NCBI GenBank assembly: GCA_009773455.1
Contig: WSXU01000009.1
Coordinates: 124,001-188,000 of the forward strand
Direction of reading: 5' to 3'
DNA length: 64,000 nt
DNA from: Bacteroidota bacterium
Lineage (GTDB): Bacteria > Bacteroidota > Bacteroidia > Bacteroidales > Lentimicrobiaceae
Positions 1-64,000 of the stretch are shown here, piece after piece. Numbering within the stretch: the first letter of the stretch is position 1; each line of letters begins with the position of its first letter. Made by a program: the position numbers and the translations under genes. The notes beneath the pieces were generated by a model. The model did not search any database. It was not told the origin of the DNA and saw nothing but the letters and a program-made list of their open reading frames with translations.

Positions 1-1
1 T

Positions 2-34
2 GACAAGTACATTGCAAGGCTCAAGGGTCAGTAA
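2..34 (+). CDS. 3' end of an upstream gene (partial)
   Basis: The frame starting at base 2 reads DKYIARLKGQ and then TAA at 32-34. A rho-independent terminator follows 22 bases later, so this is probably the C-terminal tail of a plus-strand gene that begins before the window. Ten residues are too few to name a family. The alternative is chance reading, but a stop followed at once by a terminator and then by a new gene supports a real gene end. Confidence 0.35.
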   Translation, partial: DKYIARLKGQ

Positions 35-56
35 AATATACAAGTTTTGATAAAAG

Positions 57-82
57 AAACACCTTTCCCGGGTGTTTTTTTT
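57..82 (+). terminator. Rho-independent terminator
   Basis: AAACACC at 57-63 pairs with GGTGTTT at 71-77 around a 7-base loop, and the T run continues to 82. It closes the gene that ends at base 34 and separates it from fmt. Confidence 0.7.
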
Positions 83-151
83 ATTTGTATATTACCCTTC
101 GCGAAGCCGTGATTAACGCTTATTTTTACCAGGCAATAATAACATTATCAG

Positions 152-1114
152 ATGGAAAAAATCCGGATCGTCTTTATGGGAACCCCTGAATTCGCGGTGG
201 AATCATTAAGACAATTGATTGAACATCAATTTGACATTGCAGCCGTTGTAACGGTCCCTGATAAACCAGCCGGACGCGGCCTGAAACTCAGGGAATCGGC
301 TGTTAAAAACTTCGCAATCATTCATAAACTGCCGGTTTTACAACCCGAACGGCTGAAAGACCCGGACTTTATTGCACAACTGGATTCATTTCAGGCCAGT
401 CTTTTTATCGTCGTTGCATTCCGCAAACTTCCGGATGAAATATGGACCATGCCGCGGCTGGGTACATTTAATCTGCATGCTTCACTGCTGCCCCAATACA
501 GAGGTGCGGCACCCATCAACCATGCCATCATCAATGGCGAAAGCATTTCAGGTGTTACCACATTTTTCCTCAATTCAGGCATCGACACGGGAAAGATCAT
601 CATGAGCCGGGCTGTTCCGATTGGTCCGGATGAAACTGCCGGCGATCTGCACGATAAACTGATGGTGGCTGGAAGTTCACTTGTAATTGAAACCGTTGAA
701 GCCATTGCATCGGGCAATTGTATACTCAAAGATCAGCCGCCGGCTAGATCCGGATTAAGACCAGCCCCGAGGATTTTCAGGGAACAATGCCTCATCGACT
801 GGTCAAAGCCGGCCCGGGAGGTACACAACCTCATCAGGGGACTAAGCCCCTACCCGGGTGCCTATTCAGTCATAAAGACGGATAAGGGGCTTTCTGAGAT
901 CAAAATACTCCGTAGCCTGATCGCTGACAACCCTGAAGACAAAATGCCGGGAGAAACCCTTAAAATTAATGGCGACAGATTGCTGGTTTCCTGTGCCGGT
1001 GGATTTATTGAAATATTACAACTGCAGGCCGCAGGAAAAAAAGCAATGTCGGCAGGTGAATTCCTGAGAGGAACCCGGTCGGAAGTCCTTCAATTTACTC
1101 CTGCAATAAGGTAA
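152..1114 (+). CDS. fmt: Methionyl-tRNA formyltransferase
   Basis: Transfers a formyl group from 10-formyl-THF to Met-tRNA(fMet) for translation initiation, in the cytoplasm. The 320-residue length is normal for the family. The N-terminal formyltransferase fold opens with the start MEKIRIVFMGTPEFA. The catalytic triad is visible as Asn107 and His109 in FNLHASLLP, and Asp145 in GIDTG. The substrate loop SLLPQYRGAAPI is intact. A C-terminal OB-like domain follows from about residue 205. The ATG at 152 gives the classical N-terminus, so no other start is needed. It stands alone between the terminator at 57-82 and the HU gene. Confidence 0.96.
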   Translation: MEKIRIVFMGTPEFAVESLRQLIEHQFDIAAVVTVPDKPAGRGLKLRESAVKNFAIIHKLPVLQPERLKDPDFIAQLDSFQASLFIVVAFRKLPDEIWTMPRLGTFNLHASLLPQYRGAAPINHAIINGESISGVTTFFLNSGIDTGKIIMSRAVPIGPDETAGDLHDKLMVAGSSLVIETVEAIASGNCILKDQPPARSGLRPAPRIFREQCLIDWSKPAREVHNLIRGLSPYPGAYSVIKTDKGLSEIKILRSLIADNPEDKMPGETLKINGDRLLVSCAGGFIEILQLQAAGKKAMSAGEFLRGTRSEVLQFTPAIR

Positions 1115-1215
1115 AATTATTATCCTGATACACCCTGAACACCCCTAAAATAGGCTGAAGTTATTAACAAACTCCCGGTTTTATTAACTTTTTTGATTGT
1201 TTTGCTCTAAAACGC

Positions 1216-1245
1216 TTGATTTCACACAAGAATAGCTTATATTTG
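1216..1245 (+). promoter_or_regulatory. Bacteroidota-type promoter of the HU gene
   Basis: The -7 element TATATTTG lies at 1238-1245 and a TTG -33 element at 1216-1218, separated by 19 bases. This matches the Bacteroidota primary-sigma consensus TTTG-N17-20-TAnnTTTG. It gives an untranslated leader of roughly 35 bases before the ATG at 1288. Confidence 0.7.
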
Positions 1246-1287
1246 CGTAAGGTTATCCAACAAAGTATTAATTAAAAATCAGGAAAA

Positions 1288-1560
1288 ATGAACAAACAGG
1301 AATTGATCGTTGCTATTGCAGCTGAATCAGGACTTACCAAAGCCGATTCAAAGAAAGCCCTCGATGCTTTTATTTCAGCCACTTCAAAAAGTCTTAAAAA
1401 AGGTGATCGCGTTGCATTGGTAGGTTTCGGATCTTTCTCAGTTTCGAAACGCGCTGCACGTAAAGGACGCAATCCTCAGACCGGCAAAGAAATAAAAATC
1501 GCTGCTAAGAAAGTTGTTAAATTCAAACCAGGTACTGAACTTTCAAAGAACGTAAAGTAA
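1288..1560 (+). CDS. hup: HU-family histone-like DNA-binding protein
   Basis: A 90-residue nucleoid protein that binds and bends DNA as a dimer. It begins [20 protein letters not shown], has the core [17 protein letters not shown], and carries the DNA-clasping beta-arm [10 protein letters not shown] with its conserved Arg-Asn-Pro tip. The length equals that of E. coli HU. AGGAAA sits just before the ATG. It has its own strong promoter (1216-1245) and a strong terminator (1580-1615), so it is monocistronic, as expected for an abundant protein. Which HU paralogue it corresponds to cannot be decided here. Confidence 0.96.
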
Positions 1561-1579
1561 GCCTGTAACAACGCAACAT

Positions 1580-1615
1580 AAAAATGGCCGGTCTTAAACA
1601 AGTCCGGCCATTTTT
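1580..1615. terminator. Bidirectional terminator between HU and the DNA glycosylase
   Basis: AAAAATGGCCGG at 1580-1591 pairs perfectly with CCGGCCATTTTT at 1604-1615. A/T runs on both sides make it work for both converging genes. The stop codon of the minus-strand glycosylase (1594-1596) lies inside the hairpin loop, so its last codons are part of the stem. Confidence 0.85.
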
Positions 1616-2256
1616 ATTTCCCTGATAGCAGCGATGTGATCGGCCACAAACCGGTAGGGCAATAAAGCGTCTTCCCCTGCATAGTCAACACCTATCCGCT
1701 TTGTGGTACCGATGATGGATTCGCTGAGTGTAAAAGCCGATTGTTCAATCCATATCAGTCTGTCATTGGTAAGGTCAACGCCGTCATAGCTGCAGTTCAA
1801 TCCCAATAACCGCGTAACTTTTCCCGGCCCTGCACCATCCCTGACCAGATCGGGTTCCCTTCCAATCCGTTCCCTCATATTGGCCAATCCTTCAACAGGA
1901 ACAATTCCCCTGATAAGAATCGCATGAGGCAAACCCTCTTGACCGGTAACCACATTAAAAAGTGAATGTATTCCGTAACAGAGATAAATGTAGGCATGCC
2001 CTCCTTTCAGATACATCGTTTCGGTGCGCCTGGTGCGCCGGCCACCGAATGCATGAGAAGCCCTGTCGGATTCACCTGCATATGCTTCAGTCTCTGTGAT
2101 TATCCCTCCCGACATTTTCCCTCCGGGGTTAGATACCAGTTTCATCCCGATGAGTTTTCTGGCCAGTAGAAGAACGTCGCTTCCATTATAAAAATCTTCA
2201 CCCAACCTTTGCCAGGCAACAGGCTTATTCATCTGCCCATCTGAAAATTCCTCCAT
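1594..2256 (-). CDS. mpg: 3-methyladenine DNA glycosylase (AAG/MPG family)
   Basis: Removes alkylated purines from DNA to start base-excision repair. Family signatures are ITETEAYAGESDRASHAFGG, with the catalytic Glu of the TEAY motif, followed by GHAYIYLCYGIHSLFNVVT. The length of about 212-220 residues is typical. Two starts are possible: ATG at 2256, or ATG at 2232. The second overlaps the recQ stop codon (ATGAATAA) and has GGAGGA about 18 bases upstream, which suggests translational coupling to recQ. The C-terminal codons lie in the terminator hairpin at 1580-1615. It forms a two-gene DNA-repair operon with recQ. Confidence 0.93.
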   Translation of the reverse strand: MEEFSDGQMNKPVAWQRLGEDFYNGSDVLLLARKLIGMKLVSNPGGKMSGGIITETEAYAGESDRASHAFGGRRTRRTETMYLKGGHAYIYLCYGIHSLFNVVTGQEGLPHAILIRGIVPVEGLANMRERIGREPDLVRDGAGPGKVTRLLGLNCSYDGVDLTNDRLIWIEQSAFTLSESIIGTTKRIGVDYAGEDALLPYRFVADHIAAIREIKMAGLV

Positions 2257-4144
2257 CCATCATTTCAATTTTATCGTTGTCGGCCAGCCAGGAAACAGCC
2301 CTGATGACTTTTTCCTCACTAATATTGTAACAGGCCTCAATCAGTGCCTCCATCGGCTGACCCTGGCTTTTCAGCAAAGGCTTGATCACAGCAACAATAT
2401 TGTTAAAATCAAACTCACTGAGGCCAGCCCTGTTCCGGTTAAGACATACATCACATATTCCGCAGCGCTTACTATCGTTTTGTCCGAAGTAGCCGATCAA
2501 TGTCCGGCTCCTGCAATTCTTCGAAGTTGAAACATATTCAATCATCGATTCAAGCCGCCGTTTGGCATCCTTCTTCCTCTCTGCATAGTTCTCAGGCGAT
2601 ATCCTAAGATCTGCTGCCCTGATCAGCTCGCTCGAAAACGTGAGCTGGGGCTTGTTCTTTCTTGGCAGATAAGTCAGCACTTCCCTTTCATTCAAATACT
2701 TCAGGGCCCTGACAATCTCTTCGGGTGACGTTGAAAGCCTTCTGGCCAACTCTGCCTCGCTGATTACAGTTGGCTCTGTAAAAATTCCCCCGTAAGACCT
2801 CAGGATGGTTTTGATGAGCGGGTCGAAACTTGCATTCTCGACCTGAAAACGGTAAAGATCATCTTTCCTGGCATTCAGAAGAATTTTCGAGGGTGTATCC
2901 ACGGCTTCATTCATTACAATAAAACCTTCCCTTTCGATAAATTTCAATGCGTTGAAAACTGTGACCGGTTTCAGGTTGTATTGACTGCTGAATTCAGAGA
3001 TCTCAAAATCGAACGCCATGTCCCTTCCCGAACCTGTGGCAAGCTGAAAATAATTACCAAGCGCTTGATAGATCTGCCGTATCAGATCCGGGACCGGATA
3101 GCTCAGTTCAAGATTATGCCAGGCATCAAGTATATCGGCTTCTTCATATAGCAAGACCGCATAAGCTTTTATTTCATCGCGCCCTGCCCTGCCCGCCTCC
3201 TGAAAATATGCCTCGATACTCTCCGGCAGATCAAGATGAACAACCAGACGTACATCAGGTTTGTCGATGCCCATACCGAATGCGTTGGTTGATACGATGA
3301 TTCTTTTACGTCCGCTTTTCCAGGCATCCTGCTTTTTTTCGCGCTCTCCGGAACTTAAACCGGCATGATAGAAATCTGCATTAATATTGTTCTTAACCAG
3401 AAATTCAGCAATTTCACGCGTTTTTCGTCTGTTTCTTACATAGATGATAGCACTGCCCGGAACCCAGTTCACTATCCGCAACAGCCTGTCGAGTTTATTT
3501 TCCTCTTTAAACACAACGTAAGCCAGGTTTCGCCTTTCAAAACTCCGCTCAAAAGAGTTGCGCTGCCTGAACCCAAGTTTCTCCTGTATATCACTGACAA
3601 CAGTCCTGGTAGCAGTGGCTGTCAGGGCCAGAACCGGCACACCGGGCAAATACTGTCTGATTTCGGCAATCCGCAGGTATGGCGGCCTGAAATCATAACC
3701 CCATTGCGAAATACAGTGCGCCTCATCAATGGCTATAAGACTGATATGCAGCGAAGGCAGGATGTCAAGAAATCTTTGTGTAAGAAGCCGTTCCGGTGAC
3801 AGGTATAAAAATTTAATTGATCCGTGCATAACATGGTTCAGGGCGAGTTCGATCTCCCTGAGGCTCATACCTGAATAAACCGCCTCAGCAGTAATTCCCC
3901 TTTTACGCAGGTTTTCAACCTGATCTTTCATCAGGGCAATCAAAGGGGTAACCACCAGGGTAAGACCATCAAAAATAAGACCCGGCACCTGGAAACAAAC
4001 AGATTTGCCACCCCCCGTCGGCAACAGCGCAAGGGTGTCCTTCCCGTCCATGACTGAACGGATAATATCTTCCTGAACCGGCCTGAATGAAGCGTATCCC
4101 CAGTACTTCGCAAGCACCTGCTGTATGGTAAGTCCTGAAACCAT
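2225..4144 (-). CDS. recQ: ATP-dependent DNA helicase RecQ
   Basis: A 3'-5' superfamily 2 helicase for recombination and fork repair, 639 residues. The Walker A motif LPTGGGKS is at about 41-48, the DEAH box at 140-143, and the sequence QEAGRAGRD (motif VI) follows. The zinc-binding subdomain is visible as CRSRTLIGYFG and CGICDVC, and a winged-helix RQC-like region ends the protein. No clear HRDC domain follows, so it is shorter than E. coli-type RecQ at the C-terminus. The frame extends upstream to 4297, but ATG at 4144 is chosen because a consensus promoter lies at 4166-4197, inside that extension. It overlaps mpg at its 3' end. Confidence 0.94.
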   Translation of the reverse strand: MVSGLTIQQVLAKYWGYASFRPVQEDIIRSVMDGKDTLALLPTGGGKSVCFQVPGLIFDGLTLVVTPLIALMKDQVENLRKRGITAEAVYSGMSLREIELALNHVMHGSIKFLYLSPERLLTQRFLDILPSLHISLIAIDEAHCISQWGYDFRPPYLRIAEIRQYLPGVPVLALTATATRTVVSDIQEKLGFRQRNSFERSFERRNLAYVVFKEENKLDRLLRIVNWVPGSAIIYVRNRRKTREIAEFLVKNNINADFYHAGLSSGEREKKQDAWKSGRKRIIVSTNAFGMGIDKPDVRLVVHLDLPESIEAYFQEAGRAGRDEIKAYAVLLYEEADILDAWHNLELSYPVPDLIRQIYQALGNYFQLATGSGRDMAFDFEISEFSSQYNLKPVTVFNALKFIEREGFIVMNEAVDTPSKILLNARKDDLYRFQVENASFDPLIKTILRSYGGIFTEPTVISEAELARRLSTSPEEIVRALKYLNEREVLTYLPRKNKPQLTFSSELIRAADLRISPENYAERKKDAKRRLESMIEYVSTSKNCRSRTLIGYFGQNDSKRCGICDVCLNRNRAGLSEFDFNNIVAVIKPLLKSQGQPMEALIEACYNISEEKVIRAVSWLADNDKIEMMDGGIFRWADE

Positions 4145-4165
4145 CCAATAAAATAAGTTGCTATT

Positions 4166-4197
4166 CAAAGATAATACATTCAGGCTTGCACCGCAAA
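4166..4197 (-). promoter_or_regulatory. Promoter of recQ-mpg
   Basis: On the minus strand TATCTTTG (4166-4173) is preceded by TTTG (4194-4197) at a 20-base spacing, a full Bacteroidota promoter. It sets the transcription start close to the ATG at 4144. Confidence 0.65.
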
Positions 4198-4302
4198 AAA
4201 ACAGACCCTGACCCGGCACCTGACCATACGGGAAATTCTTTTCTAATGCTATCCTGGGTTTAAAACAGAATTGTCCCGGCTTTAGAATACAATGCAATCT
4301 CT

Positions 4303-4310
4303 TATATTTG
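4303..4310 (+). promoter_or_regulatory. -7 element of the aroK promoter
   Basis: TATATTTG at 4303-4310 matches TAnnTTTG. An in-frame TTG at 4308 falls inside this element, which rules it out as the start codon and leaves ATG 4326, with a very short leader of about 10 bases. Confidence 0.6.
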
Positions 4311-4325
4311 CAAAAAAGGCTTTTT

Positions 4326-4838
4326 ATGGGAAAACCTGTATTTCTTGTTGGTTATATGGGAAGTGGTAAAACTACCACCGGCAAAAAGCTTGCACGTAGC
4401 ATAGGATATTTCTTTTTTGACCTGGATGAAGAAATAGAAAAACTTACAGGTAAAACACTTCCCCAGATTTTTTCAGCTGAAGGTGAAGATGCATTCAGGT
4501 TGCTCGAACACTCTGTTCTCGTTTCGTTGTCGAACCGGAAAAATATTGTAGTTGCAACCGGAGGGGGTGCTCCCTGTTACTACAACAACATGGAACTTAT
4601 GAAAAAAGCCGGGGTTACGGTGTATTTCAAAATGAGCCCTGAATCACTGGCAAAAAGATTGCTCGTTGCAAGGGTGAAACGACCACTGATCGAAGGTATA
4701 CCAGCAATGGAACTACCCTCGTTCATAGCCGGGCACCTCAGCAAAAGGGAGGATTTTTATAACACGGCTCATATCACCATCAAAGGAGAAAACCTCGATC
4801 TGGAGCACCTGACACATGCCGTCAGGGAATATCTATAA
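4326..4838 (+). CDS. aroK: Shikimate kinase
   Basis: Phosphorylates shikimate with ATP in chorismate and aromatic amino-acid biosynthesis. The 170-residue protein has the P-loop GYMGSGKTTTG near the N-terminus, the DLDEEIE motif that binds Mg and shikimate, the GGG substrate motif in VATGGGAP, and the lid region with RPL. Length is normal for AroK/AroL. The ATG at 4326 is chosen because a possible TTG six codons upstream lies within the promoter -7 box. It is divergent from recQ and monocistronic. Confidence 0.95.
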   Translation: MGKPVFLVGYMGSGKTTTGKKLARSIGYFFFDLDEEIEKLTGKTLPQIFSAEGEDAFRLLEHSVLVSLSNRKNIVVATGGGAPCYYNNMELMKKAGVTVYFKMSPESLAKRLLVARVKRPLIEGIPAMELPSFIAGHLSKREDFYNTAHITIKGENLDLEHLTHAVREYL

Positions 4839-4978
4839 CATGGTTAGTGGCCGAACCCAGACCATCGATTCTGCCGGAAACTTAAATCATCAGAGATTGA
4901 TGCCTTAAAAAGCCGGACGAAAGAAGTACTGAAGTTGTTATCAGGAATATGATGGGATATTCCCTTGAAGGTACAAGA

Positions 4979-6400
4979 TTACAACAGGGTTTTCAATTCC
5001 AGCAGAACAACATTCTCAACATGATGTGTATGGGGAAACATATCAACCGGCTGAACAGCTTTGATATCGTATTTTTCAGCCATCAGGCTTAGGTCCCTGG
5101 CCTGTGTGGCCGGATTGCAGCTGACGTATACAATTTTTGATGGTGCAGCTTCCAAAATGCGCATAACAACCTTCTCGTGCATTCCGGCCCTGGGTGGATC
5201 GGTGATGATCACATCCGGGTGCCCCTGGGCGGTGATAAATTCTTCCGTCAGCACCTTTACCATATCGCCGGCAAAAAAGACGGTATTGTCAATATTGTTT
5301 ATTTGTGAATTAATCTCCGCATCGCTTACGGCTGCTTCAACATATTCAATCCCGACAACCTTTCTTGCTTTTGAAGCAATAAAATTCGCAATGGTTCCGG
5401 TTCCTGTATATAAATCATATACGATCTCATCCCCTTTTAATCCTGCAAATTCACGGGCAACCCGGTAGAGTTGAAGCGCCTGAACTGAATTGGTCTGAAA
5501 GAATGAAAGGGGGCCGATCCTGAACTTCAGGTCTTCCATTTTTTCTGTCATAAAAGCGGCTCCTTTGAACAGTACCGGTTCAAGATCGCCTATGGTATCG
5601 TTGTGTTTCTGGTTTACCACGTAAAAGAGCGATGTAATCTCAGGGAAACTTTCTGACAAAAAACTCATTACCTTGCTGATCACATCAGCATCATCGGTAC
5701 CGAATACCATGATGACCATCAGATCGCCTGTATTCGAATTTCGGATGATCAGATTGCGCAGATCCCCGTTAAACTTACGGATATTATAGAATGAAAAGCC
5801 ATTACTTTTGGCAAACTGCCTGAGGGCAAGTCTGATTTCATTGGATGGTTCCGGCTGCAGCCAGCACTTTTCGATATCAATGATCCTGTCAAACATTCCG
5901 GGGATATGAAATCCAAGTGCATCCGTATCACGATCCTCCGCATTGGTATTCATTTCATCGGAAGTAAGCCAGCGAAACGGAGAGAATGTGTATTCAAGTT
6001 TATTTCTGTAAAACTCGGTGCGCTCTGAAGCCATGATCAGCCTGATTTCAGGATACTCCAGATGACCAATTCTGCTGAAGTTATCAGAAACCTGTTTTTG
6101 CTTGAACTGCAGTTGTTCAGGATATGACATAACCTGCCACCGGCATCCGCCGCATACCCCGAAATGCCTGCAAACCGGCTCTACCCTGTCGGCTGAAAAC
6201 CTGTGAATTTTTATCGCCCGGCCTTCGTAGAAACGCCGCTTGCGCGACACTATCCTGATATCGCAGATGTCACCTGGCACCACAAATGGCACAAAAATCA
6301 CCATATCGTTGACACGGGCAACAGCATTTCCTTCAGCGCCTGCATCTATGATTTCAATATTTTCGAGAATGAGTGGTTCGCCACGCTCTTTTCGGCCCAT
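4979..6400 (-). CDS. rlmD: 23S rRNA (uracil-C5)-methyltransferase, RumA/RlmD type
   Basis: An SAM-dependent m5U methyltransferase for 23S rRNA, 473 residues. An N-terminal TRAM domain (about 10-65) is followed by iron-sulfur cysteines Cys77, Cys83, Cys86 and Cys179, as in RumA. The SAM motif DLYTGTGTIANF starts at about 329. The motif TDPPRAGMHEKV is at about 400. The catalytic Cys428 is in YVSCNPAT. These cysteines separate it from TrmA, though Bacteroidota often have two RumA-like paralogues, so the target uridine is not certain. A TACTTTTG box at 6421-6428 (minus strand) lies just upstream. Confidence 0.92.
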   Translation of the reverse strand: MGRKERGEPLILENIEIIDAGAEGNAVARVNDMVIFVPFVVPGDICDIRIVSRKRRFYEGRAIKIHRFSADRVEPVCRHFGVCGGCRWQVMSYPEQLQFKQKQVSDNFSRIGHLEYPEIRLIMASERTEFYRNKLEYTFSPFRWLTSDEMNTNAEDRDTDALGFHIPGMFDRIIDIEKCWLQPEPSNEIRLALRQFAKSNGFSFYNIRKFNGDLRNLIIRNSNTGDLMVIMVFGTDDADVISKVMSFLSESFPEITSLFYVVNQKHNDTIGDLEPVLFKGAAFMTEKMEDLKFRIGPLSFFQTNSVQALQLYRVAREFAGLKGDEIVYDLYTGTGTIANFIASKARKVVGIEYVEAAVSDAEINSQINNIDNTVFFAGDMVKVLTEEFITAQGHPDVIITDPPRAGMHEKVVMRILEAAPSKIVYVSCNPATQARDLSLMAEKYDIKAVQPVDMFPHTHHVENVVLLELKTLL

Positions 6401-6452
6401 GGATATATCGTATTAGCACGCAAAAGTACAACAATCGTCATTAAGGAAAGCT

Positions 6453-6487
6453 ATAAACAAAACAGGCTGCCGGTAAGGGCAGCCTGT
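6453..6487 (-). terminator. Terminator of the susCDE operon
   Basis: ACAGGCTGCC at 6462-6471 pairs with GGCAGCCTGT at 6478-6487 around a 6-base loop. On the minus strand the stem is followed by TTTTGTTT. It lies 19 bases beyond the susE stop codon. Confidence 0.75.
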
Positions 6488-6505
6488 CGGTAGAAATCCG
6501 TAAGT

Positions 6506-7675
6506 CTATAAAGGAACAACGGTATAGGTCATGCTTGCCAGGTTAACAGTAATCTTGTATGAACCTGAAGTAGCCGGACATGGCATTGCTGGTGGATCAG
6601 GTACTGATTCTGTCGGCCTGAATACCAGGTTGCCGCCGTCGCTGGTTCCGAGTGCATCGGTACCATACTGAGGAGCCCATTGACCTAAGGTTTCGATGAA
6701 TTTGAAGAATTTACCGCTTCCGCCCAGGGTAGTGGAAATCTCAAAGACACCCGGACTTAGTTTGGTCATCGGCAGTGCATTGGCATTGTCCCATCCCGGA
6801 GTGGTTCCGTCACCCAATAAATAAAGGGTTTCTGAAGCCTTGGTGATGGTATAGGTCAGTGCCTGAATATCAGCAAATATCCTGTATTCTCCAACCGCTG
6901 CAGGTGCAGGGATGGCAGGAGGATCTGCTACGGTTTCATCAGGACGGTAAACCAGTGGTCCGGCTTCACCGGTACCAGTGGCGTCGGTTCCCCATTGTGG
7001 TGCCCATGCACCAAGGGTCTTGATGAATTTAAGGTATTTACCTTCCCCGGCCAGTGAAGCGACAATAGCAAACTGTGTTTCGCTGAAGCCAAACATCGGT
7101 AAGGCATTGGCATTGTCCCATCCCGGCTGTGTGGCATCACCCAGCAGATAAATAGGTGGATAGAATACCTGTGCTTCGAAAGGAGTTACGCTGAAATTAA
7201 CAACTTCAGAGTAAACATTGTCAAGGTCAGAAGAAATAGAAAGGTCTGCCATAACACGAAGAACCAGGTTATGAGCAGTTCCGGTTGCCAGGCCCATGGC
7301 GAGCAGCTTACCATTCATTTCGCCCACGGTCATCGAAAAGCTGGTGGCGGTGGTTGAAGTAAGTACAATTGGGCTGCTGAAATTATCGGCTTCCGTATCC
7401 AGTTGAAGGGTATAGGTTGCAGCACTTAATCCCGACGGATTAAGTAATTCCCAGTTTCTGCCGGCGTTGATTTCAAAACTGGCAGCATTCCAGCTGAAAG
7501 CTGTGAATGCTTCATCTTCCTGGGCTTCGAGAAGCACGAAAGTTGAATTATCGGCAGGGGAGTTAATTGCCGGAGTGCCTGATTTATCCAGAACCGGCTC
7601 ATAACCATCCTTCTTACAGGAACTGAATACTACAATTCCTGCAAGGATTATCATGAAAAACAGTGTTTTTTTCAT
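6506..7675 (-). CDS. susE: SusE/SusF-like outer-membrane starch-binding lipoprotein
   Basis: A surface lipoprotein that binds starch or maltodextrin near the SusCD transporter. The signal peptide ends in a lipobox with Cys20 (FSSCKKD). An N-terminal SusE-type Ig-like domain (about 30-170) is followed by two similar carbohydrate-binding modules of about 105 residues. Both modules contain GWDNANALPM and both have a WAPQ[WY]GTDA motif. The two modules look like a recent internal duplication. The gene is last in susC-susD-susE, 18 bases after susD, and is followed by a strong terminator. It has two C-terminal modules, so SusE is preferred over three-module SusF. Confidence 0.9.
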   Translation of the reverse strand: MKKTLFFMIILAGIVVFSSCKKDGYEPVLDKSGTPAINSPADNSTFVLLEAQEDEAFTAFSWNAASFEINAGRNWELLNPSGLSAATYTLQLDTEADNFSSPIVLTSTTATSFSMTVGEMNGKLLAMGLATGTAHNLVLRVMADLSISSDLDNVYSEVVNFSVTPFEAQVFYPPIYLLGDATQPGWDNANALPMFGFSETQFAIVASLAGEGKYLKFIKTLGAWAPQWGTDATGTGEAGPLVYRPDETVADPPAIPAPAAVGEYRIFADIQALTYTITKASETLYLLGDGTTPGWDNANALPMTKLSPGVFEISTTLGGSGKFFKFIETLGQWAPQYGTDALGTSDGGNLVFRPTESVPDPPAMPCPATSGSYKITVNLASMTYTVVPL

Positions 7676-7693
7676 ATTTTCAGTTTTTATATC

Positions 7694-9868
7694 TTAATAA
7701 CCAATGTTTTGATCCAGATTCGGATTGGCACCCAAATCAGCTGACGGAATCGGATAAAGATTACGGAATGCGCCTGTAGCAGCACCTTCAGCAACCCGTC
7801 CTTTCCAAGGCCACAGGTAATCGGCTGTGGTGAACTTGTTATACCTGATAAGGTCGGTACGTCTGTGACCTTCCCAGTAAAGTTCGCGGGCACGTTCATC
7901 CAGGATGAAATCGAGGGTCAGCTGACTGCTTGAAATGTTTCCGTAACTGTCGCCATAAGCCCTTTCCCTGAGCTGATTTACATAATCAAGCGCAGTACCG
8001 GCATTGCCACCACCACCACGAAGAACCGATTCAGCATACATCAGATATATGTCAGCAAGACGGAACATCGGATAGTCGGTACATACAAAGTCGGGATGAG
8101 GATGAACTGCTGCTGATCCGTCGGCATTTACATTTTTGAACTTTGTAATGGCATAGCCTTCGGTGAACTGTCCGATATCCACGATCTCCAGCGTTTGTCC
8201 GTCGGTATGGAACAAAGCACGTTTGTCATAACTGTTCCTGACAACAGTATAGGTATAGTCAGGTGTTCCGAGTTTCATGGTGATAATATAGGTACCTGCT
8301 TCAGGAATGGCAATATTGGCGCCACCGGCATTAAGGATTCCGTCAGGACCATCGTCACCGTAGTTGATATCCCAGCCGTCATTGGCACGGAACTTAATCT
8401 CAGCGGCTGTCAGGTCAAGCATGGCACTCCACATTTTGGTTGCAGGATCGTAGGTCATGTTCTGATCACTGTCCCAGCCATTGGCTGTTGCAGAACCAAT
8501 CACACCCCAGTCGGTTTTAACCATGGTGTAGGTAAAATCGTTCAGGTTAACATTGAGTTTGTAATAACCGGTCTCAGCAGGAACGATGTTGGCTCCGCCC
8601 GGCTCAAGGGTGCCATCAAAACCATCATCACCATAATTAACATCCCATGATGGGCCATCGGTGAATTTGAACTGTTTGCCAGATTCAACATAAATGTAGC
8701 CTTCATAGTTGCCATCGCTGTTAACCGAAGCCAACTGTGTTGAATTTGCGGGATCCCAGGCGGGGTCCTGATAGTCACCGGGTACATAAATCACCGGATA
8801 GTCAGCTTTTACCCTGCGGGGTTTCGGTGAAGAGTACAAACCAGCGCTGGTTACATTCGGATAGAATTTCTGTACCAGGGCTTTGGTTGTGCGGATACCG
8901 CCCCAGCCTCCGCCAACACCAAAGTCAGCAGCCGGCATGGTTCCGCCAATGGCAGCATGAATCAGGTAAACCATTCCACCATAAGAACGGGTATAGTCAC
9001 CATCATAGTTGATCGAAAAAATAATCTCAGGGCTGGTATTGTTGTCGGCCCTGAAATTGTTTTCATAATTGGGTGCAAGCTGATAACCTGCATCAATAAC
9101 CTTGTTGCAATAAGTAATACATTCGGCATTCTTATCTTCACCGATATATACACTGGCATTCTGATAAAGCTTAGCCAGGAGAGTCCAGGCTGCAGCCTGA
9201 TCGGCCCGGCCATACTCGAAACGCGGAGCGCCAAGCTGATTTTCGATGGCTTTCAGTTCACTTTCAATGTAGGCAAATAGTTCATCCGGGTTGGTCTGCC
9301 TCGGGTAGAAAGCTCCGGGGAGATCATCTTCTGTGATAAACGGAGGATTTCCAAACAGGTCAAGGGCATGCCAGTAAGAAAGGGCCCTGATAAACCTGGC
9401 TTCAGCATTGTAGCGCTGAATATTGGCATCAGTATTGCCTTTGGTAACCCTGATATACTCATTCGATAGCGCGATGCTAAAGAAAATCCTGGAATAAATG
9501 GCCTGAATGAATACATCATTCGGGGACCATGTCTGCCAGTGAAAATCCTTGATGGTAGCATCGTTCCAGGCAATCACCGCTTCATCGGTCGGAAGCTCCT
9601 GGGCGTTCCACAACTGGCGGAGATAATTGGAGAATCCTTCATCGATTCCGGCAATATCCGGATTCCCTGAAGGTCCCTGCTGTCCACTGACTGCGTAAGA
9701 AGCATACAATTTTGCCAGACCCTGAAGGTAAGCTTCGGGGCTATCGTAAACATTATCGGACGTACTGGCATTTTTATCCAATGGGGTAACATCCAGATCC
9801 TTGATACAGGATGCCGTAATGACTGCAAGGAATAAGGCAGCCAACGATATTTTTAGGTACTTTTTCAT
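7694..9868 (-). CDS. susD: SusD-like starch-binding lipoprotein with two inserted SusE-like modules
   Basis: The lid protein of the SusCD outer-membrane importer. The start ATG 9868 is preferred because the four extra upstream codons begin with TTG. The lipobox Cys is residue 21 (TASCIKD). The TPR-type SusD fold occupies about 25-355 and 546-724 and ends in LYPIPSADLGANPNLDQ. At 724 residues it is about 150-200 longer than usual SusD. The excess is an insert at about 357-545 made of two tandem modules that share NYGDDG.DG.L..GGANI.PE and resemble SusE/SusF starch-binding domains. It starts 13 bases after susC. Confidence 0.92.
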   Translation of the reverse strand: MKKYLKISLAALFLAVITASCIKDLDVTPLDKNASTSDNVYDSPEAYLQGLAKLYASYAVSGQQGPSGNPDIAGIDEGFSNYLRQLWNAQELPTDEAVIAWNDATIKDFHWQTWSPNDVFIQAIYSRIFFSIALSNEYIRVTKGNTDANIQRYNAEARFIRALSYWHALDLFGNPPFITEDDLPGAFYPRQTNPDELFAYIESELKAIENQLGAPRFEYGRADQAAAWTLLAKLYQNASVYIGEDKNAECITYCNKVIDAGYQLAPNYENNFRADNNTSPEIIFSINYDGDYTRSYGGMVYLIHAAIGGTMPAADFGVGGGWGGIRTTKALVQKFYPNVTSAGLYSSPKPRRVKADYPVIYVPGDYQDPAWDPANSTQLASVNSDGNYEGYIYVESGKQFKFTDGPSWDVNYGDDGFDGTLEPGGANIVPAETGYYKLNVNLNDFTYTMVKTDWGVIGSATANGWDSDQNMTYDPATKMWSAMLDLTAAEIKFRANDGWDINYGDDGPDGILNAGGANIAIPEAGTYIITMKLGTPDYTYTVVRNSYDKRALFHTDGQTLEIVDIGQFTEGYAITKFKNVNADGSAAVHPHPDFVCTDYPMFRLADIYLMYAESVLRGGGGNAGTALDYVNQLRERAYGDSYGNISSSQLTLDFILDERARELYWEGHRRTDLIRYNKFTTADYLWPWKGRVAEGAATGAFRNLYPIPSADLGANPNLDQNIGY

Positions 9869-9881
9869 AAAGTTTCGCAAT

Positions 9882-12800
9882 TTAGAAGTTTAAGTTAATA
9901 CCAAAAACAAAAGTACGTGCACGTGGGTAGAAGTTGTTATCGATACCGTTTTCAACTTCAGGATCAAGTCCGTTGTACTTTGTAATTACGAAAGCATTCT
10001 GGACCGTGAAGCTGAAACGTGCATCAAGCTTCTGGCTAAACAGTTCATTAAAATTGTAACCGATGCTGATATTATCCATACGGAAGAAAGAAGCATTCTC
10101 AATATAGAAATCAGACCAGTACTGTGGTGTATTGAATTTGGTATTGTTTACCTGTGTAGGAAGATTGTTGAAATATCCCGACTGGTTGTAAAGGCTGCTG
10201 TAGACAGCGCGGTCAGAAGCAACATTGTTGTATACATAGTTACCGATATTCACCCTGCATGAGAGCATGGCATCAAACCTTTTGTACCTGAGGTTTGAGG
10301 AAAGACCCATCACAACATCGGGAGCAGGTTTCTGATAATGGTATTTATTCAGTTCATTTCCGGCAACATTGCCACCCTGACCTGAACGGTCAACGTACAA
10401 TCCTTCAATCGGCATTCCTGAGCCATCATATACCTGCTGGAATACATAGAATGAACTGGAAGCATAACCAACATTGTGGTTCTGGATAAAGTTACCAACT
10501 CCACCACTGATTCCACCGGTAGGTACACCTGTATAAGCCGGATCATCATTCTGGGAAATCTTGGTAATTTCATTCTTGTTATATGAAACATTGTAACCAA
10601 TTGACCACAGAACATCCTTGGTAACAACCGGTTTAACATCGATCATAAACTCAATACCCTTGTTCTCGAGACTTCCAACATTGGTTGTCAGATAATTTGA
10701 GAAGTTGCTTCCGACGGCGATGGGAATATAACCAATAAGATCTTCTGTTTGCCTGACATAATAATCAATGGCGCCGGAAATCCGGTTATCATAGAATCCA
10801 TAATCCAATCCAATGTTATATGTGGTCGTGGTTTCCCATTTAAGGTTGGCATCATAGGGATTAGGCCTCAAAGTAGGATAGAATGTACTGCCAAACTGAT
10901 AATAGGCAGTAGGTTCACTTGACACGTAAGTGGCAATGTATGGATAATAATCCCTAAAGTTGTTGCCCACATCCTGTTGACCGGTAATACCATAGCCCAA
11001 CCGGAGTTTCATGTCTGAAAGGTTTGGAACATCCTTGGCAAATCCTTCTTCTTTGATTTTCCATCCCAGGGCAACGGCCGGGAAAAGCCCCCAGCGATTG
11101 TCTTTTGAAAAACGGGATGAACCATCATCACGGAGGGTCACGGTAACCAGGTACTTTTCATTCAGAGTATAATTCAACCTGCCGAAAAATGATACCAGGA
11201 AGTTTTCATTGATATATTCTGTGCTGTCCTGAACAGTTGTGCCATCGCCATTGCGTGAAAAGTTGGTTCCTTCCCTCTGGAAGTGCTGCCATGAATAACC
11301 TGCTGTAAGATCGATCTTACTCAGTATGGAAGGAATTTCTTTGACATAGTTCAGATAAAAATCAAGAAGTCCCATGCTCTTTTCCTGGGTATAATCTATC
11401 TTCTGACCGATTCCCTGCCTGAAAGTCCAGGCAGCCTCATTGGGCGCATTGTTGATTCCTTCACTGCTTGATTTATCAAAGGCAAGATTCAGGTTAGCCC
11501 TGAGTTCCGGCAGAAAATGAAATTTATAATCGAACTGGGCATTCCCAAGATAGCGGTTTACCGTCGAATTATTGGTCGTCTGCTCAAGTAGGGCCACAGG
11601 GTTGCTCACCCCGATCGGGTTGGGATAACCATTGGGATTCATTGAACCATCTTCCAGTGTATCGGCAAGATTGACCCAGGTATGATAACCTCCAAAACGG
11701 GTGTTGCCGTTCATAACAGGCTGAGTCGGGTCATAAACAACTGCAGAACCTATGGCTCCGGTGTTACTGAACTCATACTTCGACTGGCTTCCCTTGAAGT
11801 TAATATCAACCTTAAGGTGATCGTTCAATAAAACAGGATTAACTCCGAACGAGCCTGAAAGCCTGCTCATATTGGTTGCTTTTAAAATACCATCCTGACT
11901 GGTATAACCCAACGATGCACGGTAAGGCAGATTTTTTATAGCTGAGCCGGAAAGTGACAGGTTATGATCATGCGTGAATGCCGACCTGTAAACCTCTTTT
12001 TGCCAGTCAGTGTTTTCATTCCCTAATCGCCTCAGTGATTTATCGCTCAGACCGGAATAACCTTTGTCCTTCAGATCAGTAACAAGAGCCTTGAATTCAT
12101 CCCCTGAAAAAACCTCAATGGTTCCGGGAACAGTACTCAGTGAAAATGTTCCGTTATAGTTAACGGCTAATTTTTTCCCTCCGGCTGATGTTCCTTTTTT
12201 GGTTGTAATCAGAATAACACCATTGGAAGCGCGTGATCCGTAAATGGCAGTTGCGGATGCATCTTTAAGAACGGTGAATGATTCAATATCATTTGGATTG
12301 ATTACGGAAAGTGGATTTGCTGAACCGGAGATACCTGTATTATCCACAGGGATTCCATCAATAACGATCAGTGGATCGTTGTTTGCATTCAGTGAAGAAC
12401 CTCCACGGATACGTATGGTTGCACCGCCACCGGGGGCACCTCCACTGGTGGTGATAACAACTCCGGTCGCTTTTCCAACAAGCAGTTCCTGTGGTGAAGT
12501 AATGGCTCCCCTGTTGAAGTCCTTGGACGAAACGACGGCAACAGAACCTGTTGCGTCACTTTTCTTCACAGTACCGTATCCGATTACAACAGCTTCCTCA
12601 AGGGTTGTAACCGAAGGCACCATCACAATTTTAAGTGTGACCTGGTCGGCGATCACTACCTCCTGGGTGTTGTAACCGATAAATGAAAAGACGAGTGCTG
12701 CACCTTTATTGACATTCAAAGTGAAGTTACCGTCAATATCGGTAATGGTGCCTGTCGTCGTGTTTTTCACAGCGATGGTAACCCCAGGCATGGTTTTTCC

Positions 12801-12917
12801 ATCATTGGCATCTGTGACCTTTCCCGTAATCCTGACTCCCTGGGCAAAACCCTGGTAAGCAAAAGTCAGACTCAGAAAAAGAAACAGAACTTTCAGCAAT
12901 GTAGAATGCTTCTTCAT
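9882..12917 (-). CDS. susC: SusC/RagA-type TonB-dependent outer-membrane transporter
   Basis: A TonB-dependent beta-barrel that imports oligosaccharides, 1011 residues. Signal peptide at about 1-25 (ends YQGFAQG), then a CarboxypepD_reg-like beta-sandwich (about 28-105), then a TonB-box region EEAVVIGYGTVKK, then the plug domain with SusC signatures IRIRGGSSLNANNDPL and IYGSRASNGVI, then a C-terminal barrel ending in phenylalanine (FVFGINLNF). It heads the susCDE operon. Its upstream region is shared with the divergent LacI regulator, so transport of the locus substrate, probably starch or maltodextrin, is likely under that repressor or activator. Confidence 0.95.
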   Translation of the reverse strand: MKKHSTLLKVLFLFLSLTFAYQGFAQGVRITGKVTDANDGKTMPGVTIAVKNTTTGTITDIDGNFTLNVNKGAALVFSFIGYNTQEVVIADQVTLKIVMVPSVTTLEEAVVIGYGTVKKSDATGSVAVVSSKDFNRGAITSPQELLVGKATGVVITTSGGAPGGGATIRIRGGSSLNANNDPLIVIDGIPVDNTGISGSANPLSVINPNDIESFTVLKDASATAIYGSRASNGVILITTKKGTSAGGKKLAVNYNGTFSLSTVPGTIEVFSGDEFKALVTDLKDKGYSGLSDKSLRRLGNENTDWQKEVYRSAFTHDHNLSLSGSAIKNLPYRASLGYTSQDGILKATNMSRLSGSFGVNPVLLNDHLKVDINFKGSQSKYEFSNTGAIGSAVVYDPTQPVMNGNTRFGGYHTWVNLADTLEDGSMNPNGYPNPIGVSNPVALLEQTTNNSTVNRYLGNAQFDYKFHFLPELRANLNLAFDKSSSEGINNAPNEAAWTFRQGIGQKIDYTQEKSMGLLDFYLNYVKEIPSILSKIDLTAGYSWQHFQREGTNFSRNGDGTTVQDSTEYINENFLVSFFGRLNYTLNEKYLVTVTLRDDGSSRFSKDNRWGLFPAVALGWKIKEEGFAKDVPNLSDMKLRLGYGITGQQDVGNNFRDYYPYIATYVSSEPTAYYQFGSTFYPTLRPNPYDANLKWETTTTYNIGLDYGFYDNRISGAIDYYVRQTEDLIGYIPIAVGSNFSNYLTTNVGSLENKGIEFMIDVKPVVTKDVLWSIGYNVSYNKNEITKISQNDDPAYTGVPTGGISGGVGNFIQNHNVGYASSSFYVFQQVYDGSGMPIEGLYVDRSGQGGNVAGNELNKYHYQKPAPDVVMGLSSNLRYKRFDAMLSCRVNIGNYVYNNVASDRAVYSSLYNQSGYFNNLPTQVNNTKFNTPQYWSDFYIENASFFRMDNISIGYNFNELFSQKLDARFSFTVQNAFVITKYNGLDPEVENGIDNNFYPRARTFVFGINLNF

Positions 12918-13645
12918 AATTCTGGTTTTGGTTGGTGGTTTAATTATTAATAAATAAGTGATAGGAATTCAATCTCAAAAAAATATCCGTTAATTGCCGG
13001 AATATCTCTCAGAACCCTGGGGCTCCGTAATAAAATTCAGGGCCATCCCTGTTATGTGCATTTCCTACTCCGACAATCATTCGCAGGTTGAACTAAACTG
13101 ACCTTAAATATATGAATAAACAAAACAATTCTGCAGTGAAAGCTGGTCTTTTTGATAAAATTGCCAATACAACCATAAAGAAAAAACACCCTTCATGATC
13201 TGTATGAACGGTCTAAAACACCTTTTTAATGATAATGATCAGATAAAATACAGCTGTTTACCTGATTTAATGGTACAATGTTAAGCAAAAATTAATTATG
13301 AACCCATTGATTTATCAAGTAATTCAATCAATCTGACAAAAAAAAAACTGCAAACGATTTCGCAATCGATTGCGCTGATAAAATCAAAACAAAAATCAGT
13401 TTGAAAAATTATAATCAAATGCTTTGCTATCGCTCATACCTCAATGAATCAATGATCAAATTTTAACCGGTAAAATATCTTAGACATTGGTCAGCCTCAG
13501 CAATACATTCAGAGAGCTTTCGGTTTTCATCCGGCTTATTAATCAGGATAATGTGAAAAGGAAATATTATATTCACCAACGGCTACTTAATCGCAATTTA
13601 AGTATCTTTATCCGGAAAAGAATGCAAAGAGTTTAATCAACCGAA
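12918..13645. promoter_or_regulatory. Divergent susC/lacI control region
   Basis: A 728-base AT-rich gap with no credible gene on either strand. It holds the perfect palindrome at 13361-13374 and a weaker related site just before it. A near-consensus -7 box TATCTTTA for the LacI gene is at 13603-13610. No clear TAnnTTTG box for susC was found. The distance from the palindrome to the susC start (about 440 bases) suggests a long leader on the susC side or a promoter of another type. Confidence 0.5.
13361..13374. promoter_or_regulatory. Probable LacI-family operator
   Basis: CGCAATCGATTGCG is a perfect 14-base palindrome with the central CG typical of LacI/GalR-family operators. An imperfect copy, GCAAACGATTTCGC, starts 11 bases upstream at 13350. 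The only LacI-family regulator in the window is the adjacent gene at 13646, so it is the natural ligand. Confidence 0.6.
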
Positions 13646-14656
13646 ATGAAATCGAACCTTATCTCGATCAATGACATAGCCCGGGCATTGGGAATCTCTC
13701 CATCAACCGTATCGCGTGCATTGAAAGACCATCCTGACATCAGCACTGAAACCAAAAGGGTTGTAAAAGAGTATGCTGAACAGGTTAATTACAGGCCGAA
13801 TGCCCTTGCCCTCAGTTTGAAACGGCAACGTTCAAATACCCTCGGCCTGGTTATCCCTGAAATAGTTCACCATTTTTTCTCATCCGTGATCAGTGGAATC
13901 GAAGAGCTTGCCTATGCCAAGGGATACCGGTTGATTATCTGCCAATCGAATGAGGATTATAAGCGGGAAGTGATCAATACTCAGGTTTTACTTGATCACC
14001 GTGCAGACGGAATTCTTGTTTCGATGAGTAAATCGACCAAAGATCATGGTCATTTTAAAGATTTGATTGATAGTGGGATACCTATAGTATTTCTAGACAG
14101 GGTTTGCGAAGAAGTTGAGACCGACCGGGTGGTCACTGCCGATTTTGAAGGTGCCTTGCTGGCAACAGGACATCTCCTGGAAAGAGGTTGCCGTAAAATT
14201 CTCCATCTTGCTTCGCCTCAGCATTTACTGATCGGGAAACTCAGACTTGAAGGATACCTGAAAGCCCTGGCCAATTTTGGTATTGAAAAAGATCCGGCAT
14301 ATATACTGCAGTGCGATACACGTCAGGAAGTTCTCGATCTGAAAGATCAGATACTAAGGTTGGCGCCTGAAATAGATGGTATTTTCGCCGTAAACGATTT
14401 TACCGCCATTGCCGCCATGCAGCTGTTGCAGGAAAATGGCTATAAAATTCCCGGCGATATTGCTGTTACCGGTTTTGGCAATGATCCGATCGCCAGTATA
14501 GCGAATCCTCCCTTAACTACGGTAGAACAGAGGGGGTTTGAAATGGGCCGGCAGGCGGTTGAAATCCTGATCCGGCGTATTGAAAATCCATCCACTTTTA
14601 TTGATTTTCAAACAAGGGTCATTCCTGTTTCGATTGAAAAAAGAGCCTCAACCTGA
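13646..14656 (+). CDS. LacI/GalR-family transcriptional regulator of the sus locus
   Basis: A sugar-responsive DNA-binding regulator, 336 residues. The N-terminal helix-turn-helix is INDIARALGISPSTVSRALK (about 8-27), followed by the hinge region YRPNALALSLK and a periplasmic-binding-protein-like effector domain from about residue 62 to the end (TLGLVIPEI, then VTGFGNDPIASIANPPLTTV). It is divergent from susCDE and co-oriented with the GH13 gene. Many Bacteroidota maltodextrin loci outside Bacteroides use a LacI regulator rather than SusR, and this fits. The effector is inferred to be maltose or a maltodextrin; the sequence does not show it directly. Confidence 0.92.
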   Translation: MKSNLISINDIARALGISPSTVSRALKDHPDISTETKRVVKEYAEQVNYRPNALALSLKRQRSNTLGLVIPEIVHHFFSSVISGIEELAYAKGYRLIICQSNEDYKREVINTQVLLDHRADGILVSMSKSTKDHGHFKDLIDSGIPIVFLDRVCEEVETDRVVTADFEGALLATGHLLERGCRKILHLASPQHLLIGKLRLEGYLKALANFGIEKDPAYILQCDTRQEVLDLKDQILRLAPEIDGIFAVNDFTAIAAMQLLQENGYKIPGDIAVTGFGNDPIASIANPPLTTVEQRGFEMGRQAVEILIRRIENPSTFIDFQTRVIPVSIEKRAST

Positions 14657-14863
14657 AAAAAAATCAACAAAAAGGTATCAATGCGATGGCCCGTTTCCTT
14701 TTGGATGCCTGGTCAGGTGAATCCGGGCAACACTGTTGTTCAAAATTCAAAACAGGCAACCAGGCCAATAGAAAAACCAAACAGATGTGGCACCGGTACC
14801 ATATGGACAAGCAGTTATAGTCACTGAAGTCTATGGCCTGCCAAATCCCGAAAAATCATCAAA

Positions 14864-16705
14864 ATGAACAAAACCATCACCTCCCTCCTGTTAATGCTGG
14901 CTCTGGCGGCATGCGACAATGAAACGAAAACAACAATCAGTAACGGCCCGCCGGAATGGTCGAAAAATGTCATCTGGTATCAGATTTTTGTCGAACGGTT
15001 TAACAATGGTGATCCATCCAATGATCCTACCATTGCTGATATCTCAACCCCGACCGCATCTTTTCCGGTACCGGATAACTGGGCCATTACTCCATGGACT
15101 TCAGACTGGTACACCCAGGAAGATTGGGCAGCTCAAACAGGGCGCGGGCTGCGTGAAACCATGCAACACCGGCGTTATGGGGGAGACCTGCAGGGTGTTC
15201 TTGATAAACTCGATTACCTGGAGGATCTGGGTATAACTGCCATTTATCTTAACCCAATCAACGATGCCCCTTCATTGCATAAATACGATGCAAGAAATTA
15301 CCACCACATCGATGTTAATTTTGGTCCTGACCCTCAGGGAGACATCAAACTGATAGCCACTGAAGATCCTGCTGATCCTTCAACCTGGAAATGGACTTCG
15401 GCCGACAAACTCTTCCTGAAACTTGTTGATGAACTGCACAAAAGAGGCATCAGGGTGATCGTGGATTATTCGTGGAACCACACCGGTGTACTTTTCTGGG
15501 CATGGCAGGACATTGTCAGGAACCAGGAGAAATCTCCCTACAAAGACTGGTACGAGATTCTTTCTTACGATAACCCGGCAACGCCTGAAAATGAATTCAG
15601 TTACAAAGGATGGCTGAACATTATGAGCCTTCCTGAATTAAAAAAAGTCAATGTTCAGGGCGAGAGGATTTCAGGTCATCCCTATGAAGGAAATATTAAC
15701 GAAGGGGCCAAACAGCATATTTTTGATGTTACAAGGCGGTGGCTGGCTCCTGACGGGGATAATTCGAAAGGAATTGATGGTTACAGGCTTGATGTGGCCG
15801 ATCAGATACCCATAGGATTCTGGAGGGAATACCGGACATTTGTCAAATCTGTTGACCCGGAAGCCTACCTTGTAGGCGAAGTCTGGTGGGAGAAATGGCC
15901 CGACGCCTTCATGAATCCGGCCCAATATGCCAATTCAGAAATTTTCGATGCCATTATGAACTACCAGGTTTACAGGCCGGCAAGAGGATTCTTTGCCGGG
16001 GCTGAGCCAAAAGCAGATGCCAGACAACTTGCCGACAGTCTGAATAAGGAATGGAACAGGTTGGGCAAGCCTTTCCGGTATTCAATGATGAATGTGAATG
16101 CTACACATGACAGCCCAAGGTTATTGTCCTGCTTTGCCAACAAAGGCAAATACAAATTTCATGCTTCGGCTCACGAAGACCCGGGTTATATCAGTGGCAG
16201 GCCTGATGAAGACACCTATCTTAGGGCCAGGCTTTATCTTGTTCATCAGTTCACAAGCATCGGAAGTCCGCACATCTGGAACGGGGATGAATTCGGTATG
16301 TGGGGAGGAGATGATCCGGACGAAAGGAAACCGTTGTGGTGGAAAGAGTATAATTTCACACCTGAATCCAGAACAAATATTCAGCCCGGGCCTAAAACAT
16401 TCGACAGCATTAATTTCAATGAGGAGTTACTCAGTTATTATAAAAAGCTGATCAAAATCCGCAGGGAAAACCCCGTTTTGACAGACGGCAAACTCGCATT
16501 TTTAAAAGCTGAAAAGAACACCCTCATATACAAACGGTTTAACGACAACGATATCATGATCATCCTGATAAACCTCGGAAACGAGACGATAAGCCATGAC
16601 ATTGATGAAGGGAAAAATTTTATTGATCTGATTTCGGGTAATAAGTTCAATTCCGGTAAAATTGAGATCCCTTCTATGTCAGCAATTGTATTAAAGAAGA
16701 TTTAG
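14864..16705 (+). CDS. GH13 alpha-amylase/neopullulanase-like lipoprotein
   Basis: Hydrolyses alpha-1,4 (possibly alpha-1,6) glucans. The 613-residue protein has a lipoprotein signal with Cys17 (LALAACDN), so it is anchored to a membrane, likely on the cell surface or in the periplasm. GH13 regions are clear: DYSWNHTG (about 201-208), GYRLD with nucleophile Asp310, GEVWWE with acid/base Glu339, and NATHDSPR with His415-Asp416. The motif GDLQGVLDKLDYLEDLGI is typical of the neopullulanase/cyclomaltodextrinase branch. A C-terminal beta-sandwich follows from about residue 530. No own TAnnTTTG promoter was found, so co-transcription with lacI is possible. Exact specificity cannot be read from sequence. 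Confidence 0.93.
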   Translation: MNKTITSLLLMLALAACDNETKTTISNGPPEWSKNVIWYQIFVERFNNGDPSNDPTIADISTPTASFPVPDNWAITPWTSDWYTQEDWAAQTGRGLRETMQHRRYGGDLQGVLDKLDYLEDLGITAIYLNPINDAPSLHKYDARNYHHIDVNFGPDPQGDIKLIATEDPADPSTWKWTSADKLFLKLVDELHKRGIRVIVDYSWNHTGVLFWAWQDIVRNQEKSPYKDWYEILSYDNPATPENEFSYKGWLNIMSLPELKKVNVQGERISGHPYEGNINEGAKQHIFDVTRRWLAPDGDNSKGIDGYRLDVADQIPIGFWREYRTFVKSVDPEAYLVGEVWWEKWPDAFMNPAQYANSEIFDAIMNYQVYRPARGFFAGAEPKADARQLADSLNKEWNRLGKPFRYSMMNVNATHDSPRLLSCFANKGKYKFHASAHEDPGYISGRPDEDTYLRARLYLVHQFTSIGSPHIWNGDEFGMWGGDDPDERKPLWWKEYNFTPESRTNIQPGPKTFDSINFNEELLSYYKKLIKIRRENPVLTDGKLAFLKAEKNTLIYKRFNDNDIMIILINLGNETISHDIDEGKNFIDLISGNKFNSGKIEIPSMSAIVLKKI

Positions 16706-16881
16706 AAATTGGGAATATGTCGCATTTTCGAATAAATTACACTGTTTTTTCAAGTGTTTTGATGCTGATTTTGTGCGATTAAGCGACTATTTATGGCAAA
16801 AAAAGTATAAGAATATCAGCAGTTGTACACCAAACGGGTACGCTGGATAATTTTTTTCAGGCATTTGTACATTTATTCAGC

Positions 16882-17027
16882 GAAGCCCACTTTGAATATC
16901 CGATATTTGTAAGTGACTTATAAATCTATAGTTATAGGTCGAGGGCTTCCCGGCCCCTTGACCTGAATTTATCCCACCTCATTAGATGTCGTTAGAAAAA
17001 CCTGCTGATCCCGGCAGGTTTTTTTTG
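16882..17027 (+). ncRNA. Candidate structured small RNA ending in a rho-independent terminator
   Basis: Two mutually exclusive pairings are visible. GAAGCCC (16882-16888) can pair with GGGCTTC (16943-16949). Alternatively AGGTCGAGGG (16936-16945) pairs with CCCTTGACCT (16955-16964), with one G-U. A terminator follows at 16997-17027. A near-consensus -7 box GATATTTG at 16902-16909 could start a transcript of about 105 bases from near 16916. No plus-strand gene follows, so an attenuator is unlikely and a free-standing RNA is more plausible. No match to SRP RNA or tmRNA motifs was seen. Confidence 0.35.
16997..17027 (+). terminator. Rho-independent terminator
   Basis: AAAACCTGC at 16997-17005 pairs with GCAGGTTTT at 17014-17022, and T continues to 17026. 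It lies 290 bases after the GH13 stop, far for that gene, which supports a separate small transcript ending here. Confidence 0.75.
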
Positions 17028-17030
17028 TAT

Positions 17031-17058
17031 AAAAAAAGGCAGCACCATTGCTGATGCC
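17031..17058 (-). terminator. Terminator of the MFS gene
   Basis: On the minus strand CAGCA-ATGG-TGCTG with flanking GG/CC pairs is followed by TTTTTTT (plus-strand A run at 17031-17037). It lies 24 bases past the MFS stop codon. Confidence 0.6.
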
Positions 17059-17082
17059 GCCCTGAAAAATAAATTATCCGCT

Positions 17083-18486
17083 TTATTTTTTCTTGTTCGG
17101 AATATCAAGTCCGTATCCATTCTTACGGTCAACTCTTTTGAGAATTATACTCAGGAAAATTGCAAGTACACCAAAACCGGCAAAAATGAGTTCAGGTATG
17201 GTATAATTATATTTGATACCTGTAACACCAGCGGTAATTTGTTCAGAAACTCCAGGATTTGAAGCAGATAACGCCCAGCCGATTAAAACAGGAACACCTA
17301 ACAGTCCAATATTCTGGATCCAGAAAATGCTGCCATAAGCAGAACCAAGGTACCGGTCTTCAACAATTTTTGGCAACGAAGGCCACATGGAAGCAGGTAC
17401 CAGAGAGAAAGCTGTTCCCAGGATAACGATGGTTCCTATAGCAATGGGTACGTTGAAAATTTCTGATGGGACCAGGGCAAAAATAAGATGCGAAATGGTC
17501 AGCAGAATTGCACCATATAACATCATGGTAGCACCCTTTCCCCTCACATCAAGAAAGTATCCGATGAAAGGAGTCAAAACCATGGCACCAATCGGGAAAT
17601 AGGAGAAATATGCTGCGGCAGTTTTTACATCCAGATCAAGCTTTGATGCAAGCATATCTGTTGCAAACTTCTGGAACGGGAAAATTGCTGAATAAAACAA
17701 AACACAGAGTCCTGCAATAGCCAGAAAACCCGGATTGGTAAATATTTTCTTAAGGTCGCTGATCTTGAATTCTTCTTCCGGGTCAGCCTGTAGTTTGGTA
17801 ACACCCATCTGTTTATCAAGTTTGCGATCCATAAAGGTATAGATGAAAAAGGTAATAAAACCAATACACAGGAATGCCAGACCCATGAAAACTGAATTTG
17901 AAACACCACCGTTCTCAGCAAAAACAGGAGTCAGACGGAATACAGCAAATACCCCTAAACGGGCGACTGCCATTTCAAGACCCATGGCCAAAGCCATTTC
18001 TTTACCCTTAAACCACTTAACAATCGTCTTTGACACTGTAATACCAGCCATTTCGACACCAACACCAAATATTGAGAAACCAAAGAAAGCAAGTTTAGCA
18101 GAAGCCGGAACCCAGGTAATAAACGAACCAAGCCACACTGCAAGACCAGAATCCTGAAATCCCGGGGTCAGGGCGTAATATTTGAGGAAAGCACCAATTA
18201 CCATTGTCAATCCGGCAGTAATCAGGGTAAACCTGATTCCCATTTTGTCGAGGATGATACCCGAAAAAATCAGGAAGAAAGCGAAAACATTCAGAAAAAA
18301 CTCAGAACCACCAAGCATTCCGAAAACTTCAGGAGTCCATTTATATTGAGTTTCAAGCATGGTCTGAAGCGGTGCGACCACATCAACAAAAAAGTAAGCA
18401 AAAAACATGGTCGATGAAATCAGCAGCAATGCGATCCATCTGGCTGTTTTCGACTCATTGAGCAGAGTCTGGACTTTTTCTTTCAT
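17083..18486 (-). CDS. Major facilitator superfamily transporter
   Basis: A 467-residue inner-membrane carrier with about 12 predicted helices. The first is near 15-38 (IALLLISSTMFFAYFFVDVV), and the last ends near 455. The loop between helices 2 and 3 carries GIILDKMGIRFTL, the MFS motif A pattern G(x)4D(x)2G. The substrate is not evident. The nearby starch locus is separated from it by converging terminators, so a sugar role is only a guess. General resemblance is to the MFSD1/NarK-like branch of MFS. A TAAATTTG box on the minus strand at 18585-18592 may be its promoter. Confidence 0.85.
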   Translation of the reverse strand: MKEKVQTLLNESKTARWIALLLISSTMFFAYFFVDVVAPLQTMLETQYKWTPEVFGMLGGSEFFLNVFAFFLIFSGIILDKMGIRFTLITAGLTMVIGAFLKYYALTPGFQDSGLAVWLGSFITWVPASAKLAFFGFSIFGVGVEMAGITVSKTIVKWFKGKEMALAMGLEMAVARLGVFAVFRLTPVFAENGGVSNSVFMGLAFLCIGFITFFIYTFMDRKLDKQMGVTKLQADPEEEFKISDLKKIFTNPGFLAIAGLCVLFYSAIFPFQKFATDMLASKLDLDVKTAAAYFSYFPIGAMVLTPFIGYFLDVRGKGATMMLYGAILLTISHLIFALVPSEIFNVPIAIGTIVILGTAFSLVPASMWPSLPKIVEDRYLGSAYGSIFWIQNIGLLGVPVLIGWALSASNPGVSEQITAGVTGIKYNYTIPELIFAGFGVLAIFLSIILKRVDRKNGYGLDIPNKKK

Positions 18487-18704
18487 AAAGGTTCAATTAG
18501 GTTTGATGAATATTCTGAGTACTTTGGAATTCAGCAATCCCTTCTGTTGATTAACAATAAATAAGGTCTTGCTATTGAAACCGTCAAATTTACTTAAAAT
18601 ATCCAATGGCTGACTTTGATGCAGATATATTTCTCAACAGGGATGATAACAAACTGTTACATTTGAGCAACGTTGAAATAACGCACGGCTATCGGCATAT
18701 TTCA

Positions 18705-18712
18705 TATTTTTG
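18705..18712 (+). promoter_or_regulatory. -7 element upstream of the alkaline phosphatase gene
   Basis: TATTTTTG at 18705-18712 matches TAnnTTTG, about 60 bases before the ATG at 18772. An in-frame TTG at 18721 would begin near the expected transcription start and lacks a signal peptide, so it is not chosen. Confidence 0.45.
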
Positions 18713-18771
18713 CAAAGCATTTGCACAGATATTCCATTCTTGGAATTGAGAACAATTCAACCCCTGACAAA

Positions 18772-19893
18772 ATGAAACGAAACATCTTCTTTATCATCCT
18801 CACCATTCTTCTGACAAACTTCAGCGCATACGCTCAAAACCGGAAAGCTGACAGAAACAGTGAAAAAAGAAGCCAGCCGAAAAATATCATCCTCCTTATC
18901 GGCGATGGAATGGGACTCTCGCAGATGTATGCGGCATATACAGTCACCCGCGATAATCTCCATATGACAAGGTGCCCGAATATAGCACTCGTTAAAACCT
19001 TCTCCGACAGCGACTATATAACCGATTCTGCCGCTGCCGGAACAGCGATTGCTACCGGACACAAAACCACCAACGGATTTATTGGCATGCTCCCGGATAA
19101 AACCAGAGTGCCCAGTATCCTTAAGTATGCAGAAGACTTCGGTCTGGCAACCGGCCTTGTTTCGACATCTGCTATTACCCATGCCACACCGGCTTCATTT
19201 ATTTCCTGTGTAGAAAACAGAAATATGACGGAAGAAATTGCAAGGCAGTTTCTGTATACCGATATAGAAGTATTTATTGGCGGAGGATACGACAATTTCA
19301 GCAAAAGAGCCGATGGACTTAACCTTATCGATAGCCTGATGGCAAGAAAGTATAATGTGGCACGCACCATTCCCGAAATGATGGCAGTTAATGGGGGCAA
19401 AATGGCCGCTTTGCTTTATCCCAACCACGCACCAAAATTTTCAGAGGGAAGGGGTGATATGCTGAGCCTTTCTACAGCAAAAGCCATCGACCTGCTGAGT
19501 ACCGATGAAAATGGCTTTTTCCTGATGGTTGAAGGCTCGCAGATTGACTGGGGAGGGCATGATAATGATCTCGGTTACGTGATCAATGAGACCATTGATT
19601 TTGATAAAGCATGCAGTGTAGCCCTGGAGTTTGCAGAAAGAAACAAAGAAACACTGGTGATCATTACCGCCGATCATGAAACCGGCGGTTTAAGCCTGCC
19701 TGTCGAAGAACTGGTTTCCGGAAGCCCTGTCGGGAAATTCACAACAGGTGATCATTCGGCAATACCGGTTCCGCTTTATGCCAAAGGTCCCGGATCAGAT
19801 CAGTTTTTTGGTCTGATTGATAATACAGACATTTTTAAAACCATGTATCACTTGTTTGGCTTTGATGTTCTTGAAAAGGGATTGAAAAGATAG
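18772..19893 (+). CDS. phoA: Exported alkaline phosphatase (PhoA family)
   Basis: A metal-dependent phosphomonoesterase, 373 residues. A Sec signal peptide occupies about 1-21 (start MKRNIFFIILTILLT, cleavage near AYAQN), which fixes the start at 18772. The metal site begins with Asp45 in LLIGDGMG. The nucleophile is Ser86 in TDSAAAGTA. Further metal ligands are in SQIDWGGHDND and ADHETGG. It is shorter than E. coli PhoA (about 450), as is common in Bacteroidota. Its place is the periplasm or outer membrane. It is followed after 31 bases by the epimerase gene on the same strand, with no obvious functional link. Confidence 0.9.
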   Translation: MKRNIFFIILTILLTNFSAYAQNRKADRNSEKRSQPKNIILLIGDGMGLSQMYAAYTVTRDNLHMTRCPNIALVKTFSDSDYITDSAAAGTAIATGHKTTNGFIGMLPDKTRVPSILKYAEDFGLATGLVSTSAITHATPASFISCVENRNMTEEIARQFLYTDIEVFIGGGYDNFSKRADGLNLIDSLMARKYNVARTIPEMMAVNGGKMAALLYPNHAPKFSEGRGDMLSLSTAKAIDLLSTDENGFFLMVEGSQIDWGGHDNDLGYVINETIDFDKACSVALEFAERNKETLVIITADHETGGLSLPVEELVSGSPVGKFTTGDHSAIPVPLYAKGPGSDQFFGLIDNTDIFKTMYHLFGFDVLEKGLKR

Positions 19894-19924
19894 GATAAGA
19901 AATCAACATTAAGTACTTATTACT

Positions 19925-20896
19925 ATGGGATTGATTGTAGTTACAGGTGCCGCAGGATTTATCGGCAGTTGCCTGGTAAGCGGATTGCTTGAAAAAGGAT
20001 TCACCGGAATTGTTGTTGTTGACGATTTTACCAAAACGGAAAAGGACAACAATCTTTCAGGGAAAATCATCACAGCAAAAACAGAAAGAAAGAACTTTTT
20101 CGATTGGCTTGAAATAAATAAGTCAAACGTTGATTTCATTTTTCACATCGGCGCCAGGACGGATACCACCGAATTTGATATGGCCATTTTTGACGAGCTC
20201 AATACAGGATACACCAAAAAAGTATGGGAACTTGCCACAAGACACAAAATACCGCTTGTTTATGCTTCCTCGGCTGCAACTTATGGACTTGGAGAGCATG
20301 GTTACATTGACAATCACGGCATTGTTGAGCAGTTGAAACCTTTAAACCCTTATGGTATCTCAAAAAATGAATTTGACAAGTGGGCAATAAAACAGACCTC
20401 AGCCCCACCATTCTGGGCAGGAATGAAGTTTTTTAACGTATACGGACCAAATGAGTACCATAAGGGAAGGATGGCTTCGGTTATCTTTCACGCGCACAGG
20501 CAAATCAAAGAAACCGGCAAAGTGAAACTCTTCAGATCACACAGGCCCGATTTTGAAGACGGGAAGCAACTGCGTGATTTCATTTATGTGAAAGATGTTG
20601 TTTCCGTTTTATTGTTTATGATGGAAAAGCAACCTGCTTCAGGGCTCTACAATCTCGGTACCGGCGAAGCCCGATCTTTTGTTGATCTGGCCAGTTCAAC
20701 CTTCCAGGCACTCGGAAAACAGCCTGTTATTGAATTTGTTGATACGCCGGCCGACATCCGGGATAAGTATCAATACTTTACCGAGGCCGACATGACAAAA
20801 CTCAGAAATGCGGGCTATAAGGCTCCATTTACTACACTTGAGAACGGTGTGGAGGACTATATTGTGAATTATCTTAGTAAAAGTCTTTACCGCTGA
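19925..20896 (+). CDS. hldD: ADP-L-glycero-D-manno-heptose 6-epimerase
   Basis: Converts ADP-D-glycero- to ADP-L-glycero-manno-heptose for the lipopolysaccharide inner core. A 323-residue short-chain dehydrogenase/epimerase. The NAD(P) motif GAAGFIG is at about 8-14, Ser115-Ser116 precede the catalytic Tyr143/Lys147 pair (YGISK), and the diagnostic HldD stretch FNVYGPNEYHKGRMAS is present. Length matches E. coli RfaD (310). The stop codon at 20894-20896 abuts the stop of the converging MerR gene. Confidence 0.93.
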   Translation: MGLIVVTGAAGFIGSCLVSGLLEKGFTGIVVVDDFTKTEKDNNLSGKIITAKTERKNFFDWLEINKSNVDFIFHIGARTDTTEFDMAIFDELNTGYTKKVWELATRHKIPLVYASSAATYGLGEHGYIDNHGIVEQLKPLNPYGISKNEFDKWAIKQTSAPPFWAGMKFFNVYGPNEYHKGRMASVIFHAHRQIKETGKVKLFRSHRPDFEDGKQLRDFIYVKDVVSVLLFMMEKQPASGLYNLGTGEARSFVDLASSTFQALGKQPVIEFVDTPADIRDKYQYFTEADMTKLRNAGYKAPFTTLENGVEDYIVNYLSKSLYR

Positions 20897-21235
20897 TCAG
20901 TCAATCCCTTCTTTGAGCTCAAGCAGGAAACTCCTGATTTTCTGAAGGTTTCTGACCACAGCAGCATGATCGGTGGTTTCTTCAGGATTTCCCTTTAGTT
21001 TTTCCCTGGCTCCCTGTAAAGTAAAACCACGTTCTTTTACCAGATGGAAAATGAGGTGAAAATTGTCGATATCCTGTTTGGTAAAAAAGCGGTTTCCCTT
21101 CTTGTTGCGGAATGGTTTTATGATATCAAACTCTTTCTCCCAGAAACGGATCAGCGACTGGTTTACTCCGAACATATCGGCTACTTCCCCGATCCTGTAA
21201 TAAACTTTTTCTATTTCCTTCTTTTTGTAAGGCAT
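20897..21235 (-). CDS. MerR-family transcriptional regulator
   Basis: A 112-residue small DNA-binding protein. It has a winged helix-turn-helix YRIGEVADMFGVNQSLIRFWEKE in two overlapping segments near residues 13-35, the wing KKGNRFFTKQDID, and a short helical tail. It lacks a long C-terminal effector domain and shows no cysteine metal site, so an effector cannot be named. ATG 21235 is preferred over an upstream TTG (21283), as that would overlap the peptidase gene. It lies 10 bases after the M23 peptidase stop, so the two are probably one operon. Confidence 0.88.
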   Translation of the reverse strand: MPYKKKEIEKVYYRIGEVADMFGVNQSLIRFWEKEFDIIKPFRNKKGNRFFTKQDIDNFHLIFHLVKERGFTLQGAREKLKGNPEETTDHAAVVRNLQKIRSFLLELKEGID

Positions 21236-21245
21236 GTGGTAAAGA

Positions 21246-22217
21246 TCAATCAAGGGTTTGTGATGGCCGCTGTGAGAGTTCAATCATTGTTTCGTATTCT
21301 TCAGGGGTAATGTCGTTGAAGAAAAAATTAAGCGGGTCAACAGCAATCCTGCCTTTACGGACTTCATAATGAAGGTGTGGTGAGGTGGACTTACCCGTAT
21401 TTCCGACATGTCCGATCACAGATCCCCGCTTCACTTTTTCACCGCGTCTCACATTCATCTTTGACAGATGGGCATAAACAGTTTCATATCCAAACCCGTG
21501 ATTTATGGTGATACAATTACCGTAGCCTCCCCTTGAACGTTCCACCATTGTAACAACGCCATCACCGGTGGCATAAACATCGGTACCGACCGTAGCTGTA
21601 AAGTCCATTCCTTCATGAAATTTGGTAACCTTGTAGAACGGGTCAGTCCGATATCCGAAATAAGACCCTACCCTCCTCAGGTTTCGGTTCGAAACCGGTT
21701 GAATGGCAGGAATGGAGGCCAGCAGTTCTTCCTTTCGTTTAGCAAGGGCAAAAACTTCATCGAAAGACTTGGATTGAACATATAACTGACTGGTAATCAA
21801 GTCAAGCTTGCGAGAAGTATTGGATATAATTTCAGAATTCTTAAACCCCTCCAATTTTGAATAGCGGTCGGCCCCTCCGAATCCTGCCTTTCTGACCGAT
21901 GAAGGAATCGGCTCTGATTCAAAAATAACCCGGTAGATGTTATCATCCCTGTCCTGCAGATCAGAAACAACAGACTGCACCTGTTCCAGACGGTCGTTTA
22001 GTATCTTGAACTGCAATTCATACTGTTCTATTTCGCGTTGGAGCATTCTTTCCTTCGGAGATTCAATAAAATTATAGGCAAGAACAAGAACAGCCGTGGC
22101 AAAAACCAGACCTGAAGCCAGGACATAAAGCACCCGCGTCAGCTTCTGCTTCATGGTCACCTGAACTTTTTCAATTTTCAGTGATTTGGTATTAAAATGA
22201 TATTTGATCTTTGCCAT
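21246..22217 (-). CDS. M23-family (LytM-like) membrane metallopeptidase
   Basis: A murein-active or murein-regulating peptidase, 323 residues. One transmembrane helix lies at about 28-49 (VLYVLASGLVFATAVLVLAY), then a coiled coil (about 55-95), then the M23 domain at about 190-300. Zinc ligands are visible as the H...D of HEGMD and the HxH of HLHYE, with the second conserved His in YAHLSKM. All catalytic residues are present, so it is likely active rather than a degenerate EnvC/NlpD-type activator. It is divergent from alaS and has a full promoter at 22279-22308. Confidence 0.9.
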   Translation of the reverse strand: MAKIKYHFNTKSLKIEKVQVTMKQKLTRVLYVLASGLVFATAVLVLAYNFIESPKERMLQREIEQYELQFKILNDRLEQVQSVVSDLQDRDDNIYRVIFESEPIPSSVRKAGFGGADRYSKLEGFKNSEIISNTSRKLDLITSQLYVQSKSFDEVFALAKRKEELLASIPAIQPVSNRNLRRVGSYFGYRTDPFYKVTKFHEGMDFTATVGTDVYATGDGVVTMVERSRGGYGNCITINHGFGYETVYAHLSKMNVRRGEKVKRGSVIGHVGNTGKSTSPHLHYEVRKGRIAVDPLNFFFNDITPEEYETMIELSQRPSQTLD

Positions 22218-22278
22218 CAGGTACCGGCTTTTTTTTCCGCAATAGCGGTAATCTCAGGTCTTTTTTTCAGGGTGTCGG

Positions 22279-22308
22279 CAAAATTAACATTTTCAACTAA
22301 ATTTGCAA
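22279..22308 (-). promoter_or_regulatory. Promoter of the M23 peptidase-merR operon
   Basis: On the minus strand TAATTTTG (22279-22286) is preceded by TTG (22306-22308) at 19 bases. An overlapping plus-strand TAAATTTG at 22298-22305 may serve alaS, so the two promoters interleave. Confidence 0.6.
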
Positions 22309-22370
22309 GCCTTTATCAGGTTAAAAAATCTTAAATCAGCATGGTGCTGATTGAGTCTAAAATACTGCAT

Positions 22371-24980
22371 ATGAACGCACAACAAATCCGGCAAACCTTT
22401 CTCGATTTTTTCAGGTCAAAACAACATGAGACCGTTTCATCAGCCCCAATGGTAATAAAGGATGATCCTACCCTGATGTTTACCAACGCCGGTATGAACC
22501 AGTTTAAAGATATTTTTCTGGGCAATTCGCCTGTTAAATTCCCACGGATCGCCAATTCACAGAAATGTCTGAGGGTATCAGGCAAACACAATGACCTGGA
22601 AGAAGTAGGACATGACACCTACCACCATACCATGTTTGAAATGCTGGGCAACTGGTCATTCGGAGACTATTTCAAGCATGAAGCCATTGAATGGGCCTGG
22701 GAGCTGTTAACCGAAGTCTATAAAATTGATAAGAACCGCCTTTATGTTACTATTTTCGGAGGTGACCATGACGACAAGCTTGAAGCCGATATGGAGGCTT
22801 ATGATTTCTGGAAGAAACACATTGCCGAAGACAGGATTCTGCGCGGAAGCAAGAAAGATAATTTCTGGGAAATGGGTGACACAGGTCCATGTGGCCCCTG
22901 TTCAGAAATACATGTCGACATCAGGAATGATGAAGACAGAAAGAAGATTGACGGAGCAACGCTGGTAAATGCCAGTGATCCCCTGGTGATAGAAATCTGG
23001 AACCTGGTTTTCATGGAATTCAACCGCCTTGCGAACGGCAGCCTGCAACCATTGCCTGCAAAGCATGTGGATACGGGTATGGGCTTCGAGAGGCTTTGTA
23101 TGGTCCTTCAGAAAAAGCAATCGAATTACGACACCGATGTATTCCAGCCGATTATCAGCGAAATTTCCGCAATTTCGGGGATTGCCTATGGGTTCTCGGT
23201 AAAAAGTGATGTTGCCATGCGTGTGATTGCTGATCACCTCAGAGCCATTGTATTTGCCATTGCCGACGGACAACTGCCTTCGAACAACAAAGCGGGTTAT
23301 GTTATCCGCCGGATATTGCGCAGGGCTGTCAGGTACGGATATACTTTCCTTAATCTGAATGAGCCTTTTATTCACAAACTGATTCCAGTACTGGTCAACC
23401 AGATGGGCTCCTACTTCAATGAGCTGAACACACAGAAATCACTCATCGAAAAAGTAATTGCCGAAGAAGAGGCATCCTTTCTCAGGACATTGTCACATGG
23501 GATCGGCAAATTCAATCATTACATTGAATCCAATCCCGGTGCCACCCAAATAGATGGTGGTTTTGCTTTCGAGTTGTACGACACTTACGGTTTCCCGATC
23601 GACCTTACCGGGCTGATGGCCCGTGAGGCCGGCAAAGAGGTAGATATGGAAGGGTTCAGCAAGGGATTGGAAAAACAGAAGGAACGTTCACGGAAGGATG
23701 CCAGTATCGAAGTGGATGACTGGATTGTTCTGGATCAGGGTGCAAAAGAAGTGTTTGTTGGCTATGATACACTTGCCGTGGAAACAAGGATAACCCGTTA
23801 CAGGAAGGTTCATTCCAAAGGCAGGGATTCATACCAGATCGCTCTGGCAGAAACACCTTTTTACGCTGAGAGCGGCGGACAGGTAGGCGATACCGGCATC
23901 ATTGAAGCAGGGAATGTTTCAATACCGGTACTTGATACACGAAAAGAAAACAACCTTATTATACATATTACCGATCATCTGCCACCGGATCCCGGAAGCA
24001 GATTAAAGGCAGTAGTGTCTGTTGATACCAGACAAAATACGGCCAACAATCATACGGTAACACACCTGCTTCATCAGGCACTTCGTGAAATTATCGGAAC
24101 ACATGTTGAACAAAAGGGCTCCTTTGTTCATCCCGATTATCTCAGGTTCGACTTTTCTCATTTTCAGAAACTGAGTGATACCGAAACAGCAGAGATTGAA
24201 AAAAGGGTAAACCAATTGATCAGGGCAAACTTCAATCTGAATGAATCGAGGGGGATACCCATGGAGGATGCCAGAAAAATGGGTGCCCTGGCACTCTTTG
24301 GTGAAAAATACGGTGACGCTGTCAGGGTTATCCGGTTTGGAGACTCGGTCGAGCTGTGTGGCGGAACCCATGTGAATGCTACCGGTCAAATCGGTCTTTT
24401 CCGAATTGTGTCAGAGTCGGCTATTGCTGCTGGTGTAAGGCGAATTGAAGCCATAACCGCAGAGAAGGCAGTTTCCTACTTTACCGGACAAGTAGAGATC
24501 ATTGCTGAGATCAAGGAATTGGTTAAAAATCCGGTTGACCCGATCAGAGGGGTAAAGAACCTGATGGAAGAGAACCAGAAACTACGCTCCCGCATTGATG
24601 AGTTGAATTCAACTATGGTCAGTGATCTGGCCGGTAAACTGATCAATCAGGCAGAGCTGATCAACGGAATCAGACTGATCACAGTCAGGCTTGAACTTGA
24701 CCCGTCAATTATCAGGGATCTGATCTTCAAGACCATTGCTGCAGGTGATAATGTGGTAACCATACTGGTTAACCTTTACGATGGAAAACCGGGCATTACA
24801 GTGGCTGTTTCAGATGAATTGGTAAAGTCAGGGAAGGTGAATGCCGGGAATATAGTAAAAGATCTTGCCCGTGAAATTCAGGGAGGCGGAGGCGGACAGC
24901 CGCACTATGCCACGGCCGGAGGAAAAGATGTCACCGGAATTGACAGGGTTATCGAAAAAGCTAAGGGATTGTTTAAATAG
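22371..24980 (+). CDS. alaS: Alanyl-tRNA synthetase
   Basis: Charges tRNA(Ala), 869 residues, the family's usual size. ATG 22371 is chosen because it yields the canonical MNAQQIRQTFLDFF start; an in-frame ATG 30 bases upstream adds a non-conserved extension. The class II catalytic domain shows FTNAGMNQFK and HHTMFEMLGNWSFGDYF. The editing domain shows HTVTHLLHQALR and the zinc motif CGGTHV. The C-Ala domain ends in EIQGGGGGQPHYATAGG. It is monocistronic, with about 145 bases before the next gene. Confidence 0.97.
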   Translation: MNAQQIRQTFLDFFRSKQHETVSSAPMVIKDDPTLMFTNAGMNQFKDIFLGNSPVKFPRIANSQKCLRVSGKHNDLEEVGHDTYHHTMFEMLGNWSFGDYFKHEAIEWAWELLTEVYKIDKNRLYVTIFGGDHDDKLEADMEAYDFWKKHIAEDRILRGSKKDNFWEMGDTGPCGPCSEIHVDIRNDEDRKKIDGATLVNASDPLVIEIWNLVFMEFNRLANGSLQPLPAKHVDTGMGFERLCMVLQKKQSNYDTDVFQPIISEISAISGIAYGFSVKSDVAMRVIADHLRAIVFAIADGQLPSNNKAGYVIRRILRRAVRYGYTFLNLNEPFIHKLIPVLVNQMGSYFNELNTQKSLIEKVIAEEEASFLRTLSHGIGKFNHYIESNPGATQIDGGFAFELYDTYGFPIDLTGLMAREAGKEVDMEGFSKGLEKQKERSRKDASIEVDDWIVLDQGAKEVFVGYDTLAVETRITRYRKVHSKGRDSYQIALAETPFYAESGGQVGDTGIIEAGNVSIPVLDTRKENNLIIHITDHLPPDPGSRLKAVVSVDTRQNTANNHTVTHLLHQALREIIGTHVEQKGSFVHPDYLRFDFSHFQKLSDTETAEIEKRVNQLIRANFNLNESRGIPMEDARKMGALALFGEKYGDAVRVIRFGDSVELCGGTHVNATGQIGLFRIVSESAIAAGVRRIEAITAEKAVSYFTGQVEIIAEIKELVKNPVDPIRGVKNLMEENQKLRSRIDELNSTMVSDLAGKLINQAELINGIRLITVRLELDPSIIRDLIFKTIAAGDNVVTILVNLYDGKPGITVAVSDELVKSGKVNAGNIVKDLAREIQGGGGGQPHYATAGGKDVTGIDRVIEKAKGLFK

Positions 24981-25124
24981 ATTCAACATGAATAGCCATT
25001 CCTGAACACCTTGATTTTTGAGGAATCAGATAAAAACCTACGTCATTTAATCAATTCCTGAGCATGTCATAAAACATTTTTTGACAAAGCTTGTTATAAG
25101 CCATGATCGGAAAGATTAAACAGT

Positions 25125-26027
25125 ATGTTTTACACAAAACAACCCATGATTCAATATTCAATCAAAGATCTTGAACAGCTGACCGGAATTAAAGCACACA
25201 CCATACGCATCTGGGAGAAACGCTATCAGTTGATTGAGCCCGAAAGGACATCGACAAATATCAGGTTCTATTCCGACAACGATCTTAAAAGACTGTTGAA
25301 TGTTTCAATCCTGAACCGTAACGGTTTAAAAATCTCGACCATTGTTACCATGTGCAATGAAGAGATCAATGAGCGTATCATTGAAATCTCAGAAACCTCT
25401 CATGATTCGGACAATCAGATTGAGCAGTTGATTGTTGCTATGATCGAACTTGATGAACACCGGTTCGAGCGGATTCTTTCAACCTCAGTTATTAAAATCG
25501 GTTTTGATGATACCGTGGTTAAAGTCTTGTATCCGTTTTTCGAGAAAATCGGAATTTTGTGGCAGATCGGCACCATTTACCCTGCCCAGGAACATTTTGT
25601 ATCGAACCTGCTGCGTCAGAAACTTATCATTGCCATTGACGGGCAATCGGGAAATGCACGGCCGGATTCCAAGTGTTTTCTTATTTTCCTTCCATCCAAT
25701 GAATGGCATGAACTTGGACTTCTTTTCTTTAATTATCTGATAAAAAAATCAGGCTACAAAGTAATCTATCTTGGTCAGTCTGTTCCGTTTGAAGACCTGG
25801 TTGAAGTTTCGGGCAAACATAAAGTAGATTACCTTTTCACCTCTATAACCACGCCACTTACCCGAAAAAAATACGCTGAATACATTCACCAGTTGTCAAC
25901 ATCCTTTGAAAGCCAGAAAATCTACATTACAGGGTATCAAACGCATGAACATCCGGTAGATCTGCCTGAAAACGTATTACTGGCAGGTAGCCCAACAGAT
26001 TTCATGGCAAAAATCAAGAATTTATAA
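25125..26027 (+). CDS. CarH-like MerR regulator with cobalamin-binding domain
   Basis: A MerR helix-turn-helix (about 10-75, YSIKDLEQLTGIKAHTIRIW) is fused to a B12-binding cap (about 95-175) and a Rossmann B12-binding domain (about 180-300). The CarH signatures are present: W-x9-EH at Trp146...Glu156-His157, and the cobalamin ligand motif ExHxxG at Glu193-x-His195-xx-Gly198. Proteins with both motifs use adenosylcobalamin as a light sensor and repress carotenoid or photolyase genes in the dark. ATG 25125 or ATG 25146 could be used. It precedes an ECF sigma gene, an arrangement known from Bacteroidota carotenoid clusters, but no crt gene is in this window. Confidence 0.88.
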   Translation: MFYTKQPMIQYSIKDLEQLTGIKAHTIRIWEKRYQLIEPERTSTNIRFYSDNDLKRLLNVSILNRNGLKISTIVTMCNEEINERIIEISETSHDSDNQIEQLIVAMIELDEHRFERILSTSVIKIGFDDTVVKVLYPFFEKIGILWQIGTIYPAQEHFVSNLLRQKLIIAIDGQSGNARPDSKCFLIFLPSNEWHELGLLFFNYLIKKSGYKVIYLGQSVPFEDLVEVSGKHKVDYLFTSITTPLTRKKYAEYIHQLSTSFESQKIYITGYQTHEHPVDLPENVLLAGSPTDFMAKIKNL

Positions 26028-26196
26028 ATTGACACGATCTGAAAACGGAAGTTTTTTGGCACTAAAACCGACAGACTGACACTTTGTCGCACTGTTCCCC
26101 AACTCCCTATACCTTATCTACATTATTGTATTTCAGTGTATTAATCAATTATTAAAAATATTTAGTAATAAGGCGATACTTTATAAATCAAATTTA

Positions 26197-26212
26197 TCCC
26201 ATAATGGGACAT
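26197..26212. promoter_or_regulatory. Palindromic site A, TCCCnnnnnGGGACAT
   Basis: TCCCATAATGGGACAT. The core TCCCATaATGGGA is a perfect palindrome about a central A. It shares flanks with sites B and C and lies 105 bases (about ten helical turns) upstream of B. Confidence 0.55.
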
Positions 26213-26301
26213 ATTTCTATGTTCCTTCCCGGCTAATTTCATCGCTATTTTTTTAAATTACAGGAATTTAACCAAATGTAAGATGCAAAATACCAATAAT
26301 A

Positions 26302-26317
26302 TCCCGTTTCGGGACAT
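26302..26317. promoter_or_regulatory. Palindromic site B, TCCCnnnnnGGGACAT
   Basis: TCCCGTTTCGGGACAT, with TCCCG/CGGGA arms. It lies 22 bases from site C, start to start, about two helical turns, as expected for two protein dimers on one DNA face. Confidence 0.6.
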
Positions 26318-26323
26318 ACTCCG

Positions 26324-26339
26324 TCCCGTTTAGGGACAT
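26324..26339. promoter_or_regulatory. Palindromic site C, TCCCnnnnnGGGACAT
   Basis: TCCCGTTTAGGGACAT, extended to GTCCC/GGGAC arms. It is the copy nearest the sigma gene, about 190 bases before its -7 box start. Probable binding site of the adjacent CarH-like regulator or a partner. Confidence 0.6.
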
Positions 26340-26554
26340 TTTTGTGTAAATTTTTTGTTTAACCATTATCTTACATTATTTTAACATTTTGTAATCAATC
26401 TAAATTGAAGCTTTAATCTCTATTTATCAACACTTTACACTTTCTTTCTCAATATTTTAATCATTCAGCAATTTTTTTTTAATAATTTTTGCTCTATTTG
26501 TTTAATTCTGCATTATATTTGTTAAACATCATTCAACAACCAAATATAAAAGCC

Positions 26555-27061
26555 ATGACAGCTATAGAATTTAATCACAGGCTCATAAGTCTTCACGACA
26601 ACCTTTCATATTTTGCCAACACCCTGACCAACGACAGAGAGGAAGCCAAGGACCTGATCCAGGATACATATCTGAAAGCACTTACGCATAAGGATAAGTT
26701 TGCTGATGATACCAATCTGAAAGCCTGGACTTACACCATCATGAAAAACACTTTCATCAATAATTACCGCAGGAATCAAAAGGCCAATACCATTGTTGAT
26801 AATACCGAAGACCTGTATTATCTGAACATACCCCGTAAGTCAGATTTTGTAAGTCCTGAATCAGAACTTTCGACAAAGGAAATAAAGGCTGGTATTGCAC
26901 GTTTGGAAGAAGATCAGCGGATGCCGTTTGAGATGCATACTGCCGGCTTCAAATACAAGGAAATAGCTGAAAACCTGAATCTTTCAATTGGCACCGTTAA
27001 AAGCAGAATCTTTTTCACACGGAAAAAACTGATGGAATCACTGAGAGAATTTCAGAGTTAA
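26555..27061 (+). CDS. ECF-type RNA polymerase sigma factor
   Basis: A 168-residue extracytoplasmic-function sigma factor. Region 2 covers about 15-80 (DREEAKDLIQDTYLKAL and WTYTIMKNTFINNYRR), and region 4 covers about 110-165, with the helix-turn-helix KEIAENLNLSIGTVKSRIFF. ATG 26555 is chosen because an in-frame TTG at 26489 lies upstream of the TATATTTG promoter box (26514-26521). No anti-sigma gene adjoins it, so control probably comes from the CarH-like gene upstream or from the palindromes in its leader. It may direct a light- or oxidative-stress regulon. Confidence 0.9.
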   Translation: MTAIEFNHRLISLHDNLSYFANTLTNDREEAKDLIQDTYLKALTHKDKFADDTNLKAWTYTIMKNTFINNYRRNQKANTIVDNTEDLYYLNIPRKSDFVSPESELSTKEIKAGIARLEEDQRMPFEMHTAGFKYKEIAENLNLSIGTVKSRIFFTRKKLMESLREFQS

Positions 27062-27077
27062 CAATCCGCATATGATA

Positions 27078-27106
27078 AAAAAAAGCTACCTCAGGTAGCT
27101 TTTTTT
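27078..27106. terminator. Bidirectional terminator
   Basis: AAAAAAAGCTACC at 27078-27090 pairs with GGTAGCTTTTTTT at 27094-27106 around TCA. It serves the sigma gene and the converging histidine kinase gene, whose stop is at 27117. Confidence 0.85.
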
Positions 27107-27116
27107 ATGAATTCAT

Positions 27117-28001
27117 TTATTCAGGTTTCTGTCCGTAAGGTAGAGATACATAGAAAACTGACCCTTTACCCTCTTTTGATTCTGCCCTCATCTCCCCTTC
27201 CATCAACTCAACAAATTTCTGCGAAAGGGTCAATCCGAGCCCGATTCCACCATACTGTCTTGTTGTACTGTCATCAGCCTGCCTGAATCGCTGGAAAAGA
27301 ATGTCGAGCTTTTCCTGTGGGAATCCAATCCCACTATCCCTGACAAAAAACTCGACCTTTGAATCTTCCTTCAGATTATACCCGATCTCAATACTCCCTT
27401 CACTTGTATATTTCAATGCATTTTCGATGAGGTTGAACAAAGTCTGCCTCAATTTCTTAGGATCCGTATAAATTGTAAAACCAGTATCTTTATTAGGTTT
27501 ATGCATTTTGATCTGGATATTGTCCTTACCGGTAAGGCTCTTCTCCAGGTTGAAAAATGTTACCAGGCTCATAATAAGTTCATTCACCTGACAGGGCTCC
27601 CTTTGCAACTGAACCATCCCTGATTCGATCTTTGCAATGTCGAAGATCTCATCCATCAGGCCCAGCAATTTGGTACTGTTGGTATGAATAATATCGACAA
27701 ACTGCTGCTTTTCCTCAGCATCGACAAGGGAATCCTGGAGTAATGAAGAAAAACCCATGATGGCATTCAGAGGCGTCCGGATTTCATGCGACATATTCGC
27801 CAGAAAAGCCGACTTCAGCTTATCGGATTCTTCGGCTTTGTCCTTTGCCTCACCAAGTTCTTTCTGTGTTTTCAGAATTGACTTGTTCTGCTCGCTGAGC
27901 AGCGCAATCATCCTGTTTTTCTGCCTGACCAGCTTGAGATAATATAAGAAAAATGCCATAAAGGCAAGCAGCAATGCAGTTAATCCAATGTATAATGCCA
28001 T
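27117..28001 (-). CDS. Membrane-anchored hybrid-type sensor kinase core (HisKA-HATPase)
   Basis: A 294-residue histidine kinase with one N-terminal transmembrane helix (about 3-22), a coiled coil (28-65), a HisKA domain with phospho-acceptor His72 (FLANMSHEIRTPLNAI), and an ATPase domain with N-box NLIENALKYT, DSGIGF and GGIGLGLTLS. It has no periplasmic or PAS sensor and no receiver domain, so its input is unknown; it may need a partner. No response regulator adjoins it; the nearest lone receiver in the window is at 41352. It converges on the sigma gene. Confidence 0.9.
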   Translation of the reverse strand: MALYIGLTALLLAFMAFFLYYLKLVRQKNRMIALLSEQNKSILKTQKELGEAKDKAEESDKLKSAFLANMSHEIRTPLNAIMGFSSLLQDSLVDAEEKQQFVDIIHTNSTKLLGLMDEIFDIAKIESGMVQLQREPCQVNELIMSLVTFFNLEKSLTGKDNIQIKMHKPNKDTGFTIYTDPKKLRQTLFNLIENALKYTSEGSIEIGYNLKEDSKVEFFVRDSGIGFPQEKLDILFQRFRQADDSTTRQYGGIGLGLTLSQKFVELMEGEMRAESKEGKGSVFYVSLPYGQKPE

Positions 28002-28169
28002 TGTTAAATAGGAAGTTTAAACAGGAATAAGAGAAACCCGGTAGACCCGGAAGCAATTAACTTTTCCTCATAAATCAGGAAAAGAAACAATTCAAAAAAC
28101 AATCAAATTTAAAATAATTTTCGTCAATGGCGAATATTCTTAAAACAGAAGAATATGGAGCGTCTGATT

Positions 28170-28817
28170 TCAAACAGGGGCAACTGTATGAACCCCTATG
28201 GGATATTGCTTATCAATAAGATCCCTTAACATCTCATAATGACCCGGAATATTGACAAAATCTATTTCATTGGTGTCAATAATCAGAATCCTCATATCAC
28301 TTTGCTGCCTGAGGTAGTCAAAATATCCGCTTTGTATTTTCTCCAGGTAATCATGCTTGATATCCTGTTCGTAGGGCCTACCTCTTTTAATGATATTAGA
28401 CTTCAGCCGTTGAACAGAAACATAAAGATAAACGAGAAGATCGGGCTTCGGAAGAGAAAGGTTAATGATATTGAATAGCCTGGCATATAGGGCATACTCA
28501 TCATCAGCCAGTGTTTTTCGTGCAAAAATCAGTGATTTATTGATGAAATAATCTGAAATAATATCAGGTCTGAAAAGGTCAGTCAGCGACAATTCGTCCC
28601 TGAGTTGCTGGAATCTGGCTGCAAGAAAGGATAATTCGAGCGGAAAAGCATATTTTGCCGGATCCTTGTAAAATTTCGGAAGAAAATCATTGTCTTCAAA
28701 TTGTTCCAGGATCAGTCTGGTATTGTACTCTTTTGAAAGCCTTGTTGCCAGTGAAGTTTTCCCGGCACCTATAGTTCCTTCGATGGCTATGTAATTGTAT
28801 TGCATAAACCGGTTCAC
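28170..28817 (-). CDS. Deoxynucleoside kinase (dAK/dGK-dCK family)
   Basis: Phosphorylates deoxyadenosine, deoxyguanosine or deoxycytidine in nucleotide salvage. It has the P-loop GTIGAGKTSLA, a central helical region, and the arginine-rich LID-type motif RGRPYEQD. Length (about 211-215) fits the family. GTG 28817 overlaps the folK stop by four bases (GTGA). ATG 28805 four codons later is an alternative and gives the usual short lead into the P-loop. It is co-transcribed with folK, an order common in Bacteroidota. Substrate choice is not readable. Confidence 0.9.
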   Translation of the reverse strand: MNRFMQYNYIAIEGTIGAGKTSLATRLSKEYNTRLILEQFEDNDFLPKFYKDPAKYAFPLELSFLAARFQQLRDELSLTDLFRPDIISDYFINKSLIFARKTLADDEYALYARLFNIINLSLPKPDLLVYLYVSVQRLKSNIIKRGRPYEQDIKHDYLEKIQSGYFDYLRQQSDMRILIIDTNEIDFVNIPGHYEMLRDLIDKQYPIGVHTVAPV

Positions 28818-29317
28818 GAAAAATTAACAACAGTATCAAACAGGCTAACATTCAGCATATCCGGGCATGTTCCCAGCAACTCACCGATTGAAAAACCAGA
28901 GACAGGATGAAGCAGATCGGGTGCAATTTCATTCATAGGAACCAGAACAAACCTCCTGAATTGAAGTCGGGGATGTGGAATTATCAGTTTCTCTGATGAA
29001 ATAATATGGTCACCATAAAATAAAATGTCAATATCAATGATCCTGGCCGAATTCTGCTCTCCGTTGCGGGTCCGCCCAAGTCTTTGCTCAATTGAAAGCA
29101 ATTTTCCAAGAAGATGAAAAGGATCCTCCTTACTGCTCAGATGCAGTGCCATATTTAAAAACAGCCCCTGATTGTTGTTTCCCCATGGCTCTGTTTCATA
29201 GCAGGATGAAGCACGCATCACCGGACCGATTTCAGATGAAATCAGTTCAACTGCCTTTGCAATGTTCTGGCTCCGGTCGCCAAGATTACTCCCAAGCAGG
29301 AGGTAGAGTGCTTTCAT
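28814..29317 (-). CDS. folK: 2-amino-4-hydroxy-6-hydroxymethyldihydropteridine pyrophosphokinase
   Basis: Transfers pyrophosphate from ATP to 6-hydroxymethyl-dihydropterin in folate synthesis. The 167-residue protein begins LLLGSNLGDR and contains YETEPWG, the ATP/Mg motif ARIIDIDILFYG, and the signature IPHPRLQFRRFVLVPM. These are diagnostic of HPPK. A TACTTTTG box on the minus strand at 29337-29344 gives a short leader. It is the first gene of a pair with the deoxynucleoside kinase. Confidence 0.95.
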   Translation of the reverse strand: MKALYLLLGSNLGDRSQNIAKAVELISSEIGPVMRASSCYETEPWGNNNQGLFLNMALHLSSKEDPFHLLGKLLSIEQRLGRTRNGEQNSARIIDIDILFYGDHIISSEKLIIPHPRLQFRRFVLVPMNEIAPDLLHPVSGFSIGELLGTCPDMLNVSLFDTVVNFS

Positions 29318-29619
29318 TCGATTCGGGTATAAATGACAAAAGTAATGAGCTTTGAACGAATTAGCAGCATCTGTTTAACGCAATTGAAAAAAAACATCTT
29401 AACATCCTTCATAAAGACAAGACAATGATCAGGTGTAACCATTTCCTGTTTTTAACGTCATACCTTACCAGAATAGGAGAACTCGCATGATATATTATGG
29501 ACCAGTACTTAACTACTTGTTTTCCTGAATTTTCAAAATATTTCAGGCGTCATTTCAATAAATCTGAAACCATTAATTTATCTTTGAAGAAATTGTAAAA
29601 ACCCAATCTGAATAATCAT
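29318..29619. promoter_or_regulatory. Divergent folK/sppA promoter region
   Basis: A 302-base gap holding a -7 box for each side: minus-strand TACTTTTG at 29337-29344 for folK, and plus-strand TATCTTTG at 29579-29586 for sppA. Nothing else was recognised. Confidence 0.5.
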
Positions 29620-31389
29620 ATGAGACAGTTCTTAAAATTTATGCTTGCATCTATGGCGGGGTTGATTCTCACCTCCCTGATCTTCTTCTTTATCGCATTT
29701 GTGATCGTTGCTTCAGCCATTTCGTTTGCAGGAAAGGAAGAAGTGAGCATCGAACCTAAAACAGTCCTGCTTCTGAAGTTTAACGAGCCCATACCTGAAC
29801 GTAGTCCGGTTGGTCCGTTTTCATTCAGCAGATCTTCGTTTATGGAAACAACCAGCACACCAGGTTTACTCGAAACAATGGATCTGATTAAAAAAGCAGC
29901 AGAAGATGAAAAGATCAGCGGGATTCTGCTCGATCTGAGCGATATACCTTCGGGAATGGCAACGCTTGAAGAAATCAGGGATGCCCTGATTCAGTTCAAA
30001 GATTCAAAGAAGTTTATCATCGCCTATGGAGAGACCTACTCACAAAAGGCATATTACCTTGCTACTGTAGCGGATGAAATTTTTATTAATCCGGAAGGAA
30101 GCATTGATTTTAAAGGGCTCACAGGTGGGGTTGTTTTTATCAAAGGACTTCTCGACAAAATGGATGTCAATGCACAAATCATCCGGCATGGAAAATACAA
30201 AAGTGCCATCGAACCACTAATCGGCACAAAGATGAGTGAAGCCAGCAAAGAGCAGACCCTTGCCTATGTCGGATCAATCTGGCAACATATGATTGAAAAG
30301 GTTAGTCAGTCCAGGAATATCGAAGCTGCACAACTGAAGATATATGCAGATTCCCTTCTGATCCAAACACCCGAAGATGCCGTCAAGTACAAATTTGCTG
30401 ACAAGATCACATACAGGGATCAGTTGACCGACCTGATAAGGGAAAAGCTGAAACTTGACAAATCAGATAAAGTTGAATTTGTTAAGCTCGATCGTTATAA
30501 AGACGTTCCGGCAGTGAAGGCGGAAAAACGTTCGAAGAATAAAATTGCTGTAATCTACGCAGTCGGAGAAATTATGAGCGGTGAAGGTGACGACGAAACC
30601 ATAGGTTCAGAGCGACTCTCCAGGGCAATCAGGAAAGCCCGCCTTGACAGTACAGTGAAAGCCATTGTATTCCGCATAAATTCACCGGGTGGAAGCGCTC
30701 TTGCTTCAGATGTAATCCTGAGAGAACTGAAACTCGCCCATGATGAAAAGCCTGTGGTAGTTTCGATGGGCGATTATGCAGCATCCGGAGGTTACTACAT
30801 TGCATGTGCTGCAGATACCATTATTTCCAATCCGACTACACTTACAGGCTCCATTGGTGTTTTTGGTGTTATTCCGGATTTCAGCAGGTTCTTCGAAAAC
30901 AAACTTGGGGTAACCTTCGATATGGTAAAAACCAACCCCAATGCTGACTTTCCTTCAGTAACAAGGGCTATGACTCCTTATGAAGAAAAAGTGATCACCA
31001 ACAGCATCGAACGAATTTATAAAACCTTTGTCAACCATGTTTCAAACGGGCGCGGAATAAGTGCCGCGAATGTCGACAGTATTGGCCAGGGCAGGGTCTG
31101 GAGTGGTATTGATGGCAAACGGTTGAATCTGGTGGATGAAACCGGTGGATTGAGAAGGGCTTTGGAAATTGCTGCATCGATGGCAAAACTCAAAGAATAC
31201 AGGATCACTTCACTGCCAGAGCAAAAAGATCCGTTCACCCAGCTGATGGATGATATTTCTGGTAAACCGTCCGAATCACTTCTAAAAAGTGAACTTGGAT
31301 CCATGTATCCTTACCTGAAAGAATTAAAATCAATCGCTGCAATGAAAGGTGTCCAGGCAAGACTCCCGTTTATTATAAACATCTACTGA
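29620..31389 (+). CDS. sppA: Signal peptide peptidase SppA, 67K type
   Basis: A membrane serine protease that cleaves remnant signal peptides, 589 residues. One N-terminal membrane helix (about 8-37) is followed by two homologous S49 domains. The catalytic dyad is split between them as in E. coli: Lys194 in HGKYKSAIEPL and Ser389 in DYAASGGYYIA. Conserved INSPGGSA lies just before. Length matches the long E. coli-type enzyme (618) rather than the short Bacillus type. It is followed by an extended hairpin terminator. Confidence 0.95.
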   Translation: MRQFLKFMLASMAGLILTSLIFFFIAFVIVASAISFAGKEEVSIEPKTVLLLKFNEPIPERSPVGPFSFSRSSFMETTSTPGLLETMDLIKKAAEDEKISGILLDLSDIPSGMATLEEIRDALIQFKDSKKFIIAYGETYSQKAYYLATVADEIFINPEGSIDFKGLTGGVVFIKGLLDKMDVNAQIIRHGKYKSAIEPLIGTKMSEASKEQTLAYVGSIWQHMIEKVSQSRNIEAAQLKIYADSLLIQTPEDAVKYKFADKITYRDQLTDLIREKLKLDKSDKVEFVKLDRYKDVPAVKAEKRSKNKIAVIYAVGEIMSGEGDDETIGSERLSRAIRKARLDSTVKAIVFRINSPGGSALASDVILRELKLAHDEKPVVVSMGDYAASGGYYIACAADTIISNPTTLTGSIGVFGVIPDFSRFFENKLGVTFDMVKTNPNADFPSVTRAMTPYEEKVITNSIERIYKTFVNHVSNGRGISAANVDSIGQGRVWSGIDGKRLNLVDETGGLRRALEIAASMAKLKEYRITSLPEQKDPFTQLMDDISGKPSESLLKSELGSMYPYLKELKSIAAMKGVQARLPFIINIY

Positions 31390-31405
31390 TAATCTGTGAA
31401 ATCAG

Positions 31406-31442
31406 AACAGACGGGGCCGGAATTCCGGCCTTATCTGTTTTT
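31406..31442 (+). terminator. Terminator of sppA
   Basis: A two-part stem: AACAGA (31406-31411) with TCTGTT (31434-31439), enclosing GGCCGGAATTCCGGCC (31415-31430), then a T run to 31442. Confidence 0.7.
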
Positions 31443-31504
31443 GCACCGGCCAGGTCGAAAAGCATTGAAATCGGGATATTTGCATAATCTCCTAAAAACG
31501 CACC

Positions 31505-32053
31505 ATGATCGCACAAAGTAAAAAAGAACTGAGGCAATTGGTAAAACAGCTCAGGGAGAAACAGGACATTGGGGAATATAACATAAAGTCAGCGGCGATA
31601 ATGCAGTCTGTTGAGAATCTGGCCGGTTTCAGGGATGCTGCAACTGTTATGATTTACTGGTCGGTCAGGGGGGAAGTCAGTACCCACGATTTTATCAGAA
31701 AATGGGCAGGAAAGAAACGGCTGGTTCTTCCATCGGTTGATGGTGAAACAATGAACCTTAAAATATTTGAAGGTTCCGACGCTCTGATTGCCGGAGATCT
31801 CTACGGCATACCTGAACCGGACGGCCCTCTTTTCAAGGATCATAAAAGTATAGACCTGATCGACCTGATCGTTGTACCTGGAGTTGCATTCGACAGGAAT
31901 AATAACCGGATGGGTCGTGGGAAAGCCTATTACGACAGGTTTCTGTCTTCAGTAATAGCAAAGAAAATCGGGGTTTGTTTCCGTTTCCAGATGTTTGACG
32001 AAATCCCTGCAGATGAAAACGATATCCGTATGGATATGGTGATCACCGACTGA
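31505..32053 (+). CDS. 5-formyltetrahydrofolate cyclo-ligase
   Basis: Converts 5-formyl-THF to 5,10-methenyl-THF with ATP. The 182-residue protein has the family signature PGVAFDRNNNRMGRGKAYYD and the N-terminal SKKELRQLVKQLR region. The final DMVITD corresponds to the conserved end of the domain. A GATATTTG box at 31475-31482 may be its promoter. The stop codon is one base from that of the converging acid phosphatase gene. With fmt and folK it is one of three folate-linked genes in the window, but they are not adjacent. Confidence 0.92.
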   Translation: MIAQSKKELRQLVKQLREKQDIGEYNIKSAAIMQSVENLAGFRDAATVMIYWSVRGEVSTHDFIRKWAGKKRLVLPSVDGETMNLKIFEGSDALIAGDLYGIPEPDGPLFKDHKSIDLIDLIVVPGVAFDRNNNRMGRGKAYYDRFLSSVIAKKIGVCFRFQMFDEIPADENDIRMDMVITD

Positions 32054-32054
32054 A

Positions 32055-32909
32055 TCAGAAACCGGTAAGTGCCTTCCTGCGGATCGAATACTTCAATGAA
32101 TCCGGCTTTTTCGTGCCATCTCCATACAACGCCAATTCCCAGTCGCCATACATTGCATTGGGCAAAACAATGAACTTTTGTCCGAACAGCTTATTCAATC
32201 TGTCAACTTCCGCTGATCTGAAGACCGGATCCTTCTTCTCAAAAATATCCGAGAAATCGTTCAGGTTATCACCAAAAAGCAGAGAAATATGATTTTTCCG
32301 GAGCAATTCCTGTCTCCTGGGTTCTTTACTGTCGACAGAGGTACGCATCATCAGATGCTCCCCGTCGGCATCAGGAAAGCCAAGATCATTCAGATTTTTA
32401 AGTGTTGATTCTTTTAGATGTGCTTTTCTGTTCGTCACGTAATAGATGCCAAGTCCGTTGGCTTTGGCGTATCCCAGGAAATCAAGGGCACCGGGTATTG
32501 CCTTTGCAGCAGCAAGATTACACCATTCGTCCCAGTATTCAGGATATGAAGTTCCTTCCAGTATGCTTCTGGCCTGGAACGGACTATTGTCCAGAACGGT
32601 TTCATCAATATCCAGGACAATGATTCTGTGTTTATCAACGGTTTTATCTGTCAGATCCTTATCCAACATCAGCTTACCCAGATGAAAGGCCTGATAACAC
32701 AAAGCACGGTATTCTCCTGACTTTTGCTGATACAAGGTAGCCAGCACCATATGCTCATTCCTGACAGCAGCCTGGGTGTCTGACTTAACAGAAGAAGGTC
32801 CTATGACAGTTTCCTGCGAATTATTATCCCTGCCGGTTGAACCGGAATCCTTTTGTTTACAAGAAACAGCGAGTGAAAAAGCAACAATAAAAAAGATAAA
32901 ATTTCTCAT
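32055..32909 (-). CDS. Class C acid phosphatase / 5'-nucleotidase, lipoprotein e(P4) family
   Basis: An exported HAD-type phosphatase, 284 residues. The lipoprotein signal ends with Cys17 (LAVSCKQ). The catalytic DxD motif is LDIDETVLDNSPF (nucleophile first Asp, at about 98), and the C-terminal metal motif is FGDNLNDFSDIF. YYVTNRK is the threonine motif. e(P4) proteins dephosphorylate NMN and nucleotides at the cell surface for scavenging. The phosphatase fits salvage with the nearby deoxynucleoside kinase, though they are not an operon. Confidence 0.92.
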   Translation of the reverse strand: MRNFIFFIVAFSLAVSCKQKDSGSTGRDNNSQETVIGPSSVKSDTQAAVRNEHMVLATLYQQKSGEYRALCYQAFHLGKLMLDKDLTDKTVDKHRIIVLDIDETVLDNSPFQARSILEGTSYPEYWDEWCNLAAAKAIPGALDFLGYAKANGLGIYYVTNRKAHLKESTLKNLNDLGFPDADGEHLMMRTSVDSKEPRRQELLRKNHISLLFGDNLNDFSDIFEKKDPVFRSAEVDRLNKLFGQKFIVLPNAMYGDWELALYGDGTKKPDSLKYSIRRKALTGF

Positions 32910-32916
32910 ACCGGTT

Positions 32917-32949
32917 ATAAAAATGAAGCCGGGAAAATTCCCGGCTTCA
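32917..32949 (-). terminator. Terminator of the PFOR gene
   Basis: TGAAGCCGGGAA (32924-32935) pairs with TTCCCGGCTTCA (32938-32949). On the minus strand it is followed by TTTTTA. It lies 30 bases after the PFOR stop and just before the acid phosphatase start. Confidence 0.75.
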
Positions 32950-32978
32950 AAAGTACTTATTCCATGAACGATTGAATA

Positions 32979-35900
32979 CTATATATGGGAAAAATTTGCA
33001 TCTGCCATACGTTTATAACTGTAGTAGCGCCATTTTGCATTTTCTTCAGCGGCAGCAAACAGTTCAGTGGCTTCAACCGGGAACGACTTCTTCAAGGAAG
33101 TATACCGGACTTCACTTTCGAGGAACGCCTGGAATTTACTGAAATCAGGTTCCTTTGAGTCAAGCTGGAACGGATTTTTACCCTCTTTTTCGAGCAGCGG
33201 ATTGTAGCGGTACATTGACCAGTAACCTGCTTCTACGGCGTTTTTCTGCTGTTCATTGCCTTTGCCCATTCCGGCCCTGATACCATGGTTGATACATGGA
33301 GAATAAGCAATGATCAGTGATGGTCCGGGGTAAGCTTCAGCCTCGCGCAAAGCTTTGAGGTATTGCGACTGATTTGCTCCGATAGAAACCTGGGCGACAT
33401 AAACATAACCATAACTCATGGCCATCATACCCAGATCTTTTTTCCTGACTTTTTTACCACTGGCGGCAAATTTTGCAACTGCTCCGACAGGGGTTGATTT
33501 CGAGGCCTGTCCACCGGTATTTGAATATACTTCGGTATCAAGAACCAACAGGTTAACATCTTCACCTGATGCAATCACATGGTCAAGTCCGCCATAGCCG
33601 ATATCATAGGCCCAACCGTCACCACCAAACATCCAGATTGATTTTTTAATGAAATACTGCTTCAGTGCCAGTAGTTCTTTAGCAACCGGAGCGGTTTCCT
33701 TTTCAAGCAACGGTAACACTTTTTCAGTGGCAACTCTTGATCCTGCTGCATCGCCCATAGCGCTGATCCATTCCTCACAGGCTGATTTCAGCTCTGCCTT
33801 AAAATCACCGCTGAGAATTCTTCCCATGCGATCGGCTATCCGGCTGCGCAGTTTTGAAACCCCGGTGGCCATCCCGAATCCATATTCAGCATTATCCTCG
33901 AAAAGTGAATTGGCCCAGGCAGGTCCTTCACCATTCGCATTTTTTGTGTAAGGCGTAGAAGGAGCAGAACCACCATAGATGGAAGAACATCCGGTAGCAT
34001 TGGCAACCATCATACGTTCTCCGTATAGCTGGGTAATCAGCTTGATGTAAGGTGTTTCACCACAACCGCTGCAGGCACCCGAGAATTCAAACAACGGTTG
34101 TGCAAACTGGCTGTTCTTAACATTTTGTTCCTTAGGTGCAATGGTATCCTTATAGGTTACCTTTTTCGAAATGATGTTCCAGAGATTATCCTGCTCCATC
34201 TGGCTGTCGAGCGACTCCATAACAAGTGCCTTTGTTTTTGATGGACAAACATCAACACAGTTTCCACAACCAGTGCAGTCGAGCGGGCTCAGCTGAATCC
34301 TGAACTGCAATCCTTCGAAGGTTTTGGGAATTGCCTTTAATGAAGGTGTTCCTTCCGGAACCGACTTCATCTCCTCTTCACTGATGAGGAAAGGACGGAT
34401 ACAGGCGTGAGGGCATACATACGCACACTGGTTACATTGAATACAGTTCTCATGAATCCACTTCGGAACAGTAACGGCGATGCCACGTTTTTCATACTCG
34501 GTTGTACCGGCAGGGAAAGTACCATCTTCTCGGCCAATGAATGCACTGACAGGAAGATCGTCACCTTTCATTGCATTGATGGGCTCTACAACATCACGGA
34601 TAAAATCAGGTAAATTCCTTGTATCTGCTTTCTTAACCGGAACCAGTTTCTTCCATGCTGCAGGCACTTCAACCTTAATGGCCTCTCCGCCTTTATCAAT
34701 GGCAGCATTGTTCATTTTTACAATTTCCTCACCCTTGCGGCCAAAGCTTTTTGCGATGGCTTTTTTCATATGGTCAACAGCAAGTTCGTATGGAATTACA
34801 CCGGAAATCTTAAAGAAGGTAGACTGCATGATGGTGTTGGTTCGTCCGCCAAGACCGATTTCTTCAGCAATGGCTGTTGCATTGAGCACATAGAATTTAA
34901 TCTCATTTTCAGCAAGATACAATTTCATATGATCAGGCAGGCGATCCATGGTTTCTTCAACACTCCAGATGCTGTTCAGCAGGAAAGTACCACCCTTTTT
35001 CAGACCTTTCAGCATATCGTATTTTTCGAGATATGCCGGAACATGGCAGGCAACAAAGTCAGGTGTGTTAACAAGATAGGGTGATCTGATGGGTTTGTTT
35101 CCAAAACGGAGATGTGAAGTGGTTACACCACCCGACTTTTTGGAATCATAGGCAAAGTATGCCTGGCAATATTTTTCGGTGGTATCACCAATGATTTTTA
35201 TCGAATTCTTGTTAGCTCCAACAGTTCCGTCGGCGCCGATTCCATAGAATTTAGCCTGATAAGTATCCTTATCGGCCAAATCTATTTCAGGAAGCAATGG
35301 AAGTGATGTAAATGTTACATCATCAACGATACCCACAGTGAACCTGTTTTTTGGTTCAGCACTCTTCAGGTTGTTGATTACCGACATAATCATGGCAGGA
35401 GTGGTATCCTTTGAACTGAGACCGTAACGTCCGCCTATTACAAGCGGCTTATCCGGCCTGTCGTAGAAAAGATCCTTCACATCAAGGTAAAGAGGTTCGC
35501 CATTGGCTCCGGGTTCTTTTGTGCGGTCGAGAACGCAGATACGTTTTGCACTGGCAGGCATAACCCTGAAGAAGTATTTGGCTGAGAACGGCCTGTAAAG
35601 GTGTACAGAAACCAGACCAATCTTTTCCCCTTTGGCATTCAGAAAGTCGATAACTTCCTTAATTGTATCGGTGATGGATCCCATGGCTATGAGTACATTT
35701 TCAGCGTCCGGAGCTCCATAATAGGTAAACGGATGATACTCACGGCCGGTGAGTTTTGTAATCTGCTGCATGTAATCCTCAACAATATCGGGAAGTACAT
35801 CATAATATTTATTGGCTGCTTCGCGCGACTGGAAATAAATGTCAGGATTCTGCGCAGTACCGCGGGTTACAGGATGTTCAGGATTAAGGGCACGATCACG

Positions 35901-36515
35901 GAATGCCTGAAGGGCATCCCAGTCGAGCAATGCTGCCATATCTTCGTTTGTTGGGGCTTCAGCTTTCTGGATTTCGTGTGAAGTTCGGAAACCATCAAAG
36001 AAATGGAGGAAAGGAACCCTCGATTTTATGGCTGCGAGGTGGGCGACCCCGGCTATGTCCAGAATCTCCTGAACACTGCCGGTTGCAAGCATTGCAAATC
36101 CGGTTTGCCTTGTGGAATAAACATCGGAATGATCACCGAAAATAGATAAAGCCTGGGCAGCAAGACTACGGGCCGAAACGTGAAATACACCCGGAAGTAA
36201 TTCACCGGAAATCTTGTACATATTCGGGATCATAAGCAACAGACCCTGGGATGCAGTATAGGTTGTGGTTAAAGCACCCGATTGCAGTGATCCGTGAACA
36301 GCACCGGCTGCTCCGGCTTCAGACTGCATTTCGGTTACTTTCACTGTTTCACCGAAGATATTTTTACGACCGAAAGCTGCCCATTCGTCAACATATTCAG
36401 CCATGGTAGAAGAGGGTGTGATTGGATAAATGGCAGCCACTTCACTAAACATATAAGCGATGTGTGCAGCGGCATAATTTCCGTCACAGGTAACAAAATT
36501 TTTCTTTTTTGTCAT
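32979..36515 (-). CDS. nifJ: Pyruvate:ferredoxin (flavodoxin) oxidoreductase
   Basis: Oxidises pyruvate to acetyl-CoA and CO2, reducing ferredoxin; the key step of anaerobic pyruvate metabolism. The 1178 residues match the homodimeric single-chain enzyme. Domains in order: pyrimidine-binding domain (YPITPSSTMAE), transketolase-C-like and CoA-binding regions, two 4Fe-4S clusters (CIQCNQCAYVCPHAC and CTGCGNCVDVCP), the proximal-cluster cysteines (CSGCGETPY), and the TPP-binding domain (GGDGWAYDIGYGG, then LDTEVYSNTGGQ). The ferredoxin it reduces would feed the HydABC hydrogenase at 57-61 kb. A minus-strand TAATTTTG box at 36576-36583 is its likely promoter. Confidence 0.97.
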   Translation of the reverse strand: MTKKKNFVTCDGNYAAAHIAYMFSEVAAIYPITPSSTMAEYVDEWAAFGRKNIFGETVKVTEMQSEAGAAGAVHGSLQSGALTTTYTASQGLLLMIPNMYKISGELLPGVFHVSARSLAAQALSIFGDHSDVYSTRQTGFAMLATGSVQEILDIAGVAHLAAIKSRVPFLHFFDGFRTSHEIQKAEAPTNEDMAALLDWDALQAFRDRALNPEHPVTRGTAQNPDIYFQSREAANKYYDVLPDIVEDYMQQITKLTGREYHPFTYYGAPDAENVLIAMGSITDTIKEVIDFLNAKGEKIGLVSVHLYRPFSAKYFFRVMPASAKRICVLDRTKEPGANGEPLYLDVKDLFYDRPDKPLVIGGRYGLSSKDTTPAMIMSVINNLKSAEPKNRFTVGIVDDVTFTSLPLLPEIDLADKDTYQAKFYGIGADGTVGANKNSIKIIGDTTEKYCQAYFAYDSKKSGGVTTSHLRFGNKPIRSPYLVNTPDFVACHVPAYLEKYDMLKGLKKGGTFLLNSIWSVEETMDRLPDHMKLYLAENEIKFYVLNATAIAEEIGLGGRTNTIMQSTFFKISGVIPYELAVDHMKKAIAKSFGRKGEEIVKMNNAAIDKGGEAIKVEVPAAWKKLVPVKKADTRNLPDFIRDVVEPINAMKGDDLPVSAFIGREDGTFPAGTTEYEKRGIAVTVPKWIHENCIQCNQCAYVCPHACIRPFLISEEEMKSVPEGTPSLKAIPKTFEGLQFRIQLSPLDCTGCGNCVDVCPSKTKALVMESLDSQMEQDNLWNIISKKVTYKDTIAPKEQNVKNSQFAQPLFEFSGACSGCGETPYIKLITQLYGERMMVANATGCSSIYGGSAPSTPYTKNANGEGPAWANSLFEDNAEYGFGMATGVSKLRSRIADRMGRILSGDFKAELKSACEEWISAMGDAAGSRVATEKVLPLLEKETAPVAKELLALKQYFIKKSIWMFGGDGWAYDIGYGGLDHVIASGEDVNLLVLDTEVYSNTGGQASKSTPVGAVAKFAASGKKVRKKDLGMMAMSYGYVYVAQVSIGANQSQYLKALREAEAYPGPSLIIAYSPCINHGIRAGMGKGNEQQKNAVEAGYWSMYRYNPLLEKEGKNPFQLDSKEPDFSKFQAFLESEVRYTSLKKSFPVEATELFAAAEENAKWRYYSYKRMADANFSHI

Positions 36516-36945
36516 ATCAGTAAGTATTTAAAACGCTCATTAACAAGTACTCCCAGATAATTCTGAAAAGCACGGCAAAATTACTTATTTATCGAGTATC
36601 TGATGCAATAAATGAAGAGGAATGCAGTGCCGCACCATCTATTTATAATGAATTTAATTAAGTTCCGGGCTAAAAATAATCACTCCGGCCCCACTCCTTC
36701 TTTGTCATTCCAGCCAATGATCCTGTATTTTTGTTTTCTACCATCAACAGGAAAACCAGTCCGCAGGAATTGAAACTACTGAATATATGGTGGATAGAAA
36801 TTTCTGAATTTTCGTTCATACAAATGCCTATTTTTATCGCTGAAATTTTATCATGAATTCGCAGTAATGTCGGAAACAAAAACCGTTAAAATTTTGTTAA
36901 TTTACCTGAACCAAAGGAAAAACAAATAAACAAGGAGATCATTCT
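36516..36945. other. Intergenic region, PFOR to PyrD-like gene
   Basis: A 430-base divergent gap. It contains the PFOR -7 box TAATTTTG (minus strand, 36576-36583) and an AAGGAG ribosome-binding site before 36946. A 69-codon minus-strand frame at 36670-36879 has no recognisable family and is not called. Confidence 0.45.
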
Positions 36946-37959
36946 ATGTCAAAACTTTCTGTTAACTATATGGGTATCTCACTGAAAAATCCCATTATTG
37001 TCGGATCCAGTAACTTAGTCAATAGTGTTGAAATGCTTCACAAACTGCAGGAAGCAGGTGCTGCAGCCATTGTTTACAAGTCTTTGTTTGAAGAACAGAT
37101 TCAACTGGAAAGTATTCAGTTCCAGGATGAGATGGAATTGTATAATGAGCGGAATGCCGAAATGATCAGTCTTTTCCCGGGAATGGAACACGCCGGTCCT
37201 GAAGAGCACCTTTCAAAACTGCGTGAGGCTAAGGCCGCATTGAATATCCCTTTAATAGCAAGTCTGAACTGCGTTTTCACTGAGACCTGGGTTGAATATG
37301 CTGAACTGATAGAAAAAACAGGCGTTGACGGTCTTGAATTGAATTTTTTCTCTGTTCCCCGCGATTTTCAAACTGAAGCAAAATCGATAGAAGATGAGCA
37401 GGTTTCCGTAGTAGAGCTTGTTTGCAAGAAAGTCAATATCCCTGTAAGTGTCAAATTAAGCCCGTTTTATACCAATCCGCTTCAGTTGATTTCACGGATG
37501 GCTAAAGCCGGTGCCAAAGCATTTGTGCTGTTTAACCGGATGTTTGAACCGGACATCAACCTTGAAACCCTTCAGCACAGTACGCCCTTTAACCTGAGTA
37601 ATGAAGGGGATTATCGTCTGGCACTGCGTTATGCCGGTGTCTTGTATAAAAATACTGAAGCCTCAGTCTGCAGTTCTTCGGGCATCTATTCGGGTAGTGA
37701 TATGGTAAAAATGATACTAGCCGGGGCCGATACCGTTCAGGTTGTAAGCGCTCTCTACAAACACAAACCGGAACATATCTCCAATATGCTGTCGGATCTT
37801 GAAAACTTCATGGACAAACACGGATTTGAAAATCTCAGCGCTTTCAGGGGTAAACTATCCAAAGCTATGGTTAAGGATCCCTACATTTATAAAAGAGCTC
37901 AGTATATTGATCTGTTGTTGCATTCAGAGCAGATATTCAGGAAATATCCGCTTGCATGA
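36946..37959 (+). CDS. Dihydroorotate dehydrogenase-like flavoprotein
   Basis: A 337-residue TIM-barrel protein of the PyrD class 1-like family. FMN-barrel motifs are NPIIVGSSNLV near the N-terminus, PVSVKLSPFYTNP, and SSSGIYSGSDMVKMILAGAD for phosphate binding. At the position of the class 1A catalytic loop (LNLSCPN) it reads LNFFSVP, with Ser136 where the base Cys would be, so true dihydroorotate oxidation is doubtful. Proteins of this type recur beside PFOR in Bacteroidota, which suggests an electron-transfer role. It has a good AAGGAG ribosome-binding site, unusual here. Confidence 0.8.
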   Translation: MSKLSVNYMGISLKNPIIVGSSNLVNSVEMLHKLQEAGAAAIVYKSLFEEQIQLESIQFQDEMELYNERNAEMISLFPGMEHAGPEEHLSKLREAKAALNIPLIASLNCVFTETWVEYAELIEKTGVDGLELNFFSVPRDFQTEAKSIEDEQVSVVELVCKKVNIPVSVKLSPFYTNPLQLISRMAKAGAKAFVLFNRMFEPDINLETLQHSTPFNLSNEGDYRLALRYAGVLYKNTEASVCSSSGIYSGSDMVKMILAGADTVQVVSALYKHKPEHISNMLSDLENFMDKHGFENLSAFRGKLSKAMVKDPYIYKRAQYIDLLLHSEQIFRKYPLA

Positions 37960-38038
37960 TGTTTTCGGGAAAGATCAATAAATAAGAATATTGCTTATCA
38001 TTACAGGCAGCTGTCTCAATAGAGGCGGCTGCTTTTTT

Positions 38039-39613
38039 TCAGAAAGGAAAATCTTCTTCCGTTTTTTTAAGCTTAATTTCTTCCTGCACCGGCATATCGG
38101 CGAGGTGGTGAATTTCATTCCCCTCTACAAAAATGGCCCTGTAAGGTCTGGTTGGGCAGGCATATTCACAGGCCCCGCATCCTACGCAAATCTTGTCATT
38201 TACTTCAGGAATGGTCAATTGTCCCCTGTATTTTACCATATTTACGGCTTTTGTCGGACAGTGTTCCGAACAGGCTCCGCAATCGGTGTTATCGGTATAA
38301 ACAACACAATTCTCCTTAATAAAACGGGCTATACCAATTTGAGTGAGTTTCTTTACTTCAGGCAATAATGGCCTGATTGCTCCGGTAGGGCATACCTGTC
38401 CGCAAAGATCACATTCAAAATTACAAAAGCCGGAGTGGCTGTCCATATATGGCTGCAGAAAACCCTGAAGTCCGTATTGAAGGAATGAAGGTTGAAGCAC
38501 CTGAGTCGGACATACGCTGATACACAAATGACATGAAGTACAGGTACGGTTAAACTTCAAGTGACTTTCGGAGCCAGGTGGAGTTGGCACCTGCTTTTTT
38601 TCATCCTGAACAGTGGTAGGCTTTTCTCCCCCTTTTATGCGTGTAGCCATGGCCCTGGAAGTTATAAATGCAGAAAAAAGGAACATAGCCCTGAGTATGG
38701 TGCGCCGTTGGTTACCCGCTTCACGATCAACCGGTTTTGCTTTCAGTGTTTCTTTACCGGATGAATGCTTATAATATACCCCATCAGAAGGACAAACGTT
38801 CAGACAGTTGAAACAGGATACACATCTTGAAATGTCGACTTCCCTGCTTTTAACATCTATGCATTGTGCTTTGCAAACCCTGCTGCAATGCCCACAACTG
38901 TTGCACGCTTTCCTGTCGAGGGATATCCTGAAGAATGAAACCTTTGAAACAATGCCCAGAAGGGCACCAACCGGACAGAGTGTATTGCAGAAAAGTCTGC
39001 CGTGAAACCAGGATAGCCATCCCAGAATTAGCAGAAAAACAGCTGAATAAGCAAAGGACGCTGCATAGAATCCTTTGTAATAAGTTTTTGCAAGCATAAA
39101 GACATTCCTGCTTTCCATGAAATCTGCGACGCCGTTACTTCCAAGAAAGAACAACGGTCTGACAAGATTCGACATGATCCTTCCAAAATTACTGAAAGGA
39201 TCAAGTAAGGAAATGAGAAAAGTGGTTCCGGCCAGAAAGGATATAAGCGATATTAGCAGAAGGGAATATCTTAAAAAGTAAGATGCTTTCGCATATTTCA
39301 ATGGTTTTTGTCTTAAAAACCGCCGGTGGATCCATGAAATGATGTCCTGTATGGTGCCCAAAGGACAGATTCCGGCGCAATATATCCTTCCAAAAACAAG
39401 TGTTATCAGGATAACGACTAAAAAACCAAGGGTAGCGATTCCAGCCTGCACTGAAAACTTAATCAGGGAGGGTGTAAACTGAAGCCAGGTTACAGCATGA
39501 ATGAATTTAGGTGGCAACCATTGAGAAGGGTTAATAAACAGGATAAGTGTCAGAAGCAGAAATACAATAGAAAGCCCGGTTCTTAATATCCTCAGCCAGG
39601 AATATTTATGCAT
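38039..39613 (-). CDS. Membrane polyferredoxin (NapH/CcoG-like, multi 4Fe-4S)
   Basis: A 524-residue membrane iron-sulfur protein. About five transmembrane helices lie in the first 225 residues, with two CxxxCP motifs near helix ends (YCAGICP and FCNTLCP) as in NapH. Then come at least five more ferredoxin-type motifs, including CNSCGHCSRVC, CVSCFNCLNVCP, CTSCHLCISVCP, CDLCGQVCP, CGACSEHCP and CVGCGACEYACP. A middle segment near 290-330 is hydrophobic and could be a further helix. It probably moves electrons across or along the inner membrane; the donor and acceptor are unknown. It begins one base after the DUF362 gene ends, so the two are an operon. Confidence 0.85.
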   Translation of the reverse strand: MHKYSWLRILRTGLSIVFLLLTLILFINPSQWLPPKFIHAVTWLQFTPSLIKFSVQAGIATLGFLVVILITLVFGRIYCAGICPLGTIQDIISWIHRRFLRQKPLKYAKASYFLRYSLLLISLISFLAGTTFLISLLDPFSNFGRIMSNLVRPLFFLGSNGVADFMESRNVFMLAKTYYKGFYAASFAYSAVFLLILGWLSWFHGRLFCNTLCPVGALLGIVSKVSFFRISLDRKACNSCGHCSRVCKAQCIDVKSREVDISRCVSCFNCLNVCPSDGVYYKHSSGKETLKAKPVDREAGNQRRTILRAMFLFSAFITSRAMATRIKGGEKPTTVQDEKKQVPTPPGSESHLKFNRTCTSCHLCISVCPTQVLQPSFLQYGLQGFLQPYMDSHSGFCNFECDLCGQVCPTGAIRPLLPEVKKLTQIGIARFIKENCVVYTDNTDCGACSEHCPTKAVNMVKYRGQLTIPEVNDKICVGCGACEYACPTRPYRAIFVEGNEIHHLADMPVQEEIKLKKTEEDFPF

Positions 39614-39614
39614 A

Positions 39615-40532
39615 TCAGATTTTGATCCTGTTTATTGACAATTTATCCAGTGCCATGGAACCCAATTTCATCTCAGAAGCGATCTTAATATGCCTGATAT
39701 CTTCCGGATTACTTCCGAATATTTTAGTTGCAGCAGCATCGGCAGCAACAATATCAGCTGAAACGATCATCTGCTTCATGTTAACCACATCGGCCACAGA
39801 CACCCCCCTGGGTCCATTGCGCATCATCACCCTGTAACCGTCGATGACATTCAGGGTTGGTTTGCGCCAGGAAACAAAGTCAGCGATGCATTGGTGCAGA
39901 TCGTTGCGGTGCCAGTAGCCGCGGTCCCATACAACCCCCATCAGATTTTTCATTGAAAGTGACAGGCTGGCTGAGCTGTGGTGTTTCAGCACAGGGACAT
40001 TGATAAAAACATCAGAAGAAAGAATCAGCTCATGAACTTTGGCTTCCTTCAGATTCCTGCCACGGGGAATCTTCACAGTCTGATAATACCCTTCGGTATT
40101 TCCGGGCACGATTTTACCTCCTGCATCTTTAACCGCTTTCTCAATCCCGCTGTTTTTATAGCAAAGATTCCATTCGTCACAGGTGTTGTCGAATACGTAA
40201 ACATTTGCAGCACCTGCATCAAGACAATGCTTTACAATCCTGGCAACCAGTTTCGGGTTGGTATTACCCGCCCTTTCAGGTGGCACATCCCAGCCGATAT
40301 TTGGCTTAACTACAACCTTCTGCCCTTTCTTTACATATCTGGTCATACCGCCAAGAGAGGCTATGGCCTTATCAAACATTACCTCCGGCAAGCCGTCACG
40401 GACAGCCACCAGATCCCAAAGGTCCTGAACCGGGGCAGCAGACGAAAAATTAATCAGTCCACCGAAACTACCTGCTGTACCGGCGACCAGGCCAGCACTA
40501 ACACCCTGAATAATAAAATCGCGACGCTTCAT
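39615..40532 (-). CDS. Tat-exported DUF362-family protein
   Basis: A 305-residue protein of the DUF362 family. It starts with a twin-arginine signal (MKRRDFIIQGVSAGLVAG) and so should be folded, with any cofactor, before export. Family motifs include VVVKPNIGWDVPP and INVPVLKHHSSASLSLSMKN and the sequence NVIDGYRVMMRNGP. It has no ferredoxin domain of its own, but the next gene encodes a membrane polyferredoxin. The reaction is not known to me. A minus-strand TATATTTG box at 40596-40603 is its likely promoter. Confidence 0.85.
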   Translation of the reverse strand: MKRRDFIIQGVSAGLVAGTAGSFGGLINFSSAAPVQDLWDLVAVRDGLPEVMFDKAIASLGGMTRYVKKGQKVVVKPNIGWDVPPERAGNTNPKLVARIVKHCLDAGAANVYVFDNTCDEWNLCYKNSGIEKAVKDAGGKIVPGNTEGYYQTVKIPRGRNLKEAKVHELILSSDVFINVPVLKHHSSASLSLSMKNLMGVVWDRGYWHRNDLHQCIADFVSWRKPTLNVIDGYRVMMRNGPRGVSVADVVNMKQMIVSADIVAADAAATKIFGSNPEDIRHIKIASEMKLGSMALDKLSINRIKI

Positions 40533-40849
40533 TATCTAAGTATTTGTACAAAATCTGTTACAGTTCTTCGTCCAGTCATTAAATTTTCTGTAATACAAAT
40601 ATATATTTCTTCTGATCACAAAATGAATAAATTGCCTTTCAACATTTACCATTCCTGATCAGATATTCAATTTTGCGGGTATTTGTCAGTAATCAGATAA
40701 AAAAGACCACGGGAATCCTGAGATCTGAAATAATTATTTCAAAAATTCCTGATGGAGGTTTGTTAAAAGAAAAAAATTACTTTTGTAAGATTCCGGATCA
40801 GGACAGACAAAATAGCGGGCGCTGATCTACAACAAAAACCGAAACAACA
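40533..40849. promoter_or_regulatory. Divergent promoter region of the DUF362 and six-helix genes
   Basis: A 317-base gap with a minus-strand TATATTTG (40596-40603) and a plus-strand TACTTTTG (40778-40785). Each has a TTTG-like element about 15 bases upstream, which is shorter than usual spacing. No other feature was recognised. Confidence 0.45.
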
Positions 40850-41350
40850 ATGACAGCAATTTCAAAACCTTTGATTATCAGGAGTATCGCAATAAATTCG
40901 GCTGCTATCTTGTTGATCTATTTTACTCCGGCCTTGTCGCATTTGCTGAATTTCCCCCTGTATCTGATCGAACCTATGCGACTCATACTGATATTAGCCA
41001 TGGTTCATAGTAACAAAAGCAATGCGTATCTATTGGCAATCTCTTTGCCGTTGTTTTCATTTGCCGTTTCCGGACATCCGCTGTTTTATAAGATGCTGCT
41101 CATATCAGCAGAGCTTGCTTTGAATGTCTGGCTATTCTTCCTTCTGTCAGTTAAACTAAAAAACAGTTTTTCAGCTATGCTGCTGTCGATCGTTGTGAGT
41201 AAGGCTGTTTATTACCTGCTGAAAGCCGGTCTGATTTCAATTGCGCTGATCGGACCGGGACTCTTTTCAACACCATTGTGGATTCAATTGCTAACAACAC
41301 TTGTTTTCAGCATCTATGCCCTGGTTATCTTAAAAGGGAAAACCACCTGA
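40850..41350 (+). CDS. Six-helix integral membrane protein, ECF S-component-like
   Basis: A 166-residue, very hydrophobic protein with about six predicted helices (near 12-32, 43-52, 58-75, 82-102, 107-130 and 140-160). Size and helix count resemble substrate-binding S components of ECF vitamin transporters, but no energy-coupling EcfA/T gene is nearby and no specific motif identifies a substrate. I do not recognise an exact family. It is divergent from the DUF362/polyferredoxin pair. Confidence 0.6.
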   Translation: MTAISKPLIIRSIAINSAAILLIYFTPALSHLLNFPLYLIEPMRLILILAMVHSNKSNAYLLAISLPLFSFAVSGHPLFYKMLLISAELALNVWLFFLLSVKLKNSFSAMLLSIVVSKAVYYLLKAGLISIALIGPGLFSTPLWIQLLTTLVFSIYALVILKGKTT

Positions 41351-41351
41351 T

Positions 41352-41741
41352 TTATTTTCCAGTTAAACTGCTTTGACTTTCACCCTTTTTATATTTAGTG
41401 ATCAGAACCATTAATTCATTGAGCTGAAAAGGTTTCATCAGAAAGGCATTAAAGCCCGAATGTCTTAACATCACTTCAGTTTCGTCGTTGATATAAGCAG
41501 TCAGCGCAATTACCGGTAAATCAGGCCTGGCAGATCTGATAATACGGGTGGCATCATAGCCGTTCATTTCAGGCATGCTTATATCCATCAGGACCATTTC
41601 TATTCCTGTGTCATTTTTACAGAATTCAACAGCCTCAAGTCCGTTGCGCGCATGAAGAACTTTTATGAAACTTCTGCCGACAGATGCTTTGAGTAGTTCG
41701 AAATTTGAACGGGAGTCTTCGGCGATCAGCAATGTTTCCAT
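41352..41741 (-). CDS. Stand-alone response-regulator receiver
   Basis: A 129-residue CheY-like receiver with no output domain. The acidic pair is in IAEDSRSN, the phospho-acceptor Asp53 is in VLMDISMPEMNG, the switch Thr is in ALTAY, and the Lys is in MKPF. It is most like receivers of hybrid kinases, so it may serve in a phosphorelay with an orphan kinase such as the one at 27117. Its stop lies just after the converging six-helix gene. Confidence 0.9.
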   Translation of the reverse strand: METLLIAEDSRSNFELLKASVGRSFIKVLHARNGLEAVEFCKNDTGIEMVLMDISMPEMNGYDATRIIRSARPDLPVIALTAYINDETEVMLRHSGFNAFLMKPFQLNELMVLITKYKKGESQSSLTGK

Positions 41742-41882
41742 AGATATCGATTATTATATTCTTAAAAATATAAAACTTCCAAATGACAATACCTGCAACA
41801 TCAGGTGGCTTAAATGCTCTGCTAAAAATATCAGGGAAAACTTACAAAAATTAACCGAATTAAAATCAGGTGGCTTTAAGTA

Positions 41883-42836
41883 TTATTCGGGCAACATTTT
41901 ACTGTCCTTGACGGAAGGAAGTTCTGATTGACTGCCCAGACTAAGCTTAATGATAGCCACCAGCATAACTGCAGCACTGATCCATTGAACCGGGGTCAGT
42001 ATTCTGCCGTGAAATGCATAATCAAAGATGATGGCTGAAAGTGGGAAACACAATTCACAAATGGTGGCAACCATAGCTTTAACCTTCCGAAGTCCATAAT
42101 AATATAAAAAGATGGCACCTGATCCGGTTGTAAAGGTAATAATCAGGAACACAATCCAGTTCACGGATGTTACCCCGGCAATTCCGGAAAGTGAGCCCGT
42201 CGAAAGCACTATAATCAGCATGATCAGAGAAGTAAAACCATACCTGTAGAAGGTTGCAGCCTGAAACGATATACGGTGAAGAATACCTTTACTCAATACA
42301 GTAGCTGACCCAAATGCAAAAGCAGCAAAGAGGGAATATCCGGCTGCGAGCGCGGTTTTTGATCCGGTGTGCAGATCGGGCAACATGAAACCGAAGGTCA
42401 GAAAATACCCTGATATAATGGCGAGTGATGCCCAGAAAATAAAATTCTTCCTGAACTTTTCGCGCAAAAGGATCGCTGCAAGAGAAATCGCAAAAACTGG
42501 CTGAAGTTTTTGCAGGAGTACCACGATGGTAAGATCCCGGAACTCGACCAGGAAAAGAGCCCTTACGATAGCCATGGTTCCCAGGGCTCCACCCATGAGC
42601 GCTACGAGAAAAAGATACATCAGGTCTTTACCCGTAAACGTTCCGAGTAATTTATATTCCTTATACAGAAACAGATTCATGATAAGAAACGGAAGCGCAT
42701 GGAGAATAAATACCACCAGGCTCAGCTCAAGATTGTATAATTGAGGAGTCAGTACGATTCCGTCCAGACCCCATAACATTGCGGAGATACAGATTGCAAA
42801 AGCTCCTGTTAGCAGGGAATTTCTGGCTGGCGTCAT
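41883..42836 (-). CDS. EamA/DMT-family transporter
   Basis: A 317-residue drug/metabolite transporter with about ten predicted helices in two EamA repeats. Typical signatures are RALFLVEFRDLTIVVLLQKL... split over the end of helix 3 and helix 4 (LLQKLQPVFAISLAAILL), and the second-repeat GSGAIFLYYYGLRKVKA. ATG 42836 is chosen over the frame opening at 42899 because a TACATTTG promoter box on the minus strand (42868-42875) lies between the two. The substrate is unknown. Confidence 0.87.
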   Translation of the reverse strand: MTPARNSLLTGAFAICISAMLWGLDGIVLTPQLYNLELSLVVFILHALPFLIMNLFLYKEYKLLGTFTGKDLMYLFLVALMGGALGTMAIVRALFLVEFRDLTIVVLLQKLQPVFAISLAAILLREKFRKNFIFWASLAIISGYFLTFGFMLPDLHTGSKTALAAGYSLFAAFAFGSATVLSKGILHRISFQAATFYRYGFTSLIMLIIVLSTGSLSGIAGVTSVNWIVFLIITFTTGSGAIFLYYYGLRKVKAMVATICELCFPLSAIIFDYAFHGRILTPVQWISAAVMLVAIIKLSLGSQSELPSVKDSKMLPE

Positions 42837-42927
42837 CTCTGGATACTGTATATGCTGGAAAGAAGTGCAAATGTATGAAATATAACTGTATGTATGCATT
42901 CGGCCGGAGAATGCTTTTCACGGTATA

Positions 42928-43386
42928 TTATTCTTTCCCGAATCTTTGCTCTATGATGGCTCTCCTGTAATTGAAAATATGCTGAACACGTTTATTGACC
43001 AGCCACAATGCAGCCATTTCACCAAACTTCCCAAAAGGCAGCTCAAAACTTACAATATCCTGCATTTCAATACCCTGGGGAACTTCACGGAAAAGATGCT
43101 GATGATGCCAGCGCCTGAAAGGACCTTTGATCTGGATATCAACAAAATATTTATACTTTCTGACATGAGTAATTTCCGTAACCCAGTTCACCGGAATTTT
43201 AAGCAATGGACTAACCTTGTATCGGATAATTAATCCCTGATGCATTAATGGTAACGGTTCAGGAAACCTGACTGTAAAATTCATATCAGGAGGTGTAATT
43301 CCTGACAGATTCGCAGGATCTGAAAAAAAATTCCAACAGGTAATCATATCTGTTCTGATCAGTTGGGATGTTTCAAACACAGGCAT
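42928..43386 (-). CDS. SRPBCC-family (START-like) ligand-binding protein
   Basis: A 152-residue single-domain protein. It fits the COG4276-like SRPBCC group: an N-terminal beta strand FETSQLIRTDMITCWNFFSD, then PPDMNFTVRFPEP, and HHQHLFREVPQGIEMQDIV in the core. A hydrophobic cavity protein with no catalytic residues evident. In some bacteria this group sits in light-regulated clusters with photolyase and CarH/LitR regulators, which is of interest because a CarH-like gene lies 17 kb away; a link is only inference. Confidence 0.8.
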   Translation of the reverse strand: MPVFETSQLIRTDMITCWNFFSDPANLSGITPPDMNFTVRFPEPLPLMHQGLIIRYKVSPLLKIPVNWVTEITHVRKYKYFVDIQIKGPFRRWHHQHLFREVPQGIEMQDIVSFELPFGKFGEMAALWLVNKRVQHIFNYRRAIIEQRFGKE

Positions 43387-43790
43387 AGTCTATTACTTTA
43401 GATTGTTATACAGTGCACTTCAGCTCAAAAGGGAAATTTCATTTTATAAAAAAAATCTTGTCAGTCTGAAAACACCAATTCATGATCAGGTTCAGGATTT
43501 TTTCCAACCAGAATGCATGGTTCCGCAATTTTTAATGATTAAACCATTTCCCCAGCTTCGGAAAGACAAAAATAGTGTTTAATATTGCTCGTATAACAAT
43601 AAACATCAAATTATTTTTTCAAACGATATACTATTTATATATTATTGATTATCAATCTATAATATAACATATCACTGCTTAAGAAAATATTTTTGTTTAT
43701 TTTTATAACGTTTTTATTAAACATTATATCGTCAGCATAGTTAATATATCAGTACCTAGTTAACAAAATAATCACTTAATTCTTCATACA
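43387..43790. promoter_or_regulatory. AT-rich upstream region of the DUF4397 gene
   Basis: A 404-base, strongly A/T-rich gap. A -7 box TATTTTTG at 43688-43695 gives a leader of about 90 bases for the gene at 43791. No other gene or repeat was recognised. Confidence 0.45.
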
Positions 43791-46700
43791 ATGGAAACGA
43801 ACAATTCTACCATCCGTACAATTATTTTTGTACTGTTGTTATTGCCCGTGATGCTTTTTGGCCAGGCCAGGATGCAGGTAATACACAACTCAGCCGATGC
43901 CGCCGCTGCACAGGTGGATGTATGGCTCAACGACCAACTGCTGATCGACAACTTCGCCTTCCGCACCGCTTCTCCGTTTATTGATGCACCGGCAGGGGTA
44001 GATTTCGATGTGATTATTCAGCCCTCAAACTCTACCGATACGACCAATGCACTTGCCAGGTTTACCTATAATCTTACCGATGGGGAAACCTATGTACTTG
44101 TTGCCAATGGCATTATTGTTCCGACAGGTTACAACCCTGCTACTCCTTTCGACATCCATGTATATGCCATGGGTCGCGAAACAGCTACCAATTCTTCAAA
44201 CTCTGATGTACTTGTATTCCACGGCTCAACCGATGCCCCTGTGGTAGATGTTGTTGAAACAGGTGTTGGCGCAGGCACCATTGTTGACAATCTCGCATAC
44301 GGCAATTTTGCCGGTTATCTTGAACTTCCGACCGACGACTATGTGCTGGCCATCCGTGATGAAACCGGTACTGTGACTGTAGCCATGTACCAGGCTCCGC
44401 TTGAAACACTTGGTCTGAATGGCGCTGCCATGTCAGTGGTGGCTTCAGGGTTCCTCAATCCTGCCGCCAACAACAACGGACCCGCGTTCGGTCTTTTTGT
44501 TGCCCTGCCGGCAGGTGGCGCTCTTGTTGAACTCCCGGTTTACACGCCAATGGCCCGCCTCCAGGTCATTCACAACTCAGCCGATGCCGCCGCTGCACAG
44601 GTGGATGTATGGCTCAACGACCAACTGCTGATCGACAACTTTGCCTTCCGCACCGCTTCTCCGTTTATTGATGCTCCGGCAGGGGTAGATTTCGACGTGG
44701 TGATTCAACCAGCAAATTCTACAGATACGACCAATGCGCTTGCCAGGTTTACCTATAACCTTATGGATGGAGAAACCTATGTACTTGTTGCCAATGGCAT
44801 TGTTGTTCCGACAGGTTATAACCCTGCAACCCCTTTTGATATCTATGTATATGCCATGGGTCGCGAAGCAGCCTCTAATCCGGCAAACTCTGATGTACTT
44901 GTATTCCATGGTTCAACCGATGCACCCACTGTTGATGTCGTAGAAACCGGTGTTGGTGCAGGTACCATTGTTGATAACCTCTCATACGGCAATTTCGCCG
45001 GCTATCTGGAACTTCCGACCGACGACTATGTGCTGGCCATCCGTGATGAAACCGGTACGGTTACCGTTGCCATGTACCAGGCTCCGCTTGAAACACTTGG
45101 TCTGAATGGTGCTGCCATGGCAGTGGTGGCTTCAGGTTTCCTCAATCCTGCCGTCAACAACAACGGACCTGCTTTCGGTCTTTTTGTTGCATTGCCTGCC
45201 GGTGGCGCTCTTGTTGAACTCCCGGTTTATACTCCAATGGCCCGTCTGCAGGTCATCCACAACTCAGCCGATGCAGCCGCAGCTCAGGTTGATGTCTGGT
45301 TAAACGACCAGCTGCTGCTCGACAACTTTGCTTTCCGCACCGCTTCTCCGTTTATTGATGCACCGGCAGGGGTAGATTTCGACGTGGTGATTCAACCAGC
45401 AAATTCTACAGATACGACCAATGCGCTTGCCAGGTTTACCTATAACCTCATGGATGGCGAAACCTACGTGCTGGTAGCCAATGGCATTGTTGTTCCTACA
45501 GGATACAACCCTGCTACACCATTCGATATCTATGTATATGCCATGGGTCGCGAAACAGCTACCAATTCTTCAAACTCTGATGTTCTTGTATTCCACGGCT
45601 CAACCGATGCCCCAGTGGTAGATGTTGTTGAAACAGGCGTTGGCGCAGGTACCATTGTTGATAACCTCTCATACGGCAATTTCGCCGGCTATCTTGAACT
45701 TCCGACAGACGACTATGTGCTGGCCATCCGTGATGAAACCGGTACGGTCACCGTTGCCATGTATCAGGCTCCGCTAGAAACGCTTGGCCTGAATGGTGCT
45801 GCCATGGCAGTGGTGGCTTCAGGGTTCCTTAATCCTGTTGCCAACAACAACGGACCTGCTTTCGGTCTTTTTGTTGCCCTGCCGGCCGGTGGTGCATTGG
45901 TAGAATTACCGGTTTTCACCCCTCCTGATGCGAGGGTTCAGGTGATACATAATTCAGCTGATGCAGCAGCTCAGGTTGTGGATGTATGGTTAAATGATCA
46001 GTTACTCCTCGACAACTTTGCCTTCCGCACTGCTTCGCCTTTTATTGATGCGCCTGCAGAAAGGGACATAGACATTGTAATTCAGCCCTCGAACAGTACC
46101 GACACCATCAATGCACTTGCAAAATATACTTACAATCTTGAAGCCAACAGTAAATATATACTTGTCGCCAATGGCATTGTGAGCAATTCAGGTTATTCAC
46201 CGGTTCAGTCTTTTAATATCTATGTATATAACATGGCCCGTGAAGAAGCTTCAAATGGAAGCAATACTGATGTACTTGTATTTCATGGATCCACCGATGC
46301 ACCTGTTGTAGATGTAGTTGAAGTTTATGCAGGAGCCGGAACCATTGTAAATAACCTTGATTATGGACAGTTCGCCGGATACCTTGAATTGCCGACAGCC
46401 TTTTATCAACTGGATATCAGGAATGAAGCCGGTGATGTAACGGTAGCCACTTTCAACGCTCCTTTGGCAGACCTTGGTTTACAGGGTCAGGCTATCTCGG
46501 TTCTTGCTTCAAGGGAACAACAGCAATGGCGCTGCCTTTGGCCTTTACGCAGTTTTGGCTTCCGGCGGTGCTTTTGTTCCACTCGGCAACACCACAGGCA
46601 TCGATGACAATGTTCTTAACAAAGCAGGCTTTTCGGTTTATCCCAATCCCGCACAGGCAGAACTAAACATCGGCTATACGCTTGAATCGGCATCGGATGT

Positions 46701-46878
46701 CAGTTATCAGATAACCTCCGCAACCGGTAAAATAGTCCGCTCGGTTGTTCTAGGCAATCAGGCTGACAAACAACACAATGAGAAAATCAATATTTCAAAT
46801 CTTCCTTCCGGTCTCTATTTTGTAACTCTTTTGGCCGGCAATTCTCGCATTACTTCAAAAATACAGGTTGTCAATTAA
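43791..46878 (+). CDS. T9SS-exported four-repeat DUF4397 protein, reading frame broken near 46511
   Basis: A secreted repeat protein of about 1028 residues if the frame is restored. A signal peptide (about 1-25, ending LFGQA) is followed by four units of about 229 residues. Each unit has two related DUF4397-type halves, beginning VIHNSADA and VFHGSTDA. A T9SS type A sorting tail follows, from about 46630 (FSVYPNPAQAELNIGY) to the end. The first frame runs to a stop at 46605-46607. The second frame carries the rest of repeat 4 and the tail. Removing one A at 46511-46512 joins them as A-S-G-N-N-S-N-G. Either a real frameshift that strands the sorting tail, or a sequencing error in this repeat-rich gene. 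Confidence 0.85.
43866..46580 (+). repeat. Four tandem ~687-base repeats
   Basis: Repeat starts are at about 43866, 44553, 45240 and 45930. Units 1-3 are nearly identical at DNA level over long stretches, for example the segment coding DDYVLAIRDETGTVTVAMYQ in all three. Unit 4 has diverged and is shorter near its end. Recent duplication or gene conversion among units 1-3 is likely. Confidence 0.9.
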
Positions 46879-46909
46879 TTTGGTTTAGTTTAAATTGCTC
46901 AACTTGAAT

Positions 46910-46948
46910 GGGGCTGTTCCACTTTTGGAGCAGCCCTTGCTTTTTTTC
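46910..46948 (+). terminator. Terminator of the DUF4397 gene
   Basis: GGGCTG.TCC at 46911-46920 pairs with GGA.CAGCCC at 46927-46936 with one mismatch, followed by TTGCTTTTTTT. It lies 31 bases after the tail-frame stop, which supports that the tail frame is the true gene end. Confidence 0.7.
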
Positions 46949-46959
46949 GCATAAGCTAC

Positions 46960-47481
46960 TTAAAACAATTGTCTGGCTTCAGTTTTCAGAAACTCGAGTG
47001 CTTTATTCAGGCTTGAATTCTCATTCATCATTTCGGCCTGAAAAAGCAGCTGGGCCAGATCGGTCGCAGTGGCTCCCTGTTCCAGCTTTTCTGCTGCTGA
47101 ATTTATCTCAGAAATCACCGATTCGCGGGCATTTTTTATCAAAGACCATGCATTTGATGATATGTACAGCTGCTGTGATAGATTATGATCAAATTCCTGC
47201 CGAATATTGCTTACCAGCGAATTTTGCAATTCCGATGCAGTTGTACCCGGAAGGACATTTCTCATAATCAGTTGGGAAGGCATCATTCTCTCGAGGAGCA
47301 AAACCATTCTCTCATATGCCTGCAACCTTACCGGGGTTACCAAACGCATCCGCTCAGCCAGATTTTCCCTTTCATATTTCTGCTTGTCAAGTAAATTATA
47401 GTGTCGTATGATAAAAAACACTGCAGTGCCAGTCATCAGAGCCGGCAACATTATGAGCAAAACATCACGAAATAATTCCAT
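46960..47481 (-). CDS. Conserved-type hypothetical protein with N-terminal membrane helix
   Basis: A 173-residue protein with a single membrane helix at about 5-27 (VLLIMLPALMTGTAVFFII), followed by a charged region and long amphipathic helices, probably a coiled coil, facing the cytoplasm. I do not recognise a family by motif. The form is that of a widespread Bacteroidota unknown protein. It is divergent from the aminotransferase gene with about 140 bases between starts. No function is proposed. Confidence 0.7.
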   Translation of the reverse strand: MELFRDVLLIMLPALMTGTAVFFIIRHYNLLDKQKYERENLAERMRLVTPVRLQAYERMVLLLERMMPSQLIMRNVLPGTTASELQNSLVSNIRQEFDHNLSQQLYISSNAWSLIKNARESVISEINSAAEKLEQGATATDLAQLLFQAEMMNENSSLNKALEFLKTEARQLF

Positions 47482-47548
47482 TAGATACGGGATTGGTTTA
47501 ATTCAGTACAAAGGTCGCATTTTTTCAATTTTTTCCTTCCTAAAATGC

Positions 47549-47580
47549 TTGTTTCCCGAAATTTAATTTCGTTAAATTTG
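47549..47580 (+). promoter_or_regulatory. Promoter of the aminotransferase gene
   Basis: TTG at 47549-47551 and TAAATTTG at 47573-47580 are 21 bases apart, matching the Bacteroidota consensus. The in-frame upstream extension of the gene starts before this promoter, so ATG 47623 is the start. Confidence 0.65.
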
Positions 47581-47622
47581 TCCCGGCTCTATATTACCGG
47601 CTTTACCTCAATCTTAAGACAC

Positions 47623-48825
47623 ATGAATATACTATCTGACAGAATTACAAGACTATCTGAATCGGAGACCCTTGCAATGACAAGGCGCAGCAGAGAACTG
47701 AAAGAACAGGGTTTTGATGTTATCAATCTCAGCATCGGGCAACCCGATTACAACACCCCTGAATATATAAAAGAAGCTGCCAGGGAAGCACTTGACCAGA
47801 ATTTCACTTTCTATCCTCCTGTGAACGGGTATCCGGATCTGAGAAAGGCCATTGTTGCAAAGCTGAAAAGGGACAACGGCCTGGATTATAGTCCTGAACA
47901 GATCGTAGTTTCGACCGGAGCAAAACAGGCCCTTGCGAATACCATGCTGAGCCTGGTTAATCCCGGGGATGATGTCATTGTCCCGGCCCCCTACTGGGTA
48001 TCTTACAGGGAGATTGTGAAACTCGCCGAAGGAAACTCCATTGTGATTTCAGCAGGTGTAGATACAGATTTCAAAGTAACACCTGCCCAGGTTGAAGCAG
48101 CCATTACACCACGAACCAAGGTTTTTATTTTCAGCAGTCCCTGCAATCCGACCGGCTCCGTTTATTCAAGGGAAGAACTTGCCGGTCTGGCAGCTGTATT
48201 TGAAAGGCATCCGGGCATTTTCATCATCTCTGACGAGATTTATGAACTGATCAACTTCAAAGGCAAACATGAATCTATCGCCCAGTTTGAATCAATCAGA
48301 AACCGGGTAATTATTATAAATGGTGTATCCAAAGGATTTGCCATGACCGGATGGCGTTTGGGTTATTGTGTGGCTGCACCTGAAATTGCAAAAGCCTGCG
48401 ATAAGATTCAGGGTCAGTTTACCTCAGGCGCATGCAGCATTTCGCAAAAGGCAGCCATTGCCGCTGTTTTAACCAATCCGGAAGAATCGGATGAATTGAA
48501 GGAGATGATTGCCACCTTTAAAAGAAGGCGTGATCTTTTCCTCGGGCTGATCAATGATATTCCGGGATTTGTTACCAATGTACCCGATGGAGCCTTTTAT
48601 TTCTTTCCTGAAGTAAACTGGTATTTCGGTAAGAAGACCGGCGATATTGTTATCAATAACAGCACCGACCTCTGCAACTACCTACTCGACCATGCCCATG
48701 TAGCACTGGTCCCGGGGGAAGCATTCGGAAATCCCGATTGTATCCGGCTGTCATATGCCACCTCAGATAAAGAACTGATCGAGGCAGCCTGGCGAATCAA
48801 GGAAACACTTGCAAAACTTAAATAA
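47623..48825 (+). CDS. aspC: Aspartate-type pyridoxal-phosphate aminotransferase (class I)
   Basis: Transfers amino groups between aspartate (or a similar amino acid) and 2-oxoglutarate. A 400-residue class I/II aminotransferase of the Ib group. The PLP lysine is Lys237 in VSKGFAMTGWRLGY; Asn175 lies in CNPTG, Asp204 in SDEIYE, and Arg245 binds the phosphate side. The C-terminal substrate-carboxylate Arg is in CIRLSYA. Length and the NLSIGQPDYNTP start are typical. Specificity for Asp versus aromatic substrates is inferred only. It is monocistronic with its own promoter and terminator. Confidence 0.93.
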   Translation: MNILSDRITRLSESETLAMTRRSRELKEQGFDVINLSIGQPDYNTPEYIKEAAREALDQNFTFYPPVNGYPDLRKAIVAKLKRDNGLDYSPEQIVVSTGAKQALANTMLSLVNPGDDVIVPAPYWVSYREIVKLAEGNSIVISAGVDTDFKVTPAQVEAAITPRTKVFIFSSPCNPTGSVYSREELAGLAAVFERHPGIFIISDEIYELINFKGKHESIAQFESIRNRVIIINGVSKGFAMTGWRLGYCVAAPEIAKACDKIQGQFTSGACSISQKAAIAAVLTNPEESDELKEMIATFKRRRDLFLGLINDIPGFVTNVPDGAFYFFPEVNWYFGKKTGDIVINNSTDLCNYLLDHAHVALVPGEAFGNPDCIRLSYATSDKELIEAAWRIKETLAKLK

Positions 48826-48826
48826 T

Positions 48827-48856
48827 AAAAAATCCCCGGAAACGGGGATTTTTTTT
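48827..48856 (+). terminator. Terminator of the aminotransferase gene
   Basis: AAAAATCCCCG pairs with CGGGGATTTTT around a GAAA loop, with a T run to 48856. A-runs on the opposite side could also stop the converging PiT transcript. Confidence 0.85.
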
Positions 48857-48910
48857 ATCATCATTTTTGAATGAAATTACCTTTTAAACCGGGCCAATTG
48901 TAAGATCTGA

Positions 48911-49951
48911 CTATAGAAATCCAAACCTGTCGGCAATGAAAATGAGCAGGAGTGTCAGTGTAAAAGCTATGATCGGGGCAATGAGCCACATCAGGAAGAA
49001 CCGTCTTACTTCTGTTTTTTTAAAAATATTTTTGGTCCCGAGTTTGGCTACCCCAACCCCCAGAATGGCTGCAACGTTGAGCTGAACCAGCGAAGTAGGT
49101 ATTCCCTTGGTAACAGAAGCCAACAACAGGAGACTTGCCGAAACAAATGCGATGATCACAGCTTCGATCTTCCCGAAAAGCACAATTTCCTTTCCGGTAT
49201 TCGCCAGAATCTTATTTCCGAAAATTGAACTGCCGATCGCAAAACTTGGCGCAACCATGAGGGTGGAAAGAATCATTATCAGAAGAAAATTCTTATCCCC
49301 GGAAATATTGAGTTCATTGGCGGTCATCGATGCAATGGGCCCTGCTGCATTGGCAACATTGTTTGACCCTATTGAGAAGGCAACATACAGTGACATTATA
49401 ATGATCAGGGCATCAAGTACCGGCTTTTTATTGACATTGCTTGATCTCGAGATGGTCAAACCCCGCTTGCGCATTGGTTTGTAGATATACTTCCCAAAAA
49501 AAAGGCTGATAAAAAAAGCAATTACAGGCAGGATAAACCAGGCAGGTATTACTTCAACAAACAGTTTATGTGTATTAACCTGATCAAAATAGAGTGCCGG
49601 TGCAATCACTGCCATCACGGTAGACTGACTGGTTGACTGAGGAATACCAAACAAATTGGCTATAAGCAGTGATACGGCAACTGAAAAAAGGATGATGGAG
49701 ACAACAGGAATGGTCAATAAATCGGGATTGATCAGTTCCTTGCCAACTGTTGTTGCTGTAGCTTTTCCGGCAATGATGGCTCCAAGAAAAACCATGATTC
49801 CGAAAAGACCCGGAATAAGACTTTTCCTCACAACATTAGCACCGTAGGCAGCCGAGAATGACGGACCTGTTCCGCTCCCACCCATTGTAATGGCAAGCAG
49901 CATTGCAATGATAAAAGGAATCAGCAGGTGAAGAAACAAGGGTGAAACCAT
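48911..49951 (-). CDS. PiT-family inorganic anion transporter (phosphate or sulfate)
   Basis: A 346-residue membrane carrier with about ten helices in two inverted repeats. The second repeat keeps the family signature GSNNVANAAGPI; the first has a diverged form MGGSGTGPSFSAAYG. Length is that of short bacterial PiT proteins. Diverged first motifs also occur in the CysP-type sulfate branch, so phosphate transport is likely but not proven. A minus-strand TAAATTTG (50001-50008) with TTTG (50030-50033) at 21 bases is a full promoter. Confidence 0.85.
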   Translation of the reverse strand: MVSPLFLHLLIPFIIAMLLAITMGGSGTGPSFSAAYGANVVRKSLIPGLFGIMVFLGAIIAGKATATTVGKELINPDLLTIPVVSIILFSVAVSLLIANLFGIPQSTSQSTVMAVIAPALYFDQVNTHKLFVEVIPAWFILPVIAFFISLFFGKYIYKPMRKRGLTISRSSNVNKKPVLDALIIIMSLYVAFSIGSNNVANAAGPIASMTANELNISGDKNFLLIMILSTLMVAPSFAIGSSIFGNKILANTGKEIVLFGKIEAVIIAFVSASLLLLASVTKGIPTSLVQLNVAAILGVGVAKLGTKNIFKKTEVRRFFLMWLIAPIIAFTLTLLLIFIADRFGFL

Positions 49952-50306
49952 ATTATGCCAGCGGATCAGCTTTACACATATCTACATTCTTTTATGTCTG
50001 CAAATTTAATCTAGTTTGTGAAAGAAATTCAAAAATTAAGGATTCTGCTGAAATTTCTCATGTGCCCGAACCAAGCATGAATGATTTGATTACGGGAGTA
50101 TGACCTTGCCAGGTATGAATACCATTTTGACATAGCAGATACAACCCGGTTTGAACTTATTCAGTTTAATCAGCAAACAGGCTTTCCAAAGCCAATGTTT
50201 ATTAACTTTGTACCAAATAACGATTACTTATCTGCAATTCAGGAATAAAACAAATAGCGGATTTTAAAGTAACAGGCTGATTACTGCTGTACTTTTAAAA
50301 AATGTA
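49952..50306. promoter_or_regulatory. Divergent PiT/UDP-sugar dehydrogenase promoter region
   Basis: A 355-base gap. Minus strand: TAAATTTG at 50001-50008 and TTTG at 50030-50033 for the PiT gene. Plus strand: TAACTTTG at 50203-50210 for the gene at 50307, leaving a leader of about 90 bases. Nothing else was recognised. Confidence 0.55.
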
Positions 50307-51278
50307 ATGATGACTTACACGAATAACGGGATTTCAAATTTTGCCCTGATCGGAGCAGCCGGATATATTGCCCCCCGGCATATGAAAGCGATTAAAGAAA
50401 CCGGGAACAGACTGATAACAGCCCTTGACAAATACGACGGAGTCGGAATCATTGACAGTTACTTTCCTGAGGCAGACTTTTTCACTGAGCCTGAGCGCTT
50501 CGACCGGCACCTGGACAAACTTCGCCGCAAAGGAGATCATAAGATAGATTTTGTAAGCATCTGTTCACCCAACTATCTGCATGATGCCCACATCAGGCTC
50601 GCACTCCGGAACGGAGCAGATGCCATCTGTGAAAAGCCACTGGTACTGAATCCCTGGAATGTAGACGCACTGGCCGAAATTGAGAAAGAAACCGGTAAGC
50701 AGATTTACACCATTCTTCAGCTACGTCTTCACCCTGCCATTATCGCGTTGAAGCAAAGGATAGAAAACGGACCGGAAGATAAAATCTACGACATCGATCT
50801 GAGCTATATCACCAGCCGCGGGCGCTGGTATTTCATTTCATGGAAAGGTGAAAAGGAGAAATCGGGAGGTATTGCCACCAACATCGGTGTACATTTCTTT
50901 GATATGCTTTCCTGGATTTTCGGGGAGGTCGTAGATAACAAGGTCAACATTCTTGAACATGACAAAGCTGCCGGTTATCTGCAGCTGAAAAAAGCCAGGG
51001 TGAGGTGGTTTCTGAGTATCAATGAAGCAACACTGCCCGGAACAGTCAAAGACGCCGGGAAAAGGACTTTCAGATCGCTTACCATCGAAGGTGAAGAATT
51101 TGAGTTCAGCGAAGGGTTTACCGACCTGCATACCCGATCGTATGAAGACATCCTGGCAGGAGGAGGTTTTGGCCTTTCAGATGCCAGGCAAAGCATAGAA
51201 ACAGTGTTTAATATCAGGAATGCCCAACCGGCAGGTCTCACAGGAGATTACCATCCATTTTTAAAAACACTTTATTAA
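50307..51278 (+). CDS. wbpB: Gfo/Idh/MocA oxidoreductase, WbpB/WlbA type
   Basis: Probable UDP-N-acetyl-2-amino-2-deoxyglucuronate 3-dehydrogenase, which oxidises UDP-GlcNAcA at C3 with NAD+. The 323-residue protein has the Rossmann motif GAAGYIAPRH at about 16-25 and the catalytic EKPL at 109-112. It also has the WlbA-specific stretches GIIDSYFPEADFFTE and SICSPNYLHDAHIRLALR. Start ATG 50307 or the next codon. It is followed after 42 bases by the UDP-sugar 6-dehydrogenase gene that would make its substrate, so the pair forms the first two steps of diacetamido-uronic acid synthesis for surface polysaccharide. Confidence 0.88.
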   Translation: MMTYTNNGISNFALIGAAGYIAPRHMKAIKETGNRLITALDKYDGVGIIDSYFPEADFFTEPERFDRHLDKLRRKGDHKIDFVSICSPNYLHDAHIRLALRNGADAICEKPLVLNPWNVDALAEIEKETGKQIYTILQLRLHPAIIALKQRIENGPEDKIYDIDLSYITSRGRWYFISWKGEKEKSGGIATNIGVHFFDMLSWIFGEVVDNKVNILEHDKAAGYLQLKKARVRWFLSINEATLPGTVKDAGKRTFRSLTIEGEEFEFSEGFTDLHTRSYEDILAGGGFGLSDARQSIETVFNIRNAQPAGLTGDYHPFLKTLY

Positions 51279-51320
51279 CAAGGTATTAGCAAACTTTTCA
51301 GATAAACAAAACATTTTTTT

Positions 51321-52580
51321 ATGAGCGAATCAATAAATATTGGTGTCATCGGGCTCGGTTATGTTGGACTACCGCTTGCCGTTGAATTTGGTAAAAAATT
51401 TCCAGTGGTTGGTTTCGACATACACCAGCTGCGTGTAAACGAATTAAAGGCCGGTCATGACCGTACACTTGAAACATCGGATGAGGATTTGAAACTGGCT
51501 AAACTTTTAAAATACACAACCGATCTGGAGGAGATCAGGCCATGTAATTACTTTATAGTGACAGTGCCTACTCCAATTGACAAACATAAACGTCCTGATC
51601 TGACACCGTTGATCAAGGCTTCAGAATCTGTCGGAAAAGTATTGAAGAAGGGTGACATTGTAATTTATGAATCCACGGTTTACCCGGGGGCCACAGAAGA
51701 AGAATGTGTGCCTGTGCTGGAAAAATTCAGTGGATTGAAGTTCAATGTAGATTTTTATTGTGGATATTCGCCTGAACGTATTAACCCCGGCGATAAAGTC
51801 CATACAGTTACCAAAATTCTGAAGGTGACTTCAGGATCCACACCTGAAGTTGCAAAGAAAGTTGATGACCTTTATAAAAGTATTATTACTGCCGGAACCT
51901 ATATGGCATCGAGCCTGAAAGTTGCGGAAGCCGCGAAGGTTATCGAAAACTCACAACGCGACATCAACATTGCTTTCGTAAATGAGCTATCTCTGATTTT
52001 CAACAAAATAGGCATTGATACCCAGGAAGTACTTGCTGCGGCAGGAACCAAATGGAATTTTCTTAAGTTTTTCCCCGGTCTGGTAGGTGGTCATTGTATT
52101 GGTGTAGACCCGTATTACCTTACTTACAAAGCCCAGGAACTGGGGTATAATCCTGAAATCATCCTGGCCGGCAGGCGCCTGAACGACAATATGGGATTTT
52201 ATGTTGCCAACAGGGTAATAAAAAAGATGATTCAGAAAGGCCATACCATTGCCGGCAGCCGGGTACTGGTGCTGGGCATGACTTTTAAAGAAAACTGCCC
52301 CGATATCAGAAATTCCCGCGTTATTGATGTGGTGTCTGAGTTTAACGAATATTCATGTAAGGTTGACGTTTACGACCCATGGGCTGATGCCGCTGAAGTG
52401 ATGCATGAATATGGTGTTGCAATGGTTGCAAAACCGGGCACGGGATATGATGCCATCGTGCTGGCAGTGTCCCATAACGAGTTCAAAGAAATGGATATCA
52501 GATCATTCGGCAGGGATGATGCTGTTATTTTTGATATTAAAGGATTACTCGATAAATCAATAATTGACGAGAGACTATAG
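51321..52580 (+). CDS. wbpA: UDP-N-acetylhexosamine 6-dehydrogenase (WbpA/TviB type)
   Basis: Oxidises the C6 hydroxyl of a UDP-N-acetylhexosamine (GlcNAc or GalNAc) to the uronic acid in two NAD+ steps. The 419 residues have the NAD motif [10 protein letters not shown] at about 11-20, [21 protein letters not shown], and the catalytic Cys259 in [17 protein letters not shown]. The C-terminal UDP-binding domain contains [14 protein letters not shown]. TviB and WbpA/WbpO share these motifs. The WbpB-like gene before it favours UDP-GlcNAc as substrate. The operon ends in a strong terminator at 52609-52648. Confidence 0.9.
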
Positions 52581-52608
52581 GTCTTATCTCATCAGATTGT
52601 ATCTCATC

Positions 52609-52648
52609 AAAAAAAAGTGGCCGGAATGAAAACCCGGCCACTTTTTTT
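52609..52648. terminator. Bidirectional terminator
   Basis: AAAAAAAGTGGCCGG (to 52624) pairs with CCGGCCACTTTTTTT (52634-52648). It serves the UDP-sugar dehydrogenase operon and the converging OsmC gene. Confidence 0.85.
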
Positions 52649-52668
52649 ACCCTGCCGCCAATGCATGA

Positions 52669-53058
52669 TTATCCGATCTCAGCTGTCACGGTCATGGCCG
52701 GTGGAGTGTGTAAATGGCGTTTAACTGCGCAAAGGTTCGCTGCATTGATCACAGCATCCTTATACTTTTCAGGAAATGATGAAGGCAGAAAAATACGGAT
52801 GTCGATGTTTGTAATCATATGGGTAGCCGGATCAAATTTCATATCCTGCTCCAGGTGGATACCTTCAGTCGGAATATTGCGCTGATCGCAGAAAGACCTG
52901 ACGAATATTCCGGCACAAGTGCCTAGCGATGCCAGAAAAAGATCAAACGGGGCAGGTGCCGAACCTTCACCTCCTACCCTTTCAGGTTGATCGGTTACTA
53001 TACGATGACCGTTGAATTCGGCGATTACTTTCTTTTTGCCTTCAAATGTGATTTTCAT
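52669..53058 (-). CDS. OsmC-family protein
   Basis: A 129-residue OsmC/Ohr-fold protein, a thiol-dependent peroxide reductase fold. The two conserved redox cysteines are Cys48 (LGTCAG) and Cys110 (AANLCAVKRHL). The typical APAPFDLFLASLG lead-in is present. It belongs to the YhfA/OsmC-like branch rather than clear Ohr. The substrate is unknown. It precedes the hydrogenase island but on the opposite side of a 109-base gap from the SpoIIE gene; it may share its transcript. Confidence 0.88.
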   Translation of the reverse strand: MKITFEGKKKVIAEFNGHRIVTDQPERVGGEGSAPAPFDLFLASLGTCAGIFVRSFCDQRNIPTEGIHLEQDMKFDPATHMITNIDIRIFLPSSFPEKYKDAVINAANLCAVKRHLHTPPAMTVTAEIG

Positions 53059-53167
53059 GGTATGATTGTGTTGTGGTTTCAGGATTTAATGTTTTAAGGA
53101 TAATGATTTCCGGAAACTTTAATCATGTTATCATCCCTGAAAAATCAATCCGAAACAGATATAAAAG

Positions 53168-54349
53168 CTATATAAAGGTAACCTTAACCTCTTTCAGAAA
53201 TTTCTCCTCAAGCAGACGGGCGATTCGTTTAACCACCGTACGCCTGATTTCAAGCTCTACCGGAAGGCTCGGATCCTGGTGTGCAATGTTGATCCTGGTG
53301 CCGATGATAAAATGTATTTCATCGCTTTCAATCAGCATCTTTACAATTCTGTCGGCAGGACCTTTGGTCAGTCGGGTACTGTTATTGTATGTCTTGAGAA
53401 TTTCCGTAACCTTTCCCAGGGTAAGAATCCCCTCGGTTACAAGATCGATGCCATCCATCATCGAAATGGGCGGCAGATCCGGATCGTCAAAATCGAAGGA
53501 ATCCTCAATATGCCTGTTCAGTTCCCTTGAGATGATATCGGCTGTAGTTGCCCCGCAGACAATCTTCCTGCCTTCAAATTCTTCAACAATTTTAGCCAGT
53601 TTGCTGTCGTTGTGATCCTCGAAAGGGGGTCCTGTACACACCAGCATTCGCCTTGGATTTCTGAAATATATCACCCCGCAGCTTGTATCATCCTTCGACA
53701 GATAACCATCATTCACATGGGCAAGGTTCACCACCTTATGGGATAGCTGGAGTGCTGAAATCTCCGGTTCATGGTTAACCAGTTCAGACACATACTGGGC
53801 TACATTGTCGCGGCCCCAGCCAAACAGGTATTTCCCACCGAGACCGGATTGGGCAACTCCATCGCTGAAAAAGACGATCCTGTCTTCCTTTTCAGGTGTA
53901 AACTCACAACTCTTCAGCTCTTTCCCGGCATTTTTCTCACCGCTGAGCATTACACATGTCCATTCGGGTTCATAAATCTCGGTGCCACGCATAATAACAG
54001 CCTGCGGGTTGTCATATTCAAGTATCCTTACCTTTCCGTCAAATTCAATATCTATGATCGTAAAGGTTGAATAACTCATTTTACGTTCACTGCACACCGG
54101 AAGGGTATTCATAATGATTTCGGCGATGCGGTTGACCTCCTTATGTTCCAGTGTGAAATTCAGGGCCATTGTAGCAGTAAGGGTTGCAAGCATGTTTGCT
54201 TTCACACCGTGACCCATTCCATCCGACAGGACGGCTATAATCCTGTTCTCTTCATTGATTCGTCTCGATAGAAAAACATCGCCACAAATCCTTGATTCAT
54301 GATGAAATTTTAATTCCGCGTTAACTTCGATGTAAAACCTGTTATCCAT
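53168..54349 (-). CDS. SpoIIE-type serine phosphatase of the hydrogenase island
   Basis: A 393-residue PP2C-like (SpoIIE/RsbU) phosphatase. Metal-binding aspartates are in LSDGMGHG (Asp43), FFSDGVAQ and SKDDTSCG. The phosphatase domain spans about 15-235, and a conserved C-terminal domain of about 150 residues of unknown function follows. No membrane helix is present. It starts 8 bases after the PAS-linked hydrogenase-like sensor, so it is its likely output. Phosphatases of this kind accompany group C [FeFe] hydrogenase sensors in other anaerobes. The target, an anti-sigma antagonist or similar, is not in the window. Confidence 0.88.
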   Translation of the reverse strand: MDNRFYIEVNAELKFHHESRICGDVFLSRRINEENRIIAVLSDGMGHGVKANMLATLTATMALNFTLEHKEVNRIAEIIMNTLPVCSERKMSYSTFTIIDIEFDGKVRILEYDNPQAVIMRGTEIYEPEWTCVMLSGEKNAGKELKSCEFTPEKEDRIVFFSDGVAQSGLGGKYLFGWGRDNVAQYVSELVNHEPEISALQLSHKVVNLAHVNDGYLSKDDTSCGVIYFRNPRRMLVCTGPPFEDHNDSKLAKIVEEFEGRKIVCGATTADIISRELNRHIEDSFDFDDPDLPPISMMDGIDLVTEGILTLGKVTEILKTYNNSTRLTKGPADRIVKMLIESDEIHFIIGTRINIAHQDPSLPVELEIRRTVVKRIARLLEEKFLKEVKVTFI

Positions 54350-54357
54350 CGGATCAT

Positions 54358-56220
54358 CTACTTTTTGCCTGCCTTATGGGATTCAATGATGGAATTGAGC
54401 ATTCGTTCCGTTTTTGCGGCTCCTTCGCCCAAAAGGAAAGCTATTTTCTGCACCAGGTCGAGGTTTTCATCAATCACTTCGGTTACCCTGTTGATTACTT
54501 CCTCCTTTCTTACTTCAGGAAGATACATATCGCGCAGCACAGCACCGGCTATTTTGCCTTTTTTGATTGAGAAAACTGAAACATTGAGTAGCTTATCACC
54601 CAGATGAACATCCTTGTTCACCAGGTTCTCATTGTTGGATATTACAGCAGAAAAGAGTTTATAGAACTGGAACGGAAGCAGGGTTTTTATGTCGGCACCC
54701 ACTAGACCGGGAATAATTTCATTGACTTCAGCAGCATCTTCACCGAGTATATTGATAAAGCTCTGGTTCGATTCAATCACTTTCAGATTTGCATCAACAA
54801 TCACGATGGCGCTGGGAAGTTTCTGGAGCATGGTTGAGGTACGCTCGAGTGCTTCCTGAGCCAGTTGCTGCTCATGACGCGCCTTCTTTTCCGATTCCAT
54901 CAGAGCATCCTGTGTGCGGCCGAGTTTTTCGTTTGTAAGCTTCAGTGTCTTGATAAAGTCGTGCTTACTTCTCAGTGAGTACGTAATGCACATGTCGGTC
55001 TTAGTCAATCCCTGTGCCACTGCCTTGGCAAAATCGCGGCAGGATTCGTAACCGCAGGCTCCGCATCCCAGTTTGTCTTCAGTATTTATTTTACCAATGA
55101 CTTTGAGGATTTCTTCCGTTTTCTCTTCGGAAGGCAGAGGCAACCGCTGATCATCCGTCTCAATCACAGCCCTGAAATCCGTCATGGAAACATGTTTCTT
55201 ACAGGCTTTCTGCCATGTCTTCACATCAAAGTTCTTCAGCTTTTTATTGGCGTAATCGGTAACAAGTGTTTTCCGGGCATATTTTTTCCCTCCGTGGGAA
55301 GTGCCGGGCCCCATCAGGCAGCCTTCGCAGTAAAACAGGTTAAAATGCTTGCGGATAAAGTCGATGGAAGATTCAAATTCACGGATGGATTCCAGTACAT
55401 TTTCCTTGCCTTCGGCGGTGATGATGCTTCCCTGCATCAGGTCCTCACTCAGGTTGGCAGCCTGCAGTATTCCATTGCTGATTGAATAGAGAGATCCCTT
55501 ATATCCGAGTGGCGGATCAAAATCAGAATATTCAACTGTACTTTCCTTAATCCCCATTTCATTAAAAAGCCTGCGCAACTCAACAAAGGTCAATACAGCA
55601 TCCACCCTTGAGTTGCCTTCATATCTGAGCGCCTCATCCTTGGCCCCAATGCAGGGACCGATATACACAACCTTTACCTCATTACCATACAATTGGCGCG
55701 AAAGCTGTGCCGAGGCAATCATGGGTGTAATCACCGGAGCCAGATTGTCGATGATCTCCGGATGGAATTTTTCAATCAAAGAGATCACCGGCGGACAATT
55801 CGCAGTAATGTAATATCTGCCCATGAAGTTTGTAAACAGATCGTGATACTGTTCAGCGACCATATCCACACCAAAGGAAGCTTCGTTCACATAGGCAAAC
55901 CCAAGTTCCCTGATCATCCTGACAAATTTGCGGTAATCGGTAATGTCATCAAACTCACCCGAAATGCTTGGGGCAACAATCGCAACAACTTTTTCACCGG
56001 ACGAAAGAATGGCCTTTGTTTCTTCACAACCATCGCGGTATTCAATGGCAAGGGGGGCGCAAACCTGAAGGCAGGAGCCACAGCCGATACACCTGTCGTG
56101 AATCACTACAGGTGCTTCCATATTTGACCTGACCTGAATTGCATTCACAGGGCAGGCCCTGACGCATGCAAAGCAGATCTTGCATTTTTCAGAATCAATT
56201 GTGATGAGTGGAGGTTTCAT
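54358..56220 (-). CDS. PAS-linked [FeFe] hydrogenase-like sensory protein
   Basis: A 620-residue putative H2 or redox sensor. Order: two 4Fe-4S motifs (Cys13-Cys24 and Cys44-Cys54 regions), an H-domain (about 75-320), a further iron-sulfur motif CGACGYESC with Cys411, a coiled coil (425-465), a PAS domain (about 465-570) and a helical tail. In the H-domain Cys142 (TANCPP) and Cys190 (GPCIGAK) align with H-cluster ligands. The third loop reads YCEGC, with Tyr297 where the first Cys of CxxxC belongs, and Ala193 stands at the usual Lys. It therefore may not hold a normal H-cluster. It is in an operon with the SpoIIE phosphatase downstream. Confidence 0.88.
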   Translation of the reverse strand: MKPPLITIDSEKCKICFACVRACPVNAIQVRSNMEAPVVIHDRCIGCGSCLQVCAPLAIEYRDGCEETKAILSSGEKVVAIVAPSISGEFDDITDYRKFVRMIRELGFAYVNEASFGVDMVAEQYHDLFTNFMGRYYITANCPPVISLIEKFHPEIIDNLAPVITPMIASAQLSRQLYGNEVKVVYIGPCIGAKDEALRYEGNSRVDAVLTFVELRRLFNEMGIKESTVEYSDFDPPLGYKGSLYSISNGILQAANLSEDLMQGSIITAEGKENVLESIREFESSIDFIRKHFNLFYCEGCLMGPGTSHGGKKYARKTLVTDYANKKLKNFDVKTWQKACKKHVSMTDFRAVIETDDQRLPLPSEEKTEEILKVIGKINTEDKLGCGACGYESCRDFAKAVAQGLTKTDMCITYSLRSKHDFIKTLKLTNEKLGRTQDALMESEKKARHEQQLAQEALERTSTMLQKLPSAIVIVDANLKVIESNQSFINILGEDAAEVNEIIPGLVGADIKTLLPFQFYKLFSAVISNNENLVNKDVHLGDKLLNVSVFSIKKGKIAGAVLRDMYLPEVRKEEVINRVTEVIDENLDLVQKIAFLLGEGAAKTERMLNSIIESHKAGKK

Positions 56221-56400
56221 CGTTCCGTTTCTTAAGACTCCGGTGTTGCTTTATTGCAGATTCCGGAATCTGAATGAATCAATCAGAATGGCTGATCAAT
56301 CAGAATATCATCAGAAATTAAAAATCCATTTTCATTTTGTTGAATGCTTCCAGTAAATTCAGGGAATATCTGTTCTCAAGAAACAGATTATAGCGTTGGA
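56221..56400 (-). other. Gap between the [2Fe-2S] gene and the PAS-linked sensor gene
   Basis: A 180-base gap within the presumed operon. It has the palindrome GATTCCGGAATC and two copies of ATCAATCAGAAT about 18 bases apart. A 29-codon stretch without a standard start codon (56318-56407, minus strand) reads like protein but is too short to call. Confidence 0.35.
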
Positions 56401-56664
56401 TCAAAGAACAGATGACACCGGCCCAAAAATTTCGTTCAGTATCATCCTCACCCTTTCCTCATTCAGCTGCTGATATTCCCTGCCATCAATACTCATGAGC
56501 GGCCCCTTATCACAACTGCTGAAACAATGTGCCCCGTGAAAGTGAACAAGGTGCCTCAGGTTATTCTCATTCAGGTATTGCTCAATAACCCTGACCAGTA
56601 CCTTATTCCCCCTGGAGAAACAGGAACTACCCAGACAAATCTGAATATCAACTTTTTGCTCCAT
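56401..56664 (-). CDS. Thioredoxin-like [2Fe-2S] ferredoxin
   Basis: An 87-residue electron carrier of the NuoE/HydC C-terminal type. Four cysteines are arranged as CLGSSC and CFSSC, the [2Fe-2S] pattern. ATG 56664 is chosen; the upstream frame to 56706 opens with a TTG. It lies first in the minus-strand operon with the PAS-linked sensor and the SpoIIE phosphatase, so it may pass electrons to the sensor. A minus-strand TATTTTTG at 56766-56773 is a possible promoter. A similar small protein occurs near the hydrogenase genes of Thermotoga maritima, as I recall. Confidence 0.87.
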   Translation of the reverse strand: MEQKVDIQICLGSSCFSRGNKVLVRVIEQYLNENNLRHLVHFHGAHCFSSCDKGPLMSIDGREYQQLNEERVRMILNEIFGPVSSVL

Positions 56665-56919
56665 TTCAATCTTCGACTTTGGTTGCCATTCATTTATCCT
56701 CTTCAAACCAGCAAAACCTGAGCGGAATCGTCAATGGTTCCGGCTCATCCCTTATTCAGACAGAACAAAAATAGTATTTTTTGATAAAAATATCTGTTAA
56801 AGGAATAACATTGTTATAAAAATAACAGTAATTTTATCAGCGATTTTCTTCACCGGATAAATCCGGCAATCGTTTTTGCAAAGATAGTATTACTTTAAAA
56901 CACTGAACCTGCGCTATTC

Positions 56920-57384
56920 ATGTCAGATAAAATAGATGAGATCATAAAAAACCATATGAATGTTCAGCGCGACAGTCTGTTACCACTGTTGCAGGAAATT
57001 CAGAATGAGCTGGGTTATCTTTCGGAAGAATCGATCAACCGCATCGGACGGTCGCTGAATCTGCCCACGAGTAAAATTTATGGTGTGGCTACTTTTTATG
57101 ATCAGTTCCGTTTTGAGCCCAAAGGAACTTTTCACTTTCGCATCTGCCACGGAACTGCCTGCCATATTGAGAAATCTGCCAGGATCATTCAGGAAGCTGA
57201 AAGGCTCCTCAAAATCAGGCAGGGGCAGACCACCCGCGATGGTATGTTCAGCATTGAAGTGGTCAACTGTATGGGAGCCTGTGGGTTGTCACCTGTGATA
57301 TCAGTCAATGAAAAATATTATCATGGGATTCAACCCCGTGATTTAAAAGAGATCATTGAAACCTGCAAAGCAAAAACCGTTTAA
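56920..57384 (+). CDS. hydC: [FeFe] hydrogenase subunit HydC (NuoE-like)
   Basis: The [2Fe-2S] subunit of a trimeric NAD-linked [FeFe] hydrogenase, 154 residues. A helical N-terminal domain (IQNELGYLSEESI) is followed by a thioredoxin-like fold with cluster cysteines in ICHGTACH and NCMGACGLSP, the NuoE pattern. It is the first gene of the plus-strand operon; hydB starts one base after its stop. The order hydC-hydB-hydA matches known electron-bifurcating hydrogenases. Confidence 0.93.
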   Translation: MSDKIDEIIKNHMNVQRDSLLPLLQEIQNELGYLSEESINRIGRSLNLPTSKIYGVATFYDQFRFEPKGTFHFRICHGTACHIEKSARIIQEAERLLKIRQGQTTRDGMFSIEVVNCMGACGLSPVISVNEKYYHGIQPRDLKEIIETCKAKTV

Positions 57385-57385
57385 C

Positions 57386-59332
57386 ATGACTGTGTCGAAC
57401 CCTTATACAACTGTCAGGCTCAGGGACATCCTGCTGTTGAATCAGCAACCGGAAAATGCTGAGGCTTTTGAAGAGTATCTGAGTCTGCTGAAACGTGATG
57501 CTGTTGAGCGACCTGTTATTTTTGTAGGAACCGGTACCTGCGGAATGATTGCTGGTGCAGGTGAAACCCTTCAGGCAATCAGAACCTACCTTGATGAAAA
57601 GGAAATTGAAGCCGAAGTTGTTGAAGTAGGTTGTATTGGTTTTTGCGTTCATGAGCCGCTTGTAGATGTTCAGCTTCCCGGGAAGAGGCGTATTTCATTC
57701 TCAAAGATTACCCGGGCAAAAGTAGAACCTTTGCTGGACGATATACTGAATACAGTTGTACCTGATGAAAACGTTCTTGGTCAGTATTCCCATCCGCATC
57801 ATGAAGCATGGGACAATGTACGCCTGTTAGGCGAAATGCCGTTCTTCAGACTTCAAAACCGGCTCGTCCTCAGAAATTGCGGCATTGTCAATCCATTCTC
57901 TATTGAAGAATTTATTGTTCGTGGCGGTTATAAATCACTGACCCGCGTTTTACGCAATTACTCATCCGATAAAGTCTGTGAAATCATAGAAGACAGCGGT
58001 CTCAGGGGCCGTGGCGGTGGTGGTTTTCCGACCGGTAAAAAGTGGAAAACGGCATTGAACACCCCGGGCGACGAAAGGTTTATGATCTGTAACGGCGATG
58101 AAAGTGATCCGGGCGCATTTATGGATCGTTCGCTGTTTGAAGGCGATCCACATAAAATCATCGAAGGCGTTGCCATTGCAGCTTATGCGATCAATGCACG
58201 TAAAGCATACATCTATGTAAGGGCTGAATACACCCTTGCGGTTGAGCGACTAAGGCTGGCCATTCAACAGGCTACAGATGCCGGACTGCTGGGTCATAAC
58301 ATCCTTAACAGCGGTTACAGCCTGACGATACAGGTTCGCGAAGGCGCAGGCGCATTTGTCTGCGGTGAAGAAACCGCGCTGATCTCCAGTATTGAAGGCA
58401 AACGTGGCACACCCAGGCCAAAACCACCATTCCCCGCATCCCGGGGTCTTTTTGGCAAACCTACCGTTGTAAACAATGTGGAAACACTCGCCAATATTCC
58501 TGCAATAATGGAACACGGCCCGGCATGGTTTGCAGGCATCGGAACCAGTTCAAGCAAAGGGACGAAGGTATTTGCCCTGGCAGGAAAGATAAATACAACC
58601 GGACTGATTGAAGTGACCATGGGTACTTCGCTCAAAGACCTTATTTATCACATTGCCGGCGGCATCAGGGATGGGAAGCAGATCAAAGCCGTTCAGCTGG
58701 GCGGCCCCTCAGGCAGTTGTTTACCGGAACAAAGCCTCGACGTTAAAATTGATTATGAAGCCCTGGTTGAAGCCGGAACGATCATGGGATCGGGTGGACT
58801 GGTGGTGATGGATGAAGACACCTGTATGGTGGATATTGCCAGTTTCTTTACCGACTTTCTGCAGCGCGAAAGCTGCGGCAAGTGTATTCCATGCCGTGAA
58901 GGATCGAGACGAATGCATGAGATACTGGAAAACATCACCCGGCGTCCGGTAAATGAAACAGGACATGAAACACTTGAACGGTTCAAGGGTGTGATGCAAC
59001 TGGGCAATCTGGCAGAGGTTATCAGGGATACCTCATTGTGTGGTCTGGGGCAGACGGCACCAAATCCCCTGATCAGCGCCCTCAAATACTTCAGGGAGGA
59101 ATTCGAGGAACATATTTTTGACCGTAAATGCAGGGCCGGGGTGTGCAAAGACCTGAAGGTTTACTACATTGATATTGAAAAGTGCAACGGCTGCACTGTC
59201 TGTGCAAAAAAATGCCCGACTACAGCCATCATCGGATCACCGCGCAATCCTCATTTTATCATTGAAGATAAATGTACCGGTTGTGGTATCTGCTATGATG
59301 TATGCAAATTTGTTGCTGTATTTGTCAGATAA
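57386..59332 (+). CDS. hydB: [FeFe] hydrogenase subunit HydB (NuoF-like, FMN/NADH)
   Basis: The flavin and NAD(H)-binding subunit, 648 residues, where electron bifurcation or confurcation is thought to occur. Order: an N-terminal thioredoxin-like domain (Cys52, Cys83, Cys87), the NuoF domain with NAD/FMN motifs GLRGRGGGGFPTGKKW and NGDESDPGAFMDR, an SLBB domain, the 4Fe-4S motif CGKCIPCREG, and two C-terminal ferredoxin motifs (CNGCTVCAKKCP and CTGCGICYDVC). The extra C-terminal clusters separate HydB from complex I NuoF. ATG 57386 is chosen; an upstream TTG would overlap hydC. hydA follows after 24 bases. Confidence 0.94.
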   Translation: MTVSNPYTTVRLRDILLLNQQPENAEAFEEYLSLLKRDAVERPVIFVGTGTCGMIAGAGETLQAIRTYLDEKEIEAEVVEVGCIGFCVHEPLVDVQLPGKRRISFSKITRAKVEPLLDDILNTVVPDENVLGQYSHPHHEAWDNVRLLGEMPFFRLQNRLVLRNCGIVNPFSIEEFIVRGGYKSLTRVLRNYSSDKVCEIIEDSGLRGRGGGGFPTGKKWKTALNTPGDERFMICNGDESDPGAFMDRSLFEGDPHKIIEGVAIAAYAINARKAYIYVRAEYTLAVERLRLAIQQATDAGLLGHNILNSGYSLTIQVREGAGAFVCGEETALISSIEGKRGTPRPKPPFPASRGLFGKPTVVNNVETLANIPAIMEHGPAWFAGIGTSSSKGTKVFALAGKINTTGLIEVTMGTSLKDLIYHIAGGIRDGKQIKAVQLGGPSGSCLPEQSLDVKIDYEALVEAGTIMGSGGLVVMDEDTCMVDIASFFTDFLQRESCGKCIPCREGSRRMHEILENITRRPVNETGHETLERFKGVMQLGNLAEVIRDTSLCGLGQTAPNPLISALKYFREEFEEHIFDRKCRAGVCKDLKVYYIDIEKCNGCTVCAKKCPTTAIIGSPRNPHFIIEDKCTGCGICYDVCKFVAVFVR

Positions 59333-59356
59333 TCTCAAAGTCAAAGAAGCCAGAAC

Positions 59357-61081
59357 ATGAACTTCCCGATAGAAGTAAACAATAAAACCATTACGGCCCG
59401 CAAAGGTGAAACCATCCTGGATGCACTGGAGCGGAATGGCATCAAGGTACCAACGCTTTGCCATATGCCGGGGCTCTACCCTACCGGATCATGCAGAATG
59501 TGTGTGGTAGAGGTGGAAGGCAAGAGTAACCTGATCACAGCCTGCTCGTACCCTGTGGAAGAATGGATGAAGATAAAAACACATTCTCCCAGGGTTGTAA
59601 ATGCCCGAAAAACCAACGTGGAACTACTGCTGAGTAATCACCCGGATGATTGTCTTTTTTGTGAGCGAAACGGCAACTGTGAACTGCAGAAATTTGCCGA
59701 GGATCTGAATGTCAGGGAACGCAGATTCCCGGGTAAAAAGAATAAGTATAAAGCCGACCCTTCAGGATCCAGTATCGTGAGAGATCCGGCAAAGTGCATT
59801 TTATGCGGCAGGTGTGTCAGAACCTGCGACGAGATTGTCGGGGCAGTGACACTGGGGTTTATCGGCAGGGGTAACAAAACCATTATTGGCCCTCCGTTCA
59901 ATAAACAGATCAACCTCTCAAGCTGCATCACCTGCGGTCAGTGTGTCATGGCCTGTCCGACCGGAGCATTGCATGAAAAAAGACATTCGTCCGATCTTCA
60001 GAATGCACTTCACAACCCTGACCTCCATGTTGTGTTGCAATACTCCCCAACGGTTACAGTAAGTGTGGGAGAGGAATTCGGACTGAAAGCCGGGAAAGAC
60101 ATGACCGGAATACTGAATGCTGCACTGAGAAAGACCGGGTTTGATAAAGTATTTGATTCTTCGTTCGGTGCTGATCTTTACATTACTGAACTTGCAGCTG
60201 AAGTTGAACAACGGTTAAAAACAGGGGAAAATATTCCTGTTTTCAGCAGCGATTGCCCTGCCTGGGTAAAATATACCGAACAGTGGTATCCCGAAATTCT
60301 GCCGAACCTTTCGGCATGTAAGTCGCCTCAGCAAATGCTTGGCTCTGTTATAAGCAGTTATTACACTGACCTATTTCATATAAATCCGGATAATCTGTAT
60401 ACAGTTTCGGCCATGCCCTGCACTGCCAAGAAATTTGAGGCTCAGCGTGAGCAGATGACCCACAAAGGCATTACCGATGTGGATGCTGTGCTGACTACCC
60501 GGGAACTGGCACAGTTTATCAGGCTGAATGGCATAGACATAGAACAGATTGAAAACGAACTGGCCGATAACCCCTTTCATGTAAGGAGTTCAGCAGGAAG
60601 GCTGCTGAGCGTATCAGGCGGTGTTACAGAAGCTTTAATCCGCACTTTGCATTACAGGCTGACCGGCAAGGATATGACTCAGCCTAAGATCAGTGAATTA
60701 CGGAATGGTCGTGAATACAAAGAGGTAAAGATGAAAATCGGCGATTTTAAACTTGGTTTTGCCGCAGTTAGTACGGTGAGGCAGGCTGCCAGGCTGATCG
60801 GTGAAATTAAGGCAGGACGCAATGATCTTCATTTTATTGAAGTAATGGCATGCCCTGGAGGATGTGTTAACGGAGGTGGCCAGCCCATTGCCTGCGATAC
60901 AGGAGCAATCAGGGCAAGGATCAAGACTGTTTACGAAATTGATGAAAAGGACCCCATCAGGTTTGCACACAAGAATCCGGCTGTACTTGAATTGTACCGT
61001 GATTTCCTGGGTGAGCCCATGGGTGCCAGATCCGTTGAGTTGCTGCACACTTCCTATAAAAAGCGGGAAGTTCCATTGTAA
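59357..61081 (+). CDS. hydA: [FeFe] hydrogenase catalytic subunit HydA with altered proton path
   Basis: The H2-forming/oxidising subunit, 574 residues. An N-terminal [2Fe-2S] plant-type ferredoxin domain (Cys35, 46, 49, 63), the His-less Cys-rich NuoG-type motif (about 99-108), and two 4Fe-4S clusters (CILCGRCVRTC, CITCGQCVMAC) precede the H-domain. H-cluster ligands are Cys300, Cys355 (MPCTAKK), Cys499 and Cys503 (ACPGGC), numbers that match C. pasteurianum CpI. The usual TSCCP reads SSDCP, so Asp299 replaces the proton-donor Cys, and Leu279 stands where CpI has Glu279. Glu282, Arg286 and Ser319 are kept. Maturases HydEFG are not in the window. Confidence 0.94.
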   Translation: MNFPIEVNNKTITARKGETILDALERNGIKVPTLCHMPGLYPTGSCRMCVVEVEGKSNLITACSYPVEEWMKIKTHSPRVVNARKTNVELLLSNHPDDCLFCERNGNCELQKFAEDLNVRERRFPGKKNKYKADPSGSSIVRDPAKCILCGRCVRTCDEIVGAVTLGFIGRGNKTIIGPPFNKQINLSSCITCGQCVMACPTGALHEKRHSSDLQNALHNPDLHVVLQYSPTVTVSVGEEFGLKAGKDMTGILNAALRKTGFDKVFDSSFGADLYITELAAEVEQRLKTGENIPVFSSDCPAWVKYTEQWYPEILPNLSACKSPQQMLGSVISSYYTDLFHINPDNLYTVSAMPCTAKKFEAQREQMTHKGITDVDAVLTTRELAQFIRLNGIDIEQIENELADNPFHVRSSAGRLLSVSGGVTEALIRTLHYRLTGKDMTQPKISELRNGREYKEVKMKIGDFKLGFAAVSTVRQAARLIGEIKAGRNDLHFIEVMACPGGCVNGGGQPIACDTGAIRARIKTVYEIDEKDPIRFAHKNPAVLELYRDFLGEPMGARSVELLHTSYKKREVPL

Positions 61082-61100
61082 AGGGTAAAACTTATATATC

Positions 61101-63119
61101 ATGGAGCCGGAAAAGTACAGAATCAAAAAGCAACTGGTCAGCACTGTCAAGGAACGGTGCCGTGTTTGCTATACCTGTGTGAGGGAATGTCCGGCCAAAG
61201 CCATCAAAATAAGTAATGGTCAGGCTGAAGTCATTCCGGAGAGGTGCATAGGTTGCGGCAACTGCATCAAAGTATGCAGCCAGAATGCCAAGTTATTCCG
61301 CAAAGAGACCGATATTGTAAGTATGCTTACCGGTGGCGGCTATGAGTGTGCAGCCATTGTTGCGCCAAGTTTTCCTGCTGAGTTTTCGGAAATAAAGAAC
61401 CACCGGCTATTGGTTTCTTTGATCAGATCGCTCGGATTTACCTATGTTTCGGAGGTTGCATTTGGTGCTGACCTTGTATCGGAAGAATACAAGAAATTGC
61501 TGAAAGCCGGCAACTATCCCCCTGTGATCTCCTCGGATTGTCCGGCCATTGTCAGCTACATAGAGCATTACCATCCCGATCTGGTTGACTCACTTGCACA
61601 TGTTGTATCACCCATGGTAGCCATGGGTAAGGTGATGCGTAAGCGTTACGGCGAAGACCTGAAAATTGTTTTCATCGGACCCTGCATTGCCAAGAAAGAT
61701 GAATCAGACGAAATAGATGCAGCACTAACCTTTCGTGAGTTGCGCGAAATGATTGCCAAAACCGGACTTAAACCAGCCGATGTTACCCCCAGTGAATTCG
61801 ATCCGCCTTTGAGCGGAAAAGGAGCCATCTTCCCCGTGAGCCGGGGATTACTGAATACTGTCGGGGTAAAAGAAGACATCTTTGAGCGGAATGTGATTGT
61901 GGCTGAAGGCCGCTCGGATTTCCAGGAAGCCATCAAGGAATTTGAAAGCGGACAAATAGCCCAGGAGCACCTTGAGCTGCTTTGCTGTGAAGGTTGCATC
62001 ATGGGGCCAGGAATGTCGCCGTACCCGTTTTTTTCTTCCAGCAGCCGCCGGTACCGTAAGCAGGCCAGTGTAAGTGACTATGTCATCAATAAACTGGAAA
62101 CCCTCGACCTCGCACAATGGAAAAAAGATATTGAAGAATTCAGGAGTATTGATCTTTTCAGGGAATTCATGAAAAGGGATATCAGGGTAGCGCGGCCTGC
62201 CGATGGAGAGATTACCAAAGTATTGAACAGGATGGGGAAATTTGATCCTCAGGACCACCTTGACTGCGGGGCCTGTGGTTATGATTCCTGCCAGGACCAT
62301 GCCATTGCCATTATCAGGGGGCTTGCCGAACATGAAATGTGTCTCCCATACGCGATGGAGAAACTTCACAATTACATCCGTGAACTCAATATATCGAACG
62401 AGAAGCTCGCCAATACCCAGGAAGCTTTGAAGCAATCGGAGAAGCTTGCTGGTCTTGGGCAACTTTCGGCCGGAATAGCCCATGAGTTGAACAACCCACT
62501 GGGTGTTATAACCATGTACAGCAATATCCTGAAGGATGAAGCACCTTCGGAAGATCCAATAAGGAAAGACCTTGAGCTTATTGTTGAACAGGCTGAAAGG
62601 TGCAAAAAAATTGTGGGCGGATTGTTGAATTTCGCCAGGAAGAACCAGGTAAATTTCACCGATGTGAACATCAACAATCTTGTTGAACACTGCATCAGTT
62701 CAGTTATAGCACCTGTAAATGTCAGAATATCCCTTGAATCGAACATTAAGAATGCCGAGGCCCACCTTGACTATGACCAGATGGCCCAGGTATTTACCAA
62801 CCTGCTTAAAAACGCGGTTGAGGCAATGCCTGAAATTGGCGGGAGTATTCATATAAGAGTTACCGACTCAGCAGATGAAATCACTGTTTACATAGCCGAC
62901 TCGGGAACAGGTATCGCCAAGGAAAACATGGGCAAGCTTTTCACACCTTTTTTCACAACCAAGGCTATTGGAAAAGGAACCGGACTGGGATTGCCCATCA
63001 TATACGGAATTGTCAAAATGCACAAGGGAAGCATTTCGGTCAAATCGAACGCAGACCACACAAAAGGGCCCACGGGAACTACTTTTACAATCACATTCCC
63101 AAGACGGCCGATAACCTGA
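61101..63119 (+). CDS. [FeFe] hydrogenase-like sensor histidine kinase
   Basis: A 672-residue fusion of an H-domain sensor with a kinase. Two 4Fe-4S motifs (Cys20-Cys30 and Cys49-Cys59) precede the H-domain (about 80-330). Putative H-cluster ligands are Cys147 (SSDCPA), Cys195 (GPCIAKK, with the conserved Lys198), Cys295 and Cys299 (CCEGC). Then come CGACGYDSC with Cys414, a coiled coil (425-450), HisKA with His461 (IAHELNNPLG) and an HATPase domain (LLKNAVEAMP, DSGTGI, GTGLGLPI). It corresponds to kinase-linked group C sensory hydrogenases. It has no transmembrane helix. It sits 19 bases after hydA and just before two response regulators, so it likely reports H2 or redox state to them. Confidence 0.92.
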   Translation: MEPEKYRIKKQLVSTVKERCRVCYTCVRECPAKAIKISNGQAEVIPERCIGCGNCIKVCSQNAKLFRKETDIVSMLTGGGYECAAIVAPSFPAEFSEIKNHRLLVSLIRSLGFTYVSEVAFGADLVSEEYKKLLKAGNYPPVISSDCPAIVSYIEHYHPDLVDSLAHVVSPMVAMGKVMRKRYGEDLKIVFIGPCIAKKDESDEIDAALTFRELREMIAKTGLKPADVTPSEFDPPLSGKGAIFPVSRGLLNTVGVKEDIFERNVIVAEGRSDFQEAIKEFESGQIAQEHLELLCCEGCIMGPGMSPYPFFSSSSRRYRKQASVSDYVINKLETLDLAQWKKDIEEFRSIDLFREFMKRDIRVARPADGEITKVLNRMGKFDPQDHLDCGACGYDSCQDHAIAIIRGLAEHEMCLPYAMEKLHNYIRELNISNEKLANTQEALKQSEKLAGLGQLSAGIAHELNNPLGVITMYSNILKDEAPSEDPIRKDLELIVEQAERCKKIVGGLLNFARKNQVNFTDVNINNLVEHCISSVIAPVNVRISLESNIKNAEAHLDYDQMAQVFTNLLKNAVEAMPEIGGSIHIRVTDSADEITVYIADSGTGIAKENMGKLFTPFFTTKAIGKGTGLGLPIIYGIVKMHKGSISVKSNADHTKGPTGTTFTITFPRRPIT

Positions 63120-63188
63120 TATTCAGGCACATAACAGTACTTAAAAACTATACCAAAAGCCACAGAGCAGAATAAAGAAAGAAAGAAA

Positions 63189-63575
63189 ATGAAAAAAACA
63201 GTATTGATTGTTGATGACGACATGGATTATCTGTTTCAGATGAAAATCAAGGTTGAGCAGTTTGGATTTGAAACCATTACTGCTGACGGACAAAAGGAAG
63301 CTGAGATGATCATCGAGACCACCAGGCCCGACCTGGCCATCCTTGACCTGATGATGGAAAATGACGACAGCGGGTTTATTCTGGCCTATAAAATAAAACG
63401 AAAGTATCCTGATGTACCCATCATCATTGCAACGGCGGTTACTGCAGAAACAGGTATGACATTCGATATAAACTCAGATGAGAACAAACAATGGATCAAG
63501 GCAGACCTCTTTCTCGACAAGGGAATCAGAGCCGACCAGTTGTTAAAGGAAATCAACAAATTGCTTAAGATCTGA
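63189..63575 (+). CDS. Single-domain response regulator
   Basis: A 128-residue receiver. The acidic pocket is VDDD near the N-terminus, and the phospho-acceptor Asp lies in LAILDLMMEND. A loop of about ten extra residues (around NSDENKQW) follows beta 4. No output domain is present. It lies between the hydrogenase-like kinase and the second regulator (2-base gap), so it is probably a phosphate sink or relay in the same circuit. Confidence 0.9.
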   Translation: MKKTVLIVDDDMDYLFQMKIKVEQFGFETITADGQKEAEMIIETTRPDLAILDLMMENDDSGFILAYKIKRKYPDVPIIIATAVTAETGMTFDINSDENKQWIKADLFLDKGIRADQLLKEINKLLKI

Positions 63576-63577
63576 TC

Positions 63578-64000
63578 ATGGCTGAATACAAGATTCTGGT
63601 GGTAGATGATGAGCCAGGCATCCGGATGGGTACAAAACGTATCCTTCAAAATTACAAGGTTGATTATCCATTCATGGATGAGCACATTGAATTCATTGTG
63701 CTTGAAGCTGCTACCGGTGAAGAGGGTATTGAAATTATTGACCGTGAGATGCCGGACATCATACTGCTTGATAACAAACTTCCCGGCATACAGGGTGTTG
63801 AGGTACTTGAGTATGTAAAAAAGAAGCTTTATGATATTGTTGTCGTTATGATCACTTCCTATGCTTCGCTTGAGCTTGCTGTTAAAGCGACCCGGGACGG
63901 AGCTTATGATTTTATTCCAAAGCCTTTTACCCCCCAGGAACTCCGTGGATCGATCGAGAACATCACCAAGCAGCTCTTTCTGAAAAGGATGACCCAGAAG
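63578..64000 (+). CDS. Response regulator, NtrC/AtoC-like receiver (partial, runs off window)
   Basis: The ATG at 63578 opens a frame that stays open to the last base (141 codons seen). It has a full receiver domain: ILVVDDEPGI at the start, the phospho-acceptor Asp in IILLDNKLPG, the Thr/Ser switch in VMITSYAS, and Lys in FIPKPFTP. The spacing KPFTPQELRGSIENI is typical of NtrC-family receivers, so a sigma-54 AAA+ and DNA-binding domain may follow beyond the window; this cannot be seen. A kinase or other output is possible. It would be the DNA-level output of the H2-sensing kinase. Confidence 0.82.
   Translation, partial: MAEYKILVVDDEPGIRMGTKRILQNYKVDYPFMDEHIEFIVLEAATGEEGIEIIDREMPDIILLDNKLPGIQGVEVLEYVKKKLYDIVVVMITSYASLELAVKATRDGAYDFIPKPFTPQELRGSIENITKQLFLKRMTQK

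Follow-up and report, generated by a model that had tools for sequence, protein, structure and literature searches.

Gene organization of the locus

Why should one [FeFe]-hydrogenase operon be flanked by two different hydrogenase-like sensors? The question is raised by an island of uncultured Bacteroidota at the end of the window, that is, the whole stretch of 64,000 nucleotides analysed here. The first-pass annotation had described a hydABC trimer with three H-domain proteins and had proposed a two-branch circuit acting on the enzyme. The reading preferred here, with a probability of about 0.6, is that of a conserved three-input island, in which Rex and two group-C-like sensors would surround a retuned HydABC of the bifurcating type. 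The features are the following:

53168..54349, minus strand: SpoIIE-family (PP2C-type) protein phosphatase (PF07228, 2.4e-12)
54358..56220, minus strand: HydSP, putative group-C-like sensor (PF02906, 4.4e-40; PF04060; weak PAS matches; AlphaFold2 topology; trees)
56401..56706, minus strand: small thioredoxin-like [2Fe-2S] protein of the sensor operon (PF01257, 1.8e-10; start codon uncertain)
56811..56828, no strand: Rex-operator-like palindrome in the divergent intergenic region (one mismatch to TTGTTA-N6-TAACAA)
56920..57384, plus strand: HydC, [2Fe-2S] subunit (PF01257, 2.9e-47)
57386..59332, plus strand: HydB, FMN/NADH and Fe-S subunit of the NuoF family (PF01512, PF10589, Fer4); the frame is open from 57356 and the ATG at 57386 is a guessed start
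59357..61081, plus strand: HydA, subunit with a group A H-domain, D299 and L279 in CpI numbering (TIGR02512, NF040763, CpI alignment)
61101..63119, plus strand: HydSK, putative group-C-like sensor (profile matches to two [4Fe-4S] motifs, H-domain, FeS, HisKA and HATPase domains)
63189..63575, plus strand: RR1, CheY-like single-domain receiver (PF00072, 6.4e-14)
63578..64000, plus strand: RHK, start of a REC-HisKA-HATPase kinase (sequence read past the window)

The three H-domain proteins (PF02906) are clustered as first described, between 54358 and 63119; the whole genome encodes six such proteins. Strands and profile matches also agree with divergent operons around the hydC-hydB-hydA trimer, the operons themselves being predicted from the sequence. 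The minus strand carries the small [2Fe-2S] protein, HydSP and the SpoIIE phosphatase, in that order and with 8 bp between the last two genes, and the plus strand carries hydC-hydB-hydA, HydSK, the receiver, RHK and then rex. The kinase-fused H-domain protein had been assigned two response regulators. The HisKA/HATPase fusion and the lone receiver were found, but the sequence past the window showed that the second supposed regulator is a kinase with REC, HisKA and HATPase domains. RHK has 376 residues and extends 708 bases beyond the window end, and the Rex-type gene starts 13 bp after it.

Conservation of the arrangement

In the genus, 14 of 19 genomes (counted by hand) were found to carry both sensors around hydCBA on a single contig. 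In four of the others the layout is broken at contig ends, and one genome, 83% complete, lacks it. Among named relatives the layout was present in 42 of 52 scorable loci, three of which are genus loci too; this survey covered the best 80 of 511 relatives, with titles naming Bacteroidota groups or simply bacteria. Five contigs (L081-L085) duplicate L023, L027, L029, L018 and L030; they were excluded from the trees and from the residue counts of HydA and the sensors, and retained in the layout and Rex-gene counts of named loci and in the uncorrected operator count. When 295 genomes were sampled across the order, at least 35 of them, belonging to 20 families, had two divergent sensors with 4.4-5.0 kb between the matches. 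The layout is more than chance, since genus members, named relatives and genomes across the order share this gene order.

A possible alternative, although an improbable one, is that two HydS modules, which are also found alone, settled by one hydABC and regulate hydrogenase genes generally rather than jointly. Separate HydCBA-HydSK-RR-RHK and Rex-HydCBA-HydS-SpoIIE clusters do occur at different places (four genomes of the phylum with both were fetched), and the small [2Fe-2S] protein, HydS and SpoIIE adjoin other H-domain genes in Ruminococcus albus, Monoglobus and genome G001. Nevertheless, order and spacing are constant over the 20 families and the operator-like site is shared, which is more conservation than one would expect of genes that are passive neighbours.

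Rex and the predicted shared promoter region

The product of the Rex-type gene matched PF06971 and PF02629, both above cut-offs, corresponding to an N-terminal DNA-binding domain and a CoA/NAD-binding Rossmann domain; we take this pair to be the mark of Rex, and a gene annotated as Rex in R. albus carries it as well. It is the only Pfam DNA-binding domain in the island. Downstream rex genes accompany 38 of 40 dual-sensor loci, against 0 of 8 loci lacking the phosphatase arm.

An operator-like site, no more than 400 bp from hydC and allowing a single mismatch, was detected in 47 of 60 dual-sensor loci, with a pattern refined on palindromes already seen in those same regions; dinucleotide shuffles gave an expectation of about 0.36. 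After removal of four duplicates by hand the count was 43 of 56. None of the 34 loci that lack both a full HydSP and Rex had the site. In the window's genome, operator-like sites also precede nqrA, a DUF2764-containing operon and the hydrogenase genes of contig C68. A genome-wide excess of Rex-like sites was not found, the reversed control pattern being commoner (59 versus 22 places); among 14 of the 22 places that were inspected, four (L185-L187 and L190) had no evident redox gene or lay inside frames. Rex is predicted to bind at 56811..56828.

The two sensors

HydSP comprises two [4Fe-4S] motifs, an H-domain, an FeS domain and a PAS-like domain, and HydSK has HisKA and HATPase domains after the same iron-sulfur and H-domain parts. 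Both have the two [4Fe-4S] motifs at the N-terminus, the four cluster cysteines of the H-domain and a C-terminal Cx2Cx4Cx16C motif, as given in the available part of PMC8163306. At position 299 HydSP has Asn and HydSK has Asp. The four cysteines were found in 87 of 87 HydSK relatives and in 47 of 59 HydSP sequences. The remaining 12 HydSP have Asn or Asp in place of one of the presumed H-cluster cysteines, and therefore a normal H-cluster is not necessarily present in every HydSP; the window protein keeps the Cys.

HydSP had been described as a PAS protein followed by a SpoIIE phosphatase. The neighbour was confirmed. The PAS domain itself corresponds to a PF00989 match of 19.7 bits, below the Pfam cut-off of 22.6, together with a PAS-like order of strands and helices in residues 471-564 of the AlphaFold2 model. 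The 50 listed PDB matches to this model were hydrogenases or hydrogenase subunits, with no PAS protein among them.

In a quick tree whose references came from three plasmid-collection records and from Bacteroidota loci rather than from HydDB, both sensors joined the HydS proteins of R. albus, Monoglobus and Acetoanaerobium in a single large group (SH-aLRT 95; some branches are long). The group stands apart from HydA and from H-domain proteins of 478-483 residues in the R. albus and Monoglobus records. The two flanking proteins are thus group-C-like relative to these non-HydDB references, as had been proposed, and neither a placement outside group C nor a loss of the joint layout in relatives was encountered.

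The tree sets were thinned to 95 of 203 rows, then to 78 rows for the AU tests and 68 for the reference tree. Free trees paired HydSP with the HydSK of the island, which argues against independently settled modules and favours an origin of one sensor by duplication of the other within the island; the AU tests did not reject the alternatives of all kinase-type sensors together (p 0.28) or of HydSP with the classic PAS type (p 0.25). H2 would be the signal of both proteins. Hydrogen sensing by group C proteins is still termed putative in the excerpt of PMC8924675.

The hydrogenase

HydA, HydB and HydC are encoded together, which is the gene content of a group A3 bifurcating HydABC, and the complex is predicted to be a hydrogenase of this type. 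HydA scored 422.6 bits with TIGR02512 (cut-off 405.95) and 707.7 bits with NF040763, the group A6 model, below its cut-off of 765. The CpI alignment showed Asp in place of the proton-shuttle Cys (299) and Leu in place of E279, while E282, R286 and S319 are kept; the canonical group A proton path is therefore incomplete. The description of HydA as catalytic holds for its group A H-domain and cluster cysteines, but not for an unaltered proton path.

Residue, cysteine and divergence counts of HydA left out eight clusters with too little DNA upstream of HydC, and also clusters without full HydA and HydB (e.g. L117 and L129). On this basis, E279 was retained in 7 of 51 dual-sensor HydAs versus 27 of 27 in other clusters. 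C299 was retained in 25 of the 51, and E279, C299, M353 and K358 all together in five. All 51 full-length proteins have the four H-cluster cysteines, and in the genus Asp occupies position 299 in 14 of 14 rows. Since the cluster cysteines are kept and proton-path residues are often lost, HydA may be slow; the window enzyme is probably slow or re-biased, its rate being deduced from the residues.

Published variants allow a comparison, as far as the available parts of the two reports go. In CpI, C299A/S and E279A/Q left less than 1% of the activity, while C299D kept a large part of it, and Cys-to-Asp variants of CpI and HydA1 had 30-80% (PMC6226526). In CaHydA, Asp was the sole replacement that kept high activity (PMC3485046).

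It is also conceivable, though rather unlikely, that the dual-sensor HydA is a redundant hydrogenase that is being lost, with the sensors retained for the other hydrogenase cluster. In dual-sensor clusters the H-domain of HydA evolves faster than that of HydSK, the reverse of other clusters, and its lead in divergence over its own N-domain is larger than elsewhere. On the HydB tree, C299 requires five changes and K358 seven. Two dual-sensor loci (L117 and L129) have HydA spread across two frames, and a canonical HydA/HydABC is available on contig C68 of the window's genome. Against decay stand the intact H-cluster cysteines in 51 of 51 proteins and the constant Asp of the genus, which is the high-activity replacement in the CaHydA excerpt (PMC3485046).

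The invariant columns of HydC were no better preserved than those of the HydA H-domain, a result that counts against the three-input reading, as do the 25 dual-sensor HydAs with C299 and the five with all four residues. The layout has a single origin on the HydB tree and provides one independent contrast, so no independent-pair test and no statistical link between layout and HydA residue loss was obtainable.

The phosphatase arm

The acids D24, D43, D163, D220 and D221, presumably the metal-binding residues of the phosphatase, are invariant in 31 aligned sequences. The protein has an extra C-terminal part of about 150 residues without a Pfam match under 0.001. Its AlphaFold2 model (pLDDT 86) gave PP2C, SpoIIE, RsbX and RsbU-type phosphatases as top PDB matches.

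A partner-switch branch had been proposed for this arm. A PF01740 search of the 95.4% complete genome found no stand-alone STAS antagonist, the sole match lying inside a SulP sulfate transporter. The genus gave 15 STAS matches, every one of them within an open frame of 414-611 codons, and 5 of its 19 genomes lacked any; G012 and G018, both 96% complete, contain the HydSP/SpoIIE arm and zero STAS matches. On these PF01740 searches the SpoIIE/STAS partner switch is not supported. As for the phosphorelay branch, the kinase-linked sensor and the receiver are present, but a DNA-binding response regulator was not found in the island. Control of the same enzyme by both branches would follow from gene order and the shared promoter region, and the targets of phosphorelay and phosphatase are likewise putative. 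That a phosphorelay and a partner switch of the SpoIIE/STAS/anti-sigma kind jointly control an ordinary catalytic HydABC is thus quite unlikely: both arms are present and conserved, the phosphatase model resembles the SpoIIE, RsbX and RsbU-type structures, and SpoIIE-type phosphatases elsewhere target STAS proteins, but the STAS results, the altered proton path of HydA and the third input added by Rex all speak against it.

Comparison with known systems

The closest module is that of plasmid pRUMAL01 of R. albus 7, in which an upstream Rex is followed by small [2Fe-2S] proteins, then by an H-domain sensor and last by a SpoIIE phosphatase. Its HydS ends in the same Cx2Cx4Cx16C motif as the window sensors, and small [2Fe-2S]-like genes precede HydS there and in the Monoglobus record, as in the window. 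Unlike the island, the stretch shown has neither hydABC nor a kinase-linked sensor; the module lies between adhE and a 478-residue H-domain gene.

The other comparisons concern what is given in the available parts of the reports. In the BfuABCT/BfuTABC clusters of Hydrogenedentota (sub-types IV and V), an A3 bifurcating hydrogenase is accompanied by a group C3 sensor that carries either PAS or a histidine kinase, an arrangement comparable to that of the island, but each has a single sensor type, whereas the island has both around one hydABC plus a second kinase and Rex (PMC11406978). The group C TmHydS of Thermotoga maritima resembles the island sensors in its H-domain and, as far as the PAS-like part of HydSP goes, its PAS, its Gly for M353, its lack of Cys299 and an operon shared with another hydrogenase gene; it has Ala299, where the window has Asn and Asp, and a second sensor is not mentioned in those parts (PMC10055695, PMC8163306). 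Thermoanaerobacter has an upstream histidine kinase and a group D-like H-domain gene beside a bifurcating hydrogenase, but kinase and H-domain are unfused and the PAS-type sensor is at a separate locus (PMC3608648). In Caldicellulosiruptor bescii, Rex is a repressor of its own gene, of hydG and of hydrogenase structural genes, which is comparable to the Rex of the island, although the excerpt does not describe a dual-sensor island (PMC6391272).

The literature listings and passages available contained no account of a hydABC with both sensor types around it. A figure legend in PMC7325909 names nuoE, phoR and spoIIE among genes drawn around [NiFe]- and [FeFe]-hydrogenases, and that neighbourhood could be a precedent.

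Proposed function and significance

Gene content, conservation, the operator-like site, the residue changes and the failure to find a STAS partner can be read from the DNA, and the three-input reading built on them would work as follows. Two divergent operons would share a single promoter region with the Rex-operator-like site. The SpoIIE-type phosphatase would be made from one of them, together with the small [2Fe-2S] protein and the group-C-like H-domain/PAS sensor; the other would encode HydCBA, Rex, the receiver and both kinases, the group-C-like HydSK and RHK. The operons would most likely be opened through Rex at high NADH/NAD+, the kinase sensor would pass H2 or redox state into a phosphorelay, and the PAS sensor would direct the Ser/Thr phosphatase onto a non-STAS protein. 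HydA, keeping its cluster ligands with an altered proton path, would probably be slow or re-biased, and ordinary turnover would fall to the second hydrogenase cluster on C68.

A more speculative idea, which we consider doubtful, is that HydABC has given up its mainly metabolic role and works slowly, wired to NADH and ferredoxin, as an H2/redox reporter or valve. The three H-cluster proteins would then make up a single sensory device with Rex, and another hydrogenase would carry the bulk of H2 turnover. If this is true, the enzymatic sign of the shift to a reporter would be a group A HydA that naturally has Asp for the shuttle Cys and lacks E279.

How [FeFe]-hydrogenase-like sensors transmit their signal is still an open question in the field. 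Since a kinase-linked sensor, a phosphatase-linked sensor, Rex and the enzyme are joined in one small conserved locus, their inputs may be separable by single deletions. The Asp variant of HydA, known from mutagenesis in the available parts of PMC6226526 and PMC3485046, is here natural, and the island HydAs, as natural group A enzymes with constant ligands and a variable proton path, may serve as a series for testing the role of that path.

Gene content of the island

The locus consists of two divergent gene groups, with the following features in the window:

53168-54349, minus strand, SpoIIE-type phosphatase
54358-56220, minus strand, HydSP, H-domain sensor
56401-56706, minus strand, small 2Fe-2S protein
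HydC, HydB and HydA, plus strand, with HydSK downstream
61101-63119, plus strand, HydSK, H-domain histidine kinase
63189-63575, plus strand, single receiver, followed by a protein that runs past the window end

Two response regulators had been annotated after HydSK at first pass. One is the single receiver; the other, when the contig was read beyond the window, turned out to be a 376-aa REC-HisKA-HATPase kinase. It is followed on the same contig by a Rex-type repressor (PF06971 + PF02629) and then by RibF, a metallo-beta-lactamase-fold protein and a radical-SAM/BATS protein, the last of which is read as HydG. A 138-aa protein in this stretch had no Pfam match and is presumably TM1266-like. The C-terminal part of the phosphatase (about 150 aa, 53168-53720) is conserved and also had no Pfam match; the SpoIIE partners of R. 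albus and Monoglobus are about as long overall (389 aa). An OsmC-like gene (52669-53058) comes after the phosphatase operon, as in many genus loci.

Six H-domain matches were found in the genome, three in the window and three on another contig, C68. A second hydrogenase cluster on that contig (L008, G000:C68:140000-159500) encodes two HydAs, of which one has canonical residues and the other Ser for C300, as well as a 182-aa HATPase protein and an H-domain protein of 458 aa that includes an FeS domain.

The partner switch proposed for the phosphatase branch was not borne out. The only SpoIIE match in the genome is the island phosphatase, and the only STAS match lies inside a sulfate permease. 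STAS matches were detected in 14 of the 19 genus genomes, every one in frames of 414-611 codons. The other five had none, yet two of these (G012 and G018, each 96% complete) carry the phosphatase arm.

Sensors

HydSK and HydSP share 39% identity across 443 aligned positions. In both window proteins an N-terminal pair of [4Fe-4S] motifs and four presumed H-cluster cysteines are present, and the residue at M353 (CpI numbering) is Gly, as it is in TmHydS. Both also have a Cx2Cx4Cx16C motif, which an excerpt of PMC8163306 gives for subclasses M2e and M2f. The four cluster cysteines were retained in 87/87 HydSK relatives; among HydSP relatives three were present in 59/59 and the fourth in 47/59 (the remaining 12 have Asn or Asp). 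Loci with this replacement of one presumed H-cluster cysteine are L105, L115, L117, L122, L124, L125, L130, L134, L149, L150, L151 and L154. The C299 position is Asp in 86/87 island-type HydSK and Asn in 46/59 HydSP; in the phylum sample, those kinase sensors whose motif could be located carry Ala, Pro or Ser there.

In trees, in which long branches were flagged, both sensors grouped away from HydA and together with HydS proteins of Monoglobus, Acetoanaerobium and R. albus pRUMAL01 (the last of which we take to be that of Zheng et al. 2014). Free trees joined HydSP to island HydSK (SH-aLRT 99 and 100); AU tests did not reject alternatives to this pairing (p 0.25 and 0.28).

Conservation of the layout

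The divergent two-sensor arrangement is real and conserved. H-domain proteins were present in 19/19 genus genomes, and hydCBA was flanked by both sensors on one contig in 14 (hand count). The exceptions were G010, G013, G017 and G018, interrupted at contig ends, and G008 (83% complete), whose three H-domain matches are all of the C68 type. Among the best 80 of 511 relatives, 52 loci had HydC and at least 4.5 kb upstream; divergent HydSP and SpoIIE were found in 42, three of them also genus loci (L081, L082, L084), and neither in 10. In the order, 134/295 sampled genomes gave a HydS match at 1e-60, and among the places listed 20 families were represented by at least 35 genomes with divergent sensors, their matches 4.4-5.0 kb apart.

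HydS matches occurred in 4/395 genomes sampled class-wide; with the kinase sensor's N-terminal part as query, 33/395 genomes sampled phylum-wide gave a match at 1e-25. No second sensor was found in 26 kinase-type phylum loci (L046-L071) within the stretch examined. Five separate phylum loci (L072-L075, L080) have the order Rex-HydCBA-HydS-SpoIIE. Both cluster types are present in G174, G206, G367 and G371, at different places in each genome.

A sister cluster type without the phosphatase arm (L095, L103, L121, L127, L128, L137, L141-L145, L160) has canonical HydA residues and, upstream of hydC, a gene for a receiver-like protein of about 164-189 aa; a downstream Rex gene was not found in the scorable ones. 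HydSK (L071, L140) or HydA (L117, L129) is split across two open frames at some loci, by assembly error or as a broken gene. One genus member (L035, G001:C1:1721000-1737000) has a second small-2Fe-2S/HydS/SpoIIE module adjoining a 491-aa H-domain gene, resembling the R. albus and Monoglobus layout.

Rex-operator-like site

The palindrome TTGTTA-N6-TAACAA (at most one mismatch, within 400 bp upstream of hydC), a pattern refined on these same upstream regions, was found in 47/60 dual-sensor loci, four of the 60 being duplicates (43/56 without these), versus about 0.36 expected from shuffles. In the window it lies at 56811-56828. The pattern is close to TTGTGAANNNNTTCACAA, the consensus quoted in an excerpt of PMC6391272. 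The palindrome was absent from all 34 loci that lack both a full HydSP and Rex; L156, counted among these, is a dual-sensor locus interrupted by its contig end. Ten loci had Rex and no full HydSP: the palindrome was present in five, namely three dual-sensor loci cut by contig ends (L090, L101, L138) and the undecided L086 and L153, and absent from all five classic phosphatase clusters.

Genome-wide, the palindrome occurred at 22 places and a reversed control at 59, therefore the number of sites alone is meaningless. Their position is suggestive. Among 14 places inspected, three fall within the C68 hydrogenase cluster or immediately ahead of it. Two sites accompany an aminotransferase/NAD-epimerase pair, and further ones lie near nqrA, a DUF2764-containing operon (read as a V-type ATPase operon), a molybdopterin oxidoreductase and a gene for 2-oxoacid dehydrogenase E1. 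Four (L185-L187, L190) had no such link.

HydA and its partner subunits

Window HydA numbering equals that of CpI at 300, 353 and 497. E279, C299, M353, K358 and F417 never varied across the 27 clusters that lack the phosphatase arm. In 51 dual-sensor clusters they were kept in 7, 25 (Asp in 16), 37, 38 and 20, respectively, and all 14 window-genus rows have Leu279 and Asp299. The HydB tree calls for a single change in the dual-sensor layout, four at E279, five at C299 and seven at K358.

All four HydA cluster cysteines were present in 51/51. Of 21 HydA cysteines invariant in other clusters, 19 were kept in 51/51, the exceptions being 299 (25) and 321 (23); for HydB it was 16 of 19, the exceptions 175 (34), 336 (49) and 455 (27) not being taken for cluster ligands, and for HydC four of four in 50/50. 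Between dual-sensor pairs the HydA H-domain diverged more than HydB, the HydA N-domain and the HydSK H-domain. In other clusters it diverged only somewhat more than its own N-domain, and the HydSK H-domain more than it. Columns invariant elsewhere were kept in dual-sensor clusters at 77% in the HydA H-domain, 92% in its N-domain, 83% in HydB, 98% in the HydSK H-domain and 77% in HydC, which has therefore moved as far as the HydA H-domain.

Excerpts of PMC6226526 give activities below 1% for CpI E279A/Q and C299A/S, and 30-80% for Cys-to-Asp variants of CpI and HydA1; in an excerpt of PMC3485046, Asp was the only replacement of this Cys giving high activity in CaHydA. From the residue changes and these variant activities, the window HydABC enzyme is predicted to be slow or re-biased.

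"Rex-containing dual-sensor island" is a more fitting description of the locus than a phosphorelay combined with a partner switch. Its parts are known; the arrangement is new, and the change around the HydA active site was unexpected.
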